Source: Sulfurifustis variabilis (GTDB lineage Bacteria; Pseudomonadota; Gammaproteobacteria; Acidiferrobacterales; Sulfurifustaceae). Taken from it: a DNA stretch of 64,000 nt. The notes below the pieces were generated by a model, which did not search any database, was not told the DNA's origin, and worked only from the letters and a program-made list of their open reading frames with translations. Of this stretch, positions 1-64,000 are shown piece by piece (within the stretch, counting starts at the first letter, position 1; each line of letters begins with the position of its first letter). The position numbers were made by a program, and so were the translations under genes. The stretch lies in contig NZ_AP014936.1 of assembly GCF_002355415.1 (NCBI RefSeq), positions 496,001 to 560,000 of the forward strand. The letters are read 5' to 3'.

Positions 1-850
1 GCGCGTGCTGGGCGCCGAGGAGCATGAGCCGCAGGTTCTCGCGCACGAAGTACTGTTGCTCGGGCGGTAGAAGCGGCTTTTGCGCCGCCTCGTGATGACG
101 GATGCGCACCAGGCTCAGGAGGTCGCGCCACATCTCCCGCGCGGGGGAGTCGCTCGCGGCGCCGGAATCGACCTGCGGCGCCTGGGCGACCGCCACCTGG
201 AGCTCCCGGGCGAGCGGCAAGCGGTCGACGGTGTCCGCCAGCGTGCCGAGCTTGAGAGAGATGCCTGCGACGTCGGTGCGTTCGACCGACTCGAGGAGCG
301 TGATCTCGCGCGCGAGCTCGCGGCGCACCGGCAGGAGCGCTGGGCTCGCGAGGAGCTCGATTTGCCGATCGGCCGCCCGCAACGCCGCAAGCGCCGAGCT
401 TACGTCGCGTGCGAGCTGCAACCGGCGGTTCGCGATCAGCAGGAGCTGTTCCGCCTCGCTCACGATCCATTCCGCCCGATTGCGTCCGAGGTCCGCCTGG
501 ATCTTCTCGATCGCGGTTTTCATCGTGTCCTGGGTCTCGACCGCGAGGGCGAGCTGATCGCCGGCCTCCGCGAGCTTTTTCCTGAGGTCCTGGCTCTCGC
601 TGTCCAGCCGGGCGAGCGTGCCGGTGACGTCCGCCTGCAGCAGATCCTGGCGCTGGTACACGAGCGTGTACCAGAGGTACCCCGTACCCAGCACGGCGAT
701 GGTCGCGAGGATGAGAGCGAGCCCGCTCGAGACGCGGCCGGTACGCGGCCGGTCGTCCGTCCGCTTGCCGGGACTCACGTCGGCGCGGCTGCGGTTGGAG
801 GCCGGCGGGCTTTCCTTGTCGGATGAAGAGGGGGTCTGCTCAGCGTTCAT
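1..850 (-). CDS. hemX: HemX-like uroporphyrinogen-III C-methyltransferase family protein (partial)
   Basis: The C-terminal end lies outside the window; 283 codons are visible. A charged, Ser/Pro-rich cytoplasmic start of about 40 residues is followed by one hydrophobic helix (about residues 40-62, core LALILATIAVLGTGYLW). A long helical, probably coiled-coil region follows, containing RRLQLARDVSSAL and MWRDLLSLVRI, typical of the HemX/PF04375 family. HemX is an inner-membrane protein always found behind hemD. Its family name suggests methyltransferase activity, but that has not been shown for such proteins, and a scaffold role in heme synthesis is the usual guess. It lies about 37 bases downstream of hemD on the same strand, so it is probably the last gene of hemC-hemD-hemX. 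Confidence 0.85.
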   Translation of the reverse strand, partial: MNAEQTPSSSDKESPPASNRSRADVSPGKRTDDRPRTGRVSSGLALILATIAVLGTGYLWYTLVYQRQDLLQADVTGTLARLDSESQDLRKKLAEAGDQLALAVETQDTMKTAIEKIQADLGRNRAEWIVSEAEQLLLIANRRLQLARDVSSALAALRAADRQIELLASPALLPVRRELAREITLLESVERTDVAGISLKLGTLADTVDRLPLARELQVAVAQAPQVDSGAASDSPAREMWRDLLSLVRIRHHEAAQKPLLPPEQQYFVRENLRLMLLGAQHA

Positions 851-887
851 GCGTCACCGGCCGCGAATGGGCGGATTATAGGGAAAT

Positions 888-1667
888 TCATCCCGCCCGC
901 CATGCCTGAATCGCTTCCAGTATAGCTTCGTCGCTCGCCTCCCGGGCGACGATCGGGGCGTGCTTGAAGCCCAGCTCGCGGCACGCCTCTGCGTGCGATT
1001 CCGCGAGGACGACGAGGGGCGTGCGCACGAGCCAGCTGCGCCCCGCCTTGCCCACCATGTCGTAGAGGTTGCGCAGGGCGTCGACGCTGGTCACGGTGAC
1101 GATATCGATCTCGCCGCGCGCCCATCGGCGCAGCAGCGGCGTCGGATCCACGGCCGGGCGCACGCGTCGGTAACATTCGGCGTACTCCACGTCGGCGCCG
1201 CGCTCGCGCAGCGTGTTGCCCAGAAGCTCGCGGCCGCCGTCCCCCCGAAAGATCACGATGCGCTTTCCGTGGATGTCCGCGAGCGCGGGCTCCGCGAGCA
1301 GCGCCTCGCTGTCGAAGCGCCCGGCGGGCGTGATCGCATGTTCCATGCCGAAGTGCCTGAGCGCTCTTGCGCTCCCGCGGCCGACGCACGCGACCGTCAC
1401 GTTTTCCGGCCAGCCGCGCCGCCGCGCGCGCACGAGATTCATGGCCTTCTCGACCGCGTTCGGGCTGATAAAGATCGCCAGGTCGAACCGCTCGAGGCGG
1501 TCGACGATAGCGAGGAGCAGTGCGTTGTCGATCGGCTCCGCGATCTCGATTACGGGAAAGCGAATGGCGCGCCCGCCCGCCTCTTCGATCAGGCGCACCA
1601 GGCGATCCGCCTGGTGCGCCGGTCGCGTGACGAGAACGCCCGTGCCGGCGAGGTCAGATGCCCCCAC
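888..1667 (-). CDS. hemD: Uroporphyrinogen-III synthase
   Basis: HemD closes and inverts ring D of hydroxymethylbilane to make uroporphyrinogen III. I chose the GTG start at 1667, which overlaps the end of hemC by 14 bases. It gives 259 residues, the usual HemD size, and begins just before the family's opening motif ([14 protein letters not shown]). Other family marks are [11 protein letters not shown] near residue 80 and [11 protein letters not shown] in the second half, where this poorly conserved two-lobed enzyme keeps its Thr/Ser. The reading frame stays open far upstream, but that part is antisense-like sequence inside hemC. Operon position between hemC and hemX supports the call. Confidence 0.93.
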
Positions 1668-2586
1668 GGCCGTAGACCTGGTCGAGGATCGTCCGGGCGC
1701 CGCGCGCCAGCAGATCGTGCGCCAGCGCCGCGCCCAGGCGCTCGGCCTCGGACGCCGGCCCGCGCATCTCGCCCCGCACGATCCGGCTGCCGTCGGGGTC
1801 GCCGACCAGCCCGCGCAAGCGCAGCTCGCCGTCCGCGAGCTCGGCGTAACCGCCGATCGGCACCTGGCAGCCCCCCTCGAGGTGCGCATTGAAGGCGCGC
1901 TCGGCGCTGACGCAGACGCGGGTCTGTTCGTGTTCGAGGCCGGCGAGCAGCCGGTTGGTTTCCGCATCGTCCTCGCGGCACTCGATACAGATCGCGCCCT
2001 GGCCGACCGCCGGGAGGCTCTCCTCGGTCGAGAGGAAGCTCCGGATGCGTTCCCCGAAACCGAGCCGCTTGAGCCCGGCGGCCGCGAGAATCACCGCGTC
2101 GTACCCGCCCGCATCGAGCTTGGCAAGGCGCGTGTTCACGTTTCCGCGCAGGTTCACGACCGCAAGGTGCGGCCAGCGGGCGCGGAGCTGGCACTGCCGG
2201 CGGAGGCTCGAGGTGCCGACGCGCGCCCCGGGAGGGAGCAGGTCGACGCGCGCGTGGCGCGCCGAGACGAAGGCGTCCCGCGGATCCGCGCGCTCGCAGA
2301 CGGCGGCGATGTGCAGGCCGGCCGGCAACGTGACCGTGAGGTCCTTCATGGAATGCACGGCGAGGTCGACGCGTCTCTCGAATAGCGCCTGTTCGAGCTC
2401 TTTGATAAAAAGCCCCTTGCCGCCCACGGTCGCGAGCGGGCGATCGAGGATGCGGTCGCCCTCCGTCGTGATCTTGACGAGCTCGACGGCGAGGCCGGGG
2501 TGGAGGCGCTGCAGACGATCGCGCACGTACTCGGCCTGCCACAGGGCGAGTGCGCTCTTGCGTGTACCGATGCGTAGGGTCTTCAA
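1654..2586 (-). CDS. hemC: Hydroxymethylbilane synthase (porphobilinogen deaminase)
   Basis: HemC joins four porphobilinogen units into hydroxymethylbilane, on the route to heme. The protein has 310 residues, as expected. It opens with the family signature [13 protein letters not shown], carries HSMKD (catalytic Asp) near residue 80, TSSLRRQ in the substrate-binding region, and EGGCQVPIG near residue 240, whose Cys attaches the dipyrromethane cofactor. ATG start with a TATAAT -10 box about 45 bases upstream. It is the first gene of hemC-hemD-hemX and overlaps hemD. Confidence 0.97.
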
Positions 2587-2631
2587 GGATGAAACCTGCG
2601 GGGCGAAAGCGGCTCTAAACCGGAATCCGCC

Positions 2632-2637
2632 ATTATA
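2632..2637 (-). promoter_or_regulatory. -10 box of the hemC promoter
   Basis: Read on the minus strand this is a perfect TATAAT, placing a start site near 2625 and leaving a leader of about 40 bases before the hemC ATG. No good -35 hexamer is visible at 16-18 bases, so strength or activator need is unknown. Confidence 0.5.
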
Positions 2638-2673
2638 AGGTCAATCCCGGCCGGTGCCGGGAGGGGTGAGTGC

Positions 2674-3162
2674 ATGTTTGGACGTGTCTTCGGGATATGG
2701 CTCGCGCTCGTGGCTGGCGCGGCCTCGGCGACCGAGCTGCCGATGGCGAGCGACCTGCGCGCCGACGCGCGGCATGCCGCTCGCTACGGTACCCCCATAC
2801 TGGTCTTCTTCGCGGCCGACTCCTGCCCCTTCTGCCACCAGGTCGAGGACCTGCACCTGCGCCCGATGCACGTTCGCGGTACCTACGGCGACAGGGTGTT
2901 GATACGTGTGGTGCGCACCGAGCGCGCACAGGCGATGACCGACTTCGACGGCCGGCGCACCGACCACGGCAGCTTCGCGCGGCGCGAGGGTGCGACGTTC
3001 ACGCCGACGGTGCGGCTCTACGGCCCGGGCGGCCAGGAACTGGCACGCCCGATCATCGGCTACTCGGCCGATTTCTACTCCGGAATGCTCGAGCAGGCGA
3101 TCGACGATGCGCTCGCCCGCTTGCGCTCGCAAGCGCAAGCGGGCAGCCCTTCCGGCTTCTAG
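2674..3162 (+). CDS. Secreted thioredoxin-fold protein (SoxW-like)
   Basis: A 162-residue protein with an N-terminal signal peptide (about residues 1-19, cleavage near ASA-TE). A thioredoxin-like core follows: strand PILVFF, then the redox motif CPFC at residues 51-54, and FTPTVRLYGPGG around the cis-Pro position. It probably acts in the periplasm on disulfides. It is divergent from hemC and convergent with algR, their ends overlapping by 4 bases. CPFCH also reads as CxxCH, but the surrounding fold is thioredoxin, not cytochrome c. The substrate is unknown. Confidence 0.75.
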   Translation: MFGRVFGIWLALVAGAASATELPMASDLRADARHAARYGTPILVFFAADSCPFCHQVEDLHLRPMHVRGTYGDRVLIRVVRTERAQAMTDFDGRRTDHGSFARREGATFTPTVRLYGPGGQELARPIIGYSADFYSGMLEQAIDDALARLRSQAQAGSPSGF

Positions 3163-3914
3163 CCGGCGGCGGCAACGGCCGGGCGGTTGCGTGCCCAGCG
3201 GCGGACCGCCGCGGTGTGGCGCCGGCTCACGTCGAGCTTCTTTTCCACGCCGCGCAGGGCGACCTGCCAGGTGCCGACCGGGCTTTTCTCGATTCCCTTG
3301 ATGAACTGCGTGGCCACCAGCGCGTTGCGGTGAATGCGCAGGAACCGCTCGCCGAATTCCTTCTCGAGGTTGACGAGCGAATCCTCGATCAGGTGCTCCT
3401 CGGTGGCCGTCCGCACCACGACGTACTTGCTGTCCGCCAGGAAGTAGGCGATGTCCGGCACGGGGACGAGCCGGATGTTGCCGCGCAGGTGCACGCTGAT
3501 GTGCGTGCGGCTCGGCATGTCCTTGCGCGCGTGGTGGATCTCCTGGATCTGGCGCATCGTGAGCTTGCGCGCCTTCGTGAGCGCGTTCGCAAGCCGGTCC
3601 TTGCGGATCGGCTTGAGCAGGTAATCGACCGCATTCACGTCGAACGCGTCGAGCGCGTGCTGGTCGTAGGCGGTCGTGAAGATGACGCTCGGGGGATGCT
3701 CCATTCCCATGAGGTGCATGGCCGCCTCCAGACCGTCCATGCCGGGCATTCGGATGTCCATGAGGAGCACGTCCGGGTTGAGCTCCGAGGCCTTCTCCAC
3801 CGCTTCGGCGCCGTTCATGGCCTCGCCGATGACGGTATAGCCGCCGATGTCGGACAGGAGCTCGCGCAGGCGGTCACGGGCCAGCTTTTCGTCGTCTACG
3901 ATCAACACTCTCAT
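3159..3914 (-). CDS. algR: LytTR-family response regulator AlgR
   Basis: A 251-residue two-component regulator. The receiver domain (residues 1-120) has the acidic pair Asp7-Asp8, phospho-acceptor Asp53 in LLMDIRMPG, the Thr in FTTAYD and Lys in LLKPI. The C-terminal LytTR DNA-binding domain (about 140-245) contains the paired RIHRNALVA and GTWQVALRG motifs of the family. In Pseudomonas AlgR controls alginate, pili and rhamnolipids; targets here are unknown. It is the last gene of a three-gene operon behind two sensor kinases, overlapping the proximal one by 4 bases (ATGA). Confidence 0.93.
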   Translation of the reverse strand: MRVLIVDDEKLARDRLRELLSDIGGYTVIGEAMNGAEAVEKASELNPDVLLMDIRMPGMDGLEAAMHLMGMEHPPSVIFTTAYDQHALDAFDVNAVDYLLKPIRKDRLANALTKARKLTMRQIQEIHHARKDMPSRTHISVHLRGNIRLVPVPDIAYFLADSKYVVVRTATEEHLIEDSLVNLEKEFGERFLRIHRNALVATQFIKGIEKSPVGTWQVALRGVEKKLDVSRRHTAAVRRWARNRPAVAAAG

Positions 3915-5047
3915 AGGTTTCCTCCACGTGTCGGCAGTACGACGGTCACGCGGAACACGCCGTTCTCCTCGCCGGCATCGAGCACGGCGGCGTCGCCGTA
4001 ATGGCTCTGCAGGCGGGAACGAAGGTTCTCGAGCGTACGGCTTTCCGCCGCGGCCGACTTGGACTTGGTAGGGGGACAGGGATTAACGACCTGGATGTGG
4101 ATTTTATCATTGTCCTCCCAGAGCCTGACGCCCACCGTCCCTCCCGACGGCCACGGCTCGATGCCGTGGTGGATGGCGTACTCCAGGAGCGGCTGCAGCG
4201 TCAGCACCGGCATCGCCGCCTTGCGCGGAAAGGTGCCGACCTCCCAGTCGACGTGCAGCCGCTGGTCCAGGCGCAGGGTCTCGAGCGCCACGTACTTCCG
4301 GGCCACATCGACCTCTTTCTTCACCGGGACCAGCATTTCGTCTTCGCTCAGCATCATCCGGAACAGGTCCGCCATGTCCTCGACCGCGCGCTCGGCCCGG
4401 GCGGGCTCGTTGCGCGTCAGCGAAGCGATGATGTTGAGTGCGTTGAACACGAAGTGCGGCCGGATGCGCGACTGCAGCGCCTGGATCCGGGCGCGCGCCT
4501 CCGACAGCGTGCGTTGCGTGAGCTCGTGCTTGTTCACGAGGTAGCGCAGGGCGAGCGCGTTGACGACCGCGCTCACCGTGAAGTTCTGGATGTGAAAATA
4601 GGCGTACCACTCGGGCCGGGCCGTGCTCAGCTGGCCCATGCCCCACAGCAGCCACAACGCGGCCTCGCTCACGGCGAGCGTCACGAGCAGGAGCAGCGCG
4701 TAGCTCATCAGCAGCGAGCGCGTGCGCGGCAGGCGGTTGAGCCACGGCCGGGCCTGACACAGGACGGCGACGCTCGTGAGCGCGATCCACTGTACGAACA
4801 GCGAAATCAGCAGCAGGTCCTGAAAGAGCGAGAGCGAGATGCGCCGAGTGACGAGCGTGATCACGATCGCCAGCATCTCGGCGATGATGGCGACGTTGAT
4901 AACGACGTGGGCGGCGCAGAAGTCGGGGAGGAATTTGACTTCGACCGGGTCGCGCGCGGCGCCCTGCGCGGGCGTCTGGCCGACCAGCGAGTCGGCGACC
5001 CGTCGCGCGAACCCGCCCAGGGTCTGGCGAAGCGCCGAGAGCTCCAT
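3911..5047 (-). CDS. LytS/AlgZ-type sensor kinase, probably degenerate
   Basis: The protein has 378 residues if the ATG at 5047 is used, which overlaps the stop of the upstream kinase (TAATG). It has four predicted membrane segments in the first 180 residues, then a His-kinase region with the phospho-acceptor motif RIRPHFVFNAL. The ATP-binding part departs from the family. The N-box reads LLEYAIHHG, where the upstream paralogue has LLENAIYHG, so the Mg-ATP-coordinating Asn is a Tyr. The Gly-rich G-box before the final NLRSRL is replaced by Ser/Ala/Lys residues. I infer that ATP binding is weak or absent and that it works as a partner or sensor subunit for the intact kinase. It feeds AlgR, whose gene follows directly. 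Confidence 0.8.
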   Translation of the reverse strand: MELSALRQTLGGFARRVADSLVGQTPAQGAARDPVEVKFLPDFCAAHVVINVAIIAEMLAIVITLVTRRISLSLFQDLLLISLFVQWIALTSVAVLCQARPWLNRLPRTRSLLMSYALLLLVTLAVSEAALWLLWGMGQLSTARPEWYAYFHIQNFTVSAVVNALALRYLVNKHELTQRTLSEARARIQALQSRIRPHFVFNALNIIASLTRNEPARAERAVEDMADLFRMMLSEDEMLVPVKKEVDVARKYVALETLRLDQRLHVDWEVGTFPRKAAMPVLTLQPLLEYAIHHGIEPWPSGGTVGVRLWEDNDKIHIQVVNPCPPTKSKSAAAESRTLENLRSRLQSHYGDAAVLDAGEENGVFRVTVVLPTRGGNL

Positions 5048-6114
5048 TACTGGCCCCGCACGATCGGCATCTTGATCTTCACGTGGTACTGCCCTCCCTC
5101 CTCGAAGGTCTGCAGGTTCGCCGTCGCGCCGAACTGCGTCGTCAGACGCTGGCGGGTGTTCTCCTGCGCGAGCTTGTTTCCCCGCCCGTGCGTGTTCTTG
5201 GGGAGCTCGGGAAGCGGGTTGCTGATGAGGATGTTGAGTGTCTCGCCCTCGGCCCACATGTCGATCTTGATGGTCCCGCCGGCGAAACGCGGCTCGATGC
5301 CGTGGTAGATCGCGTTCTCGAGCAGCGGCTGCAGGGTGAGCGCGGGGATCAGCGCCGATCGCGGGATATTGGGGCTTACGTTCCAGATGACGCTCAGGCG
5401 GTCGCCGAGGCGAATCTTCTCGATCTCGAGGTACTGCCGCGAGATCTCGCGCTCGGCCGAAAGCGGCACGAGCTTGCGCGCGTCGGCGAGCAGCACCCGG
5501 AAGAGATCGGCGAGATCGTGCAGCACGGCCTCGCCCTTCTCGGGGTTGCTGCGCGTGAGACTGGCGACGCTGTTCAGGCTGTTGAAGAGAAAGTGCGGGC
5601 GGATGCGCGATTGCAGTGCCTGCATGCGCGCCTCCTGCTGGGCGCGCGACTCGCTTTCAGCCCGGTGCTGGACCGCGAAGTAGCGCATGCCGAGTATTCC
5701 GATGATGCCGGCCACCATCAGGCTGCGCACGATGAGCGATTCGCGCCATGCCGGCCAGCGCTCGGGGATGAGCCCGAGGTCGTGCAGGGCGAAGATCATC
5801 CCGTCCGTGCCGATCGCCGTGACCAGCAGCAGGAGAAGCACGACCAGCAGCGCCCCCACGCTCACCGAGGTGCGCCGGAGCAGGGGCGCGGCGAGCTTGA
5901 GGATCACCACCGCGAACAGCGAAATCGAGATGGCGAAGGCGGACAGGAGGTTGAGGTCCTGCCAGGCCTGTTCGTCGAACACGGGGTTGCGACCGATCGT
6001 GATGATGATCGCGATGATTTCGGCGAGCAGGATGAACCGGATGGCCATGCCGAAGGAGCCGAAGTCCGGAAGAAAATGCTGCGGCGGGGCCGCATGAGCC
6101 TGTTCGCGTGGCAT
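5047..6114 (-). CDS. algZ: LytS/AlgZ-type sensor histidine kinase
   Basis: A 355-residue inner-membrane kinase, first gene of the operon. Four hydrophobic helices lie in the first 170 residues (for example ALLVVLLLLLVTAIG). A short linker leads to the His box RIRPHFLFNSL with intact His, the N-box LLENAIYHG, and a G-box-like stretch with HGRGNKLAQEN ahead of TRQRL. These are the features of the HisKA_7TM-less AlgZ/FimS group that phosphorylates LytTR regulators, here AlgR. The signal is unknown. It is closely related to the next gene and most likely arose by tandem duplication. Confidence 0.88.
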   Translation of the reverse strand: MPREQAHAAPPQHFLPDFGSFGMAIRFILLAEIIAIIITIGRNPVFDEQAWQDLNLLSAFAISISLFAVVILKLAAPLLRRTSVSVGALLVVLLLLLVTAIGTDGMIFALHDLGLIPERWPAWRESLIVRSLMVAGIIGILGMRYFAVQHRAESESRAQQEARMQALQSRIRPHFLFNSLNSVASLTRSNPEKGEAVLHDLADLFRVLLADARKLVPLSAEREISRQYLEIEKIRLGDRLSVIWNVSPNIPRSALIPALTLQPLLENAIYHGIEPRFAGGTIKIDMWAEGETLNILISNPLPELPKNTHGRGNKLAQENTRQRLTTQFGATANLQTFEEGGQYHVKIKMPIVRGQ

Positions 6115-6350
6115 GGGGATGCTGTCTCTGGCGCCTCGGCTGAACCGGTCGTGAGTTCCCGCGGGAGCGTGGAACGGGAACGAGCCCAGGACGGGCGGTG
6201 TTTTAACGTAAAGGACGCAGTCTTCGCAAGGACGCCGCCCGCACCGCCCCTCGCGCCCAAGTATAGATTTGGCCGGCCACCCGCGGACCGGCGGCTCAGT
6301 ACGCGCGCGGAAGGCGCGTCAAGTATACTTTGACCCCGTTGGCCGCCCAC

Positions 6351-6378
6351 AAAAAAAACCCCCGTACGAGACGGGGGT
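6351..6378 (-). terminator. Rho-independent terminator of the candidate small RNA
   Basis: Perfect 8-bp stem (ACCCCCGT at 6358-6365 with ACGGGGGT at 6371-6378), 5-base loop, followed on the minus strand by a run of seven to eight T. Confidence 0.85.
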
Positions 6379-6443
6379 CGGAAGACCTGATTCGGCATTC
6401 GGGGTGGGGGTGCACAAAGGAGAGTCCGAATCAGGCAGTCACT
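6351..6443 (-). ncRNA. Candidate small RNA, about 93 nt
   Basis: No protein gene fits the 456-base gap between the algZ operon and argH, but the minus strand has the layout of an independent small RNA. There is a promoter-like pair upstream, and a long hairpin with 10-bp perfect arms (6426-6435 and 6386-6395, CCTGATTCGG/CCGAATCAGG) enclosing a 30-nt, C-rich loop. A strong intrinsic terminator ends it. The loop contains CTCCTTT, complementary to a ribosome binding site, and two CACCCC stretches, a common design for base-pairing regulators. The terminator has no other gene to serve, because argH upstream lies on the opposite strand. Rest of the gap: nothing clear apart from the algZ promoter region. 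Confidence 0.55.
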
Positions 6444-6449
6444 GTAGGG

Positions 6450-6478
6450 AACATAGCCCGGGAGGCCGGGGACAACAA
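6450..6478 (-). promoter_or_regulatory. Sigma-70-like promoter for the candidate small RNA
   Basis: On the minus strand TTGTTG (6478-6473) and TATGTT (6455-6450) are separated by 17 bases. The predicted start near 6443 lies just before the RNA hairpin. Confidence 0.45.
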
Positions 6479-6570
6479 TGCAGGACCGATAATCGGGAGG
6501 CCGCCACGGATGGACGGCGGACGCGTCGCACCGGCGATACGGCCGCCTCGGCGCGGACGGTAGAGCGGAC

Positions 6571-7962
6571 ATGATCAAAGAAAAGCTTTGGGGCGGGCGC
6601 TTTACGGAAGCGACCGACGCCCTGGTCGAGCGCTTCACGAGCTCGGTCGATTTCGACCGCAGGCTCGCCCACTACGACATCGCCGGTTCCATCGCGCATG
6701 CGCGCATGCTCGGGCACGTCGGCGTCCTGACCGAAGGGGAATGCAACGCCATCCGGCGCGGACTCGAGCAGATCGAGGCCGAGATCGAGCGCGGCGAATT
6801 CGCCTGGAGCGCCGAGCTCGAGGACGTGCACATGAACATCGAGGCGCGCCTGACGCAGCGCATCGGCGAGGCGGGCAAGAAACTGCACACCGGCCGCTCG
6901 CGCAACGACCAGGTGGCGACCGATCTCCGGCTCTACCTGCGCGACGGCATAGACGCGGTGCTCGAAGCGCTGCGGGAACTGCAGGTCGTGGTCCTCGATG
7001 TCGCGGAGCGCGAGGCGGAAACCATCCTTCCCGGCTTCACGCACCTGCAGATCGCCCAGCCCGTGACTTTCGGCCACCACCTGCTCGCGTGGTTCGAGAT
7101 GCTCACGCGCGACGCGGAGCGGATGCGGGATTGCCGCCGCCGGGTGAACGTGATGCCGCTGGGCGCCGCCGCGCTCGCCGGCACGAGCTTCCCCATCGAC
7201 CGCGCGTACACGGCCGAGCTCCTCGGCTTCGAGGCGGTCGCCGAAAATTCGCTCGATGCCGTGTCCGATCGCGACTTCGCGATCGAATTCGTGCACGCCT
7301 GTGCGCTGTTGATGACCCACCTCTCGCGCATGTCCGAGGAACTGATCCTCTGGTCCTCGTCCCCGTTCGGGTTCGTCGAGCTCGCCGACGCCTACTGCAC
7401 CGGCTCGTCGATCATGCCGCAAAAGAAGAACCCCGATGTGCCCGAGCTCGTCCGCGGCAAGACCGGGCGGGTCCTCGGTCACCTGGTCGGACTGTTCGCG
7501 ATCATGAAAGGGCAGCCGCTCGCGTATAACAAGGACAACCAGGAGGACAAGGAGCCGGTCTTCGACAGCCTGGACACCGTTCTCGCCTGCCTGCGCGTCT
7601 ACGCGGGCCTGGTTTCGACGTTGCGGGTGGGGCGCGAGCGGATGCGGGAGGCGGCGCGGCTCGGCTACGCGACCGCAACCGATCTCGCGGACTACCTCGT
7701 CCGAAAGGGGGTGCCCTTCCGCGACGCGCACGAGATTGTCGGCCGCGCCGTGCGGCACGCGATCGAAAGCGGCCGCGATCTCTCGGCGCTTACGCTCGCC
7801 GAGCTGAAGGAGTTCGGGCCGGGAATCGAGGCGGACGTGCAGGCGGTGCTCACCCCGGAGGGGTCGGTGCGGGCGCGTGACCACTACGGCGGGACGGCGC
7901 CGACGCAGGTGCGCGCCGCGCTGGCGCGGGCCCGCTCGCGGCTCGCGTCCGGGCCAGGCTGA
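6571..7962 (+). CDS. argH: Argininosuccinate lyase
   Basis: ArgH splits argininosuccinate into arginine and fumarate, the last step of arginine synthesis. The 463-residue length is normal. Family marks: LWGGRF at the start, HTGRSRNDQ (about residue 110), the catalytic His in TFGHHLLAW and the fumarase/lyase signature [11 protein letters not shown] near residue 280. In Pseudomonas argH also sits divergent from algZ. Its stop overlaps the start of the next gene by one base (TGATG). Confidence 0.97.
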
Positions 7963-9122
7963 TGGCGGGAGGATGGCGGGACTGGCGCCCGTTTCCGGGC
8001 GCCGCGCGGGAGGCGCCGGAGCGCTTCGGGCGCAGGGCGAGCGACCGCCGCCACGGGGACCGGCGCACAGCCGGACGGCGGCGCACCGATCGCAGCCGCG
8101 TCGTCGGCTGGGAGGAACAGCGCGCCCAGTTCGTCACCCGTTACCTGTTCGGCACGCTCGGTCTCGCGTACTTCAATTGGGGCGAGCCGGTCGCGCGCAG
8201 CCTGGCGTACTTGTACGCCATCAACGTGGTTCACGTCGTTTACCTGGCGTTGACCACGGTTTACCTGGTACACGCCTGGCGCCACAGTCAGTCCGAGATG
8301 CGCCGGCGGCTGGCGATGTGGACCGACCTGGCCGGCGTCTCCGCCGCCGTGCTCGCCGACGCCAACGTCATGTCGCCGGCCTACCTGGTGTATCTGGTGA
8401 TCATCCTCGGCAACGGGATGCGTTACGGTCTGCGGGCGTTTGCGGAGGCGGCGTTGGGCAGCTTTCTGCTCGCCCTGCTCGTGCTCGTGGTGCGGTTTCC
8501 GGATTACCTCCAGTCGCTGTCCGTGGTGTCGGTCTTCTTCATGCTGTTCGTGGCCATCATCGTTCTCTACTCGTACTCGCTCATGGTGAACATCGAGCGC
8601 GCGCACCGCACGCTCGAGGCGGCTAGCCGCAACGATGCCCTGACCGGGCTGCTCAACCGTCGCGGGCTGACGGAGCATGCGGAAGGCCTCTTCAAGTCGC
8701 TCGCGCGCGGGCAGGGCCCGGTGGCCGTGCTCTTCGCCGACGTCGACGGCTTCAAGGCGGTGAACGACGCCTACGGGCACGACGCGGGCGACGAGGTCCT
8801 GAAGCGCGTCGCCCACGCCATCACCGCGACGGTGCGCGCGTCGGATCTCGTGTCCCGGTTCGGGGGCGACGAGTTCGTGGTCATCATGCCGGAGACCAAC
8901 CTGGACCAGGCCGCGGTGGTGGCGAAGCGCCTGCAGGCGGTTGTCATGGCCGCGGGCGACGGTCGCGTTTCGCTCAGCCTGACGATCGGGATGGGCGTCG
9001 CGCCGGACCACGGCGTGGACCTCGACAGCGTGATCAAGTGCGTCGACGCGGCGATGTACGAGGGCAAGCTGGCGTGCGGAAAGGCCGTCATTCGGCGCGT
9101 CGACGGGGTGGCGGTGGCGTGA
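7962..9122 (+). CDS. Membrane diguanylate cyclase (GGDEF)
   Basis: A 386-residue enzyme predicted to make cyclic di-GMP from two GTP. The first 50 residues are Arg-rich with repeated RR pairs (RRASDRRHGDRR). Five to six hydrophobic helices follow (about 60-205). The C-terminal GGDEF domain begins at NDALTGLLNRRG and has the active-site motif RFGGDEFVV. No upstream inhibitory RxxD site is obvious. It is translationally coupled to argH (one-base overlap) and to the next gene (ATGA). The membrane part looks like a MASE-type sensor, ligand unknown. Confidence 0.92.
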   Translation: MAGGWRDWRPFPGAAREAPERFGRRASDRRHGDRRTAGRRRTDRSRVVGWEEQRAQFVTRYLFGTLGLAYFNWGEPVARSLAYLYAINVVHVVYLALTTVYLVHAWRHSQSEMRRRLAMWTDLAGVSAAVLADANVMSPAYLVYLVIILGNGMRYGLRAFAEAALGSFLLALLVLVVRFPDYLQSLSVVSVFFMLFVAIIVLYSYSLMVNIERAHRTLEAASRNDALTGLLNRRGLTEHAEGLFKSLARGQGPVAVLFADVDGFKAVNDAYGHDAGDEVLKRVAHAITATVRASDLVSRFGGDEFVVIMPETNLDQAAVVAKRLQAVVMAAGDGRVSLSLTIGMGVAPDHGVDLDSVIKCVDAAMYEGKLACGKAVIRRVDGVAVA

Positions 9123-9517
9123 TGCGCGACCTGGACGAACTGAAGGAGCGCCTGCGGGCATTCGCGCGCGACCGGGACTGGGAGCAGTACCATTCGCCGA
9201 AAAACCTGAGCATGGCGCTCATTGTCGAGGCGGCCGAGCTCGTGGAACACTTCCAGTGGCTTACCGAGGCGCAGAGCCGCGCGCTGGCGCCGGAATCCCG
9301 GGCGGCCGTCGAGCAGGAGGTGGCGGATGTGTTCATTTACCTCGTCCGGCTCGCGGATCTGCTGGGAATCGATCTCATGGTAGCGGCGGAGCGGAAGATC
9401 GGGCTCAACGAAAAGAAGTATCCGGCCGATCGCGTGCGCGGGAGCGCCGCGAAGTATCACGCCTATGCCCCCGAGGCGCCCGGTTCCGTGCCGGACGACG
9501 GCCGGGACGGAGACTAG
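9122..9517 (+). CDS. MazG-like nucleotide pyrophosphohydrolase
   Basis: A 131-residue all-helical protein of the MazG / dCTPase-like group, which hydrolyses (d)NTPs to the monophosphate. The metal-binding pattern is clear: EAAELVEHFQW in the first half and EVADVFIYLVRLAD in the second. The ATG at 9122 overlaps the diguanylate cyclase stop. An open frame extends upstream, but its residues there are unlike the family. Likely a house-cleaning enzyme; the substrate is not deducible. Confidence 0.85.
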   Translation: MRDLDELKERLRAFARDRDWEQYHSPKNLSMALIVEAAELVEHFQWLTEAQSRALAPESRAAVEQEVADVFIYLVRLADLLGIDLMVAAERKIGLNEKKYPADRVRGSAAKYHAYAPEAPGSVPDDGRDGD

Positions 9518-9564
9518 GCGCTCTTCGTGGTGCGGGCGAGAAAAATGCAGGCGGGAGGGGGATC

Positions 9565-9735
9565 ATGAGCGATGCGGAAGACGAGGTATCAAACGAGGGG
9601 CCCTACAACTGGCTCTTACAGGGCGACCGTCGGCGCGACGAGCGCCGCCGGGCCGCAGAACGTCGCGGTGACCTGCGCTGGGACCCGCGCCGCAGGGAGC
9701 GGCGTTCGGGCAAGGACCGCCGGCGCGCGGACTAG
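9565..9735 (+). CDS. Small Arg-rich protein, unknown function
   Basis: Fifty-six residues, ATG behind a strong purine-rich ribosome site (GGGAGGGG). Acidic for the first 10 residues, then dominated by RR pairs spaced by D/E (QGDRRRDERRR, RRERRSGKDRRR). The same type of motif opens the diguanylate cyclase two genes upstream. I do not recognise a family. The good ribosome site and the co-oriented position suggest a real gene. A role in nucleic-acid or membrane-surface binding is only a guess from charge. Confidence 0.55.
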   Translation: MSDAEDEVSNEGPYNWLLQGDRRRDERRRAAERRGDLRWDPRRRERRSGKDRRRAD

Positions 9736-9736
9736 C

Positions 9737-10255
9737 CTATGCGCGCCAGAACGCGGCGAGCAGGTTTTCCGAGCGCGCTTGCAGCGGAAACTGCACGCGC
9801 CGCAGGTAGTCGAGAATGTCGGAGATCGGCTCGAAGTCCTGATAGAGCTGCCGATAGAGGCGGCGTCGGTTGGGGTTGATCTCGAAGTCGGCGGAGCGCC
9901 AGAAGGCGGTGCGCCCGTGAGCCGTGTAGTAGTCGAGCTCGCCGCGGGCCTCCACGCGCTCGCGAAAGAGCCCGGTCATGAACAGGGTGTAGTCGCCGAT
10001 GTGTCGGACTATCGAGCTCTCGACCGCGGCGCGTGATCCCGCTTCCTGCGCCTGCTGGCAGGCGGTGAGCATGTCCACGATGTGCTCGAGGGGCCGCCCC
10101 TCGTCGTCGCGCAGGGAATACAGCGCGCGGGTCTGGGCGAAGCGGGTGAGGACATCGCTGACATAGTCGACTGCCTCGCTTTTTCCGAGGCCGCGGGCCT
10201 GGAAGCCCTGTTCGAGCTGGTGACGGAAGAATTGATGGAGCGTGGGCAGCCGCAT
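9737..10255 (-). CDS. Conserved hypothetical protein
   Basis: The protein has 172 residues, ATG start, no signal peptide and no membrane helix. It is mostly helical, with a Tyr/Arg-rich stretch (ADFEINPNRRRLYRQLYQDF) in the C-terminal half. It does not match a family I can name with confidence. It is convergent with the Arg-rich small gene, ending one base from its stop. Codon use looks like that of its neighbours. Confidence 0.7.
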   Translation of the reverse strand: MRLPTLHQFFRHQLEQGFQARGLGKSEAVDYVSDVLTRFAQTRALYSLRDDEGRPLEHIVDMLTACQQAQEAGSRAAVESSIVRHIGDYTLFMTGLFRERVEARGELDYYTAHGRTAFWRSADFEINPNRRRLYRQLYQDFEPISDILDYLRRVQFPLQARSENLLAAFWRA

Positions 10256-10409
10256 CCGAAGCCTCCGTGAATCTACCGATTGGACCTCTCGTTAACGGAC
10301 AATATCCGTCCCGGCGCCCGGTGGACTCGATGCGACGCCGACCCCGTCGGCGTTTGCCCCACGGGGGCCGTCCTTCATTCAAGAGTATAGGAAAACCACG
10401 GAAGCGAAA

Positions 10410-10694
10410 ATGAAACGCGGCGTCGTCTGCCTGTCCCTCTTGCTGATCACCGCCATTCCTGGCTGCGCCGAGCGGGAGGAGGGGCTGCACGCCCGGGTGG
10501 CGCGGCTCGAGAGCGAGCTCGCGGAGGCGCGTGCGCGGCTCGACGAGAGCGGTGCGGCGATCGGCGAGCTCCGCGAACGTCTCGAACGGCACGAGGCTGC
10601 GCTCGACTCCCTCACGGCGGAGCTCGTGACCGTGAAAGTCGAAAGAGACAAGCTCAGGCAGGAGGTCACGGCCTTGAGACGGAAGGGTCGCTGA
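10410..10694 (+). CDS. Small coiled-coil lipoprotein
   Basis: A 94-residue protein with a lipoprotein signal (residues 1-18, lipobox TAIPGC). After the acylated Cys it is one long heptad-type helix rich in Leu, Glu and Arg (VARLESELAEARARL). It resembles Lpp or the YbjP/Lpp-like helical lipoproteins in design but not in detail, and it lacks a clear C-terminal Lys for peptidoglycan linkage. Probably anchored in the outer or inner membrane; function unknown. Confidence 0.75.
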   Translation: MKRGVVCLSLLLITAIPGCAEREEGLHARVARLESELAEARARLDESGAAIGELRERLERHEAALDSLTAELVTVKVERDKLRQEVTALRRKGR

Positions 10695-10699
10695 GCGCG

Positions 10700-10728
10700 C
10701 TTGAAACGGGCCGGCCGTTTCCCCATTT
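10700..10728 (+). promoter_or_regulatory. Sigma-32 (heat-shock) promoter
   Basis: CTTGAAA at 10700-10706 and CCCCATTT at 10721-10728 with 14 bases between. This matches the RpoH consensus (CTTGAAA, CCCCATNT) at every defined base. Expected start near 10735. The downstream gene is the broken zinc-ribbon gene at 10849. Confidence 0.7.
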
Positions 10729-10848
10729 TCGGGTCGGGCAACGCGGGGTGAACTCGCTATGAACGTAATCTCGCCCGGAAGCGAGCGTCGTTTTGGCGAA
10801 GGGTCTCGCGTTGGCCTCTCGCGCCGTACGCGCAGGGCAAACTGAGCC

Positions 10849-11125
10849 ATGGACCGGTTTGTCGAATACATTGCGGGTTCTGCAAGTACGAGGAGACCGG
10901 CCTTGGCGTCGGTCGCGGCCGCGCGGCGTTTCCTTTTCTGAAGCTTTGCCGGTGCGACAACTGCAGGACGATCGGCAGCGCGTGGATCACGAAAAGGCGA
11001 TTCCCCGGTGCGCCGGCTGCTATCACGATGCGATCACGCTGCTCGAGGACGACACCCGGCGGGTCAACTGTCCCAAGTGCGGCGAGTCCGCTCGTCTGAC
11101 GCCGCGGGACGGCGAGTGGCAGTAG
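10849..11125 (+). pseudogene. Zinc-ribbon protein gene with two frame breaks
   Basis: Three consecutive reading frames together make one sensible small zinc protein. Frame 1 gives MDRFVEYI from the ATG at 10849. The next frame (from about 10872) gives CGFCKYEETGLGVGRGR and LCRCDNCRTIGSAW. A third frame (from about 10985) gives HEKAIPRCAGCYHDAI and VNCPKCGESARL to the stop at 11125. Restoring one base near 10871 and one near 10985 would give about 92 residues with four CxxC or CxCxxC knuckles. A complete sigma-32 promoter lies upstream. Either the gene is decaying or the assembly has two single-base deletions here. The family is unnamed to me; a heat-induced zinc protein is inferred. Confidence 0.55.
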
Positions 11126-11142
11126 CCCCGCCGAAGCGGGGC
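11125..11142 (+). terminator. Stem-loop after the zinc-ribbon gene
   Basis: GCCCCGC-CGAA-GCGGGGC, a perfect 7-bp stem with a stable tetraloop directly at the stop codon. There is no T-run, so it may act as an RNA 3' end protector or weak terminator. Confidence 0.35.
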
Positions 11143-11175
11143 GAGTAAGCTACGGCCCATTCCCCGGAGGCCCGC

Positions 11176-11313
11176 TTGCCCGTCGACAGAGTAGTCATCG
11201 CGCTCGCCGTGCTCGTGGTGGCGCTTGCGGCGTGTGGCAAGAAGGGGCCGCTGTACCTTCCCGCGCCCGCGCAAACCTCGTCCGCCGCAGGCGACGCCGC
11301 CGTTCCGCCTTGA
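11176..11313 (+). CDS. lptM: LptM-type small lipoprotein
   Basis: Forty-five residues, too short for routine calling. TTG start with GGAGG seven bases upstream. It has a hydrophobic signal and lipobox (VALAAC) followed by CGKKGPLYLP, the hallmark of LptM/YifL. In enterobacteria LptM binds the LptD-LptE translocon and helps its maturation; I infer the same. The gene is always placed directly before lysA; here its stop overlaps the lysA TTG start (TTGA). Confidence 0.88.
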   Translation: MPVDRVVIALAVLVVALAACGKKGPLYLPAPAQTSSAAGDAAVPP

Positions 11314-12575
11314 ACCCCTTCGGTTATCGCAACGGCAGGCTTCACGCCGAAGACGTCGATCTCGCCGACCTCGCGCGCGAGACCGGCACGCCCTGCTACG
11401 TCTATTCCCGTTCCGCCATCGAGGAGCGCTGGCGCGCGTTTGACGAGGCCTTCACCGGCCGCGACCATCTCGTCTGTTACGCGGTGAAGGCCAATTCCAA
11501 CCTCGCGGTGCTCGATGCACTTGCCCGGCTGGGCAGCGGATTCGACATCGTTTCGGGCGGCGAGCTGGAGCGCGTGCTCGCGGCGGGCGGTGATCCCGCT
11601 CGTACGGTGTTCTCCGGCGTCGGCAAGACGCCCGAGGAGATGCGCCGGGCCCTCGAGGTCGGCATCGCGTGCTTCAACGTGGAGTCCGAACCGGAGCTCC
11701 AGACGCTCAACGCGGTCGCCGGCGCCGTGGGTCGACGAGCGCCCGTCAGCCTTCGGGTCAACCCGGATGTCGACCCCGCCACTCACCCGTACATCGCGAC
11801 GGGGCTGAAGGAAAGCAAATTCGGCATAGACATCGCCGCCGCGCGCGCGGTCTACCGCCGGGCACGCGGACTGGAACATATCGTCGTCAAAGGCGTCGCC
11901 TCCCACATCGGGTCGCAGCTCACCGACGTTTCCCCGTTCGTGCTCGCGCTGGAGCGTGTCATGGAGCTGGTGGGAGATCTGATGGACGACGGGTTCGACC
12001 TCGAGCATCTGGATCTCGGGGGCGGGCTCGGCATCCGCTACGCCGACGAAACGCCGCCCGAGCCGGTCGACTACGCGCTGGCGCTCCTCGACCGGCTGCA
12101 GCGATTCGGGTCGCGCTACCAGCGGCTGAAGCTCCTCATCGAGCCGGGGCGCGCAATCGTCGGGAACGCGGGGCTGCTGCTCACCCGGGTCCTCTACCTG
12201 AAGCACGCAGCCGACCGGAGCTTCGCTGTTGTCGATGCCGCGATGAACGACCTCCTGCGCCCTGCGCTCTACGACGCGTGGCACGACATCGCGCCGCTCC
12301 AGCTCGACGAAAGCCGGGAGCGGCGCGTCTACGACATCGTCGGCCCCGTTTGCGAGAGCGGCGATTTCCTCGGTCATGCGCGAGAGCTGGCCATCGCGCC
12401 CGGCGATCTCCTCGTCGTCGCCTCGGCCGGAGCCTACGGCGCGGTCATGAGCTCGAACTACAACACCCGCCCGCGCGTGCCGGAAGTGATGGTCGACGGT
12501 GACCGCTACCACGTGGTACGTCGGCGCGAAAGCGTGTCGGACCTGCTCGCCCCGGAGTCGCGGCTGCCCGGGTGA
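11310..12575 (+). CDS. lysA: Diaminopimelate decarboxylase
   Basis: LysA removes CO2 from meso-diaminopimelate to give lysine, using pyridoxal phosphate. With the TTG start at 11310 (overlapping lptM) the protein is 421 residues, the normal size. It begins at the conserved region NPFGYRNGRLHAEDV. Marks: CYAVKANSN with the PLP lysine near residue 57, the His in GVASHIGSQL, LDLGGGLGIRY for phosphate binding, EPGRAIVGNAG, and VCESGDF with the catalytic Cys near residue 350. Confidence 0.97.
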   Translation: MNPFGYRNGRLHAEDVDLADLARETGTPCYVYSRSAIEERWRAFDEAFTGRDHLVCYAVKANSNLAVLDALARLGSGFDIVSGGELERVLAAGGDPARTVFSGVGKTPEEMRRALEVGIACFNVESEPELQTLNAVAGAVGRRAPVSLRVNPDVDPATHPYIATGLKESKFGIDIAAARAVYRRARGLEHIVVKGVASHIGSQLTDVSPFVLALERVMELVGDLMDDGFDLEHLDLGGGLGIRYADETPPEPVDYALALLDRLQRFGSRYQRLKLLIEPGRAIVGNAGLLLTRVLYLKHAADRSFAVVDAAMNDLLRPALYDAWHDIAPLQLDESRERRVYDIVGPVCESGDFLGHARELAIAPGDLLVVASAGAYGAVMSSNYNTRPRVPEVMVDGDRYHVVRRRESVSDLLAPESRLPG

Positions 12576-12612
12576 AGTTGCCCGCGCCGTGTTGGCGGCC
12601 GATACTGGCCTC

Positions 12613-13272
12613 ATGGAGCGCCTCCCCGAGCCCGAGCTCATGGACGACCCTGCGCAGGCGCTCGCGTACGCCCGCGCCGATTTCAGCGAGCCCCACGAGG
12701 CCTTCGTGCGTCATTTTCGCGAACGTTTCCCGGGGCACGCGCCCGCACGCGCCCTCGACCTCGGCTGCGGTCCGGCGGACGTCACCTGTCGTTTCGCCCG
12801 TGCCTACCCCCACACCGCGGTCCTCGGGGTCGACGGGGCGCCGGCCATGATCGAGATCGGGCGCGAGGCGGTGAAGCGCGCCGGGCTTGCACGGCGCGTG
12901 GCGCTCGTCGCCGGCCGCCTGCCCGGCGCGGACCTGCCCGCCGGGGCTTTCGATACCGTGATCAGCAACAGCCTGCTCCATCATCTCGCCGATCCCGCCG
13001 TGCTCTGGGGGGCGATACGGTTGTACGCGGCTCCGCGGGCCGCGGTTTTCGTCATGGATCTTCTGCGCCCGGCCTCGTCCGCGCACGCGCGTCGCCTCGT
13101 CGATCAGTACGCGGCCGGCGAAACCGAGATCCTGCGGCGGGATTTTCACAACTCGCTGCTCGCTGCTTTCACTGTCGACGAGATCCGCACGCAACTCGAC
13201 GAAACCGATCTCCCGTTCACGGTGGACGTCGTCAGCGACCGCCACGTCGCGATCCACGGGCGGGCGCCGTGA
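12613..13272 (+). CDS. Class I SAM-dependent methyltransferase
   Basis: A 219-residue enzyme with the SAM-binding motif I ALDLGCGPADVT near residue 50, the acidic ribose-binding residue in VLGVDGAP, and motif IV NSLLHHLADP. The substrate is not evident. The ATG at 12613 is used; GTG/TTG codons a few bases earlier are possible. It is inserted, with the next two genes, between lysA and dapF, which are adjacent in many relatives. The stop overlaps the next GTG start. Confidence 0.85.
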   Translation: MERLPEPELMDDPAQALAYARADFSEPHEAFVRHFRERFPGHAPARALDLGCGPADVTCRFARAYPHTAVLGVDGAPAMIEIGREAVKRAGLARRVALVAGRLPGADLPAGAFDTVISNSLLHHLADPAVLWGAIRLYAAPRAAVFVMDLLRPASSAHARRLVDQYAAGETEILRRDFHNSLLAAFTVDEIRTQLDETDLPFTVDVVSDRHVAIHGRAP

Positions 13273-13724
13273 CGGGTTTCGTCAACCCGAGTGAATCCGA
13301 GATCCGGGCGCTCCTGGAGCGCATCGAAACCATCGCGGTCGTCGGGCTCTCGCCGAACCGCGAACGCCCGAGCCATCGCGTGGCCGCGGCGATGAAGGGT
13401 TTCGGCTACCGCATTGTCCCCGTGCGACCGGGGACCGAGTCGGTGCTCGGGGAGCGCGCCTACGCCGATCTGCGCCAGGTCCCGCATCCGATCGACCTCG
13501 TCGACGTGTTTCGTGCACCCGAGCAGGTCGAGCCGATCGTCGATGCGACGATCGAGCGCCAGATCAAGGCGATCTGGTTTCAGGAGGGCGTCGTGAACGA
13601 AAGGGCGGCGCAGCGAGCGCGGTCGGCGGGGCTTTTCGTCGTCATGGACCGCTGCGTATACCGGGAGTACGTGTCACTCTTTGGCGACCGACCGAGGGAC
13701 CGCGCGGGCCGGCCGTCCGGGTGA
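13269..13724 (+). CDS. CoA-binding domain protein (YccU type)
   Basis: A 151-residue single-domain Rossmann protein of the CoA_binding family. It has IAVVGLSPNRERPSHRVA at the nucleotide-binding loop, GYRIVPVRPG, IDLVDVFR and a closing IWFQEGVVNERAA with VMDRCV. Such proteins bind CoA in vitro; no reaction is known. GTG start within GTGA overlapping the methyltransferase stop. Its last 83 bases overlap the convergent membrane-protein gene. Confidence 0.85.
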   Translation: MTGFVNPSESEIRALLERIETIAVVGLSPNRERPSHRVAAAMKGFGYRIVPVRPGTESVLGERAYADLRQVPHPIDLVDVFRAPEQVEPIVDATIERQIKAIWFQEGVVNERAAQRARSAGLFVVMDRCVYREYVSLFGDRPRDRAGRPSG

Positions 13725-13953
13725 CCCGTCGGCGCCAGCGCCCCCAGGTGACGAGCAGCCGGCGGTTGAGGCGGCGGGCGACGGGAAAGTCCACGGCCAG
13801 CAGCGCGAGCCCCAGCGGCAGCATCCAGTAGCCGAGCACCGGCAGGAACCCGAAACAACCTCCGACCACCAGCAACAGGCCGACCGTCTTGCGCAACCAG
13901 TGGTTGTGCGACGTGCGCAGCGCGTGAAAGCGTCGAAGCAGAAGATTTTTCAT
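13642..13953 (-). CDS. Small membrane protein, PGPGW-like
   Basis: The protein has 103 residues. A basic N-terminus is followed by hydrophobic helices (GLLLVVGGCFGFLPVLGYW and PLGLALLAVDFPVARR), resembling the PGPGW-type putative transmembrane family. The tail is Arg-rich and may be functionless, since it is read antisense to the end of the CoA-binding gene (83-base overlap). Unknown function. Confidence 0.6.
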   Translation of the reverse strand: MKNLLLRRFHALRTSHNHWLRKTVGLLLVVGGCFGFLPVLGYWMLPLGLALLAVDFPVARRLNRRLLVTWGRWRRRVTRTAGPRGPSVGRQRVTRTPGIRSGP

Positions 13954-14010
13954 GGCGTCGCGCTCACTATTCCCGTTTGCGGGCAGCGGAGCAAGCGGTA
14001 AGCTACGAAA

Positions 14011-14841
14011 ATGCTGTTGCCTTTCACGAAGATGCAGGGCGCGGGGAACGATTTCGTCGTGATCGACGGTGTTTCCCGCGCGGTCTCGCTGACTCCCGAG
14101 CAGGTCCGGCGGCTGGCCGACCGGCGTTTTGGCGTGGGTTGCGACCAGGTGCTGGTCGTGGAGCCCGCCCGGGCTTCGGGGGCGGACTTCGGTTACCGCA
14201 TATTCAACGCCGACGGGGGCGAGGTCGAGCAGTGCGGCAACGGCGCCCGCTGCTTCGTGCGCTTCGTCCGCGACAAGGGGCTCACCGCCAAGGACGAGAT
14301 CGTGGTGGACACGCGCGGCGGCCGTATCCATCCGCGAGTGAGCCCGGACGGCGGCGTGAGCGTGAATATGGGCGTCCCGCGCTTTCTGCCCTCCGAGGTT
14401 CCCTTCGTCGCCGACACGCCGGCACTCGTCTATCCTTTGGAGGTGGAAGGCGGCGCGTACGAGGTGAGCGTTCTCTCGGTCGGTAATCCGCACGCCGTGA
14501 TGCTGGTGCCGGACGTCGACACCGCCCCCGTCGCTACGCTCGGACCACGGATCGAGCACCATGTGCGCTTCCCGAACCGGGTGAACGTCGGCTTTCTCGA
14601 GATCCGCAGCGCGACCCGCGCGCGTCTGCGTGTCTGGGAGCGCGGCGTGGGCGAGACGCTCGCCTGCGGAAGCGGAGCGTGTGCGGCCGTCGTGGCGGGT
14701 CGCCGTCTCGGGCGGCTTGGTGATACTGTAGAGGTGGCCGTGCGCGGCGGCACGCTGAGCGTGGCCTGGGCGGGGGAGGGGGAACCGGTGTGGTTGACCG
14801 GCCCCGCGACCACGGTGTTCGAAGGCACCATCGAGCTTTGA
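14011..14841 (+). CDS. dapF: Diaminopimelate epimerase
   Basis: DapF interconverts LL- and meso-diaminopimelate for lysine and peptidoglycan. The 276 residues form the two-lobed fold. The two catalytic cysteines are in place: EQCGNGARC near residue 75 and LACGSGACA near residue 220. The start [11 protein letters not shown] and the GNPHAV motif are diagnostic. It is followed three bases later by the DUF484 gene, as in Pseudomonas. Confidence 0.97.
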
Positions 14842-14843
14842 CG

Positions 14844-15551
14844 ATGACTCAGAACGTAACGAGCGACGAACAACAAAGCGAGCTGTCCTGGGAAGAGGCC
14901 GTCCGCCGTTATCTCGAAGAGCATCCCGACTTCTTCCAGCGCCATCCGGAAACCCTCGCGCGCCTGCATCTGCGCCACGAAACGGACGGCCGGACGATCT
15001 CCCTCATCGAACGCCAGGTCCGCGTGCTGCGCGAAGAGAACGCCTCCCTCGCGCGGCAGCTGCAGGAGCTCGTCGCGATCGCCCGCGAGAACGACGTGCT
15101 CGCCGCGCGCCTGCACCGCTTTGCGCTCGCCATGGCGGACAGCGCCTCTCTCGACGACGTCTTCGACAACGCGCACGAGATGTTGCGACGGGAGTTCAAG
15201 CTCGACGCCGTGGCGATCGTCTGCCGGGGCGAAGCGCCGCCCGCGTTCGCGCGCCCGGAGTTCGTCGGCGACGATCCCCGGCTGAGAGCGGCTCTCGAGC
15301 GGCACGGCGGCGCGAAGCCGGAGTGCGGCGCCGGCTTTGACGAAAGCCTGATGCGCTATCTTTTCGGCGAACGCGCGGCGGAAGTGCGCTCAGCGGCCCT
15401 CGTCGCGCTCGGAACGAATCCGACCGTCGGGCTGCTCGCGCTCGGTGCCCACGACCCGCACCGCTTTCATGCCGCGATGGGCACGGTGTACCTCGCCAAG
15501 ATCGGCGACATCATCATGCACAGCATCGCGCGCTTCCTGCCCGCGCGCTGA
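14844..15551 (+). CDS. DUF484 family protein
   Basis: A 235-residue protein found between dapF and xerC in most gammaproteobacteria. It opens with the family signature YLEEHPDFFQRHPE, then has a helical coiled-coil (RQVRVLREENASLARQL) and a GAF-like C-terminal domain (from about residue 90, ending IGDIIMHSIARFLP). Function is not established. Its constant position suggests a link to chromosome dimer resolution or cell-wall synthesis. Confidence 0.92.
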   Translation: MTQNVTSDEQQSELSWEEAVRRYLEEHPDFFQRHPETLARLHLRHETDGRTISLIERQVRVLREENASLARQLQELVAIARENDVLAARLHRFALAMADSASLDDVFDNAHEMLRREFKLDAVAIVCRGEAPPAFARPEFVGDDPRLRAALERHGGAKPECGAGFDESLMRYLFGERAAEVRSAALVALGTNPTVGLLALGAHDPHRFHAAMGTVYLAKIGDIIMHSIARFLPAR

Positions 15552-15571
15552 GGCCTTACCGCCGCGCGCGC

Positions 15572-16486
15572 ATGCCGTCTGGGGCGACCGACGCGCTGAT
15601 CGAGCGTTTCCTGGATCATCTGCGGAACGAACGCAGGCTTGCCGCCCTGACGGCCGCCGGATATCGCCGCGATCTGTTGCGGCTGAAAGCCTTCCGCGAA
15701 CGCCTGTCGATCGACGATTGGACCCGCCTCGATCCCGCCGCCGTGCGCCAGTACGTCGGCGAGTTGCACCGCAAGGGCTTGGACGGCCGCAGCATTCGAC
15801 GCCATCTGGCCGCGACGCGCTCGTTCTACCGATTCCTGCTCAAGGAGGGTCTGGCGGCGCGCGATCCGGCGGCCGGGATGACGGCGCCCCGAGCCGCGAG
15901 GCGCCTGCCGAAGGTGCTCAATCCCGACGAGGTCGCACGGCTCGTCGAGATCCCGGTCGTGAGCGATGCGGACGCGCGGGACCGTGCGCTGCTCGAGCTC
16001 TTCTATTCGTCCGGCCTGCGCCTCGGCGAGATTACCGCGCTCGACCTGACCGATCTGGATGTCGCCGACGGAACCGTGCGGGCGACCGGCAAGGGTGCCA
16101 AGACGCGCGTGGTCCCGGTGGGCAACAAGGCGCGTGCCGCGCTCGGAGAATGGCTTTCCCGCCGCAAAGCACTCGCCGTCCCGGACGAGACGGCGGTGTT
16201 CGTCGGACACCGTGGCCGCCGTCTCGGCCGCCGCGCGGTTCAGGCGATCGTCGCCCGCCGCGCGCGGGCACAGGGCTTGGCGCAGCCCGCGCATCCACAC
16301 ATGCTGAGGCACTCGTTCGCGAGCCACCTGCTCGAATCCAGCAGCGACCTGCGCGCCGTGCAGGAGCTTCTCGGCCACGCCAATATCGCGACGACCCAGG
16401 TGTACACGCATCTCGACTTCCAGCATCTCGCGAAAGTTTACGATCAGGCGCATCCGCGAGCACGGCGGCGCCGCGAACGGGGCTGA
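15572..16486 (+). CDS. xerC: Tyrosine recombinase XerC
   Basis: XerC, with XerD, resolves chromosome dimers at dif. The protein has 304 residues. The N-terminal SAM-like core-binding domain (FLDHLRNERRLAALTAAGYRRD begins it) precedes the catalytic domain. All catalytic residues are visible: Arg in SSGLRLGEI, Lys in GKGAKTR, HxLRH in HMLRHSFASHLL, the second His in LGHANIATTQ, and Tyr in VYTHLDF. No dif site is recognised in the window. Confidence 0.95.
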   Translation: MPSGATDALIERFLDHLRNERRLAALTAAGYRRDLLRLKAFRERLSIDDWTRLDPAAVRQYVGELHRKGLDGRSIRRHLAATRSFYRFLLKEGLAARDPAAGMTAPRAARRLPKVLNPDEVARLVEIPVVSDADARDRALLELFYSSGLRLGEITALDLTDLDVADGTVRATGKGAKTRVVPVGNKARAALGEWLSRRKALAVPDETAVFVGHRGRRLGRRAVQAIVARRARAQGLAQPAHPHMLRHSFASHLLESSSDLRAVQELLGHANIATTQVYTHLDFQHLAKVYDQAHPRARRRRERG

Positions 16487-16488
16487 AG

Positions 16489-17340
16489 ATGGCCGAGGCG
16501 CGCTATTACAGCCTGCGTCGCCTCTCACCCTATCAGGGTACCGCCCAGGTGGCGGAGCTCCCCGGCTTTCGAGCCATGAGTGTCGACGGGGAGAGCTGGC
16601 GCGTTCAGTTCCTGAATATGCGCGCGCGACTTTCCGGAAACGCGATCTGGCGTGAAGACGGACGCGGCAACCTGATCGAGACGGAGCACACGCGCGCCAT
16701 CATCGAGGCGCTGCGCGCGCGGCCGCCCCTGCCGTTCCGGCTCGCGGACAGCCTCGAGTTGTGGTTGCTCGATGGTCGGGAGCAACGGCCTCTCGCGCTC
16801 CTCGCTTCGGCGCTTCCCGAGCGATCGCCACCGCGCATCGCCGCGGTCCGCTGGGCCTCGTCGCTCGAGGGAAACGACGGTTTCTTTGCGCCAAGTCTCG
16901 CCGGGGAGGGCTCGCACGCCTCGTTCATCCCGCACCGCGACGTGCTCGACCGATGCGTGCAGCGCGCGGCCGGTGCGCGCGCGCAGGCGCAGTGGTTCCG
17001 GCGGGCGGACGATCGCAGCGGCACCGGACTACCGACACAGGGGCTCGATCGTTCTCTCGCCGCGCGCCGCCTCGGCGCGGCCGAATTCCCGGAGCTTCTG
17101 TTGCGGGAAGATTGGGACCGCGAGGATGAGCGGAACCTGGTGGCCGACTATCACGCGTGGCACGCGCCGCACCTCCTGACGCACACCACGCTTTCGGACG
17201 GCGTACGGGAGAGGCTGGAGGACGCGGCCTGTGGCCAGGTCCGGAAACTGTATCGCGTCCGTCGCCTGTTGCCGAAGGTGCTGAACGAGGAGCGCGTGCG
17301 GGTGGCGCTGGTGGAGGCGTTGATTCGCGGCGCGTCGTGA
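16489..17340 (+). CDS. Conserved protein of unknown function
   Basis: The protein has 283 residues and no signal peptide or membrane helix. The start (MAEARYYSLRRLSPYQGT) reads like a family in which the first half handles a short β-rich domain, with a helical C-terminal half ending in a run of basic residues. It follows xerC by two bases and is very probably cotranscribed. I cannot name a function. Confidence 0.75.
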   Translation: MAEARYYSLRRLSPYQGTAQVAELPGFRAMSVDGESWRVQFLNMRARLSGNAIWREDGRGNLIETEHTRAIIEALRARPPLPFRLADSLELWLLDGREQRPLALLASALPERSPPRIAAVRWASSLEGNDGFFAPSLAGEGSHASFIPHRDVLDRCVQRAAGARAQAQWFRRADDRSGTGLPTQGLDRSLAARRLGAAEFPELLLREDWDREDERNLVADYHAWHAPHLLTHTTLSDGVRERLEDAACGQVRKLYRVRRLLPKVLNEERVRVALVEALIRGAS

Positions 17341-17382
17341 GATGTCGTCGACTTCCCTTTCACGGCGCGCGTCCTTCCGGCG

Positions 17383-17670
17383 TTATCGGCCGCTCGCGTG
17401 GTCCTTGGTTTTCCGGTAGGGAGGCGCGCCGGCATCCAGACGGTCGCGATCCGACCTCGAACCGGCGTCGGTGCAACGCCCGTCGGCGAAGCAACATTTC
17501 AGCATGTCCTCGCGAATTCGCGGTATCCCGCCGCGCGCCACGCATTGCTCGACGTGCTCGCACGCCACGGCCCGTTCGCCGATGCGACATTCCGCCGTTC
17601 CGGCGAAGGCGAGAACGGGCGCGAGGAGGGCGCAGAGTAATGAAGCGGCGGCCGTCACCTCCCTGCGCAT
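17383..17670 (-). CDS. Small secreted Cys-rich protein
   Basis: A 95-residue protein with a classical signal peptide (residues 1-24, ending VLAFA). The mature chain has six Cys residues, including a CC pair in MLKCCFADGRC, so disulfides in the periplasm are likely. A very good ribosome site (AGGGAGGG) precedes the ATG. It is divergent from the TetR gene. I know no matching family; metal binding or an assembly factor role would be guesses. Confidence 0.65.
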   Translation of the reverse strand: MRREVTAAASLLCALLAPVLAFAGTAECRIGERAVACEHVEQCVARGGIPRIREDMLKCCFADGRCTDAGSRSDRDRLDAGAPPYRKTKDHASGR

Positions 17671-17783
17671 ATCTTTCCCTCCCTTATCCGTTGTTACCGC
17701 GGTGTCTTTTTTTTCGAACGTAGCCCGGGCGCCGACCAGCGCCGGTCGAGGCGCTACGGCATTTGTCCTAGAATAGCCCGAAC

Positions 17784-18428
17784 ATGGCCGTCACGCGCGA
17801 CACGATCGTGGACGAGGCGCTAGGGCAGGCCGAGCGCGCCTCCTGGGAGGCGGTGCGCCTGCGCCGCGTCGCGAGCGCGCTTGGCGTGTCGCTCGAAGAC
17901 GTATGGGCGCACTTCCGTGAAAAGGAGGACATCGTCGACGCGTGGTTCGACCGCGCCGACAAGGCGATGTTGACGGAGATCCGCAAGCCGGGTTTTCCGG
18001 AGCTCGGCGCCCGCGAACGGCTGGAGCGGTCGCTCCTCGCTTGGCTCGCGGCGCTCGCGCCACATCGGCGAGTGACGCGGCAGATGATCCTCAACAAGCT
18101 GGAGCCTGGGCACGTTCACTATCAGGTTGCGGGCGCCCTGCGCGTCAGCCGGACGGTCCAGTGGCTGCGCGAGGCGGTGGGGCGCGATGCGACATTGCCC
18201 TGGCGCGCCGTCGAGGAGACGGCCCTCACGAGCCTCTACCTCGCGGTGTTCTTCCGCTGGATGTGGGATGATTCGCCCGGTGCCGAGCGCACCCGAGCGT
18301 TCCTCCGCCGATCGCTCGACTGGGGCACACGCGCTTGCGGCCGGGCGCCCGTTTCCGCACCCGGGACCCCGCGCAGGCGGTCGGAAACGGGAGCGGGGCC
18401 GGCCGGGCCCGCGGAGATCAATTTATGA
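17784..18428 (+). CDS. TetR-family transcriptional regulator
   Basis: A 214-residue protein. The N-terminal helix-turn-helix (about residues 5-50) shows the TetR pattern in VRLRRVASALGVSLEDVWAHFREKEDIV. The ligand-binding part is helical and ends in a Pro/Arg-rich tail. It overlaps the next gene by 4 bases (ATGA), so the two are translated together. Effector and operator are unknown. Confidence 0.82.
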   Translation: MAVTRDTIVDEALGQAERASWEAVRLRRVASALGVSLEDVWAHFREKEDIVDAWFDRADKAMLTEIRKPGFPELGARERLERSLLAWLAALAPHRRVTRQMILNKLEPGHVHYQVAGALRVSRTVQWLREAVGRDATLPWRAVEETALTSLYLAVFFRWMWDDSPGAERTRAFLRRSLDWGTRACGRAPVSAPGTPRRRSETGAGPAGPAEINL

Positions 18429-18799
18429 CCGATGAACGCAAGATCATTCGGATAAGTCCCGCACAGACTCCCGAAGAAGAGCGGCACGAGATCAGCGGCT
18501 GTGCGGAGGCGGAGCCCTTCGCGCTGCGCGTCATCGGCGACAGCATGGCGCCGGAGTTCCTTGACGGGCACATCGTCATCATCGATCCCGCCATGCCGGT
18601 CGAGAGCGGAGCGTACGTCATCGTCGACTACGCGGGCGAGACGACATTTCGTCAGTACGTGATCGAAGACGGCCGACGTTATTTGCGGGCGCTCAATGCG
18701 AGCTATCCGTCGGTCGAGCTGGAAGGCGAGTTTCGGGTGCGCGGCGTGGTCGTCCAGCGTGCCGGGCGGCGGCGCCGCGAGCACAAGCGCTACTACTGA
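18425..18799 (+). CDS. Stand-alone S24 (LexA/UmuD-like) domain protein
   Basis: The protein has 124 residues, with no DNA-binding domain. The S24 fold shows the nucleophile motif VIGDSMAPEFLDGHIVIIDP. At the position where LexA and UmuD have the general-base Lys, this chain reads ETTFRQYV, with Arg. It therefore probably lacks peptidase activity. It is coupled to the TetR gene upstream (ATGA overlap), suggesting the pair acts together. The biological role is unknown. Confidence 0.75.
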   Translation: MTDERKIIRISPAQTPEEERHEISGCAEAEPFALRVIGDSMAPEFLDGHIVIIDPAMPVESGAYVIVDYAGETTFRQYVIEDGRRYLRALNASYPSVELEGEFRVRGVVVQRAGRRRREHKRYY

Positions 18800-18815
18800 T
18801 CGTGGAGAAGACCGG

Positions 18816-20066
18816 TCACTCGTACAGATGAGCGCGTGACCAGGCGAGTTCGTTGTTGCGTGCCCGCGTGAACACCACCTGAAAGAGCTGCAGCGAGCTC
18901 GCCGTGAACGCGGTCATCGAGCCGGCCAGATAGAGCCGCCAGGCCCGGACGAAGGCCTCGTCGTACATCCGAGCGATCTGCTCCGCGTGCCGCTCGTAGC
19001 GTTCGAGCCAGTGCTTGAGCGTCAGCGCGTAATGCAGCCGCAGGTTCTCGACGTCCAGCACCGAGAAGGCGCGCGGCTCGAAGATCCCCATCATCTCGCG
19101 GAGCGTGGGCGGGTAGGCGCCGGGGAAGATGCGCCTCTCGATCCAGCTGTTCATCAGTTCCGGCCGATTCCGGCCGATGCTGTGGATCAGCCCGCGCCCG
19201 GCGGGCGTGAGGACCCGATGGATCACCTCGCCAAGCTCCGCGTAGTGGGCGGTGCCCACGTGCTCGAGCATGCCCACCGAAACGAACGCGTCGTACTCTC
19301 CCCCCATGTTCCGGTAGTCGTCCTCGACGTATTCCACACGCCCGTCCAGGCCCTCGCGTTTCGCGCGTTCGCGCGCGTAGCCGACCTGCTCGTGCGAGAT
19401 GTTGTAGGCGCGCACGGTGACGCCGTGCGCGCGCGCCATGTAGCGCGCCAGGCCGCCCCAGCCGCAGCCGGCCTCGACAACGCGGTCGCCGGGCTTGAGC
19501 CTCAGCTTGCGGCAGACGTGTTCCATCTTCGCCAGTTGGGCCTGCTCGAGCGTCATGGCAGGGTCCGGGAAGTATGCGCAGGTGTACTGCATCTCCCGGT
19601 CGAGCCACAGCTCGTAGAACCGGTTCCCGAGATCGTAATGGTGATGGATGTTCGCGCGCGAACCGGTGAGCGTGTTGGCCCGCGGATCGCGACGCACGAG
19701 GGTGTGCACGCGCTTGAGCCAGTTCTGCTCGTTGGTTTCCGCGACGCCCGTGTAGACATGCTCGAGGAAGGCCACCAGGTCGTCCTCGACCTCCAGGCGG
19801 CCGATGCTGTAGAGGTCGCCGAAATGAAGCGCCGGGTCGGCGAGCAGCTTGTAGAAGGCCGCGCGGTCGCGGATGTGCAGGCGCAGATCCCCGTTCCCGT
19901 CCGCGCCCACCTCGTCCCCGCTCCACAAGACGAGCCGCAACGGAGGCGAGCCGGCGTACTCGTACAGCTTCTGCGCGAGCCAGCGCTCGAGCGCGGAGGC
20001 GGGCGAGTCGGCGGCCAGCCGCCCGTCGTCCCCCATCGGAATGCTCAGGCTGTTCTCTTTCTTCAT
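18816..20066 (-). CDS. cfa: Cyclopropane-fatty-acyl-phospholipid synthase
   Basis: Cfa transfers a methylene group from SAM to double bonds of membrane phospholipid acyl chains, a stationary-phase and acid-stress adaptation. The protein is 416 residues. It has the entry NIHHHYDLGNRFYELWLD, MQYTCAYF, the SAM motif VVEAGCGWGGLA, SVGMLEHVG with catalytic Glu, and RRIFPGAYPPTL. It is monocistronic and convergent with the S24-domain gene, 16 bases away. Confidence 0.96.
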   Translation of the reverse strand: MKKENSLSIPMGDDGRLAADSPASALERWLAQKLYEYAGSPPLRLVLWSGDEVGADGNGDLRLHIRDRAAFYKLLADPALHFGDLYSIGRLEVEDDLVAFLEHVYTGVAETNEQNWLKRVHTLVRRDPRANTLTGSRANIHHHYDLGNRFYELWLDREMQYTCAYFPDPAMTLEQAQLAKMEHVCRKLRLKPGDRVVEAGCGWGGLARYMARAHGVTVRAYNISHEQVGYARERAKREGLDGRVEYVEDDYRNMGGEYDAFVSVGMLEHVGTAHYAELGEVIHRVLTPAGRGLIHSIGRNRPELMNSWIERRIFPGAYPPTLREMMGIFEPRAFSVLDVENLRLHYALTLKHWLERYERHAEQIARMYDEAFVRAWRLYLAGSMTAFTASSLQLFQVVFTRARNNELAWSRAHLYE

Positions 20067-20194
20067 GGCGTCCCGGGTTTGTCCTTATCGTTCCCCCTCC
20101 GGAGCGCCCCATCCTAACATGGCGCCCCGACGAGCGGACAAGCGGTTCGCAATGCCGTGGTGGACGCAGGGGAGTACGGGCGACCCGTCGCCGC

Positions 20195-20763
20195 TCACGC
20201 GGCTGCGCTGTGCTCCCGGCAGATCCGGTCCGTTTCGGCTTTCGAAAGCGCTTCGTCCGTCAATCCGCACCGGAAGGTGTTCGCCCCGTCGGGCCGGCAG
20301 TGCCGGCACGAGTGGACACCCCGAACGTGCGCCCGCCATGGGCTCGCTGCAGCTCCCGTAGCATGGTCTCCAGGCGGAGAGCCAGATCGGGGACGCCCTG
20401 TTCCAGCCGGGCGGCGGCGCGTCGCCACGCCGGCGGGAGCGTCACGCGTTCGAGAACCGCGTGCCCTTTTCGCGTGAGTTCAAGGTGAACGACCCGACGA
20501 TTACGAGCATCGGCTTGTTTGCGCACGAGCCCGCGTGCGTTCAGCAGAGCGAGGGTCTGGGAGACGGTGCCCTTCGTGAGCCCGAGGTATTCGGTCACCG
20601 CCCCGGGCGTGTCGCTGTAGCGGTTGCAGCGGGCGAGGTAGCCGAGCACCTCGACGTGGACGGGGACGAGCCCGTGTGCGGCGGCGGCCCGGCGGGTTTC
20701 GGTTACCAGAAGATGGGCGAGACGTTCGAAGCGATCGAGGACAGCGCTGCCGCTCATGCTCAC
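20195..20763 (-). pseudogene. MarR-family regulator, frameshifted near the C-terminus
   Basis: From the GTG at 20763 (or ATG at 20757) the first frame encodes a normal MarR domain: winged helix YLGLTKGTVSQTLALLNARGLV and KGHAVLERV. After RTFGV (about 20320) that frame turns to low-complexity sequence. The neighbouring frame gives a Cys-rich tail, VHSCRHCRPDG, FRCGLTDEAL and ICREH, ending at 20195. Relatives of this MarR group carry just such a tail. A one-base loss in the GGGG run near 20318 explains it. Without the tail the protein still has its DNA-binding part. Divergent from the P460-like gene and probably its regulator. Confidence 0.65.
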
Positions 20764-20765
20764 AT

Positions 20766-20824
20766 AGTATCGACTCGATACCTTCTTGACCCGGCGGCCG
20801 TTGCTAACAGTATCGACTCGAAAC
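20766..20824. promoter_or_regulatory. Paired operator for the MarR regulator
   Basis: A 15-bp palindrome GTATCGACTCGATAC at 20767-20781 and a copy with one change at 20810-20824 lie 43 bases apart, about four helical turns, filling the space between the divergent marR and P460-like genes. Confidence 0.65.
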
Positions 20825-20838
20825 TAATCGAGACTCCG

Positions 20839-21284
20839 ATGAAATCCCGCGCTACGTTCCTTGCCCTGACACTCGTCACTGCGGTCGCCGCCGCGGCCGG
20901 TCCCTCCGTCGACTATCCGGGCGCCTACCGGCAATGGACGCACGTCAAGTCGATGGTCATCCAGCCCGGTCACCCGCTCGCCGACCCCTTCCAGGGGATT
21001 CATCACGTGTATGCGAACGACAAGGCACTGCGCGGTCTCGAGAGCGGGAATTATCCCGACGGCGCGGTGCTTGTCTTCGATCTTCTGGAGTACGAAACGG
21101 CGGATCACGCCCTGACCGAAGGCAAGCGGAAACTCCGCGGTGTCATGCAGCGAGACGCGCGCCGCTTCCGCGACACCGGGGGATGGGGCTTCGAAGCGTT
21201 CGCGGCCGACAGTCGGGACGAGCGGCTGGTGAAGGACGGGGGTTTCGCTGGCATTGAGGCCCCGGAGGGGAGGGATTATCCTTG
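20839..21284 (+). pseudogene. Cytochrome P460-like gene, heme end lost
   Basis: ATG at 20839, signal peptide of about 20 residues, then a P460-type domain (YRQWTHVKSMVIQPGHPLAD, FQGIHHVYAND, GGWGFEAFA). In this family the chain closes with a CxxCH heme site and RDYxFSRxR. Here the matching stretch reads GGFAGIEAPEGRDY: both Cys and the His are gone. The frame then runs, without a stop, 330 bases into the next gene. I read this as a decayed gene; the end coordinate marks where meaningful sequence stops. An intact homologue would be a periplasmic heme enzyme oxidising hydroxylamine-like compounds or NO. Confidence 0.6.
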
Positions 21285-21314
21285 CCGCGCGAAAGGAAAT
21301 CCCAGGGAGGCCGG

Positions 21315-22529
21315 TTGTCCGTGCGGTTCAGCAAGAAGAGCGTTATTCAGACGGTGGTGCTGCTCCTGCTCCTCGTCGTCGGGACGGGCATTTACCTCTG
21401 GCAGCAGGGAAACCTGGACTTGTTCGGTCTTTTCGGCGAATCGCCGGCGACGCCTCCGGTCGCCAAGGCCCCCGTCCGGACCCCGATCCCGCCCGCGCCG
21501 AAACCGCAGCCCAAAGAGGAAGCCCCCGTCATTCCGAACGAGCCCGTGCAGGGGCGCCTTCACGACGTGGCATTCCGGATCGAGCGGGCGGCGATCGAAA
21601 GCGGCGTGCTGACGTTGACCCAAGGGACCGAGCCGCTGGATACCGAGATCACGCTTTTCCTGCAAACTCGGCCATGGGAAGTGCCCAGCGCGCGCAGCTT
21701 CAAGATAGTCAACCAGGCGGCAGGCGCCGGTACGCCTCAGGTGCGCGTGCGCTGGAGGGAGAACGGCCAGAATGCGCCGCGCCAGCGCGAGTACACGGAG
21801 AAGTACACCTTGCTGCTCGAGCTCGGTCCGGAGCGGGATCGCCGGATACCGGGAAAGATCTACCTTGCGCTGCCCGATGAGCAGAAAAGTCAGGTGGCAG
21901 GCACGTTCGAGGCGGAGGTACGCGGGTTTCGGCTCGTCGACGGCAAGCCCGACCTTTCGGTAGACGCAGTCGACACGCTCCAGTTCCTTGCGTTGCGCGA
22001 GCTGCTCAAGAACGATCCGGATCGGGCGCTCAAGGATCTCATGTTCCGCCATGGCCGGCTGGATGCGAACCCGACCCGCGGTCCGCACGCGACCGGTTAT
22101 CTGGAGGTGCAATACAGCGCCGGCGAGAACCAGCCGGTCGCGCAGAAGTTCCAGTACGTCAAGGAGAACGACGCCTGGCGGCTGGTGCGCACGCTCGAGG
22201 CCGATCAGCTCGACGAGGCGCACCCGTACCGGGTTCCCTCCACCCGGGATCCCTCGCGATGGTTTGCGTATCTCGCGGCGCAGCGCATCGAGGCGGAGGT
22301 CCGCCAGAAGAACCCCGGCCGGCTGGTGAACAGCGTGGAGTTGACGCCGCGCTACAGCGAGAAGCACAAGATCGGCGTTTGCGAAGCGAGCTACAAGCTC
22401 GACGAGGGGCAACCGGTCAAGACCACTTACCTCTTCCGCCAGGGCGCCGACGGTTGGAGCCTTGTGCGCGAGCTCGGCAAGAGGGAGCGCGTGAATATCG
22501 CAAAAGGAAAGGTGGAGACTACCCGCTAG
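21315..22529 (+). CDS. Membrane-anchored protein, unknown function
   Basis: The protein has 404 residues from the TTG at 21315, chosen because AGGGAGG ends four bases before it. A short basic start and one membrane helix (TVVLLLLLVVGTGIYLW) are followed by a Pro-rich linker (APVRTPIPPAPKPQPKE) and a large extracytoplasmic part with two β-rich segments. No known catalytic motif is visible. It ends just before a terminator shared with the cold-shock gene. No family recognised. Confidence 0.7.
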   Translation: MSVRFSKKSVIQTVVLLLLLVVGTGIYLWQQGNLDLFGLFGESPATPPVAKAPVRTPIPPAPKPQPKEEAPVIPNEPVQGRLHDVAFRIERAAIESGVLTLTQGTEPLDTEITLFLQTRPWEVPSARSFKIVNQAAGAGTPQVRVRWRENGQNAPRQREYTEKYTLLLELGPERDRRIPGKIYLALPDEQKSQVAGTFEAEVRGFRLVDGKPDLSVDAVDTLQFLALRELLKNDPDRALKDLMFRHGRLDANPTRGPHATGYLEVQYSAGENQPVAQKFQYVKENDAWRLVRTLEADQLDEAHPYRVPSTRDPSRWFAYLAAQRIEAEVRQKNPGRLVNSVELTPRYSEKHKIGVCEASYKLDEGQPVKTTYLFRQGADGWSLVRELGKRERVNIAKGKVETTR

Positions 22530-22536
22530 CCGTAAA

Positions 22537-22559
22537 AAAACCCCGCTTGCGCGGGGTTT
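22537..22559 (-). terminator. Terminator of the cold-shock gene
   Basis: Nine-bp perfect stem AAACCCCGC/GCGGGGTTT with TTGC loop; seven T follow on the minus strand (22540-22534). The plus strand offers only three T, so it is a weak stop for the gene at 21315. Confidence 0.85.
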
Positions 22560-22596
22560 GCAAAATCAGGGATTGCCGTCCGGCAATCGTTCGGCG

Positions 22597-22809
22597 CTAC
22601 AGCGGCTTCACCACCGTCGCCTGCATCCCCTTGGGGCCTTTCTCGCTCTCGAACTCCACGGTCTGCCCTTCCGTCAGCTTCTTGAAGCCGGTCCCCTGGA
22701 TGACGGAGTAGTGGACGAAGACGTCCGCGCTGCCGTCCTGGGGGGAGATGAATCCATAACCCTTGGCTTCGTTGAACCACTTCACGGTGCCAGTACGCAT
22801 CAAAAGCAT
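22597..22809 (-). CDS. Cold-shock protein, CspA family
   Basis: A 70-residue single OB-fold that binds single-stranded RNA and DNA. Both nucleic-acid motifs are present: KGYGFI (RNP1) and DVFVHYS (RNP2), with [11 protein letters not shown] at the start. The ATG at 22809 gives three extra residues before MRTGTVKW; 22800 is the alternative. It has a long leader of about 95 bases, as cspA-type mRNAs do, and its own terminator. RNA chaperone during cold or stationary phase. Confidence 0.95.
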
Positions 22810-22910
22810 GCCTCACGAGATGGACGAGGATACGGTGCTGCGACGGTGGGCTGCGAGTGACCCGCAAGACCTAGCGCACGACAACAACGGCAGCACGAAG
22901 CTGCAAATTC

Positions 22911-22938
22911 AGTATAAACGAATTACCTGACCTGTACA
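22911..22938 (-). promoter_or_regulatory. Promoter of the cold-shock gene
   Basis: On the minus strand TGTACA (22938-22933), 16 bases, TATACT (22916-22911). Start near 22904, giving the roughly 95-base leader typical of cold-shock mRNAs. Confidence 0.5.
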
Positions 22939-22983
22939 GTGAAGGGCGCGCGTAGACGCGCGTGCACACCGGAGGGCGACACG

Positions 22984-23424
22984 ATGTTGCAAGTGCCGTG
23001 GTACGTCACCGCGCTCGGCGCGGCGATCGTGTGGGGCATCCACTATCCGCTGGTCGATCACGCGCTGAAGCGGCTGTCGCTCGTGTCCGTGCTCGTTCTG
23101 GGTGCGCTCCCCATGATCGGCCTCGTGTTCCTGTTCCCCCGCGCGCTCGCTGCCGACCTCGCGGCGATCGGCGCGATGAGCTGGACCGAGCGGCTTCCGG
23201 TTCTCGCCGTCGCCGCGACGAGCCTTGCCGGAGTCGTGCTGCTCTACGTTTCGATCAGCGGCAAGAACGCGACGCTCGCGAGCTTGATCGAAATCTCCTA
23301 CCCGGTGTTCGTCGCTCTGTTCGCGTACGTGCTGTTTCGCGAGATCCACGTGACGGCGCCGGTGATCCTCGGCGCGGCGCTGGTTTTCGCCGGCGTGGGC
23401 ATCATCACCGCGTACGGTTCCTGA
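22984..23424 (+). CDS. EamA-like half-size membrane transporter
   Basis: The protein has 146 residues, made of five hydrophobic helices, the size of a single EamA/DMT repeat. The family ends with YPVFVALFAYVLFREIHVTAP and a final glycine-rich helix (GAALVFAGVGIITAYG). GGAGGG lies upstream of the ATG. Such half-size members work as dimers. Substrate unknown. Confidence 0.8.
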   Translation: MLQVPWYVTALGAAIVWGIHYPLVDHALKRLSLVSVLVLGALPMIGLVFLFPRALAADLAAIGAMSWTERLPVLAVAATSLAGVVLLYVSISGKNATLASLIEISYPVFVALFAYVLFREIHVTAPVILGAALVFAGVGIITAYGS

Positions 23425-23431
23425 TCCCGGC

Positions 23432-24730
23432 TTACAGGTTGTAACCCGTCTCGTTGTGCAATACGACGTCCAGACCCTCGGTCTCGTGCTCCGCAGAGAC
23501 ACGGATACCGACGGCGAGGTCTACCAGACGGAACAGCACCCAGGTGACCACCGCACACCAGACGAAGACGGCGACGACACCCGCGAGCTGGGTCAGGACT
23601 TGCGACCCGATGGACGTGCCCGCGGCGTAGCCGACCCCGCCCAGCTCCTTCGCGGCGAACAGTCCCGTGGCCAGTGTGCCGAGGATGCCCCCGACGCCGT
23701 GGACCGGAAACACATCGAGTGAATCGTCGATGCGCAGCCGCCGCTTCATGTGGTTGGTCGCGATGAAGCAGACGACACCCGCGGTCCCGCCGATGACGAG
23801 CGCGCCGAGCGGGCCAACGAAGCCGGAGGCGGGCGTTATCGTGCCGAGACCCGCGACCATTCCTGTCACTATTCCGAGCACGGACGGTTTGCCGAAACGC
23901 ACCCATTCGCTCAGCATCCACGCCACGGACCCCGCCGCGGCGCCGATGTGGGTCACGAGCATGGTCATGCCCGCGGTGCCGTCGGCGGCCAGCGCGCTGC
24001 CGGCATTGAACCCGAACCAGCCGACCCACAGCATGGAGGCGCCGGTCACCGTCATCGTGAGGTTGTGCGGGGGCATCGGCGTCTCGGGAAAGCCGCGCCG
24101 GCGGCCGAGCACGAGCGCCGCGACGAGTGCCGCCACCCCGGCGTTGATGTGCACGACCGTACCGCCCGCGTAGTCCATCACGCCGAGCCGGGCGAGCCAG
24201 CCGTCGCCCCATACCCAGTGGGCGACCGGCAGGTAGACGAGCACGAGCCACGCGACGCTGAAGAGCAGCATGGCGGAGAAACGCATGCGCTCGGCAAAGC
24301 CGCCGACGATGAGCGCCGGGGTGATGATCGCGAACGTCATCTGGAACATCGCGAACACGGTTTCCGGAATCGTGCCCTTGACGCCATCGACCGTCACGCC
24401 GGCGAGGAACACCTTGTCGAGTCCGCCGAGCCAGGCGTTCATGGTGCCGCCGTCGCCGAACGCGAGGCTGTAGCCGAAGGCGACCCAGAGGAGGGAGACG
24501 ATCGCCGCGATCGCGAAACACTGCATGAGCACGGAGAGCACGTTCTTCGTGCGCACGAGCCCTCCGTAGAACAACGCCAGGCCCGGCAAGGTCATGAAGA
24601 GTACGAGCACGGTGGCCGTGAGCATCCAGGCGGTATTGGCCGGATCGAGCCTCGGGGCCTCCTCGGCCGCCCGGGCGGTGACGGCGCAGAACGCGGTCGC
24701 CGGGACGGCGAGTCGCAGAACGAATTTCAT
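23432..24730 (-). CDS. amt: Ammonium transporter
   Basis: A 432-residue Amt protein: signal peptide (first 21 residues) and eleven helices. Key features: FYGGLVRTKNVLSVLMQ, the Phe gate in FQMTFAIITPALI, GGTVVHINAGVAALV with the first pore His, and the second pore His in FPVHGVGGILGTLATG. Amt conducts ammonium into the cell and is normally gated by GlnK. Here glnK, directly upstream, is broken. Confidence 0.96.
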   Translation of the reverse strand: MKFVLRLAVPATAFCAVTARAAEEAPRLDPANTAWMLTATVLVLFMTLPGLALFYGGLVRTKNVLSVLMQCFAIAAIVSLLWVAFGYSLAFGDGGTMNAWLGGLDKVFLAGVTVDGVKGTIPETVFAMFQMTFAIITPALIVGGFAERMRFSAMLLFSVAWLVLVYLPVAHWVWGDGWLARLGVMDYAGGTVVHINAGVAALVAALVLGRRRGFPETPMPPHNLTMTVTGASMLWVGWFGFNAGSALAADGTAGMTMLVTHIGAAAGSVAWMLSEWVRFGKPSVLGIVTGMVAGLGTITPASGFVGPLGALVIGGTAGVVCFIATNHMKRRLRIDDSLDVFPVHGVGGILGTLATGLFAAKELGGVGYAAGTSIGSQVLTQLAGVVAVFVWCAVVTWVLFRLVDLAVGIRVSAEHETEGLDVVLHNETGYNL

Positions 24731-24758
24731 CGTGATCCTCCGGTGGTGGTCTTGGATT

Positions 24759-25096
24759 TCAGAGCGCGGACGGGCCGGTCTCGCCGGTTCTCACGCGCAG
24801 GCCCTGCGCGAGATCGACGACGAAGATCCTGCCGTCGCCGATCTTGCCGGTGCGCCCGGCCCGCATCACGGCGTCACGCGCTCCAGCGCAGCCGCTTGGA
24901 CCGCGGTCTCCAGTTCGATCCTGGGCAGGAAATCGACGACGTACTCCGCCCCGCGATAGAGTTCGGTGTGCCCTTTTTTGTCGGCCGAAACCCTTCGCTC
25001 TGGTGACCGTCATGCCGTGCACGCCGGTGTCCGAGAGCGCCGCGCGCACCTCGTCCAGCCGCGAAGGTGTGATGTGATGGCGATGACCAGCTTCAT
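24759..25096 (-). pseudogene. glnK: P-II protein gene glnK with three frame breaks
   Basis: From the ATG at 25096 (MKLVIAI) the frame is lost within eight codons, at a tandem ATCAC repeat that looks like a 2-base insertion. The next frame gives RLDEVRAALSDTGVHGMTV and GFGRQK. An extra A in a six-A run then shifts into GHTELYRGAEYVVDFLP, which holds the uridylylation Tyr of the T-loop. Bases missing near 24870 shift back to MRAGRTGKIGDGRIFVVDL. Repaired, it is a normal P-II protein of 112 residues. As sequenced it cannot make GlnK. Amt downstream is intact. Confidence 0.75.
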
Positions 25097-25221
25097 TATT
25101 CTGTCCTCCTGCCGCGATGGCGGCGGCGCCGCTCGATGGCGACGGGAGTTTGTGTGAAGCAGGGCGATCATACACAAGGCGAGCGAGTGGAAGAACGGAA
25201 CAGCGCGGGCATGCCGGTCGT

Positions 25222-25238
25222 TGCACCAAACCGGTGCG
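25222..25238. promoter_or_regulatory. NtrC-like palindrome upstream of glnK-amt
   Basis: TGCACC-N5-GGTGCG, one base from the NtrC pattern TGCACC-N5-GGTGCA, about 125 bases before glnK. No convincing sigma-54 -24/-12 pair was found between them, although TATGAT could serve sigma-70. It also touches the ribosome site of the divergent hydrolase gene. Confidence 0.35.
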
Positions 25239-25248
25239 GAGGGTGAAG

Positions 25249-26070
25249 GTGATCGGTGGGCTGATCGCCGCGCTCGCGCTGGCGTACGGCACCGTGCTCG
25301 CGCTCGCGTATGTTTTCCAGCCGCACCTCGTTTACTTTCCCGCCCGCGAGCTGGTCGCCGATCCATCCGCGATCGGTATTCGGTACGAAGACGTCTCGCT
25401 CCTGACCGAGGACGGGCTGCGGCTGCACGGCTGGTTCGTCCCGGCGCGAAAGCCGCGCGCCGTGCTGCTCTTCCTGCACGGCAATGCCGGCAACATTTCC
25501 CATCGCCTCGACTCGCTCCGCATCTTTCACGACCTCGAGGTGGACGTGCTGATCTTCGACTACCGGGGATACGGGCGGAGCGAGGGCCGGCCGTCGGAGG
25601 AAGGCACCTACCGGGACGCGGTCGCGGCATGGCGCTACCTTGTGGAGAAACGCGGTGTGGCCCCGGAACGCATCGTTCTTTTCGGTCGTTCGATCGGTGC
25701 TGCGATCGCAGCGGCGCTCGCCGTGGACCGGCAACCCGGCGCGCTCATTCTGGAGTCCGGTTTCACCTCTATCCCCGATCTGGCGGCCGAGCTCTATCCC
25801 TGGCTGCCCGCTCGCCGGCTCGCCCGTGTCCGGTACGACACCCGGTCGCGCCTGCCGCGTGTCACCGCTCCGGTGTTGATCGTGCACAGCCGCGATGACG
25901 AGATCATCGCCTTCACGCATGCGCAGGCGCTCTACGGGGCGGCACGCGAGCCGAAATCGATGCTCGAGCTGCGGGGCACGCACAACAGCGGGTTCCTCGA
26001 GAGCGGGCTGTCGTATGTGGAGGGACTGGGCGCCTTCCTGCGCAAGCACGCCGCGAGACAACCAGGCTGA
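25249..26070 (+). CDS. Alpha/beta hydrolase, BEM46/YfhR-like
   Basis: The protein has 273 residues from the GTG at 25249 (GGAGG six bases upstream; GTG 25243 also possible). An N-terminal membrane helix (LIAALALAYGTVLALAYVF) anchors a hydrolase domain with LFLHGNAGNISHR (oxyanion loop), nucleophile GRSIGAAIA, Asp in VHSRDDEI and His in GTHNSGF. The catalytic triad is complete. Substrate unknown; probably an ester or lipid hydrolase at the membrane. Confidence 0.85.
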   Translation: MIGGLIAALALAYGTVLALAYVFQPHLVYFPARELVADPSAIGIRYEDVSLLTEDGLRLHGWFVPARKPRAVLLFLHGNAGNISHRLDSLRIFHDLEVDVLIFDYRGYGRSEGRPSEEGTYRDAVAAWRYLVEKRGVAPERIVLFGRSIGAAIAAALAVDRQPGALILESGFTSIPDLAAELYPWLPARRLARVRYDTRSRLPRVTAPVLIVHSRDDEIIAFTHAQALYGAAREPKSMLELRGTHNSGFLESGLSYVEGLGAFLRKHAARQPG

Positions 26071-26139
26071 GAACGCCTGGCAGCGTCATGCCCTTCATCG
26101 AACGCGCGTTACCCGCGCCGCGCGCCCAACGTGTTTCGT

Positions 26140-26925
26140 TCACGGTTCGTCGTGATCGAGGAGGCGCCGGAGAAACGAACGTGCCCGGGCGTGGATTCCG
26201 GGATGCCGGCTCTCGCGCGGGCCGGCGACGTTGAGCGTCCCCACGCGGTTCGCGGCGAGCCAGGCGCGCACCGACTCGATTGCCGGCGGGGCCTGGAGAT
26301 CGACCACCAGGCACGGCCTCGCGGCGCGCCGGGCGACGCCCAGCGTGTAGGCCGTGCCTCCCGCAGGCGCTCCCCGCGTCAGCACGAGGGTAGCGTCCGC
26401 GACAAGCACGTTCCGCCGGGTCCGTTCGCGGTAATCCGCCGTGCGGGTCTCCTCCAGCGGGTAATCGTCCGGTACCCGCCCGTCCTCGGCGCGCCGGCCG
26501 CGCGGGCACCACCCCCCGACTCCGAGGCCGACCTCGCGCGCTGCATCGAGCGCCGCGCGATCGACGCCCGTCTGTCCACCGGACACGATGCGCCGAAGGC
26601 GCGACCGCGTAGGGGCCGGCACGGCGAACTCCTGGCGGCCGCGACGCAGGCGTCTGTAGTTGCGGATCATGATCGTGGTCTTGAGGAGGGTCGCGTCGTC
26701 GAGCGTCGACACCTTCAGGCCGACCGTGAGCAGCCGGCCGGCCGCCGCCGATCGGCCGATCTCGATGAACTGGGGCGAGGCATCCGCCGGATCGAGGGCC
26801 AGGACGAGGGCATCCCAGAGCACGGGTTCCCCCTCGAAGCGCCCGGAAAAGCGGATGCGCGCGCTCCGCGCGTCCGGCCGATCGACGAGCGTGTATTGCG
26901 GTTCGCGGCGGGTAGGCGTCGGCAA
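26140..26925 (-). CDS. Two-domain protein with YpsA-like putative molybdenum-carrier domain
   Basis: The frame joins two unrelated parts. Residues 1-95 resemble a short conserved bacterial domain (SARIRFSGRFEGEPV, FIEIG, TTIMIRNYRRLRRGRQEF). From about residue 100 comes a Rossmann domain of the putative Mo-carrier/YpsA group: RRIVSGGQTGVDRAALDAA, GGWCPRGRRAEDG, and TLVLTRGAPAGGTAYTLG. The start is uncertain: no ATG has a ribosome site; TTG at 26925 begins closest to the first domain. Whether this is a true fusion or a lost stop codon between two genes is open. Function unknown. Confidence 0.6.
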   Translation of the reverse strand: MPTPTRREPQYTLVDRPDARSARIRFSGRFEGEPVLWDALVLALDPADASPQFIEIGRSAAAGRLLTVGLKVSTLDDATLLKTTIMIRNYRRLRRGRQEFAVPAPTRSRLRRIVSGGQTGVDRAALDAAREVGLGVGGWCPRGRRAEDGRVPDDYPLEETRTADYRERTRRNVLVADATLVLTRGAPAGGTAYTLGVARRAARPCLVVDLQAPPAIESVRAWLAANRVGTLNVAGPRESRHPGIHARARSFLRRLLDHDEP

Positions 26926-26996
26926 CGGAATCGCGGCGTTCGGGTGGCCCGCGGCTATTCTGCTATAGTCGATGCCGCTCGACGAAGGGCCGATGG

Positions 26997-27350
26997 ATGG
27001 ACGCTCCCAGGATCCAGACCGCAATCCCGCGCCGTCGTTACCGACTGGGCACCTATCAGGCGGTGCTGCTCGACGAGATCGAGAGCGCGGACAGCGTGAA
27101 GTACCGCTACATCATCGCGCTGGTGCGCGAAGGCGAGACGCGTCCGTCCCTTTACGTCACCTGCGAGAAGAACCCGCGCAGCCGCGCGCAGGAAGGGGCC
27201 TACCGCCTGCGCATCATCACCGATGTCTTCGACGAGGAAATGGGGTCCAGCGATGCGTGGGCCGACGCCGAGGCGTTCACCGCCGAGGGCCTGGGGCTCG
27301 CCGCCCGCACCCTCGGGCTCGGCGACGAAAAACCGGTCCCGCTGATGTAA
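26997..27350 (+). CDS. Conserved hypothetical protein
   Basis: The protein has 117 residues. Soluble, with alternating β strands in the first half (VKYRYIIALVREGETRPSLYV) and an acidic helical tail (DVFDEEMGSSDAWADAEAF). No signal peptide and no motif I can assign. A TATAGT -10-like box is about 30 bases upstream. It is divergent from the YpsA-like gene. Confidence 0.65.
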   Translation: MDAPRIQTAIPRRRYRLGTYQAVLLDEIESADSVKYRYIIALVREGETRPSLYVTCEKNPRSRAQEGAYRLRIITDVFDEEMGSSDAWADAEAFTAEGLGLAARTLGLGDEKPVPLM

Positions 27351-27362
27351 CGGCGGTCCCCT

Positions 27363-27845
27363 TCAGTGATCGTGCCCGTGCGCGCCGTGCACGTGGCCGT
27401 GCGTGATCTCTTCTTCGGTCGCCGGCCGCATTGCGACCACCTCGACGTCAAAGTGGAGGGTCTTGCCCGCCAGGGGATGATTCGCGTCGAGGACGGCTCC
27501 GGTGTCGGTGAGGCGCACGACCGAGAAGGCGATCGGGCCTTCCGGGCCTTCGGCGTACACGCGGGCGCCCGGCTCGAGCTTCATGTCCTTCGGAAAGTGC
27601 TCGCGCGGCGCCTCGAACACGAGCTCGGGATTCTGCGTCCCGTAGCCCTCCTCCGGGGCGACGGATACCTGCGAACGGTGGCCGATGGCCGTGCCTTCCA
27701 GCGCCTTCTCCAGCCCGGGAATAATGTTGCCGTGTCCGTGCAGGTATTCGAGCGGCTCGCGCCCCGACGACGTGTCGAGGACCTCTCCGCTGTCGTCGGT
27801 GAGGGTGTAGTGGAGGCTGACGACCATGTCGCGCGCGGTCTTCAT
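27363..27845 (-). CDS. slyD: FKBP-type peptidyl-prolyl isomerase SlyD
   Basis: A 160-residue prolyl isomerase and metallochaperone. FKBP core: VVSLHYTLTDDSGEVLDTS, LEYLHGHGNIIPGLEKALEG. The insert-in-flap chaperone domain is in the middle (VAPEEGYG). The tail is His-rich (HGHVHGAHGHDH), the nickel/zinc-binding feature of SlyD. It helps folding and, in some species, nickel insertion into hydrogenase or urease. No such genes are in the window. Confidence 0.93.
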   Translation of the reverse strand: MKTARDMVVSLHYTLTDDSGEVLDTSSGREPLEYLHGHGNIIPGLEKALEGTAIGHRSQVSVAPEEGYGTQNPELVFEAPREHFPKDMKLEPGARVYAEGPEGPIAFSVVRLTDTGAVLDANHPLAGKTLHFDVEVVAMRPATEEEITHGHVHGAHGHDH

Positions 27846-27939
27846 GAAAGGGATTCTCTGGGGAGGGTGGATGGAAGAAATACTATAACGCGGCGGCCTC
27901 GGTCGCGCACGGGGGATGCCGGTCTTATACTCGTGCGTC

Positions 27940-28230
27940 ATGGACGAGGGACGACCGCGTGTGGAGATCGAGTACTGCAGCCAGTGCCGCTTCGTGCTGC
28001 GCGCCTCCTGGCTGGCGCAGGAGCTTCTCTTCACGTTTACCGAGGAGCTCGGCGAGGTCGCGCTGATCCCGGGCACGGGCGGCATCTTCGAGGTGCGTCT
28101 GAACGGCGAGCGGTTGTGGAACAAGAAGGAAGCGGGCCGCTTTCCGGAACCCAAGGAAGTGAAGCAGCTCATCCGGGATCGCATCGCGCCGCAGAAGGAT
28201 CTCGGCCACAGCGACCGCAAGGACGGATGA
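27940..28230 (+). CDS. SelW/Rdx-family selenoprotein-like protein
   Basis: The protein has 96 residues from the ATG at 27940. Thioredoxin-like Rdx fold with the CxxC motif EYCSQCRFVLRA at the start, and GIFEVRLNGERLWNKKEAGRFPEPKEVKQ, the family's central motif. The Cys version replaces selenocysteine. Presumed redox role. A TATACT box is 14 bases before the ATG, so the leader must be very short. Confidence 0.85.
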   Translation: MDEGRPRVEIEYCSQCRFVLRASWLAQELLFTFTEELGEVALIPGTGGIFEVRLNGERLWNKKEAGRFPEPKEVKQLIRDRIAPQKDLGHSDRKDG

Positions 28231-28252
28231 CGGCTCGAGGCAGGCGTTACGC

Positions 28253-28660
28253 GTGATCAGGCAGCTCGCGATCACCACCCGGGGCCAGGGGCTCCACGAT
28301 TTCACGGCCGACGTCGACGCCTGCGTGCGCGACGCGGGCCTGTCCGAGGGGCTGTGCACGCTGTTCGTGCGGCACACGTCGGCGAGCCTCGTCATCCAGG
28401 AGAACGCCGATCCGTCCGCGCGCCGCGATCTCGAGCGATGGCTGAACCGCCTGGTTCCCGAGGACGATCCCCTCTACACCCACCGTACCGAGGGCCCGGA
28501 CGACATGCCGGCCCACGTCAAAGCGGCGCTGACGGCCACCGCGCTGTCTATTCCGGTGGTCGACGGGCGTCTTGCGCTCGGCACGTGGCAGGGAGTCTAC
28601 CTGTGGGAGCATCGCCGCCGCGGCAGCCGGCGCGAAATCGTCGTGCACGTGGGCGCCTGA
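28253..28660 (+). CDS. YjbQ family protein
   Basis: The protein has 135 residues, GTG start. It carries the UPF0047/YjbQ signature: LCTLFVRHTSASLVIQENADP with conserved His and Asp, PAHVKAALTATALSIPVVDG, and GTWQGVYLWEHR. E. coli YjbQ has weak thiamine-phosphate synthase activity; the natural role is unsettled. Directly followed (four bases) by the peptidase gene. Confidence 0.9.
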   Translation: MIRQLAITTRGQGLHDFTADVDACVRDAGLSEGLCTLFVRHTSASLVIQENADPSARRDLERWLNRLVPEDDPLYTHRTEGPDDMPAHVKAALTATALSIPVVDGRLALGTWQGVYLWEHRRRGSRREIVVHVGA

Positions 28661-28663
28661 ACC

Positions 28664-30586
28664 GTGCCGGGCGGGTCACCCTACGGCTCCTGGAAGTCTC
28701 CCATCACCGCCGATCTCATCGTTTCCGAAACGGTCGGCCTCGGACAGGTGCTGCTCGACGGCGACGACGTTTACTGGAGCGAGCAACGGCCTGCCGAGGG
28801 TGGACGTAACGCGATACTGCGCGCGCGTCCGGACGGCATCGGGGAGTGCCTGCCCGCGCCGTACAGCGCGCGCACGCGGGTGCACGAGTATGGCGGCGGT
28901 GCCTTCGCGGTCGCCGGGGGCATCGTGTACTTCACGCATTTCGCGGATCAGCGGGTGTACCGTCTGGCGCCCGGTGGCGCCCCGGTTCCGCTCACGTCCG
29001 CGGACGCGCGCCGCTATGCCGACCTCCTCGTCGACCGCGGGCGCCGCCGGCTGATAGCGGTCTGCGAGGATCATCGTGCGGGGGGCGAGCCCGTCAACAG
29101 CCTCGTCGCGATGGATGCCGATCGCGCGGGCGACGTGCAGACGCTTGCATCCGGACACGATTTCTTTGCCAGCCCGTGTCTCGGCCCGGATGGTCAGCGC
29201 CTCGCGTGGCTCGCCTGGGACCATCCCGACATGCCGTGGGACGCGGCCGCACTCTATGTGGCGCAGCTCGATGGCGACGGCCGCCCGCGCGAGCCGCGGC
29301 GCATCGCGGGCGGCGCGAACGAGTCGGTCTTTCAGCCGTCGTTCGGCCCCGACGGCCTGCTCTATTTCGTTTCCGACCGCACCGGCTGGTGGAATCTCTA
29401 CCGGCACGCGGAAAACGGCATCGAAGCGCTCGCGCCCCGCGACGCCGAGTTCGGCCTGCCGCAGTGGGTCTTCGGTCTTTCCACGTACGCGTTCTCCGGG
29501 AGGCGCGTCGTTTGCGCCTGGAGCGAGCGCGGCGAGTCGCGCCTGGGCGTGCTGGATCCGGACACGCGGGAGCTGCGCGCCTTCGCGCTTCCCTACACGG
29601 ACATCGGTCAGGTGCGCGCCCGCGCCGGCAAGGCGTACTTCACCGGGGCGACGAGATCGCAGCTCCCGGTGCTCGTCGAGCTCGAGTTGGACAGCGGGCG
29701 CACGACGGTGCTGCACCGCTCGACCGCGCTCTGCCTGGAGCCCGGTTACCTGTCAAAACCGGAAGCCATCGAGTACGAGACCGCGAACGGCGAACGCGCC
29801 CACGCGTTCTACTACGGACCGCGCAATCACGACGTCGAGGACCAGCCGGCCGGGGAGAAGCCGCCGCTGCTGGTGCTGAACCACGGCGGGCCGACGGCCG
29901 CGGCGTCGAGCGCGCTCAGTCTGCGGGTCCAATACTGGACGAGCCGCGGGTTTGCGGTGCTCGACGTGAACTACCGCGGGTCGACGGGCTACGGTCGCGA
30001 GTACCGCGAGCGTCTCTACGGCCGGTGGGGCGTCGCCGACGTGGAGGACTGCGTCCACGGCACGCGTCACCTCATCGCGCGCGGGCTCGTCGATCCGGAC
30101 CGCGTCGCGATCCGGGGCGGAAGCGCGGGCGGCTTCACGGCGCTGTGCGCGCTCACCTTCCATACGCTCTTCCGGGCGGGAGCGAGTTACTACGGCGTCT
30201 CGGATCTCGAGGCGCTGGCGCGCGATACCCACAAGTTCGAGGCGCGCTATCTCGATCGGCTCGTCGGGCCGTATCCCGGCGAGCAGGAGCGGTATCGGAA
30301 ACGCTCACCGATCCATCATGTCGATCGTCTGGCGCGGCCGGTCATTTTCTTCCAGGGGGCGGAAGACCGGGTGGTCCCGCCCGATCAGACCGAACGGCTG
30401 GTCGCGGCGCTGCACGAGAAGCGCGTGCCCGTCGCTTACGTGCTGTTCCAGGACGAAGCGCACGGCTTCCGGCGGGCGGCGAACATCAAGCGTGCGCTCG
30501 AGGCGGAGCTGTACTTTTATTCGCGTCTATTCGGGTTCACTCCGGCCGACGCGATTCCACCGGTCCCGATAGCGCACCTTCGCTAA
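28664..30586 (+). CDS. Prolyl oligopeptidase family (S9) peptidase
   Basis: A 640-residue cytosolic peptidase with no signal peptide. The first 360 residues form a β-propeller with WD-like repeats (GRPLEHI-type patterns absent; FQPSFGPDGLLYFVSDRTGWW clear). The C-terminal hydrolase has the nucleophile GGSAGGFTAL, Asp in GAEDRVVPP and His in DEAHGFRRA. Likely cleaves small peptides or acylated peptides. GTG start. Confidence 0.9.
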   Translation: MPGGSPYGSWKSPITADLIVSETVGLGQVLLDGDDVYWSEQRPAEGGRNAILRARPDGIGECLPAPYSARTRVHEYGGGAFAVAGGIVYFTHFADQRVYRLAPGGAPVPLTSADARRYADLLVDRGRRRLIAVCEDHRAGGEPVNSLVAMDADRAGDVQTLASGHDFFASPCLGPDGQRLAWLAWDHPDMPWDAAALYVAQLDGDGRPREPRRIAGGANESVFQPSFGPDGLLYFVSDRTGWWNLYRHAENGIEALAPRDAEFGLPQWVFGLSTYAFSGRRVVCAWSERGESRLGVLDPDTRELRAFALPYTDIGQVRARAGKAYFTGATRSQLPVLVELELDSGRTTVLHRSTALCLEPGYLSKPEAIEYETANGERAHAFYYGPRNHDVEDQPAGEKPPLLVLNHGGPTAAASSALSLRVQYWTSRGFAVLDVNYRGSTGYGREYRERLYGRWGVADVEDCVHGTRHLIARGLVDPDRVAIRGGSAGGFTALCALTFHTLFRAGASYYGVSDLEALARDTHKFEARYLDRLVGPYPGEQERYRKRSPIHHVDRLARPVIFFQGAEDRVVPPDQTERLVAALHEKRVPVAYVLFQDEAHGFRRAANIKRALEAELYFYSRLFGFTPADAIPPVPIAHLR

Positions 30587-30679
30587 CCCCCACGTTGCGT
30601 ACGCCTTGCGGGCCGGTCCCGGTGGCATCGCGCCGGTGCTTGTTTTAACCTCGCCGGACCACGCGCTTCGGAGGCGGGC

Positions 30680-31960
30680 TTGTTGGTCGACATCGAATCC
30701 CGGGCGGAAGCGAGCGAGGACGCGATCGCGTCCTTCGAGCGTTATCGCGCGGTGCGCGAGGCGACGGAGTCGCTGTGCCGGGACCTGGCGGTCGAGGACT
30801 ACTGCATCCAGTCGATGCCCGACGTCAGCCCGCCCAAGTGGCACCTCGCTCACACCACGTGGTTCTTCGAGACGTTCCTGCTCGCGCCGTACCTTCCCCG
30901 CTACGCGGCTTTCGATCCCGCGTACCACCATCTCTTCAACTCGTACTACGAGAGCGCCGGCATGCCGTTTCCGAGGGCGCAGCGCGGCCTGCTGGCGCGC
31001 CCGACGGTGGAGGAGGTGTACCGCTATCGCGCGCACGTGGATCGGGGCATCGAAACGCTCCTTGTCCGGCCGGCTGCCGGGCAACGCGCCGCGCACGTCG
31101 CCGCGCGTTTGACGCTCGGGCTGCAGCACGAACAGCAGCACCAGGAGCTGCTGCTCACCGACATCAAGCACAATTTCGCGATCAATCCGCTGCGACCGGT
31201 GTATCGACGGGCGCCGTCTCCCGCCGGCTCGGCGCCGAAGCTCGTGTGGCGCACCTGCCCGGGCGGGCTCGCCGCCATCGGCCACGCGGGCGAGGACTTC
31301 GCTTTCGACAACGAGACGCCGCGTCATCGCGTGCATCTCGAGCCGTACGCGCTCGCCTCTCGCCTCGTCACCAACGGCGAGTACCTGGCCTTCATGGAAG
31401 ACGGAGGCTACGAGCGAGCCGAGCTCTGGCTCGCGGACGGCTGGCGCACGGTCAAGGAGCAGGAATGGCGCGCGCCGCTCTACTGGGTGCGCGACGAAGG
31501 ATGGCTGCAGATGACGCTTTCCGGGCCACGACCGGTCGGCCCCGACGAGCCGGTGTGCCACGTGAGCTACTACGAAGCGGAGGCGTACGCGCGCTGGGCC
31601 GGGGCACGGCTGCCTACCGAGGCGGAATGGGAAAGCGCCGCCGACGGTGAGGCGGTCGCGGGAAACCTGCTCGAAACCGGGGCGCTGCAACCGCGCCCGG
31701 CGAGCGACGGACCCGGGCTGCGGCAGGTGTACGGCGACGTGTGGGAGTGGACCGCGAGCCCGTACGCGCCCTATCCCGGCTACCGGCCGCTGCCCGGTGC
31801 GCTCGGCGAGTACAACGGCAAGTTCATGTGCAATCAGTACGTGCTGCGCGGCGGCTCCTGCGCGACGCCCGCCAATCACCTCCGGGCGACGTACCGCAAC
31901 TTCTTTCCGCCCGCCGCCCGCTGGCAGTTCAGCGGGATCCGCCTGGCCCGCGACGCATGA
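30680..31960 (+). CDS. egtB: Ergothioneine biosynthesis protein EgtB
   Basis: EgtB is a non-heme iron enzyme joining trimethylhistidine to a thiol donor and forming the C-S bond of ergothioneine. The protein has 426 residues; TTG start behind GGAGGCGGG. The DinB-like N-terminal domain holds the iron ligands: His in KWHLAHTTWFFE and HEQQHQE. The C-terminal formylglycine-generating-like domain has RLPTEAEWESAAD, VWEWTASPYAPYPG and LRGGSC. It overlaps egtD by 4 bases. Confidence 0.93.
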   Translation: MLVDIESRAEASEDAIASFERYRAVREATESLCRDLAVEDYCIQSMPDVSPPKWHLAHTTWFFETFLLAPYLPRYAAFDPAYHHLFNSYYESAGMPFPRAQRGLLARPTVEEVYRYRAHVDRGIETLLVRPAAGQRAAHVAARLTLGLQHEQQHQELLLTDIKHNFAINPLRPVYRRAPSPAGSAPKLVWRTCPGGLAAIGHAGEDFAFDNETPRHRVHLEPYALASRLVTNGEYLAFMEDGGYERAELWLADGWRTVKEQEWRAPLYWVRDEGWLQMTLSGPRPVGPDEPVCHVSYYEAEAYARWAGARLPTEAEWESAADGEAVAGNLLETGALQPRPASDGPGLRQVYGDVWEWTASPYAPYPGYRPLPGALGEYNGKFMCNQYVLRGGSCATPANHLRATYRNFFPPAARWQFSGIRLARDA

Positions 31961-32916
31961 GCGCGCCCGCGATCCGGTTCTACGATCAGGCGGAGACGGA
32001 ATCGGACTTCCTCGCCGAGGTGCGCCGCGGGCTCGCGCGTCGTCCGCGCGCGATCCCGCCGAAGTTTTTCTACGATCGTCGCGGTTCGGCCCTGTTCGCC
32101 GCGATCTGCGAGCTGCCCGAGTACTATCTCACGCGGACCGAGATGCGAATCCTGAGGGACTGCGCCGGCGAGATCGCGCGGCGCGCCGCCAAAAACGCCG
32201 TACTGGTCGAGCTCGGCAGCGGGGCCTCGGAGAAGGTGCGCCTGCTGCTCGATGCGCTCGCGCCGCGCGCGTACCTCGCGATCGACATCTCGCGGGACTA
32301 CCTCCGCGAGGCGACCGAGCGGCTCGCGCGGGATTATCCCCGCCTCGCCGTGCACGCGGCATGCGCGGACTTCACGCGGCCGCTGACCCTTTCCTACCCG
32401 CCGTCATCCGCCGAGCGCCTGGTGTTCTTTCCGGGCTCGAGCATCGGGAATTTCGACCGGGACGAGTCGGAGACGCTGCTTCGCCGCCTGCGGCCGTTCG
32501 TGGGGCGGGACGGCGGCTTCGTGATCGGCGTCGATCTCAAGAAGGACCGGGCCCTGCTGCGCGCCGCGTACAACGACGCTCAGGGGGTAACGGCGCGGTT
32601 CAATCTGAATCTGCTCGCGCGCATGCGGCGCGAGCTCGGCGCGGACCTCGATATGTCGGGATTCGAGCATGAGGCGGTCTACGACGAGACGGCCGGCCGG
32701 ATCGACATGTACCTGGTGAGCCGACGCGCCCAGACCATCTCGCTGAAGGGCGAGCGCTACGAGTTCTCGGCCGGCGAGCGGCTGCACACCGAGAGCTCTT
32801 ATAAGTACACGGTGGAGGAGTTTCAGGCGCTCGCGGCGCGGGCGGGCTACGTACCCGAGGCCGTCTGGACCGATCCGGCCCGCCTGTTCAGCGTGCATTT
32901 CCTGCGCGCGCAGTGA
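31957..32916 (+). CDS. egtD: L-histidine N-alpha-methyltransferase EgtD
   Basis: EgtD trimethylates the amino group of histidine with SAM to make hercynine, the first step of ergothioneine synthesis. 319 residues. Marks: PPKFFYDRRGSALF, LPEYYLTRTE, SAM site LVELGSGASEKVR, FFPGSSIGNFDRDE and the C-terminal ESSYKYT. Start ATG at 31957 inside the egtB stop (ATGA). The two-gene set suggests the shorter, EgtC/EgtA-independent pathway with cysteine as sulfur donor; that part is inference. Confidence 0.94.
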   Translation: MSAPAIRFYDQAETESDFLAEVRRGLARRPRAIPPKFFYDRRGSALFAAICELPEYYLTRTEMRILRDCAGEIARRAAKNAVLVELGSGASEKVRLLLDALAPRAYLAIDISRDYLREATERLARDYPRLAVHAACADFTRPLTLSYPPSSAERLVFFPGSSIGNFDRDESETLLRRLRPFVGRDGGFVIGVDLKKDRALLRAAYNDAQGVTARFNLNLLARMRRELGADLDMSGFEHEAVYDETAGRIDMYLVSRRAQTISLKGERYEFSAGERLHTESSYKYTVEEFQALAARAGYVPEAVWTDPARLFSVHFLRAQ

Positions 32917-32952
32917 AACAACGAAAGCGCGCAACGCGCGACCGCGTTGTCG

Positions 32953-33495
32953 TCAGCGCGCTCCGTTCATCTGACCGATCACCACCCGCGCGCTGTCGTG
33001 CACCGTGCGGACGGGGTCCGCGGTGAAGGCGGCGGCGATGCCCTCGCGCCGCAGCTTCGTCTGCAGCGAGACCGACTGCGCCTGAAAGAAGCCGTTGAGG
33101 TCGAGCGCCAGACCGAACTCCTGCGCGCGCGCCGGCGTTGCGCCGGCGAGGGGCCGGAGACGCTTTTCCCATTCGTCGGCGAGCGTGCTCACACGGCTTT
33201 CCGCCTGTCGGAGCCACATCTCGTGTCGCGCGTACTCCATGGAAGCATCGCCGGAAAGGTTCGCGGGCCTGGGCTGCGAGGCGAGCAACCGAAGCTGATC
33301 CGCCGTCTGTCGCAGGCGCGCTATCCGGATCTGCGCGTCGACGAACGGATCCGCGCTCGGCAGGGGGTGTCGTTTCACCGGCGTGAGGCCGCGGACCGGG
33401 TCGGCGTCGGCGCCGAAGGCCCAGAGGGCGGCGAGGAACGGAGCGGCGACGAGGGCACGGGAGAGGACGCGGGCGACGTCTGGCAGGCTCGACAC
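32953..33495 (-). CDS. Secreted or anchored helical protein, unknown
   Basis: The protein has 180 residues, GTG start with GGAGA nearby. A long N-terminal hydrophobic stretch (ALVAAPFLAALWAFGADA) is a signal peptide or anchor. The rest is helical, with TADQLRLLASQ and RQAESRVSTLADEWEKRL. No family recognised. Convergent with egtD, 36 bases apart. Confidence 0.65.
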   Translation of the reverse strand: MSSLPDVARVLSRALVAAPFLAALWAFGADADPVRGLTPVKRHPLPSADPFVDAQIRIARLRQTADQLRLLASQPRPANLSGDASMEYARHEMWLRQAESRVSTLADEWEKRLRPLAGATPARAQEFGLALDLNGFFQAQSVSLQTKLRREGIAAAFTADPVRTVHDSARVVIGQMNGAR

Positions 33496-33609
33496 GGGGA
33501 CGTCTCCGACTCCGGATTGAAACGACGGTCATGGTAGCAGCGCGCGACGAGAAAAGCATGAGCCGATCGCCGGCTTGCCGGCGCATCGACCGCGTGCTGC
33601 AATCGGCGC

Positions 33610-34329
33610 ATGCGCGCGCTCACGCACCGGTGGCCCACCTCGGTCACTCAGGCGCGCGCGCTGCAGGAGCGGCTGCGCGAACGCGTCGTGTGCACCGATC
33701 GCCTCCGGCGGGTGCGCTACGTCGCCGGTGTCGACGTCGGGTTCGAGGCCGAGGGCGAGATCACCCGCGCGGCCGTCGCGGTCCTGGGCTTCCCCGATCT
33801 GCGCCTCCGGGAGTACGCGATCGTCCGACGGCGCACCCGCTTTCCGTACGTCCCCGGCTACCTCGGCTTTCGCGAGCTGCCGGCCGTGCTCGAGGCGTTG
33901 AAGCGCCTGCAGCTCCGCCCGGACCTGCTCGTGTGCGATGCGCAGGGGTACGCGCACCCGCGTCGTGTCGGCCTCGCCTCGCATCTCGGGCTGGTCGCGG
34001 GCCTCCCGAGCATCGGCGCCGCGAAGTCGCGGCTGATCGGCACGCATGCGCCGGTGCCCAGGCGGCGGGGGTGCTGGCGTCCGCTGCTGGACGCGGGTGA
34101 AATCATCGGTGCGGCGCTGCGCACGCGCACGGGCGTAAAGCCCGTTTACGTATCGATCGGCCACCGCGTGAGCCTGCCGACGGCGATCGGGTATGTCCTG
34201 CGCCTCACGCCGCGGTATCGTCTGCCGGAGACCACGCGCGCGGCGCACGCGCTCGCCTCTCACGGTGAGCCGCTCAGGACGAACTCCGCGACCGGGCGCC
34301 ACGCGGCCGGTTCGCCCTCGGGCGCGTAG
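33610..34329 (+). CDS. nfi: Endonuclease V
   Basis: Nfi nicks DNA next to deaminated bases such as hypoxanthine. The protein has 239 residues. Active-site residues are visible: Asp in [10 protein letters not shown], Glu in [16 protein letters not shown], Asp in [22 protein letters not shown], and Lys in [10 protein letters not shown]. The last 20 residues are unconserved and lie in the part that overlaps the convergent gene by 70 bases. Confidence 0.92.
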
Positions 34330-34808
34330 AGCGCGAGCCGGTCGGCCAGGAAGTCGAGGTCGAAGCGGCGCCCGATCGCGTCGAGGATGTGTTCCTTCCG
34401 CTCCGGGCCGAGTCTGCCGTAGACGAGGCTCAGGTGCGGCATGAAATCCCGATCGGGCTGCTGGCCCAGGGCCTCCGCGGCGGCGCACTGCAGTGCATGC
34501 AGCGTCGGCGTGAGCGCCGCCCGCACGTAGAGGCAGCGGAAGTAGGCATCGGTGTACTCCGCATGCGTGAGTCGCACCGGCACCGGCGGATGCCGGGCCG
34601 CGAGATCGGCGACGCGCGCCAGGGGATCGGCAGGCGAAGCAAACACGCCGCCGGAGAGCGTGAGGTGCGGCTCGAAGCGCGGCGTTCCGAGGCGCTCGCT
34701 CAGGTGCGCGATCAGGTCCGCGAAACGCCCGCGCACCGGCGCCGGCGGCATGAGCCAGAGGCTGTAACGGTTTTCCACGACCGGGGCTTGCAAGCGCGAG
34801 GACACCAT
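34260..34808 (-). CDS. 2H phosphoesterase (cyclic phosphodiesterase-like)
   Basis: The protein has 182 residues with the two His-x-Thr/Ser motifs of the 2H superfamily: [10 protein letters not shown] (about residue 50) and [10 protein letters not shown] (about residue 125). The spacing and the start YSLWLMPP are closer to plant-type cyclic phosphodiesterases than to ThpR. Probably opens 2',3'-cyclic phosphates on RNA ends or ADP-ribose cyclic phosphate. Its 3' end overlaps nfi. Confidence 0.82.
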
Positions 34809-34844
34809 TCTAAAAGGTCAGCGTCGAGCCGCGAGAGCAAGCCC

Positions 34845-35996
34845 ATGGCGCGTCCCCGGTCTTCTTCGCCTCCCGATCCGGCGTCCCTCGCACGCTCGGT
34901 CCGCAAGGGCCGCGGCGCGGCGAGCAATGCGGACGGGCGCTTCGAGCCGGCGCGCCACGAGCCGGAGGACGACGGCTGGGGTGGGCTGGACGAGCCGCTC
35001 GTGCCGTTGGCCACGACGCTCGGCGTGGACTCGGCGCGCAGCGTCATCACGCGCAACGATTCGCCGGACATCCCCTTCGATCGCTCGATCAATCCGTATC
35101 GCGGCTGCGAGCACGGCTGCATCTATTGTTACGCCCGACCCTCGCACGCTTACCTCGGCCTCTCGCCGGGGCTCGACTTCGAGACGCGGCTCTACGCGAA
35201 ACCGGACGCCGCCGCGCGTCTTGCCGACGAGCTGCGCGCCCCGGGTTACTGCCCGCAGCCGATCGCGCTCGGGACGAACACCGACCCCTACCAGCCGGTC
35301 GAGCGCAGGACGGGGATCACGCGCGCGATCCTCGAGGTGCTCGCGCGGTGCGAGCACCCGCTCACCATCGTCACGAAGTCCGCGCTGATCGAGCGCGATC
35401 TGGATCTGCTCGGCCCGATGGCGCAGAAGAATCTGGTCAAGGCGTTTCTGAGCGTGACGACGTTGAAACGCGACCTTGCACGGAGATTGGAGCCGCGGGC
35501 CGCGGCGCCCGAGCGGCGGCTCGAGGCGATCGCGAGGCTGTCGCAGGCGGGAATTCCCGTGGGCGTGATGGTGGCACCGGTCATTCCGGTGCTCACCGAC
35601 GGGGAGATCGAAGCGATCCTTGCCGCAGCGCGCGAGGCCGGTGCGCGGGAGGCGGGCTACATCCTGCTGCGGCTGCCCCGCGAGGTGAAGGACCTGTTCA
35701 AGGAGTGGCTGGCGCTGCACGCGCCGCTTTCCGCGGCCCACGTCATGGCCCGACTGCGCGAGGCGCGCGGTGGCCGCGAATACGACGCGCGTTTCGGCGT
35801 GCGCATGCGCGGCGAGGGCGAGTACGCCGACCTGATACGCGCCCGCTTCGCGCTCGCCTGTCGGCGCCTCGGTCTCGATCGGCGGAAACCCGCCGCGCTC
35901 GACCTGAGCCGCTTCCGGCCGCCGCCGTCGCCGGCGAACGCTAATGACGCAACCGGCGCGGCGACTGGCCAACTCGACCTCTTCGAGGGGCCGTGA
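34845..35996 (+). CDS. PA0069-family radical SAM protein
   Basis: The protein has 383 residues, ATG at 34845. An Arg/Ser-rich N-terminus is followed by NPYRGCEHGCIYCYARPSHAYL, which holds the CxxxCxxC cluster motif, and LGTNTDPYQPVER. The chain ends in QLDLFEGP. The family is widespread; relatives include SplB-like photoproduct lyases, but the substrate is unknown. It overlaps the phosphoesterase start (GTGA) and opens a three-gene operon with a Ser/Thr kinase. Confidence 0.9.
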   Translation: MARPRSSSPPDPASLARSVRKGRGAASNADGRFEPARHEPEDDGWGGLDEPLVPLATTLGVDSARSVITRNDSPDIPFDRSINPYRGCEHGCIYCYARPSHAYLGLSPGLDFETRLYAKPDAAARLADELRAPGYCPQPIALGTNTDPYQPVERRTGITRAILEVLARCEHPLTIVTKSALIERDLDLLGPMAQKNLVKAFLSVTTLKRDLARRLEPRAAAPERRLEAIARLSQAGIPVGVMVAPVIPVLTDGEIEAILAAAREAGAREAGYILLRLPREVKDLFKEWLALHAPLSAAHVMARLREARGGREYDARFGVRMRGEGEYADLIRARFALACRRLGLDRRKPAALDLSRFRPPPSPANANDATGAATGQLDLFEGP

Positions 35997-36727
35997 GGGT
36001 CGCGATTCTCTCCGACGTACACGCGAACATCGAAGCGCTGAGCGCGTGTCTCGCACACGCGGCCGCGCGCGATGCGGAGCGGTTCGTGTGCCTCGGCGAT
36101 TCCGTCGGCTACGGTCCGGACCCGCGTCTCGTCCTCGGGCTGGTCATGTCGCTGCCGGGTCTCGTCGCCGTCCGGGGCAACCACGACGAGGCCGTGCTGG
36201 CGCGCGAGCGCCCGATGCCGCCGGAAGTCGCCGAAGTGGTGAATTGGACGCGGGGGCAGTTGAGCCCTGCACAACGCGCTTTTCTGGCCGGGCTGCCTTA
36301 CCTCGTTCGCGACGAGACCGTGGCGTACGTTCACGCCAGCGCGGAATCCCCGAACCGCTGGGAATACATCGAATCGTCCGAACGGGCCGCGGCCTGCGCG
36401 GACGCGGCCGAGCGGCGGCTCGTCTTCGTCGGCCACGTGCACATTCCGCGGATCTACTACGAAACCCCGGGCGGCCGGTGGCGGGAGTATTCCCCCGAGG
36501 ACGGTCATGCCGTCCCGCTTTCCCCGCGAGGCCGCTACGTGGTCAACGTCGGTTCGGTCGGCCAACCGCGCGACGGCAACAGTGCGTCGTGCTACGTGAT
36601 CCACGACCGCGGGCGGAACACGATCGTGTTCCATCGCGTGCCCTACGATTACGTCCGGACCGCGAGACGGATCCGGGAACGGGCGCTGCCGCCCCGGTTC
36701 GCGCACCGGCTGGCCGAGGGTCGCTGA
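35993..36727 (+). CDS. Metallophosphoesterase (PP2A/ApaH-like family)
   Basis: The protein has 244 residues, GTG start. The dinuclear-metal motifs are complete: ILSDVHANIEAL, CLGDSVGYGPDP, VRGNHDEAVL and VGHVHIPRIY. The family includes diadenosine polyphosphatases and protein phosphatases. Its position directly before a protein kinase (no gap) suggests that it may remove phosphates added by the kinase, which is inference from neighbourhood only. Confidence 0.88.
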   Translation: MRVAILSDVHANIEALSACLAHAAARDAERFVCLGDSVGYGPDPRLVLGLVMSLPGLVAVRGNHDEAVLARERPMPPEVAEVVNWTRGQLSPAQRAFLAGLPYLVRDETVAYVHASAESPNRWEYIESSERAAACADAAERRLVFVGHVHIPRIYYETPGGRWREYSPEDGHAVPLSPRGRYVVNVGSVGQPRDGNSASCYVIHDRGRNTIVFHRVPYDYVRTARRIRERALPPRFAHRLAEGR

Positions 36728-38203
36728 GTGGTCGCACGGACCGTGGCCGGGTTGCACGAGGTCGCGAGTGGGGAGCGTATCGACGGGTTCGGCGTGGGCG
36801 AGCGCCTGCACGAGGGCGGCATGGCGCGGCTCTACCGGGCGACGCACCCGCGCCACCGGCTCCCGATGGTCATCAAGGTGCCCCGCCTCGGGCCCGACGC
36901 GCCGCTCACCGCGCTTACCGCCTTCGAGAACGAGTTGCGCATCCTCGAACGCGTGCACGGGCCGCACGTGCCGCGGCTGATCGCCGCCGGAGCGGTCGAT
37001 CGCGCGCCTTACCTCGTGCTCGAGTACCTCGCGCGCGACGACTACGCGCGCGCCGCGGTCGAAGCCCCGCTTCCGCTCGAGCGCGTCCGTACCCTCGGTG
37101 TCGCGCTCTGCCGCGCGGTGCACGAGCTCCACCGCCAGAACGTGATCCACCTCGACATCAATCCGCGGAATATTCGCATGCGCGCGAACGGGGAGGCGGT
37201 CCTGATCGACTACGGGCTTGCCCACCACGCGGGGCTGCCCGACCTGATCGACATCGCGTACGGCGAGCAGGAAGGGACGGTGCCCTACATCGCGCCCGAG
37301 CAGGTGCGGCACGTGCGCAGCGATTCCCGCTCCGATCTCTACGCGATCGGCGGAATGCTCTATCTCTATGCGACCGGCCACTATGCTTTCGGGCGACCGA
37401 ACCTCCTGTCGCTCACGCGCCGGCTGCACGATGTGCCGCTTCCGCCGCGGCGCCATGTCCCGGATCTGCCGGCCTGGCTGCAGCAAGTGATCCTGACGCT
37501 TCTCGAGATACGGCCCGAGGAGCGCTACGCGACCGCGCGCGAGGTCGGTTACCTGCTGTCTCACCCTCAAGCCGTGCCGGTCACGGCGCGCGGACGCCGG
37601 ACGTCGCGGTCGTCGGCGTGGACGCGCACGAAGCTCTGGCTGCGCTCGCTCTACGAGGTGTTCGACGAACCCGCTCCCGCCCGCCCCTACGAACGGCTGA
37701 GCACCGCGCCGCACGTACTGGTCGCCCTCGATCTGGATCGGAGCTCGGCGGCGCTGCAGCAGGCTCTGCGCAACGCGGTGCGCAAGTTCGTTCGCGGAGA
37801 ACCGGAGGCGTACATCACCTGCGTGAGCGTCGTGTCCGGTACCGCGGAGGAAAGCGCCGGAGGCGAAACGGGGGAGGGTCCGAACCAGTTGGTGGCGATG
37901 CGCCACTGGGCCCAACCGCTGCGCATCCGGCCCGAGCGCGTCTTCTTCCACCTCGCGACCGGCGACCCCGCGGTCGCGATACTCGAGTACGCCCGCGCGC
38001 ACCTCATCGATTACGTCGTGCTCGGCGCGCGCTCGAACCCGCGGCGGCGAGTGCTCGGCGGCGTCGCCGCGCGCGTGGCGGAGGAGGCACCTTGCAGCGT
38101 CATCGTGGTGCGGTCTCGCCGCGAGGGCGCGCGCGAGCCGTCTACCGGCGACGCTGGCGCTCGCGGCTCTGCTCGCGCGCGATCAGCCTCGCGAGGTCCG
38201 TGA
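36728..38203 (+). CDS. Ser/Thr protein kinase fused to a universal stress domain
   Basis: The protein has 491 residues. The kinase domain (about 20-280) has Gly loop ERLHEGGMARLY, Lys in VIKVPR, Glu in ENELRILE, catalytic loop HLDINPRNIRM, Asp in LIDYGLA (DYG for DFG), GTVPYIAPEQ and SDLYAIGGML. All catalytic residues are present, so it should be active. After a linker the UspA domain runs from about 325 to 460 (HVLVALDLDR to APCSVIVV). Its ATP-binding motif reads GARSNPRRRVLGGVA, where the second Gly and the Ser of the usual GxxG(9x)GS are missing. The last 62 bases overlap the convergent CBS gene. Confidence 0.88.
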   Translation: MVARTVAGLHEVASGERIDGFGVGERLHEGGMARLYRATHPRHRLPMVIKVPRLGPDAPLTALTAFENELRILERVHGPHVPRLIAAGAVDRAPYLVLEYLARDDYARAAVEAPLPLERVRTLGVALCRAVHELHRQNVIHLDINPRNIRMRANGEAVLIDYGLAHHAGLPDLIDIAYGEQEGTVPYIAPEQVRHVRSDSRSDLYAIGGMLYLYATGHYAFGRPNLLSLTRRLHDVPLPPRRHVPDLPAWLQQVILTLLEIRPEERYATAREVGYLLSHPQAVPVTARGRRTSRSSAWTRTKLWLRSLYEVFDEPAPARPYERLSTAPHVLVALDLDRSSAALQQALRNAVRKFVRGEPEAYITCVSVVSGTAEESAGGETGEGPNQLVAMRHWAQPLRIRPERVFFHLATGDPAVAILEYARAHLIDYVVLGARSNPRRRVLGGVAARVAEEAPCSVIVVRSRREGAREPSTGDAGARGSARARSASRGP

Positions 38204-38594
38204 CCTGTTCCGCGAAGATCTCGATCAGGTCGTCGACCGCCAGAATGCCGACCAGCGCACCGGCGCCGTCGACCACCGGCACGCGGCGCACGCCCTTCGC
38301 GCGCATGCGCTTGATCACGTCGAGCAGTCCGTCCTGCTCGCGCGCCGTGACGAGCTCGTCGCTCATGACGTCGCCGACAGTAAGGTCCTCGGGGCGCACT
38401 CCCGCGGCGATCACCTCGACGACCAGGTCGCGGTCGGTGACGATGCCGACCGGCGTCTGCTCCCCTTCCTTGCCGTCCAGCACCACCAGATCGCCGACGT
38501 GATGCTCGCGCATGAGCCGCGCCGCCTCGGCGGCGGGCGTGTCCCGGTGCGCGTAGACCACTTCTCGATTGCAGACCTCGCCGGCGGTCGTCAT
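38142..38594 (-). CDS. CBS-pair domain protein
   Basis: The protein has 150 residues, almost entirely a tandem CBS pair: VVYAHRDTPAAEAARLMREHHVGDLVV and VGIVTDRDLV in the first, TVGDVMSDELVTARE and RRVPVVDGAGALVGILAVDDL in the second. Such stand-alone pairs bind adenine nucleotides or SAM and adjust partner proteins. ATG start; TAAGAT lies about 30 bases upstream. An FNR box is centred 76 bases upstream. Convergent overlap with the kinase-UspA gene. Confidence 0.88.
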   Translation of the reverse strand: MTTAGEVCNREVVYAHRDTPAAEAARLMREHHVGDLVVLDGKEGEQTPVGIVTDRDLVVEVIAAGVRPEDLTVGDVMSDELVTAREQDGLLDVIKRMRAKGVRRVPVVDGAGALVGILAVDDLIEIFAEQVTDLARLIAREQSRERQRRR

Positions 38595-38663
38595 GTGCGT
38601 GTCCTCGTTTCGGGCCGTCTATCTTAGCGCCACCGGCAGAGCGCGAGGCGACCGGGCAGATGC

Positions 38664-38677
38664 TTGATCTGGATCAA
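38664..38677. promoter_or_regulatory. FNR/ANR box (anaerobox)
   Basis: TTGATCTGGATCAA, a perfect match to TTGAT-N4-ATCAA. For the plus strand a CATAGT -10 box at 38700-38705 puts the box centre at -41.5, the classical activating position. For the CBS gene on the minus strand the fit is poorer (about -56). Confidence 0.8.
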
Positions 38678-38711
38678 TGTAGGGGTGAAACCGCGGGCGC
38701 ATAGTGCGCGC

Positions 38712-38811
38712 CGTTGCCTGGTGGCTTAGGCATGCCGCCGCCCGTAATCTCGCACGACCGCCCCCTCTCCCTGGCGGCCGGGTTCCTCTTTGGGCGGCGG
38801 CAGATTTTTTT
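38712..38811 (+). ncRNA. Candidate FNR-controlled small RNA or attenuated leader
   Basis: Starting near 38712 from the FNR-type promoter, a transcript would fold a small hairpin (GCCTGGTGGCTTAGGC). It would then form a 10-bp perfect outer stem, GCCGCCGCCC (38734-38743) with GGGCGGCGGC (38792-38801), an inner 5-bp stem, and seven T at 38805-38811. This ends about 45 bases before the marC-family ATG. It may be a free RNA of about 100 nt or a leader that attenuates the downstream gene. Confidence 0.4.
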
Positions 38812-38855
38812 CCATTTTGAGAACGGCAGGGGCGGCAGGTAAATTGCTCGCGCCC

Positions 38856-39476
38856 ATGACCGCACTGTTCCTCGACGCCTTCATCATACTCTTCGTGGTC
38901 GTCGACCCCGTGGGGCTCGCGCCCATTTTCGGCGCCATCACGCACGGCGGTGCGCCGGCGTACCGACGCCGCATGGCGGTGCGGGGAGTCACGATTGCGG
39001 CCCTGATTCTGGTGGCTTTCGTCTTTGCGGGCGGCGCGCTGTTGCGCGCCCTGGGAGTCGGTATGCCCGCGTTTCAGATCGCCGGAGGCATCCTGCTGTT
39101 CGTGCTCGCGCTGGACATGGTCTTCGCGCGCCATTCCGGCATTCGCTCGACGACCGAGCGGGAGCAACGGGAGGCCGAACGCAAGGCGGACGTCTCCGTC
39201 TTTCCGCTCGCGTTTCCCCTGATCGCGGGTCCGGGCGCCCTCACGAGCGTGCTGCTCCTTTCCGGGCGGGGCGCGGATCGACCGGAGGCGGTGGGCGTGG
39301 TGCTCGTCGTGGTGGTGGTCGTGCTCGCGCTCGCTCTCGCGGCGCTGCTCGCCGCCGATCGCATCATGCGCATCATGGGCGAGACCGGGGCGAACGTGGT
39401 GACGCGCGTCTTCGGAGTCCTGCTCGCCGCGCTCGCGGTCCAGTACATCCTCGACGGCATCCACGCGGGTTTCTGA
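38856..39476 (+). CDS. MarC/YchE family membrane protein
   Basis: The protein has 206 residues and six hydrophobic helices, of the MarC family (UPF0056). Marks: FIILFVVVDPVGLAPIFGA at the start, FPLAFPLIAGPGALTSVLLL in the middle and ANVVTRVFGVLLAALAVQYILDGI at the end. Once linked to antibiotic resistance through its name, it has no proven function. Start chosen at MTALFLDAF; the open frame upstream is not membrane-like. Weak ribosome site. Confidence 0.88.
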   Translation: MTALFLDAFIILFVVVDPVGLAPIFGAITHGGAPAYRRRMAVRGVTIAALILVAFVFAGGALLRALGVGMPAFQIAGGILLFVLALDMVFARHSGIRSTTEREQREAERKADVSVFPLAFPLIAGPGALTSVLLLSGRGADRPEAVGVVLVVVVVVLALALAALLAADRIMRIMGETGANVVTRVFGVLLAALAVQYILDGIHAGF

Positions 39477-39482
39477 AACCGG

Positions 39483-39935
39483 ATGGACCGCGGCGACATC
39501 GAGGCGCTGGCCGGGGCGGCGCGCGGAGAGCGCGTCTCCGAAGAGCTGCTCGCGCGGGTACTCGAACGGCTGGCGGCCGTTCTGGCCGACCTGGCCGCCG
39601 CGCTGCGCGTGGAGTACCACGGTCCGGGAGTCGGCGTAGAGGGAGACCCCGGGGCCTATCGCCTGGTGGTGCGACCTCACCGGTTGTCGGTGTCGCCCGA
39701 CGTGCACTGGGGCGTCATGATCTGCGACGCGGCCCCGTCGGCCGCCTGGCGGGCCGTCTGGTCGCTGCCTGCGGCGGGCCGACGACGCAGGCGCGCAATC
39801 GCGCGTGCGCTTCCCGAATTCTTCCGGGGGTACCTTCTGGCTGTGCGGGACGCCGGGCTCGCCGAATCGGAACCCGGCCGCGCGCTCGCGGCGCTCGCGC
39901 AATCCTGCCGGGAGTGCTACGAAACCGTCGCTTAG
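39483..39935 (+). CDS. Conserved hypothetical protein
   Basis: The protein has 150 residues, beginning six bases after the marC-family stop. Helical start (SEELLARVLERLAAVLADLAAAL), then a short β region (AYRLVVRPHRLSVSPDVHWGV) and an Arg-rich stretch. No known motif. Convergent with the HD-GYP gene, overlapping by 4 bases. Confidence 0.6.
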   Translation: MDRGDIEALAGAARGERVSEELLARVLERLAAVLADLAAALRVEYHGPGVGVEGDPGAYRLVVRPHRLSVSPDVHWGVMICDAAPSAAWRAVWSLPAAGRRRRRAIARALPEFFRGYLLAVRDAGLAESEPGRALAALAQSCRECYETVA

Positions 39936-41236
39936 ACGGCGCGGGTCGCGGAGGGCTTGAGGACCACGACCGGGTTGGCGATCGGGAGGTAATCGGTGGG
40001 ATTGATGCCGTACACGCCCGGATCGAGCACGCGCTCGATTTCGCAGGGGCGCCCGTCGCGCGTCCGGTGGTTCATGAGATCGACCGTGAACGGGGAGCTG
40101 TAGGGCGCGCAGTTCCCGTTGAGCACGAGGGTCACGCGGGGCTTCAGGCGGCGCACGCGGTTCATCGTCACCACCACGCCCACCTCCCCCGTGTTGAGCT
40201 CGACGACGCTGCCGATGGGGTAAATGCCCATGCACTGGATGAACTGCTCCACGAGCCTGGGGTGGAAGTCGCGGCCGCGCCACTCGTACATCTTTTTCAG
40301 CGCCGTGTGGGCCGACATGCCGGTGTGGTAGGCGCGATCGCTCGTGACGGCGTCGTAGCAGTCGACGATGCCGCCGATCATGCCGAAGAAGCCGATGGTG
40401 TCGCCCTTGAGCCCGCCCACGTAACCGCCGCCGCCGTAGCGCTCGTGGTGGCAGCGCGCCACCTCGATGGCCTGGGCGGGGATCCCGGGCGTGCGCTCGA
40501 GGATCTCGACGCCGCGAGGCACGTGGCTCTTCATGAGATCGAACTCCTGCTCCGACAGCGCGCCGGGCTTGTTCAGGATCTCGTTCGGCACCTTCATCTT
40601 TCCGATGTCGTGCAGGAGTCCCCCGATGCCGAGCACGTTGAGCGACTCGCGATCGAGTCCGAGATGGCGTCCGAAGGCGAGCGCCAGGATGCACACGCGC
40701 AGGCTGTGCAGCGCCGTGTATTCGTCCTTCTTCTTCAGGTGGGTGAAGCAGGTGAGCGCATCGGGGTTCCGGATGACGCTCTCGGCGAGCTGGGCGACCA
40801 CGCGCTTGGCGGCGACCGCGTTCAGGTTCTTTCCGAGGCGCACGTCCTCGAGGATGGTGTAGATGAGACCGCGGGCTTCCTCGTGCCGCTCGCGCACGAC
40901 GGCGATCTCCTGCTCGAGCGTGGTCTGGTCCTGGTAAACCGGCTCGGCGCGCGGCTCATTGACGATCTTGAGGAAATCGCGTTCGACGCGACGCTCCGCT
41001 TCCGTCGGGATCGGGCGGGCGACGGGCGCGGCAGGCCGCCGTGGCGCAGGGATCGCATCGGTGGAGTCGGGGATGTCGATGACGACGGACTTGCAGTATT
41101 TGCGGAGCTGCTCGATCTCCTCCTGGGAGGTGATCTCGAATCCCTGAAACAGGAACGGCGTATCGCGCCACGGGCGATCGAGCTCGGCCACGTACATGCC
41201 GAGACGCAGGAATTGGACATCTATCGTTTTGCGCAC
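39932..41236 (-). CDS. HD-GYP-type phosphodiesterase, GYP motif altered
   Basis: The protein has 434 residues from the GTG at 41236. A DUF3391-type N-terminal region (VQFLRLGMYVAELDRPW) precedes the HD domain: HSLRVCILALA, GGLLHDIGKMKVP and the catalytic His/Asp. The signature of HD-GYP enzymes is HHExxDGxGYPxGL. Here it reads HHERYGGGGYVGGL, so Asp becomes Gly and Pro becomes Val. Metal-binding His and Asp residues remain. It may still cleave c-di-GMP, or it may act as a c-di-GMP-responsive adaptor. A partner cyclase is the GGDEF gene at 7962. Confidence 0.87.
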   Translation of the reverse strand: MRKTIDVQFLRLGMYVAELDRPWRDTPFLFQGFEITSQEEIEQLRKYCKSVVIDIPDSTDAIPAPRRPAAPVARPIPTEAERRVERDFLKIVNEPRAEPVYQDQTTLEQEIAVVRERHEEARGLIYTILEDVRLGKNLNAVAAKRVVAQLAESVIRNPDALTCFTHLKKKDEYTALHSLRVCILALAFGRHLGLDRESLNVLGIGGLLHDIGKMKVPNEILNKPGALSEQEFDLMKSHVPRGVEILERTPGIPAQAIEVARCHHERYGGGGYVGGLKGDTIGFFGMIGGIVDCYDAVTSDRAYHTGMSAHTALKKMYEWRGRDFHPRLVEQFIQCMGIYPIGSVVELNTGEVGVVVTMNRVRRLKPRVTLVLNGNCAPYSSPFTVDLMNHRTRDGRPCEIERVLDPGVYGINPTDYLPIANPVVVLKPSATRAV

Positions 41237-41449
41237 CGCTGTCCCCGGCCGGTCGCCGGACCCCCTTGGGTGACGCCATCTCCCCTCGATGGCATCGAAA
41301 ATTTCACGATCCAATCGTATAAATAGCGGTAAATGCCTGTTTCTGCAAGCACGTTTTGATCGGCGCGACGTGCCCGCGGCCGTTCTTCGGGCTGGCGACG
41401 CCACTCGGGCTGGTGAACAATGGGTTACACGCATACCGGAGGCAGGTCC

Positions 41450-41659
41450 ATGAGCGAGCACGTCTACAAGACCATCGAGCTGGTGGGATCCTCGCAGGAG
41501 GGCACCGACGCGGCCATTCGCAACGCGATCGCACGCGCGAGCAAGACTGTCCGCCACATGGACTGGTTCGAGGTCGTGGAGACCCGCGGGCACATCCGGG
41601 ATGGCGGGGTGGCTCACTTCCAGGTGAAGTTGAAGATCGGTTTCCGCCTGGAAGACTAG
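41450..41659 (+). CDS. Dodecin
   Basis: A 69-residue flavin-binding protein that assembles as a hollow dodecamer. Typical sequence: [19 protein letters not shown] and [16 protein letters not shown], with the Trp that stacks on flavin. ATG preceded by CGGAGGCAGG. Probably stores or buffers flavin or CoA. Confidence 0.92.
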
Positions 41660-41660
41660 C

Positions 41661-41975
41661 GTGCAGAAGCTCTACAGTGCCGCCCATCTGCAGGAGGCGT
41701 ATCTCCTGATTCATCGCCTGGCGCATGCCGGCATAGAGGCGCGCGTCCTGAACGAGCACGCCGTAGGGGCGGTCGGCGAGATCCCGTTCGTGCACGCCTA
41801 CCCGGAGGTGTGGCTCGTCGACGCGGGCGACGAGTCGCGGGCACGCGCCATCGTGCGCGACTTCGAGGACAGACCGTCCGACGGCCTGCCCTGGTCGTGC
41901 CCGTCGTGCGGCGAGGAGAACCCGGGCGGGTTCGAGCTGTGCTGGCGCTGCGGCGCGGGGATCGAGGGGCGGTGA
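41661..41975 (+). CDS. DUF2007 protein with zinc ribbon
   Basis: The protein has 104 residues, GTG start one base after the dodecin stop. DUF2007 signal-transducing-type domain (HRLAHAGIEARVLNEHAVG, PEVWLVDAGDESRARAIV) followed by a zinc ribbon (CPSCGEENPGGFELCWRCG). Function unknown. GTGA overlap with the radical SAM gene. Confidence 0.82.
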   Translation: MQKLYSAAHLQEAYLLIHRLAHAGIEARVLNEHAVGAVGEIPFVHAYPEVWLVDAGDESRARAIVRDFEDRPSDGLPWSCPSCGEENPGGFELCWRCGAGIEGR

Positions 41976-43039
41976 GCCGACCACGCCCGGGCCCGCGCGA
42001 GTACCGGCTCGTCGAAACGCGCCTGCAGCAGCCGCTTTCCAACGGTCGCACCCGCTGCAACCTCTGCCTGTGGCGTTGCGGCCTGCATCACGGGGCGCGC
42101 GGCTTCTGTCAGGCGCACGTGAACCGGCACGGGACGCTCTACAACCTTTCCTACGGTATTCTCTCGGCGATCGAGCTCGGCCCCATCGAGGCCAAACCGG
42201 TGCGCCACTACCGCCCCGGGACGCGGGTGCTGTCCGTCGGCAGCTACGGCTGCAACTTCCGCTGCGGCGGGTGCCACAACCTCGAGATCTCGTGGGGCGT
42301 GGAGGCGCTCGATCAGCTCGCACGAGGGGAGTCGACCGCCGCCTACGTGCCGCCCGAGGAGCTGGTGCAGGCGGCGCGTCGGCACGGCGCGGACGGCATC
42401 GCGTTCACGTACTCGGAACCCGCCGTGTGGCTCGAATACGTGCTCGATGTGGCGACGCTCGCGCGCGGTGCCGGCCTCTACACGGTCTATGTCTCGAACA
42501 GCTTCGTCACCGACGAGGCACTCGAGCTCCTCGCGCCCGCGATCGACGTTCTGTGTTCGGACATCAAGAGCCTCGACGACGCGTTCTACCGCGCGATCTG
42601 TCCGCCGGCGCGCGTGGCCGACGTCCTCGGCGCCATCGAGAAGGCACACCGGTTGGGCGTGCACGTCGAGGTGCGCACGAACGTGATCCCCGGCCGCAAT
42701 GACGACGCGGGCATGCTCGGGGAAATCGCCGCGTGGATCCGCGACCGCCTCGGGGCCGACGCGCCCTGGCACCTCACCAAGTTCTTCCCCGCCTACAAAC
42801 TCGCACACCTTCCCGCCACGCCGAGCGAGACGCTCGAGCGTGCCCGGGCCGCGGCGCACGCGGCCGGGCTCCGACGCGTCTATGTCTACGACGACAAGGG
42901 ATGCGACTGCGCGCGGGAGAATCTGCCGGTTGCCGCGTGGCTCGGCCGCGAGCCGGCCGAGCTCCACGCGACCAAAAAGTGCGGCGGCGGCTGCTGCGGC
43001 GAGGAGGGCGTGCTGCTCAAGAAGTACGAAAAAGCATGA
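41972..43039 (+). CDS. AmmeMemoRadiSam-type radical SAM protein (AmrS-like)
   Basis: The protein has 355 residues, GTG start. Cys-rich N-terminal part (RTRCNLCLWRCGLHHGARGFC), the cluster motif SYGCNFRCGGCHNLEISWG, FTYSEPAVWLEY, and a Cys-rich C-terminal end (KCGGGCCGEEG). AmrS occurs with AmmeMemo partners (AmrA, AmrB), but none is seen nearby. The function is not established. Confidence 0.85.
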   Translation: MSRPRPGPREYRLVETRLQQPLSNGRTRCNLCLWRCGLHHGARGFCQAHVNRHGTLYNLSYGILSAIELGPIEAKPVRHYRPGTRVLSVGSYGCNFRCGGCHNLEISWGVEALDQLARGESTAAYVPPEELVQAARRHGADGIAFTYSEPAVWLEYVLDVATLARGAGLYTVYVSNSFVTDEALELLAPAIDVLCSDIKSLDDAFYRAICPPARVADVLGAIEKAHRLGVHVEVRTNVIPGRNDDAGMLGEIAAWIRDRLGADAPWHLTKFFPAYKLAHLPATPSETLERARAAAHAAGLRRVYVYDDKGCDCARENLPVAAWLGREPAELHATKKCGGGCCGEEGVLLKKYEKA

Positions 43040-43127
43040 CGAGTGACAAGTGACAAGTGATTGGTTCTGGTGCGCGCTTCGCGCGCTCATCGACTAATCA
43101 CTCATCGCTTTCACTTCTCACTGCACC
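43040..43127. repeat. Intergenic repeat with 7-base direct repeats and hairpin
   Basis: Three head-to-tail 7-mers (GACGAGT, GACAAGT, GACAAGT) at 43041-43061, a GCGCGCTTCGCGCGC hairpin near 43071-43085, then inverted relatives of the 7-mer (AATCACT, TTCACTTCTCACT). It lies between two convergent genes and may be a dispersed element. Confidence 0.5.
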
Positions 43128-44294
43128 TCAGAGCCGTGTGCTCAATTCCGCCTCCGCCTGCACCTTCGAGCGCAGCAGGTCCTCGGCGACGTGTGACCAC
43201 GGCGCGCGCCGTGAAGCGATGAGCGCCGAGAGCTCGCGCGAGAATTTGTGGTAGGTATCCATGGTGTCGGCGGCAGCCAGGCCGGCGCTGTGTTCCAGGA
43301 ACGGAATCAACCCCTCGATCTTCCGCAGCTTCTCCCGCTTCTCCGCGAGGTCGAGGTCCTCCTCCTTCGCCTGAAAATAGGCCTCGGTGTTCTGCATCAT
43401 CGTCTCGGTGGCGCGCCTCAGCTTGTCGTAGTCGAGCTTGAGCAGTCCGTAGGCATGCTGATAGAGCCGGAAGAGCTCGACGACGGTGTTCCGCAAAGCG
43501 TGCAGCTCCGGACGGCGCGGCAGCGCCTCGGCGAAGCGCGTGTACACGTCCTCGTGCGGCGGCGGTGGCCGGAGGCGCGACGGCAGGTCGCGCATGGCGG
43601 GGTTCATCGCCAGCCGGCACATCGCATGGAGCTGGCCGAGCGACTCCTCCACCTCGCCGGCAACGAGACGCGACTCCCGCATGGCCGCCTTGAGAGCGGA
43701 CTCCGCCTCGCCGTAGTCGAACGAGGCGACCAGCTCCTGCTTGATCCGCGTCTCCGCCTCGCCGTGCGGCTCGGCGGCGAGCTGCCCGGCGAGGCGCAGC
43801 CGCAGTCGTTCTCGGGCGTCCAGCGCGATGCGGTACAGCGTCTGTGCGCGCGCCTCTCCTTCCTTCCGATCGAGGTACTCGCCGAGCAGCCGCGCGCACT
43901 CCGCCATTCGATTCGCCATGGCCTGCGAAAAGGACAGAAACGGGCCGACGAACTCCGCGTGGGCCTCAGCGCTCACCGGCGTGTGTTTCAGGTATTCGCG
44001 CAGGGCGAGAAGGCGCTCTTCCACCGTCGCCGCGCTCTGGCGGGCGCCGGCGAGGGTTCCGGCGATGCTGGAGAACGACTGGTGCAGCGCGCGTGTCGTC
44101 TTCAGCACCTCGATGAGCCGCCGCAGCAGCGTCTCCTCTCCGCTTGCCCGGAGGAAGAGCGCCTGAAGGCTTTTTTTGGCCTCCTCGAGCTGGGCCGCCG
44201 TCAGAAGGTGGTGCTCCTCGATGTAGCTGACCGCGGTGAGGGAGACCAGCGCTTCGCGCTCGCGGGGAGCGATGAAGTGATCGCGGTTCGCCAT
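43128..44294 (-). CDS. Large helical protein of unknown function
   Basis: The protein has 388 residues, nearly all α-helical with heptad patterns (KREKLRKIEGLIPFLEHSAG, YGEAESALKAAMRESR). It starts MANRDHFIAPREREALVSL. No membrane or signal segment. It has a two-Pro-rich break (RLRPPPPHEDVYTRF) near residue 245. Not recognised; possibly a structural or chaperone-like protein. Confidence 0.75.
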   Translation of the reverse strand: MANRDHFIAPREREALVSLTAVSYIEEHHLLTAAQLEEAKKSLQALFLRASGEETLLRRLIEVLKTTRALHQSFSSIAGTLAGARQSAATVEERLLALREYLKHTPVSAEAHAEFVGPFLSFSQAMANRMAECARLLGEYLDRKEGEARAQTLYRIALDARERLRLRLAGQLAAEPHGEAETRIKQELVASFDYGEAESALKAAMRESRLVAGEVEESLGQLHAMCRLAMNPAMRDLPSRLRPPPPHEDVYTRFAEALPRRPELHALRNTVVELFRLYQHAYGLLKLDYDKLRRATETMMQNTEAYFQAKEEDLDLAEKREKLRKIEGLIPFLEHSAGLAAADTMDTYHKFSRELSALIASRRAPWSHVAEDLLRSKVQAEAELSTRL

Positions 44295-44439
44295 TGGGGC
44301 GCAGGATCATAGCACGCGCGCCGGGCGCTTCCGCGACCGGCGGTCCCATGCTAGCGTAAAGGCGGCAAACGCCCGGGGCACTCCCCGGCTCGGATTCCGC
44401 CGCTTATTTCCCTCGCGGGCAGGTAGCTGGCGCGGGGGC

Positions 44440-44468
44440 ATTGAACTCGGGGCCCGCTAACCCTATCT
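44440..44468 (+). promoter_or_regulatory. Sigma-32-like promoter of htpX
   Basis: ATTGAAC at 44440-44446, 14 bases, CCCTATCT at 44461-44468: five of seven and seven of eight matches to the RpoH consensus, 51 bases before the htpX ATG. The TATCTAAT inside it could also serve sigma-70. E. coli htpX is heat-induced. Confidence 0.5.
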
Positions 44469-44518
44469 AATGGCACGGAATCCGGACACGCGTCCAAGAC
44501 CTGGGAGAATAAAGCGAT

Positions 44519-45400
44519 ATGAAGCGCGTTTTTCTGTTTCTGGCGACGAACATCGCCATCCTCGTCGTGCTCAGCATCACGCTGCGACTGCTCGGCGTGG
44601 AGCGGATACTCGACGAATCGGGCACCGGCCTCAACTTCAACGCCCTCCTGATCTTCGCGGCCGTCATCGGCTTCGGCGGCGCGTTCATCTCGCTCGCGCT
44701 CTCGAAGTGGACCGCGAAGCGGATGACGGGCGCCGTCGTGATCGAGCAGCCGCGCAACCCGACCGAAGCGTGGCTGGTCGATACCGTGCGTCACCAGGCG
44801 CGCGCCGCGGGCATCCAGATGCCCGAGGTGGCGGTCTACGATTCTCCCGACATCAACGCCTTCGCCACCGGCATGAACAAGAACAAGGCGCTGGTGGCCG
44901 TCAGCACCGGGTTGCTGCGCTCCATGGACCGTCACGAGGCGGAGGCCGTGCTCGGGCACGAGGTGAGCCACGTCGCCAACGGCGACATGGTGACGCTTGC
45001 CCTCATCCAGGGCGTGGTGAACACGTTCGTGATCTTCATCGCCCGCGTGATCGGACACCTCGTCGATCGCGTCGTCTTCAAGAACGAGGAGGGTCACGGG
45101 CCGGCGTTCTGGGTGACGACCATCGTCGCGGAGCTGCTGCTCGCGATACTCGCGAGCATGATCGTGATGTGGTTCAGCCGTTACCGCGAGTTCCGGGCGG
45201 ACGCCGGCGGGGCGAAGCTCGCCGGACGGGAGAAGATGATCGCCGCGCTCGAGCGCCTCAAGGCGAGCCACGAGTCCCATCTGCCCGACCAGATGGCGGC
45301 CTTCGGCATCAACGGGCGCGTAACACGGAGCTTCGCCCGCCTCTTCATGTCGCACCCGCCGCTCGACGAGCGGATTGCGGCGCTGAAGATGGCCGCCTGA
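44519..45400 (+). CDS. htpX: Membrane zinc protease HtpX
   Basis: HtpX degrades damaged membrane proteins. The protein has 293 residues. Two N-terminal and two central hydrophobic helices flank the active site, [17 protein letters not shown] (HExxH), with the third zinc ligand Glu in [12 protein letters not shown]. Typical end [16 protein letters not shown]. It has its own sigma-32-like promoter and terminator, so it is a single-gene unit. Confidence 0.95.
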
Positions 45401-45422
45401 GATCGAGCCTTCGATCCGAGCG

Positions 45423-45454
45423 AACCCGTAGCGGGCGACCGCTGCGGGTTTTTT
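45423..45454 (+). terminator. Rho-independent terminator after htpX
   Basis: Twelve-bp stem with one G-T pair: AACCCGTAGCGG (45423-45434), loop GCGA, CCGCTGCGGGTT (45439-45450), followed by TTTT; total T-run of six. Confidence 0.88.
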
Positions 45455-45538
45455 GTGCGGATCGGATATCCCCGCCAAGGCGCTGAAATATTGCCGCCCC
45501 TCGGAGGGTCTCCTTTCCAGTCACCCCGAGGCCACCCT

Positions 45539-46501
45539 ATGCTGATCAAGCGCCCCGATCCGATCCGCGCCGCGGAAATCACCGATCAAGCGGTCTACCG
45601 CGCCCGCCGCCGTTTTCTCGAGGGGGTCGCGGGCGCCGCGCTCGCGGGCCTCGGCCTCGAGGCCTCCGCCGGTTCCCCGCTCGCCGGCGTGCGCCGTGGC
45701 GTGGTCACCACCGACGAGAAGCCGACTTCCTTGTCGGACATCACCCGCTACAACAATTTCTACGAGTTCGGTTCCGACAAGACGGATCCGGCGAAGCACG
45801 CGAAGGACTTCCGCACGCGACCGTGGACGATCGCGGTCGAGGGCGAGGTGGCGCGCCCGGCAATCTATCAGCTCGAGGATTTCGTGAAGCCCCACGCGCT
45901 CGAGGAGCGCATATACCGGCTGCGCTGCGTCGAGGCGTGGTCGATGGTGATCCCCTGGGTCGGGTTCCCGCTGGCCGAGGTCATCAAGCGGGCGGAGCCG
46001 ACCTCGCGCGCCAAGTACGTCGAGTTCACCACGCTTTACGACCCGAAGCAGATGCCCGGGCAGCGCCCCGGGCTCCTCGGCACGGGCCTCGACTGGCCGT
46101 ACGTCGAGGGCCTGCGTCTCGACGAGGCCATGCACCCTCTTACGATCCTCGCCGTCGGCCTCTACGGCGAGGTGCTGCCGAACCAGAACGGGGCGCCCCT
46201 TCGCCTCGTCGTGCCGTGGAAGTACGGCTTCAAGAGCATCAAATCGATCGTGAAGCTGCGCTTCGTGGAGCGTCAGCCGGTGACCACGTGGATGAAATCC
46301 GGTCCGGACGAGTACGGCTTCTACTCGAACGTGAACCCCGACGTCGATCACCCTCGCTGGAGCCAGAAGTACGAGACCCGCATCGGCGAGGACTCGCTGC
46401 TTTCGCGACTCACGCGCAAGCGCAAGACGCTGCCGTTCAACGGCTACGCCGACGAGGTCGCGCACCTCTACGCCGGCATGGACCTCCGGAAGTACTTCTA
46501 G
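45539..46501 (+). CDS. msrP: Protein-methionine-sulfoxide reductase catalytic subunit MsrP
   Basis: MsrP repairs oxidised methionines in periplasmic proteins with a molybdopterin cofactor. The protein has 320 residues. Twin-arginine signal in the first 50 residues ([12 protein letters not shown]), then the family features [18 protein letters not shown], Cys ligand of Mo in [28 protein letters not shown] and [17 protein letters not shown]. It is followed two bases later by msrQ, its heme electron donor. Confidence 0.96.
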
Positions 46502-46503
46502 GG

Positions 46504-47121
46504 ATGGCCGCGCCCGTTCCGCGTGCGGTACGGATCGGCAAGCCGCTTCTGTTCCTGGCCGCGCTGGCGCCGTTCGTTCTGCTCCTCGCCCGGATCTTCC
46601 AGGACGACCTCGGACCGAACCCGGTCGAGACCCTCAACCGCTACACCGGCGACTGGACCCTGCGCTTCCTGCTCTTCACGCTCGCCGTCACTCCGCTGCG
46701 GCAGCTGACCGGTTGGCACCTGCTCATCCGGTTTCGGCGCATGCTCGGACTGTTCGCCTTCTTCTACGCCTGCCTGCACTTCCTCTCGTGGATCTGGATA
46801 GACAAGGTCTTCGAGTGGGAGGAGATCGTGCGGGACGTCTACAAGCGGCCGTTCATCACGCTCGGTTTCGCGAGCTTCGTCCTGCTGGTCCCGCTCGCCG
46901 TCACCTCCACGAATGCCATGGTGCGGCGCCTGGGCGGGCGGCGCTGGCGCGCTCTCCATCGCGTCGTCTACGTGATCGCGGTCGGCGGGGTCGTGCACTT
47001 CCTGTGGCAGGTCAAGTCCGACATCGCCGAGCCCGCGCTCTACGCGCTGATCCTCGCAGCGCTGCTCGGCTATCGGCTGTGGGCGTATCGGCGCTCGCCG
47101 GCGTTCGGGCCCGTGCTGTAG
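46504..47121 (+). CDS. msrQ: MsrQ, heme-binding membrane subunit for MsrP
   Basis: The protein has 205 residues and six helices. A ferric-reductase-like cytochrome b with heme His in FFYACLHFLSWIW and WRALHRVVYVIAVGGVVHFLWQ. Carries electrons from the quinone pool or flavin to MsrP. ATG at 46504, just after the msrP stop. Its last 52 bases overlap the convergent acetyltransferase gene. Confidence 0.95.
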   Translation: MAAPVPRAVRIGKPLLFLAALAPFVLLLARIFQDDLGPNPVETLNRYTGDWTLRFLLFTLAVTPLRQLTGWHLLIRFRRMLGLFAFFYACLHFLSWIWIDKVFEWEEIVRDVYKRPFITLGFASFVLLVPLAVTSTNAMVRRLGGRRWRALHRVVYVIAVGGVVHFLWQVKSDIAEPALYALILAALLGYRLWAYRRSPAFGPVL

Positions 47122-47594
47122 CGGGGGCCGTGTTTCGTTGAAGCGGCGGAGCCAAGGGCGCGCGCGAGTCGTTTCTTCAGCCGCAAGGCATCCGCACCGT
47201 CTTCGTAGTAGCCGTGCGCGCGCCCGACCACCGCGTAGCCCCTGCCGGCATAGAGCGCGAGCGCCCCGGGATTGTCGCTCCGTACCTCGAGGTGCATGAC
47301 CTCGCAGCCGGCCGCGGCCGCGTGCCGCTCGGCATGGGCCACGAGCGACTGCCCGATGCCGCGTCCGCGGGCCGAAGCGGCCACCACCAGCGAGTAGAGG
47401 CGTGCGGTGCGCGTCCCGCGCCGGTAGAGCACGATGGCGTTGCCGAGCAGCGCCCCCTTCTCCTCACAGACCCAGACGTCTGCCTTTGCGCGCGCAAGCA
47501 GGTGACGGAAGCTCCGCCGGCTCAGGCGGTCGCCCGGGAACTCGCGCTCGAGGGCGAGCAGGGCGGTCAAATCGGATTCGCGGGCGCGGCGCAT
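47070..47594 (-). CDS. GNAT-family N-acetyltransferase
   Basis: The protein has 174 residues. The acetyl-CoA motif is clear: LYSLVVAASARGRGIGQSLVAHAE; then LEVRSDNPGALALYAGRGYAVVG. RimI-like in pattern. The last 20 residues are unconserved and read antisense to msrQ. Its start overlaps the end of the next gene upstream by one base. Substrate unknown. Confidence 0.82.
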   Translation of the reverse strand: MRRARESDLTALLALEREFPGDRLSRRSFRHLLARAKADVWVCEEKGALLGNAIVLYRRGTRTARLYSLVVAASARGRGIGQSLVAHAERHAAAAGCEVMHLEVRSDNPGALALYAGRGYAVVGRAHGYYEDGADALRLKKRLARALGSAASTKHGPRYSTGPNAGERRYAHSR

Positions 47595-48613
47595 CAGTTC
47601 GCGGGGCCCCGCCGCAGCGTCACCTTCTCGCCGAAGAGCGCCGGCCGGTAGCTCATCTTCACGCGGCGCAGGTTCTCGAGGCCGAGGTCGTCGCCGACGT
47701 TGATGTACGTGCAGTCGGCGAAGAGCTTGGTGAACTCGCGGAAGAGGTACTGCGCCGAGCCGGGGATCGCGAAGTTCGTTTTCTCGACCAGCACGTTCGC
47801 GACGTCCGGCGTGATGCGCTCGCCGAAGGTGAAACCCTCGAGCCGGCCGTCGATGACGAGCGCGAGGCCGGTGAGTCCCAGCCGGTCGTAGTGATCCAGG
47901 GCCCGCTCGATGGCCCGGCGCTCCTGCTCCACGGTGTAGAAGAAGTCAGCGATGGCCTCGGCGCCCAGGTACTTCAGGCGGTTGCGCAGCCAGGTGTCGA
48001 TCAGGGCGCGGATGCCGTCCCAGTGCCGGGGCCCGAGCAGCTCCATCCGGTGGTCCGGATAGGCGCGGCGGAACTGGTTGATCTCGCTGCGCTTGGTCTT
48101 GTAGGCGTTGCCCTTGAGCTCGATCAGGTCCTCGGTCCGGTAGATGTAGTCGGGCAGGCTGCGTTCGATGAGCCAGCGACCCGGGTCCAGAAGGGCGGCG
48201 AAGTCGCGGTAGACGAACTCGACCACGCTCCGGTAGGGGCTCGGGTTGTAGCCGTCCATGATGTCGAAGCAGGCGGCGAGGGCGTCCGCCTGGCGTTCCT
48301 GGCGCCCGAGGGGAGGCAGCAGCATGGTGAGACAGTGCCCGTTCAGGCTGAACAGGCAGAAGCAGTCCTCGATGATCTGGTAGAAGCCGCTCTTCTGCGA
48401 GAGCCAGATGATGTTATTCGCGAAGGTGTAGTCGGAAAGCGTCGCTTCGACGAGGCGCCGGTAGTGGTCGAAAAGGGGCTGGGTATCGATGGTGAAGGGG
48501 TAGAGGCGCTGACCCTCGATGGCGAGGTAGTGCCGCGGGGTCGCCCCGGTGGGCCGTGCGGCCGACACCGCGGGCGAGCGAGTACTTGGAGGTTCTTCGG
48601 TCTGGCTCAGCAT
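47594..48613 (-). CDS. DUF2156-type acyltransferase-like protein
   Basis: The protein has 339 residues without signal peptide. Two GNAT-like halves typical of the DUF2156/phosphatidylglycerol lysyltransferase C-terminal domain: SDYTFANNIIWLSQKSGFY at the front, DLIELKGNAYKTKRSEINQFRR in the middle, and YINVGDDLGLENLRRVKMSYRP at the end. Stand-alone members may aminoacylate small molecules or lipids. The gene precedes, and overlaps by one base, the GNAT gene. Confidence 0.8.
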   Translation of the reverse strand: MLSQTEEPPSTRSPAVSAARPTGATPRHYLAIEGQRLYPFTIDTQPLFDHYRRLVEATLSDYTFANNIIWLSQKSGFYQIIEDCFCLFSLNGHCLTMLLPPLGRQERQADALAACFDIMDGYNPSPYRSVVEFVYRDFAALLDPGRWLIERSLPDYIYRTEDLIELKGNAYKTKRSEINQFRRAYPDHRMELLGPRHWDGIRALIDTWLRNRLKYLGAEAIADFFYTVEQERRAIERALDHYDRLGLTGLALVIDGRLEGFTFGERITPDVANVLVEKTNFAIPGSAQYLFREFTKLFADCTYINVGDDLGLENLRRVKMSYRPALFGEKVTLRRGPAN

Positions 48614-48880
48614 AGGGGCTCCCTTCCGGTTTCATGCGCGGAATACGCGCGGTAAGCGCTTCGGGCACGCGGCGGCCGTGCGAGGTCCGGTTCGGTCCTG
48701 GGCAACGGGGTGTCGGGGGTCAAGCGGCAAGCGGCAGCACGGGGCTGCCCGGGTGGATCCAATCGAGAGGCGCGCGAAGCAATTTTTTGGCGATCGAAAC
48801 GGGCCTTATATAGCCGCGCGCTTGTAAGCGATAAAGCGAAATGAAATGATGACGACGATAAAAAATTTTCGTCGGACGGA
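48614..48880. other. Divergent promoter region
   Basis: This gap of 267 bases has no gene. The AT-rich right third (48780-48880) holds a TTATAT-type -10 region near 48806 and an imperfect palindrome CGACGAT...TTCGTCG at 48852-48874. The palindrome would suit binding by the LysR-type regulator that starts at 48881. The left part is GC-rich with no clear signal. Confidence 0.4.
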
Positions 48881-49756
48881 TTGGACACCGAGCTCCTGGC
48901 GACCTTCCTCGAGGTCAACCGGACGCGTCATTTCGGGCGCGCCGCGGAGAACCTCTTCCTCACCCAGTCGGCCGTCAGCGCGCGCATCCGCCTTCTGGAG
49001 GAGACGCTCGGCGTCGAGCTCTTCACCCGCGCACGCAACGACATCCAGCTCACGCCCGCCGGCACGCGGCTGCTCAAGCATGCCGAGGCGATCATCAACG
49101 CGTGGAACCGCGCCCGGCAGGAGAGCGCGCTCGGGACCGCGGAGGCCGAGCTTCTCGCCATCGGCGGGGTGTGGAGCCTCTGGGACATCTGGCTCCAGGA
49201 CTGGCTCCACCGCCTCCGGCGGGAACGGCCGCACATCGCCCTGCAGGCGGAGGCACACGGCGGGGACGTGCTCGTCCGGCGCCTGCTCGACGGAGCGCTC
49301 GACATCGGCTGCATGTTCGAGCCGCCCCAGATCGCCGAGCTCCTGGTACGGGAGCTCGCGCCCATACGCCTGATCCTCGTGGCCGACCGCCCGGGCCTGG
49401 CGGCGAGAGAGGCGACGGGAGCCGGTTACATCCGCACCGACTGGGGCACGTCTTTTGCGACAGCCCACGCCCGTCACTTTCCGGACATGCCGCCACCGGC
49501 CGTCCGTGTGGGGCTCGGGCGCATGGCGCTCGCCTTTCTGCTGGAATGCGGAGGCGCGGCTTATCTGGCCGAGCAGATGGTCATCGAGCACCTGACCACG
49601 GGCCGGCTGCACCGCGTGAACGATGCCCCGGCCATCGACCGGCAGGTCTACGCCGTCTACGCGCATGCCGCGGAGCGCCGCGCACTGCTCGAAGACGCCC
49701 TGTCGCTGCTTGCCGGCGCCCCCGCGCCGAGGGACGCGCCCGCCCCCGTCACCTGA
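48881..49756 (+). CDS. LysR-family regulator, HdfR-like
   Basis: The protein has 291 residues, TTG start. Winged helix at the start (LATFLEVNRTRHFGRAAENLFLTQSAVSARIRLLEETLG, given here as evidence in two parts: FGRAAENLFLTQ and SAVSARIRLLEE). The C-terminal effector domain is of the HdfR type. Divergent from the DUF2156 gene, which may be its target. The ligand is unknown. Confidence 0.85.
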   Translation: MDTELLATFLEVNRTRHFGRAAENLFLTQSAVSARIRLLEETLGVELFTRARNDIQLTPAGTRLLKHAEAIINAWNRARQESALGTAEAELLAIGGVWSLWDIWLQDWLHRLRRERPHIALQAEAHGGDVLVRRLLDGALDIGCMFEPPQIAELLVRELAPIRLILVADRPGLAAREATGAGYIRTDWGTSFATAHARHFPDMPPPAVRVGLGRMALAFLLECGGAAYLAEQMVIEHLTTGRLHRVNDAPAIDRQVYAVYAHAAERRALLEDALSLLAGAPAPRDAPAPVT

Positions 49757-49963
49757 AGCCGGGTACCGCTTGCTCCCCCGGCGTCGACATCCCGCTGGCC
49801 GGACGACAAGGTCACGCGGTTTTCGCCGACTTCGGGCGCCCGATGTGCAGTCGGCCGTCGGGGCTGCTGTACACTATGCGCCTTCGCGCGAATACGGCGG
49901 AACGAGCGCCTCCTCGCACGCCGCCGCCGCGCATAACCGTTCAACGCCAAAGGGGTTTTTGCC

Positions 49964-50503
49964 TTGGAGTCCTTTCACGGAACAACCATACTCTCGGTTC
50001 GTCGAAACGGACGGGTGGTGCTCGGCGGCGACGGCCAGGTGTCCTTCGGTAACACGGTGATGAAGGCCAATGCGCGCAAGGTCCGCCGGCTCTACAAGGA
50101 TCAGGTTCTGGCGGGGTTTGCCGGCGGCACGGCCGATGCCTTCACCCTGTTCGAGCGCTTCGAGGCCAAACTCGAGAAACACCAGGGTCAGCTGACGCGC
50201 GCCGCCGTCGAACTGGCGAAGGATTGGCGCACGGACCGGATCCTCCGCCGGCTCGAGGCGATGCTGGCCGTCGCCGACCTGAGCGCGTCGCTGGTCATCA
50301 CCGGACAGGGCGACGTGATCGAGCCCGAGCAGGGCCTGATCGCCATCGGCTCCGGCGGCCCGTACGCGCAGGCCGCCGCGCGGGCGCTCCTCGAGAGCTC
50401 CGATCTCGACGCCCGTGCCATCGTCGAGCGCGCGCTGGGCATCGCCGCCGACATCTGCATCTACACCAACCGCAACCTCACCATCGAAGAGCTGGCGAGC
50501 TGA
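49964..50503 (+). CDS. hslV: ATP-dependent protease subunit HslV
   Basis: The protein has 179 residues, TTG start. A five-residue propeptide (ESFHG) precedes the catalytic Thr of [10 protein letters not shown], as in relatives with a short leader. [14 protein letters not shown] and [17 protein letters not shown] are typical. It forms the two-ring peptidase core with HslU caps. No clear sigma-32 promoter was seen upstream, although 207 bases separate it from the previous gene. Confidence 0.95.
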
Positions 50504-50506
50504 CCC

Positions 50507-51850
50507 ATGTCCGAAATGACGCCTCGCGAAATCGTCCAGGAGCTCGACAAGCACATCATCGGGCAGGCGGCGGCAAAGCGCGCGGTTGCCATCGCGCTGC
50601 GCAACCGCTGGCGGCGCATGCAGGTGAGGGACGAGGACCTGCGCAACGAGATCACGCCGAAGAACATCCTCATGATCGGGCCGACGGGCGTCGGCAAGAC
50701 CGAGATCGCGCGGCGCCTCGCGCGGCTCGCGAACGCGCCCTTCATCAAGGTCGAGGCGACCAAGTTCACCGAAGTGGGCTACGTGGGACGCGACGTCGAC
50801 TCGATCATCCGGGACCTCGCCGACGTCGCGGTGAAGCAGACGCGCATGCAGGAGATGGACAAGGTGCGTACGCGCGCCGAGGACGCGGCGGAAGACCGCA
50901 TCCTCGACATTCTCATTCCGCCGGCGCGGGAAGTGGGCTTCGCCGTCGGCGGCGAGGCGCGCGCGACGGACGAGGGCGCGGCGCGCCAACGGTTCCGCAA
51001 GAAACTGCGCGAGGGCGAGCTCGACGAGCAGGAGATCGAGATCGAGCTGAGCGCGCCCAGCGTGGGTGTCGAGATCTTCGCGCCGCCCGGCATGGAAGAA
51101 ATGACGAGCCAGCTCCAGGGCATGTTCCAGAACCTCGGCGGGCGCCGCCCCCGTTCGCGGCGGGTGAAGATCCGGGAAGCGAAGACGCTTCTCACCGAGG
51201 AGGAGGCCGCGAAGCTCATCAACGAGGAGGACATGAAGGCGCGCGCGGTGCAGCGCGTGGAGCAGAACGGCATCGTCTTTCTCGACGAGATCGACAAGAT
51301 CGCCGGGCGCTCGGAGACGCACGGGCCGGACGTCTCGCGCGAAGGCGTGCAGCGCGACCTGCTGCCGCTCGTGGAGGGCTCGACCGTGTCGACGAAGTAC
51401 GGCATGGTCCGCACGGACCACATCCTTTTCATCGCGTCGGGCGCGTTTCACATGGCGAAGCCTTCCGATCTCATCCCCGAGCTGCAGGGCCGGCTGCCCA
51501 TCCGCGTCGAGCTGGACGCACTCACCGCCGACGACTTCGTGCGCATCCTCACCGATACGGAGGCGTCGCTGACGCAGCAGTACGGCGCGCTGATGGCGAC
51601 CGAGGGCTTGCGCCTCGAATTCGCCCCGGACGGCGTTCGCCGGATCGCCGAGGTCGCCTTCGACGTGAACGAGCGCACGGAAAACATCGGCGCCCGGCGG
51701 CTGCACACGGTCATGGAACGCCTGCTCGAGACCGTCTCGTTCGAGGCCGCCGACCGCGGCGGGCAGACGGTCACCATCGACGCCGCCTACGTGGATGGCC
51801 ACCTCGCCGATCTCGTGCGCAACGAGGATCTCGCGCGGTACATCCTGTAA
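50507..51850 (+). CDS. hslU: ATPase subunit HslU
   Basis: The protein has 447 residues. AAA+ unfoldase that feeds substrates to HslV. Walker [16 protein letters not shown], Walker [14 protein letters not shown], the pore loop GYVGRD, an intermediate domain (about 110-245) and the C-terminal [13 protein letters not shown] region. The start [17 protein letters not shown] is typical. It begins three bases after hslV. Confidence 0.97.
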
Positions 51851-51863
51851 CCCGCCCTCCTGG

Positions 51864-51883
51864 CCCGGTGCCTCTGCACCGGG
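51864..51883 (+). terminator. Stem-loop after hslU
   Basis: Perfect 8-bp stem CCCGGTGC-CTCT-GCACCGGG fourteen bases after the hslU stop. No T-run follows, so it is a weak terminator at best. Confidence 0.4.
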
Positions 51884-51904
51884 TGCGCGGCCGTTCATTC
51901 CGGC

Positions 51905-51932
51905 CTTGAAAACACCCGTCCGGTCCCCATCT
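51905..51932 (+). promoter_or_regulatory. Sigma-32 promoter of hsp20
   Basis: CTTGAAA at 51905-51911, 13 bases, CCCCATCT at 51925-51932: a full match to the RpoH consensus. Start near 51938, leaving a leader of about 95 bases rich in inverted repeats (GTACCCGGG, CCCGGTAC), which could act as an RNA thermometer around the GGAGGT site. Confidence 0.85.
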
Positions 51933-52031
51933 AAGGCGCAAGCGGTACCCGGGAAATGCCAGCGGGAGGAAGCAGAGCCGCTGACCCCGGGACCCGGTAC
52001 GGTCCGTTTTCCCAACTTGATGGAGGTGCAC

Positions 52032-52490
52032 ATGAACCGTCTGGTGACGCGTGGCGAAGGCTCTCCCCTTTCGCGGTGGGGATTTGGCGACGACTTCGAT
52101 CGGGTGTTCGAAGGCTTCTTCCGGCCCATGCGCTGGGTCGAGGAGGCGACGAACGAAAACTTCGTTCCCTCGATGGACATCGTCGAGCGCGAGAACGAGT
52201 ACGTGGTGCGCACCGACATGCCCGGCGTGAGGAAGGAGGACATCAGCATCACGATGGAGAACGGGGTCCTCACGATCCTGGGCGAGTGCAAGCCCGCCGA
52301 GGAGCGCAAGGAGGGCGAAAACTACCTGCGGCAGGAGCGCCGTTACGGCCGCTATACCCGCAGCCTGCGGCTCGGCACCCAGATCGACGAGAAGGGCGTG
52401 AAGGCGAATTACAGGGACGGGGTCCTCGAGCTGGTGCTCCCCAAGGCCGAGGAAGTGAAGCCTCGCAAGATCTCGGTGGACGTTGGGTAG
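52032..52490 (+). CDS. Hsp20/alpha-crystallin small heat-shock protein
   Basis: The protein has 152 residues, ATG at 52032 behind GGAGGT. N-terminal arm RWGFGDDFDRVFEGFF, alpha-crystallin domain VPSMDIVERENEYVVRTDMPG to GVLELVLPKAEEVKPR, with the family motif A-x-x-x-n-G-v-L (KANYRDGVLELV). Holds unfolded proteins for refolding by DnaK. Driven by a textbook sigma-32 promoter. Confidence 0.94.
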   Translation: MNRLVTRGEGSPLSRWGFGDDFDRVFEGFFRPMRWVEEATNENFVPSMDIVERENEYVVRTDMPGVRKEDISITMENGVLTILGECKPAEERKEGENYLRQERRYGRYTRSLRLGTQIDEKGVKANYRDGVLELVLPKAEEVKPRKISVDVG

Positions 52491-52503
52491 CCGGGGTCTT
52501 CTT

Positions 52504-53599
<1,096 letters not shown>

Positions 53600-53614
53600 C
53601 TCCGGAGGCGACGT

Positions 53615-53887
53615 ATGGATCGACGCAGGCTGGAAGACTATTTCGCCCGAACCCCGCGGCTGGCCGAGCTCTGCACGCAGAACGGCTGGCCGGATCCCGA
53701 GACGCTGAGGGTGGAGGTCCTCGACCGGGACGGCGACGCGCTGCTCTGTTCGGTGTCCTTCGAGGAAGTCATCATGGAAGGGGCCGGGTGCGTGGCCGGC
53801 CGGGTCGACTGCTGGGGCCGCTACCGCGTGAGCCAGGGAGACGACGGCGACATCGACGCGGAGCTTCTGGCCGGCTCGCGCGGGTAG
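53615..53887 (+). CDS. Small conserved hypothetical protein
   Basis: The protein has 90 residues. Helical start (MDRRRLEDYFARTPRLAEL), then β strands with Cys pairs (LLCSVSFEEVIMEGAGCVAGRVDCWG). Sits 15 bases behind argB with CGGAGGCG before the ATG. Cysteines might bind metal, but I see no defined motif. Confidence 0.65.
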   Translation: MDRRRLEDYFARTPRLAELCTQNGWPDPETLRVEVLDRDGDALLCSVSFEEVIMEGAGCVAGRVDCWGRYRVSQGDDGDIDAELLAGSRG

Positions 53888-53904
53888 CGGCCCATACCCG
53901 CGAC

Positions 53905-54516
53905 ATGGCGAAAGCGCGACCCGGGGAACGCCGCGAGCTCATCCTGCAGACGCTCGCGCGCATGCTGGAGGAGCGCCGCGGCGAGCGCGTCACGACGGCG
54001 GAGCTGGCGGCCGCAATGGACGTTTCGGAGGCGGCACTCTACCGCCATTTCTCGGGCAAGGCGCGCATGTTCGAGGCGCTCCTCGACTTCGTGGAGGAGT
54101 CCCTGTTCTCGCGTATCAACCGGATCCTCGCCGAGGAGCGCGAGGCGCTGCACCGCCTGAAGGGAATCCTCTTCCTCGTGCTCGGATTCGCCGACAAGAA
54201 CCCCGGGATGGCGCGTCTGCTGTACGGCGACATCCTCGTCGGCGAAACCGAGAGGCTGCGCCGGCGGGCCTCCCAGATCTACGAGCGCCTGGAAACCCAG
54301 ATGAGGCAGATACTGCGCGAGGCGGAGCTGAACGAGAACCTGCGACTGGCGCCGACGGACACCGCCGCGCTGCTCCTCGCCTTCATCGAGGGCAGGGTCG
54401 CCCGCTTCGTGCGCAGCGACTTCACCGTTTCGCCGGCGGCGGACTTCGAGACGCAGTGGGCGCTCCTGCACGGGGCACTCCGGTTCACGTCATCGAGCTC
54501 CGCCTCCAGGGCGTAG
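53905..54516 (+). CDS. slmA: Nucleoid occlusion factor SlmA
   Basis: The protein has 203 residues of the TetR fold. SlmA binds chromosome sites and stops FtsZ from assembling over the nucleoid. HTH region ERVTTAELAAAMDVSEAALYRHFSGKARMFEALLDF; then ILFLVLGFADKNPGMARLLYGD and GRVARFVRSDF, typical of SlmA. ATG at 53905; the frame upstream is not conserved. Confidence 0.94.
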   Translation: MAKARPGERRELILQTLARMLEERRGERVTTAELAAAMDVSEAALYRHFSGKARMFEALLDFVEESLFSRINRILAEEREALHRLKGILFLVLGFADKNPGMARLLYGDILVGETERLRRRASQIYERLETQMRQILREAELNENLRLAPTDTAALLLAFIEGRVARFVRSDFTVSPAADFETQWALLHGALRFTSSSSASRA

Positions 54517-54539
54517 GGTCCGCGCCGCGCAAGAAGGGC

Positions 54540-55307
54540 TCAGGCCATGTGTGCAGCCCGGGGAACGCCGCCGCACACCGGGCAGGCGGGATCCTTGCGC
54601 AGCCGTACCGTGCGCCATTCCATCCGCAGCACGTCGATGAGCAGCATCCGGCCGCTGAGGGTCTCGCCGATCCCCATCAGCAGCTTCAAGGTCTCGACGG
54701 CCTGCAGGCTGCCGATGACGCCCGGGGCCGGCGCGAGCACGCCGAACTGCGCGCACGGCTCTCCGGGCTCCTCGCTCTCGTGGTACAGACAGCGATAACA
54801 GGGCCCGTCCGGCAGATCCGGGCGGAACACGGCGACCTGGCCCTCGAACCGCGTGACCGCACCCGAGACCAGCGGACGCCCCGTCCGAACGCAGGCGCGG
54901 TTGATGGCGAAGCGCGCGGGAAAGTTATCGGTGGTGTCGACCACGACATCCACGGCTCGCGCCTGCTCCTCGAGCTCGTCGTCGCGGAGCTGCCGGTTGA
55001 AGGCGGTGACGCGCACGCGCGGGTTGAGGCTCGACAACCGGCGCGCGGCGGACTCGACCTTCTCCGTGCCGACCGACCCGTTGTCGTGCACGATCTGGCG
55101 CTGAAGGTTCGTCAGGTCGACCCGGTCGTGATCGACGATCGTCAGGTGCCCGACGCCGCTCGCGGCCAGGTACATCGCGACGGGCGAACCGAGGCCCCCC
55201 ATGCCGACGACGAGCACGCGTCCATCGATCAGCTTCTGCTGCCCGTCGATGCCGATCTGCGGGAGGAGGATGTGCCTGCTGTAACGGAGGAGATCCGCGT
55301 CGTCCAT
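54540..55307 (-). CDS. moeB: MoeB/ThiF-type adenylyltransferase
   Basis: The protein has 255 residues. MoeB adenylates the C-terminus of MoaD for molybdopterin synthesis; ThiF does the same for ThiS. ATP loop VLVVGMGGLGSPVAMYLAASG, Asp in LTIVDHDRVDLTNLQRQ, zinc Cys pairs in GPCYRCLY and DPACPVCGG. Following the usual moeB-prmC-prfA-hemA order argues for MoeB; MsrP here needs the cofactor. Confidence 0.93.
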   Translation of the reverse strand: MDDADLLRYSRHILLPQIGIDGQQKLIDGRVLVVGMGGLGSPVAMYLAASGVGHLTIVDHDRVDLTNLQRQIVHDNGSVGTEKVESAARRLSSLNPRVRVTAFNRQLRDDELEEQARAVDVVVDTTDNFPARFAINRACVRTGRPLVSGAVTRFEGQVAVFRPDLPDGPCYRCLYHESEEPGEPCAQFGVLAPAPGVIGSLQAVETLKLLMGIGETLSGRMLLIDVLRMEWRTVRLRKDPACPVCGGVPRAAHMA

Positions 55308-55371
55308 GCACCGATTCTACGGCGGCACGACGCGGCGCGCACGACACCGGCGGGCGGCCGCGGGGCGTACG

Positions 55372-56019
55372 TCAGAACCGATAGGACACGCCCAGAGAGA
55401 GGACGGGGTAGACCTTGAAATTATCGAGGTCGTCTTCGATCTCGCGCTCCTCCTGATCGAGGTCGGACTGGGGGACGGCCGGGTTCGACGACGCGAGCTC
55501 CACGTCCGGCGAACCCTGGAAGACCGCGCCGATCTCGAAGTTCAGGCCGAAGCCCTTGTTGCCGGCGACCGCGTTACCCCATCCCAGCGCCACGAACGGC
55601 GCGCCGCTCTTGAAACGGACCTCACCGTCCAGCGTGCCGGCGGTTCCGAACGGGTAGGTCGTCCCGCCGATGGTCACGGACCCGGTCGGCGTCGCCGTCA
55701 GGTCGACGCCGTTCTTGTTGCTCAACATGCCTGCGCTCACCCGGAAGGCACCGGCGAAGGGGTGCCAGTCGAGGATGAGCGCGCCGCTCTTGAGCTCGAG
55801 GTCGGCGTCGTAGCGGATGTCCTCGATCGTCTCGTCGTAGCTGTAGGTGTAGCTGTTCGCGCCCAGACGGAGGTTGATTCGCTCGCTCAGCCCGATCGTG
55901 CCTTCGACGCCGGCGCCGAGCGTGCCCGCGCGCACGCCGAGCGCAAAGCCCTCCGCATGTGCCGACAGCGGCAGGGCAAACGCGGTGAGGACGACGGCGT
56001 ACGGCAGAAATCGTTTCAT
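55372..56019 (-). CDS. Outer-membrane β-barrel protein
   Basis: The protein has 215 residues. Signal peptide ending in AHA (residue 22). Then alternating β strands with a C-terminal Phe (LSLGVSYRF), the barrel insertion signal. Repeated Gly/Tyr/aromatic pattern (NLRLGANSYTYSYDETIED). A 25-residue acidic stretch (DLDQEEREIEDDLDNF) before the last strands suggests a periplasmic loop. Substrate unknown. Inserted between moeB and prmC, whose normal neighbourship it breaks. Confidence 0.8.
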   Translation of the reverse strand: MKRFLPYAVVLTAFALPLSAHAEGFALGVRAGTLGAGVEGTIGLSERINLRLGANSYTYSYDETIEDIRYDADLELKSGALILDWHPFAGAFRVSAGMLSNKNGVDLTATPTGSVTIGGTTYPFGTAGTLDGEVRFKSGAPFVALGWGNAVAGNKGFGLNFEIGAVFQGSPDVELASSNPAVPQSDLDQEEREIEDDLDNFKVYPVLSLGVSYRF

Positions 56020-56089
56020 CGACGCTCCCTCGAGGACGGTGGAAAGGTTAACGGGTTAATAGCAGTTGCCGTTCGAAAGTAAAGCACCT

Positions 56090-56938
56090 TCAGTCCGCGT
56101 CGCCTTCGGTCACCCGCTCGACGCCCGCGAGATCGCGATGAGAGGTCACGCCGCGATACCCGGATTCACGGAGCAGCGCTCGCACGGCGTCCGCCTGGTC
56201 GTAACCGTGCTCCAGGATCAGACGACCGCCGGGCAGGAGGTGGTGTCGGGCGTTGCGCGCGATGTGGCGAATCGCCTCGAGACCGCCGGGACCGGCGACC
56301 AGGGCGTCGACGGGCTCGAAGCGCAGATCGCCTTCGCCGAGGTGCGGATCGCCGAGCGCGACGTACGGCGGATTGCTGACGATGAGGTCGACGCGAAGCT
56401 CATCGAGCGGCGCCAACCAGCCGCCCTCGCGAAACTCGACGTTAACGATGCCGAGGCGCGCGGCATTGCGGCGAGCGACGGCGAGCGCGGACGCCGAGCG
56501 ATCGGTCGCCACGACGCGCACGCGCGGACGCTCGTGCGCCACGGCGAGCGCGATGGCGCCCGAGCCGGTCCCGAGATCCGCCATGAGCGCCTCGCGTTCC
56601 GGGTCGAGGCGCTGCAGGGCGCGCTCGACCAGGAGCTCGGTCTCCGGGCGCGGGATCAGCGTCGCGGGCGTGACCTCGAGGTCGAGCGACCAGAACTCGC
56701 GCCGGCCGGTGAGGTAGGCGACCGGCTCGCCCCGGACGCGCCGCTCGACGAGGTCCCGAAAGCGGGCGAGCACCGCGGTATCGAGCCGGCGCTGCGCGCG
56801 GACGACGAGATCGTTGCGGTTCATGGCGCTGGCGTGCGCGAGGAGGGTCTCGGCGTCGAGCCGGGCGGTGGGACTGGTTCCGGCGAGGAGAGACGTGGCT
56901 TCTGCCAGCGCGGCGTGCACGGAATCGCCGGCGCTCAT
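56090..56938 (-). CDS. prmC: Release factor glutamine methyltransferase
   Basis: The protein has 282 residues, ATG at 56938. PrmC methylates the Gln of the GGQ motif of RF1 and RF2. N-terminal helical domain, then SAM site MADLGTGSGAIALAVA and the NPPY motif in IVSNPPYVALGD, plus LIPRPETELLVERAL. It follows prfA by eight bases. Confidence 0.95.
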   Translation of the reverse strand: MSAGDSVHAALAEATSLLAGTSPTARLDAETLLAHASAMNRNDLVVRAQRRLDTAVLARFRDLVERRVRGEPVAYLTGRREFWSLDLEVTPATLIPRPETELLVERALQRLDPEREALMADLGTGSGAIALAVAHERPRVRVVATDRSASALAVARRNAARLGIVNVEFREGGWLAPLDELRVDLIVSNPPYVALGDPHLGEGDLRFEPVDALVAGPGGLEAIRHIARNARHHLLPGGRLILEHGYDQADAVRALLRESGYRGVTSHRDLAGVERVTEGDAD

Positions 56939-56946
56939 GGCGACGT

Positions 56947-58023
56947 TCAGGAGGCGAGCGCGGCGAGCTGCTCCGCGTGGTCCGCGGCCCGGAGGGCCTC
57001 GATCAGCTCGTCGAGCTTGCCTTCCATCACCTGGTCGAGCTTGTAGAGGGTGAGGTTGATGCGGTGATCGGTGACGCGCCCCTGCGGGAAGTTGTAGGTG
57101 CGAATGCGTTCGGACCGGTCGCCGCTGCCCACCAGGCTCTTGCGGTGCGCGGCCTCCTTCTCGCGCTGCTTGCGGCGCTCCTGCTCGAGCAGCCGGGCCG
57201 AGAGGATCGCGAGGGCGCGCGAACGGTTCTTGTGCTGACTCCGTTCGTCCTGGCACTCGACCACGATTCCCGTCGGCAGGTGCGTCACGCGAATGGCCGA
57301 GTCGGTCTTGTTGACGTGCTGGCCGCCGGCGCCGCTCGCGCGGAAGGTGTCGATCTTGAGGTCGGCGGGACTGACGTCGATCGAGTCGATCTCCTCCGCC
57401 TCGGGCAGCACCGCCACGGTGCAGGTCGACGTGTGGATTCGGCCCTGCGCCTCCGTTTCGGGAACGCGCTGAACGCGGTGCACGCCCGACTCGAACTTCA
57501 GGCGCGCGTACGCGCCCTTGCCCGCGACACGGGCGATGATCTCCTTGTAGCCGCCGTGCTCCCCCGCGTTCGAGCTCACGACCTCGACCTCCCAGCGTCT
57601 CGACTGGGCGTAATAGTGGTACATGCGGAAGAGGTCGCCGGCGAACAGGGCGGCCTCGTCGCCACCCGTGCCGGCGCGGATCTCGAGGAACACGCTGCGC
57701 TCGTCGCTCGGGTCCTTCGGGATCAGCAGCGCCTGCATCTCGCGCTCGAGCGCGGCCATACGGTCGCTCGCCTGCTCGACCTCCTCGGCCGCCATCTCCC
57801 GCATCTCGGGATCCGCGAGCATGCCGCGCGCCGCCTCGAGCCCCTCGCTCACGTTCCGGTAGTCGCGGTAGAGGTCGACGAGCGGGTTCAGCTCGGCGTA
57901 CTCCTGCGAAAGCTGCCGGAACCGGTCGGTGTTGCCGATGATCTTCGGATCGGCGAGGAGGGCGGTGAGCTCGTCGAAACGCTGCGCCAACCCCTCCAGC
58001 CGCGACTGGATGGACGGGTTCAT
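56947..58023 (-). CDS. prfA: Peptide chain release factor 1
   Basis: The protein has 358 residues. RF1 reads UAA and UAG. Catalytic GGQ in [17 protein letters not shown] near residue 230, [20 protein letters not shown], and the end [21 protein letters not shown] at 58023, chosen because the preceding frame belongs to the hemA region. It begins five bases after the hemA stop. Confidence 0.97.
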
Positions 58024-58028
58024 GGCCA

Positions 58029-59282
58029 CTAATCGTCGTTCAGGTTGAACAGCCGGCGGGCGGCGTCGAGCAGGGCGTCGTTGCCGTCGTGATCGGCGCG
58101 CTTCAGGGCGTCGGTCGGCGCGTGGGTGAACTTGTTGGTGAGCGCCCGGGCGAGCTGCTCGAGCACGGCCTCGGGATCGTCGCCCCGGGCGAGCCGGCGG
58201 CGTGCGCGGCGCACCTCGGCGTCGCGCAGCGCCTCGGTCGTCTCGCGCAGCGCGCGGATGGTGGGCACCGCGTCGAGCGAGCGTACCCATTGCCAGAAGT
58301 CGACGACTTTCACCTCGATGATGCGCTCGGCCTCGCGGGCGGCCGCCTCGCGAGACTGCATGTTCTCCTGCACGACGTCCTTGAGATCGTCCACGGTGTA
58401 GAGGTAAACGTCCGAGAGGTCCCCGACTTCCGGCTCGATATCGCGCGGCACGGCGATGTCGACCATGAACATCGGCCGGTGCCTGCGGGCCTTGAGCGCG
58501 CTCTCGACCGCACCCTTGCCCAGGATGGGCAGCGGGCTCGCGGTCGAGGAGATGACGATATCGGCGTCGGCAAGCCTCGCCGGGAGCTCGGCGAGCGAGA
58601 TCGCTTCCGCCCCGAAGGGATCGGCGAGCAGGCGGGCGCGCTCGACCGTGCGGTTCGCGACGATCACGTGACCGACGTGCTGCTCGGCGAGGTGGCGCGC
58701 GCAAAGCTCGATCGTGTCGCCCGCGCCGATCAGGAGGACCGTCTGCTCGGAAAGATCCGTGAAAATGCGCTTGGCCAGCATGACGGTCGCCGACGCCACG
58801 GACACCGGGCTCGCGCCGATGGCGGTGTCGGTCCGCACCTGCTTCGCGACCGCGAACGTCTGCTGGAAGAGGCGGTTCAGTATCTTTCCGGTCGCGCCGA
58901 CCTTGTGGGCCGCGGCGAAGGCCTCCTTCATCTGTCCCAGGATCTGGGGCTCGCCGAGCACCAGCGAATCGAGTCCGGCCGCCACGCGAAACGCGTGTTT
59001 CACGGCCGCCTGATCCGGGTGCTCGTAGACGTACGGGCGGATGTCCGCCCGCCGCAGCCGGTGATATTCGCAGAGCCATTCGATGACCGGCTCCCCGTCG
59101 CCGTTCTCCAGCCCGCAGTAGAGCTCGGTGCGGTTGCACGTGGAGAGAATCGCCGCCTCGCCGGCCACCTGACGGGTCACGTCGTGCAGCGCCTCGGTCA
59201 GCTTTTCGGGAGCGAACGCCGCCTTCTCCCGGACCGAGACGGGAGCGGTGTGGTGGTTGATGCCGACGGCGATCAGATGCAT
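58029..59282 (-). CDS. hemA: Glutamyl-tRNA reductase
   Basis: The protein has 417 residues. HemA makes glutamate-1-semialdehyde from Glu-tRNA, the first committed step of heme synthesis. Catalytic Cys in [32 protein letters not shown] site [14 protein letters not shown] and NRTVERA. ATG at 59282, next to the ML-lacking conserved start [14 protein letters not shown]. Its own promoter probably lies in the gap of 60 bases before cstA. Confidence 0.96.
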
Positions 59283-59342
59283 CGAAGGGGTTAAAAAGAC
59301 GGGGGTTTTCCGGCCGGGATTTTGACCCAAGCCGGTGCGGTG

Positions 59343-61046
59343 TCAAGTTCCGGGCAAGCGGAGTCCGTAATCGGCGGCCAGCGCGAGCGCCGAGCGGCCG
59401 ATGGCGCCCGCCGACACCAAGGTGGCCAGCAGGCCCGCCACGAAAAACAGGGTTTCGCCCGCGCTCCACCATGCGATCAGTTGCGCGGCCGATGCCCAAA
59501 GCCCGATCAAACTGGCGGCGCCGGCGAGGGCGAGAACCGGAGCGAACGGGAGCTCCCCGGCGCGAAGCGCCATGGCCACGAGCCACAGGACGAGCGCCGC
59601 CAGCCAGAGATTGAGAGGGGCGAAAAGCGGCCAGGCCTCGACGCCCCCGAGCCCGTGGCCGTCGGCCAGGGCCAGCACCGCCACCGCCGCGATCACCGCC
59701 CAGAGCGACCGCGTGCCGAGCCGGTGGGACGCCCCCTTGGCGTCACCCGCTTCGGTAGCGCCCGGAATGAGGCGATGGAGCGCGCGAATCGCCGCTTCGA
59801 CCGTCGAAAGCGCAAGGCCGGCCGCAACCGTGACGACGAGGGTGCGCGCAAAATCGGGGTCGAGGCCGATGCCGGCCGCAATCCGGACGTATCCGTCGAC
59901 GTAAAGCTTGAAGACGCCGCTGACGTTGGCCGCCGACACCGAGCGGAAGTAGCTCGACCAGGTGTCTGCCTCTGCGAAACTGGTCGTCGCGACCAGGAGC
60001 GCAGTGAGGGCGAGCAGCCCTTCCGCCAGTGCGCCGCCGTAGCCCACGAAACGTGCGTCGCCGACCCGCCGGAGCTGCCTCGCCGTCACCCCGTGGATCA
60101 CCAGAAACTGAAAGCCGGCAAGCGCCCCGGAGCTCACGACGAGGAATAACCAGGGGAGCGCGCCCGGCCGATCGGGCGCCTCGTGAAACGGGGGAGCGAC
60201 GAGCGCGGGCTGCTCCACCGCGATGCCGGCGTAGAAGCCCAGCAGGGCAAACCCGGTCAGGAGCGCGGTCAGGTAGCCGCGGGGACGTATCAGCCGCCAG
60301 ACGGGCGCACGGGCCGAGAAGAAGGCGTAACCCAGCACGACGACGAGCCAGACGCTGACGGCATCGACGGAGAAAAGCGTCTCGCCCGCGAGGTCAAGCT
60401 GGAGCGCGCCCGTGAAGGCCAGGCTGGTCGCGTCGAAAAGCCACAGAAGCATGACGACGAGCAGAAGAGCCGCGATCGAAGCCGGCGCGAGCGTAATCTC
60501 GGGCCTTCCGTGAAGGAACGTCCCGAGCGCGGCCGCGACGAGCGCGAGGCCGGCGAGCGGCAGCGCAGCGGTCGGATAGGCCGCGAGAAGCGATGCCACG
60601 AATCCCGCGCCGGCGGCGGCCAGTATAAGGAGTACGGGAACGGCGAGAACGATCAGCGCAGGGCCGCCCCAAGAGCCGATGAGCGACCGTGCGATCTCCC
60701 AGAGCGTGAGCGGTTGGCGTACGACCAGCCAGTAGCTCCCGAGCGCGTACACGCCGGCGGCGACGGCGCTGCCCGCGACGATCCAGAGAAAGGCCGGAAT
60801 CCATCCCCAGGCGGCCGCGACGACGGGACCGAGGAAGACCGCGCCTGCCGCGACGGCGGCGAGGTGATGACCGAAGAGGAGGTGGCGTTGGGCCGGGACG
60901 TGGTCCCGGTCGTCGAAGCGGGTGTGCGCGGGCGTACTATACTTGTTTTGAAGCTGAAAGACGTCGAGCGACAGCCATTTCGCGTAAAAGCGGTAGCCGA
61001 ACGCGAAGGCCACCAGCGTGACGATCACAAGAAAAAGTGAGTTCAT
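59343..61046 (-). CDS. cstA: Carbon starvation protein CstA family transporter
   Basis: The protein has 567 residues and about 15 hydrophobic helices. CstA proteins are peptide or pyruvate importers. Typical start [13 protein letters not shown], then [37 protein letters not shown], split here into parts for the motif: [14 protein letters not shown] shorter version than E. coli CstA (701 residues). Inserted between hemA and the TPR gene, which are neighbours in relatives. Confidence 0.88.
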
Positions 61047-61190
61047 CGAGCCCGCCGTTCGGGTGCGATTATTTTAAACACAAAGCATAGACCCCGGGGC
61101 ACGCGGTTGCGCCGCTTGCCGGATTATTGGAGACTCGATCTCGCTGCCCGGCCCCGCAGGTACTCGGGCGCCGCTATTCGGAGTTCCTCG

Positions 61191-62933
61191 ATGCGTTACT
61201 TCTCTCGGCGTTTTCCGCTCACGATCGTCCTGCTCGGCGCCCTTGCCGCCTGCGTCTCGGTGCCCCAGGCCGAAGAACCCGTTGCCCAGGCCGCCGCCGG
61301 CCCCGAGGCGTTCCCGAAGGTCGAGGAGTCCCTGCCGCGGGCCGCGCTGGACGCGGACACGCTTTACGACGTGCTGCTCGGCGAAATCGCCGGTCAGCGC
61401 GGCGAGATCGGCGTCGCCTCGCAGGCATTGAGCCGCGCCGCGCGCCGCACCCGCGATCCGCGGCTCGCCGAGCGCGCGACGCTCGCCGCTCTCTATGCGA
61501 AGCAGTACGAGGACGCCCTTGCCGCCGCGCAGCTGTGGGTGGAGCTCAAGCCGGCCAGCGCGGATGCGCGCGAATCGCTCGCCAGCATCTACCTCGAGAC
61601 CGGCCGCCCCGCCGAGGCGCGCCGGGAGTTCGAGCAGATTCTCGCGAGCGAGCAGGCGCGCGCGAACCTCGAGCAGGCATACATGCGGATCGCGGCCGTG
61701 CTCGGCCGCGCTTCGAGCCGCGGAGCGAGCGTCCAGACCATGCAGGTGCTGGTCGAATCGCACCCGGAAGTGGCGGCAGCGCACTTCGCGCTCGCGCACC
61801 TCGCGGTGCGTAACGGCGACCTCGACGTGGCCGGGACGGCGGTCGACAGGGCGCTCGAGCTGCGTCCGCAATGGGAGGAGGCCGCGCTCTTCAAGGCGCG
61901 CATCCTCGTTTCCCAGAAGAACGCCGCGAAGGCGCAGACCTTCTACGAGGACTATCTGCGCCGGTATCCGTCCGCCACCAACGTGCGGGTGCACTACGCG
62001 CGCCACCTGATCGACCAAAAGCAGTGGGAGAAGGCGCGCGACGAGTTCAAGCGGGTCGCGGAGGAGGCGCCGGAGGACGCCGACGCCGTCTACGCCGTGG
62101 GGCTTCTCGCGCTGCAGACGAACCGGCTGGACGAGGCGGAGCGCTTTCTCGAGCGCACCGTCGAGCTGCGCCCCCAGAACGACCAGGCCCGCATCTACCT
62201 GGGACAGGTGGTGGAGCAGAGCAAGCGCTACGGCGAGGCGGCGCGCTGGTACGGCGAAGTGAGCGCGGGCGAGAGCTTCTTCGAGGCGCAGACGCGGCTC
62301 GCCATCGTGACCGCCAAACAGGGCGATCTCGGCAAGGCCCGCCAGCATCTGCGCGCGATCAATGCCGAGAACGATCAGCAGCGCGTGCAGCTGGTGCTCG
62401 CCGAGGAACAGATGCTGCGGGACGCCAAGCGGTACGACGAGGCGCTCACGGTGCTCAACGGTGCGCTGGAGCGCATGCCGGAAGACAAGGATCTTCTGTA
62501 CGCGCGCGCCCTGATCGCCGAGAAGCTCGACAAGCTTCCCCTCGTCGAATCGGACCTGCGGACGATCCTCCAGAAGGACCCGCAGAACGTCAACGCGCTC
62601 AACGCGCTCGGCTATACGCTCGCCGACCGTACGGACCGCTACTCCGAGGCGCAGGAGTATCTCGCCCGCGCGCTCGAGCTCAAGCCGGACGACCCCTTCG
62701 TGCTCGACAGCATGGGCTGGCTGCAGTACCGGACCGGGAACAACGTCGAGGCGATCAGATACCTCAAGCGCGCCATCGCCATCCGCAACGACGCGGAGAT
62801 CGCCGCCCATCTGGGAGAGGTCCTCTGGGTGGCCGGAGACAGGAGCGAGGCTCGCTCCGTCTGGACGCGCGCGCTGCGCGAGACGCCGGAGAGCGAAGCG
62901 CTGCGGGACGTCATCAAGAAATTCATGCCGTGA
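61191..62933 (+). CDS. TPR-repeat lipoprotein
   Basis: The protein has 580 residues, ATG at 61191. Lipoprotein signal (lipobox LGALAAC at about residue 20). At least ten tetratricopeptide repeats follow, with patterns such as YEDALAAAQLWVELKPASADARE and YSEAQEYLARALELKPDDP. It is the counterpart of PA4667 upstream of lolB in Pseudomonas. Presumably an outer-membrane or periplasmic scaffold; no enzyme motif. GTG of lolB overlaps the stop. Confidence 0.9.
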   Translation: MRYFSRRFPLTIVLLGALAACVSVPQAEEPVAQAAAGPEAFPKVEESLPRAALDADTLYDVLLGEIAGQRGEIGVASQALSRAARRTRDPRLAERATLAALYAKQYEDALAAAQLWVELKPASADARESLASIYLETGRPAEARREFEQILASEQARANLEQAYMRIAAVLGRASSRGASVQTMQVLVESHPEVAAAHFALAHLAVRNGDLDVAGTAVDRALELRPQWEEAALFKARILVSQKNAAKAQTFYEDYLRRYPSATNVRVHYARHLIDQKQWEKARDEFKRVAEEAPEDADAVYAVGLLALQTNRLDEAERFLERTVELRPQNDQARIYLGQVVEQSKRYGEAARWYGEVSAGESFFEAQTRLAIVTAKQGDLGKARQHLRAINAENDQQRVQLVLAEEQMLRDAKRYDEALTVLNGALERMPEDKDLLYARALIAEKLDKLPLVESDLRTILQKDPQNVNALNALGYTLADRTDRYSEAQEYLARALELKPDDPFVLDSMGWLQYRTGNNVEAIRYLKRAIAIRNDAEIAAHLGEVLWVAGDRSEARSVWTRALRETPESEALRDVIKKFMP

Positions 62934-63571
62934 GAATCCGGGCGTTCTGGCTCGCCGCCGCTTTCCTTGCGGGATGCGCGAGCCTGCCCGAGCCCGCCCC
63001 GCCCGGAGACCCCGAAGCGCTGTTCGCCGCGCGCCGCGCGGAGCTCGTCGCCCTCACCGTGTGGGAGCTCCGCGGACGCGTGGCCCTGCGCGCGCCGGGC
63101 GAGGGCTGGCAGGCGGGCCTGCGCTGGCTGCACCGCGACGGCGCGCAGGCCCTCGACCTTACGGGCCCGTTCGGCGGCGGTTACCTGCGGCTCACCGAGG
63201 ATGACGGCGGGGCACGGCTGACGGACTCGTCCAGGCGCGTCTACGAGGCAGCCGACGCGACCATGCTGCTCGCGCGCACGACCGGCTGGCAGGTTCCGCT
63301 CGACGGCCTCGATCACTGGGTGCGCGGGCTTCCGCTGCCCGACGTACCGGCGCGCCGCGAGCTGGACGCCCACGGGAGATTGAAACGTCTCGTGCAGCGC
63401 GGCTGGAACATCGAGTATCTCGCTTACGCCGAATTCGCCGGGCACGAGCTCCCCAGCCGCCTCTACATCAGTCGCGAGCTGCCGGCGGAGCCCGCAGCCG
63501 GGCCCGAAGACCCCCGCCTGGAGGTCCGGCTCGCGATCCAGAGCTGGCGGCTCGCGGCCCGCGACTCGTGA
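62930..63571 (+). CDS. lolB: Outer-membrane lipoprotein LolB
   Basis: The protein has 213 residues, GTG start in GTGA overlapping the TPR stop. Lipoprotein signal (AAAFLAGC). LolB receives lipoproteins from LolA and places them in the outer membrane. [25 protein letters not shown] and [19 protein letters not shown] match the family. It ends inside the ispE start (GTGA). Confidence 0.94.
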
Positions 63572-64000
63572 ACCTTCCCGACCGCTGGCCGGCGCCGGCC
63601 AAGCTCAACCTCTTCCTGCATGTCGTCGGTCGACGTTCCGACGGGTACCACCTGCTGCAGACCGTCTTTCAGCTCCTCGACTTCGGCGACGAACTCCGCT
63701 TCGGCGTGACCTCCGACGGTGTCGTAGGACGGGCCGCGCCCGTTCCGGGGGTGCCCGAGGAGACTGATCTCACGCTGCGTGCCGCACGGCTGCTGAAGGA
63801 GCGGTGCGGCGTGCGGCGAGGGGTCAGGATCGGCATCGAGAAGCGGCTGCCTGCCGGCGGGGGATTGGGCGGGGGAAGCTCCGACTGCGCGACGACCCTC
63901 ATCGCCCTGAACGCGCTGTGGGGCGTGGGCTTGCGGCGCGCCGAGCTGCTGCGACTCGGGCTCGAACTGGGCGCGGACGTCCCGGTTTTCATCGGCGGGC
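63568..64000 (+). CDS. ispE: 4-diphosphocytidyl-2-C-methyl-D-erythritol kinase (partial)
   Basis: The first 144 codons are in the window; the C-terminal half is cut off. IspE phosphorylates CDP-methylerythritol in the MEP isoprenoid pathway. [23 protein letters not shown] and the GHMP kinase loop [15 protein letters not shown] are diagnostic. GTG start overlapping lolB. Position after lolB is as in many gammaproteobacteria. Confidence 0.95.

Follow-up and report, generated by a model that had tools for sequence, protein, structure and literature searches.

In the excerpts of the published sX13 study, this Xanthomonas RNA depends on its C-rich loops for the repression of mRNAs that have G-rich motifs close to their starts, and its action is independent of Hfq (PMC3771888). 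The same excerpts propose that the C-rich apical loops pair with these G-rich motifs, and they describe an RNA with three stems and 4C/5C loops that is encoded at the polA locus (PMC3771888). The RNA described here resembles sX13 in displaying a C-rich loop, but it has one stem, a 30-nt loop with two motifs and a terminator, and it lies between argH and algZ; the two RNAs were compared only via Rfam. Short conserved anti-Shine-Dalgarno loops on stems are also found in the relatives of NfeR1 and other sRNAs of the Alphaproteobacteria, in which the loop reads CCUCCUCCC. These NfeR1-type sRNAs differ from the argH-algZ sRNA and its two-motif loop in loop sequence, class and synteny. A further point of comparison is provided by the AlgZ/AlgR-RsmY/RsmZ system, since a kinase and a LytTR regulator of this type adjoin our sRNA. 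In Pseudomonas, transcription of rsmY and rsmZ rises on algR over-expression, according to the excerpts of a review on AlgZ/AlgR, which make no mention of argH (PMC4064291); the box upstream of our sRNA is not above chance for the AlgR core.

The locus is part of a 64,000-nt stretch of DNA from Sulfurifustis variabilis, referred to as the window, which corresponds to positions 496001-560000 of the single contig of this genome (3,958,814 bp). Searching positions 5800-7000 of the window with Rfam 15 yielded eight matches up to an E value of 5, all of them under their gathering scores. The best one was RF02837 anti-hemB (Burkholderia RNA 7), which is alike in its terminator-ended hairpins and similar in size, but reached only 20.5 bits (E 0.046; gathering score 49.5), and by eye the agreement lies mostly in the terminator. 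RF02497 (Atu_C10) reached 19.1 bits (E 0.66; gathering score 60). Rfam 15 gave no match for 20 other loci, including the divergent copies L079, L080, L081, L082, and L084. In the literature searched (most subscription papers and all bioRxiv preprints were outside its scope), we found neither a report of this sRNA nor any sRNA study for the Acidiferrobacterales. Overall, the sRNA represents a new family of a known kind, namely a single-hairpin regulatory RNA with a C/U-rich loop.

Sequence elements of the sRNA locus

The features of the locus and its neighbors are as follows (positions within the window).

6571..7962, plus strand: argH, argininosuccinate lyase, divergent neighbor (TIGR00838, 659.4 bits, cut-off 279.5)
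6486..6511, minus strand: putative upstream promoter box, ATCCGT-N9-CCGATTATCGG (fixed spacing in relatives)
6478-6473, minus strand: putative -35 element, TTGTTG (sequence; comparison of relatives)
6455-6450, minus strand: putative -10 element, TATGTT, 17 bp from the -35 element (sequence; comparison of relatives)
6351..6443, minus strand: predicted small RNA of ~93 nt (start placed from the -10 element, end from the U tract)
6435-6426, minus strand: 5' arm of the 10-bp stem (compensatory changes)
6425-6396, minus strand: 30-nt C/U-rich loop with the conserved motifs CUCUCCUU and GCACCCCCACCCC (alignment A1, motif counts in 52 loci)
6395-6386, minus strand: 3' arm of the 10-bp stem (compensatory changes)
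6351..6379, minus strand: predicted intrinsic terminator, GC hairpin 6379-6357 and U8 6358-6351 (terminator scan; stem covariation)
5047..6114, minus strand: algZ-like sensor histidine kinase, downstream same-strand neighbor (Pfam His_kinase PF06580)
3159..3914, minus strand: algR-like LytTR response regulator of the same cluster (Pfam Response_reg and LytTR)

We call the kinase algZ after the sequence-only reading of this DNA, not by family match; the kinases downstream of the sRNA match no NCBIfam model. The LytTR regulator presumably corresponds to algR, and we take the arrangement to be algZ-algR. The LytTR regulator is preceded by not one but two AlgZ-like sensor histidine kinases in a row (3911-6114, minus strand), and such a doubling was seen as paired matches also in G004, G020, G153, G259, and G431.

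The hexamers of the promoter that had been proposed from the letters alone (TTGTTG, 17 bp, TATGTT) are indeed present, and the same layout recurs in 52/52 aligned loci. The 10-bp hairpin, the 30-nt C-rich loop with CUCCUUU and the terminator are likewise found on the minus strand exactly where they had been placed; the loop includes CACCCCCACCCC in addition to CUCCUUU. In the upstream box of S. variabilis, ATCCGT and ATCGGT start 21 bp apart, and 7 bp separate the box from the -35 element. The 93-nt RNA has a predicted folding energy of -36.8 kcal/mol, compared to -22.6 ± 2.9 in shuffled sequences (z -4.84), and none of 200 shuffles was equally stable. The terminator was one of two found by a terminator scan, for which shuffles gave 0.8 ± 1.2. 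A strict σ70 scan of positions 5900-6900 listed no promoter, and the hexamers of the sRNA promoter match 7 of 12 consensus letters. Single-sequence statistics thus back the promoter weakly and the terminator moderately. Judged at the level of sequence, the strong evidence that the locus is not a product of chance is comparative.

Conservation and covariation of the hairpin

By blastn, 151 bp of the window matched 58 of 96 genomes at E ≤ 0.1, its own genome included, and 54 of these 58 belong to the 57 genomes of the order Acidiferrobacterales (read from the table). The remaining four matches, outside the order, were weak (E 0.018-0.07); two of them, L055 and L056, were examined and dropped as chance. 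A covariance model (R1) found the sRNA in 53 of the 57 genomes of the order and in 33 of the 34 good ones, a count that is not independent, since 52 of the 53 matched genomes supplied sequences to the model. R1 scored 99.2 bits at G000:C1:502347-502448, a sequence that is itself part of the model. In one genome (G020), the blastn match runs into a contig end inside the sRNA, and three others (G009, G015, and G018) lack both the sRNA and an algZ match at E ≤ 1e-10. Given this contig break and the three genomes without algZ, there is no clear absence of the sRNA within the order.

Alignment A1 contains 52 of 56 loci (51 distinct rows) and excludes the chance matches L055 and L056 as well as L054 and L032, which are cut by contig ends. 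Stem conservation had been set beforehand as a refuting test for the small RNA. Both arms are kept with compensatory changes, and 98.0% of the 510 stem cells across the 52 loci are paired, a value that drops to 54-56% if the pairing is slid by one column. Seven of the ten stem pairs change on both sides, compared to 4.3 in shuffles, with 64 double-changed cells instead of 13.0 ± 4.5 and a covariation score of 0.429 instead of 0.231. Further pair types, one of the five covariation measures, were not above shuffles (15 vs 13.7, a number reached by 97 of 500).

The loop is near-invariant (CUCUCC...GCACCCCCACCCC), whereas the stem and the terminator drift. Such constancy of the loop on a stem that drifts suggests that the RNA works through the letters of its loop. 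The motif GCACCCCCACCC is exact in 50/52 loci, CUCUCC is present in 47/52 and UCC[UC] in 52/52, and the two motifs are separated by a linker of variable length. In f7, the CUCUCC half reads GUCC instead, and in the f64 order it reads CCCUCA. An exact pattern search of the named genome collection returned 37 stretches. The matched stretches are labelled Acidiferrobacterales, Acidiferrobacteraceae, Acidiferrobacter, Muproteobacteria, or Proteobacteria/Gammaproteobacteria only, with one labelled as an Acidithiobacillales MAG; two pattern matches from other groups (L120 and L141) looked like coding sequence by eye and were set aside.

In a class sample of 370 genomes, R1 had matches in 41 at E ≤ 0.1, most of which are weak. 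Convincing copies outside the order come from f104 (G409 and G343) and f64 (G113, G233, G321, and G392), and argH and algZ flank the sRNA in all six genomes. In the order of f104, the sRNA is present in two of four genomes; G153 and G259 of this order have a short argH-algZ gap without it. Six of the eight genomes of the f64 order contain two tandem complete copies, about 0.28-0.44 kb apart and each with its own terminator, and seven of the eight are matched by model R2, which was built partly from them. These tandem copies are located beside algZ (L080, L082, L084, L086, L249/L253, and L250/L255), and their sibling loops include ACCCUCA...UGCACCCCCA and ACCCUCAUCUGAUACACCCCCGAC. Such an arrangement is reminiscent of known sibling sRNAs. 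Alignment A2 and model R2 combine 41 of the 52 A1 loci with six other loci that hold ten copies. In the class, R2 matched 23 of 369 genomes at E ≤ 0.001 and eight at E ≤ 1e-8, the latter comprising three of the order, four f64 and one f104. The wider alignment, with 51 sequences and two other orders represented, had been fitted to the structure, so that its values are biased toward that structure: double changes occur at 10/10 stem pairs and 6/7 terminator pairs, with 139 double-changed cells compared to 36 in shuffles.

Model matches in f75, f148 and the tail at E ~1e-4 to 0.1 were discarded as other C-rich-loop RNAs or chance. Neither argH nor algZ was found in the examined stretches of L083, L085, L087, L088, and L089. 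Two f148 genomes (L083 and L089) have a common hairpin with UGACUCCCCC and CCCGCACCC, followed by a terminator, and two f131 genomes (L263 and L264 ~1501) have a near-identical small hairpin, CCUGAAAGGACCCCCUCGUCCUUUCACG, also with a terminator. The weakly matched gammaproteobacterial loci L098, L099, L103, and L262 ~1501 show hairpins with UUCCCC-type loops upstream of a terminator and resemble a multi-loop C-rich sRNA; L098, L099, and L103 have no Rfam match at the gathering score.

A chance combination of hairpin and terminator, or a piece of coding sequence, would agree with the negative strict promoter scan and with the open reading frames that overlap the locus in several frames. But conservation and covariation extend across seven families of the order as well as two orders beyond it, and a reading frame would be disrupted by the single-base indels that were seen by eye in the loop and next to the stem. 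We regard such an origin as extremely improbable. Taken together, the sequence comparison supports the structure, the conservation, the synteny and the promoter layout of the sRNA. The earlier interpretation as a minus-strand small RNA thus gains support from conserved stems, synteny and promoter layout, and the locus is almost certainly a real structured RNA gene.

Promoter, upstream box and neighboring genes

TCGG, a candidate -35 element TTGnnn and a candidate -10 element TAnnnT were found in 52/52 loci, the best-spaced candidate being taken in each. The spacer between -35 and -10 measures 17 bp in 44 loci, 18 bp in seven and 16 bp in one. The gap between box and -35 element is 7 bp in 48 loci and 17-18 bp in four f7 loci, in which the box sits 10-11 bp further away, corresponding to about one helical turn. 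A generic promoter score at a fixed distance from the stem gave 6.2 compared to 1.9 in shuffles, with loci of longer 5' ends being missed or misplaced by it. Since the distance from the -10 element to the loop varies, the sRNAs of f2, f3, f5, and f6 should have longer 5' ends. For the 40 loci in which the gap is 7 bp and the spacer 17 bp, the consensus reads GCCnCntnTCCGT-n9-cCGaTnATCGGt, in which TCCGT and TCGGt start 21 bp apart, equal to two helical turns. A distance of 21 bp between direct repeats is in keeping with a LytTR regulator. By eye, a similar box arrangement is present in f104 and in both f64 copies, with some letters changed (in f64, TCAG for TCGG).

The fixed element was compared in 52 loci with CCGTTCGTC, the Pseudomonas core of AlgR as given in the excerpts of the review (PMC4064291), and agreed at 7/9 positions in 22 loci, 6/9 in 17, 5/9 in 12 and 8/9 in one. 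When the upstream regions of the 52 loci are shuffled, their best matches to CCGTTCGTC span these same values. A search of 57 genomes for RTCYGY-N10-CGRYYRTCGG gave 80 places, of which 46 are the sRNA promoter and 34 lie elsewhere (hand count). Its reversed version occurs at 25 places, as compared to these 34, and in S. variabilis the exact pattern is found once, at the sRNA promoter. Therefore, a search of this stringency gives little indication that the regulon is wider.

In the examined stretches, argH is divergent and algZ co-directional in 48 of the 52 aligned loci; the exceptions are L011 without argH and L014, L024, and L040 without algZ. The algZ match of L034 is distant and just 36.5% identical, and it may be a paralogue. 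Among the best-scoring 30 algZ loci of a class-wide search, 28 have a divergent argH. Six of these 28 carry the sRNA (three of the order and three f64); the other 22 have a gap of about 82-373 bp, in which no such hairpin was seen by eye. Judging from these sequences, the argH-algZ pair is more widespread than the sRNA.

The sequence-only reading had described the terminator as orphaned. This holds with respect to argH, which is divergent on the plus strand, but not with respect to algZ, which lies downstream on the same strand, and so the sRNA had to be weighed as a possible 5' leader of algZ. Its terminator would then act as an attenuator that is overridden by a signal or an antiterminator. 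An algZ-like gene is next on the same strand in 49/52 loci, and pairing between the C-run of the loop and the G-run of the terminator is conceivable. But the distance from the loop to algZ ranges from 99 to 504 nt, with 1201 nt in L034, and the f64 order has two tandem complete copies, each ending in its own terminator, which weakens this reading. Furthermore, the terminator is kept with its own covariation, and its arms change while the loop remains unchanged. AGTATAC or AGTATAA was counted by hand at most 110 nt downstream of the sRNA in 21/52 loci; this motif is possibly a candidate promoter of algZ or a regulator site, and a separate algZ promoter would also argue against a leader. We consider an attenuating leader to be quite unlikely, and the sRNA is very probably a free-standing transcript. 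In the window, a palindromic AAGTATACTT is located at 6321-6330, 20 nt past the U tract of the sRNA.

Predicted function of the loop

We infer transcription, regulator, base-pairing mode and targets of the sRNA along the following lines. An independent sRNA gene would be transcribed from a regulated promoter with a weak -35 element, and it would be switched on by a transcription factor that occupies the upstream box. The neighboring AlgZ/AlgR-type system is a candidate activator, by position alone. In the predicted fold of the RNA, a single stable stem displays a long unpaired C/U-rich loop and is followed by the terminator. In trans, this loop may pair with G/A-rich ribosome-binding sites or with G-runs near the start codons of several mRNAs, and such pairing would block their translation. 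We take CUCCUUU in the loop to match the anti-Shine-Dalgarno tail of 16S rRNA, and ACCCCCACCCC would fit G-runs. For action through C-rich loops, sX13 provides a precedent (PMC3771888). The sRNA has one trait of this mechanistic class: its C/U-rich loop is conserved, unpaired and carried by a stable stem, and an intrinsic terminator follows.

At -20 kcal/mol, pairing of the loop with 603 start regions gave 175 matches, compared to 166.7 ± 37 for shuffled loops. There was no excess in duplex energy over 40 shuffled loops in these 603 regions, which cover 864 kb (22% of the genome) and rest on home-made gene calls; short seeds may escape such a search. Strong single duplex matches, such as those to TypA-like and EF-G-like genes (named by eye), carry no statistical weight and were set aside. 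Pairing with the starts of algZ (49 loci, mean z -0.16) and argH (51 loci, mean z 0.13) was no better than in shuffles. The only perfect 12-nt complement of the loop core in S. variabilis is the sRNA gene itself; across the 57 genomes searched, it was also matched elsewhere in some others. Many targets with short seeds would fit these null target searches, and so would a protein partner.

With a protein partner, the loop would be a protein-binding site and the RNA a decoy for a C-rich single-strand binder. Rho, which favors C-rich, G-poor unpaired RNA, is one candidate. The near-fixed loop, with both stems drifting, agrees with this, as does the lack of a start-site pairing excess and of a perfect 12-nt complement outside the gene in S. 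variabilis. But each RNA has a single loop, whereas known decoys such as CsrB carry many binding sites. The linker between the loop motifs is variable in length, CUCCUUU is presumably an anti-Shine-Dalgarno sequence, and the target scan spanned just 22% of the genome. Overall, we think a decoy unlikely. A one-site sponge-type RNA, the CUCUCCUU/GCACCCCCACCCC loop of which is read by a C-rich-binding protein under control of the neighboring LytTR system, appears rather improbable.

The best explanation, and in our view a reasonably probable one, would be a regulated trans-acting sRNA with a C/U-rich loop that pairs at ribosome-binding sites. For the pairing at ribosome-binding sites as such, the sequences suggest about an even chance.

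The sRNA constitutes a sharply defined family in nearly all examined genomes of the Acidiferrobacterales, whose members oxidise sulfur and iron. With the letters of the loop fixed and the stem drifting, its function can be tested directly, and the controlling signal can be approached through the conserved upstream box.
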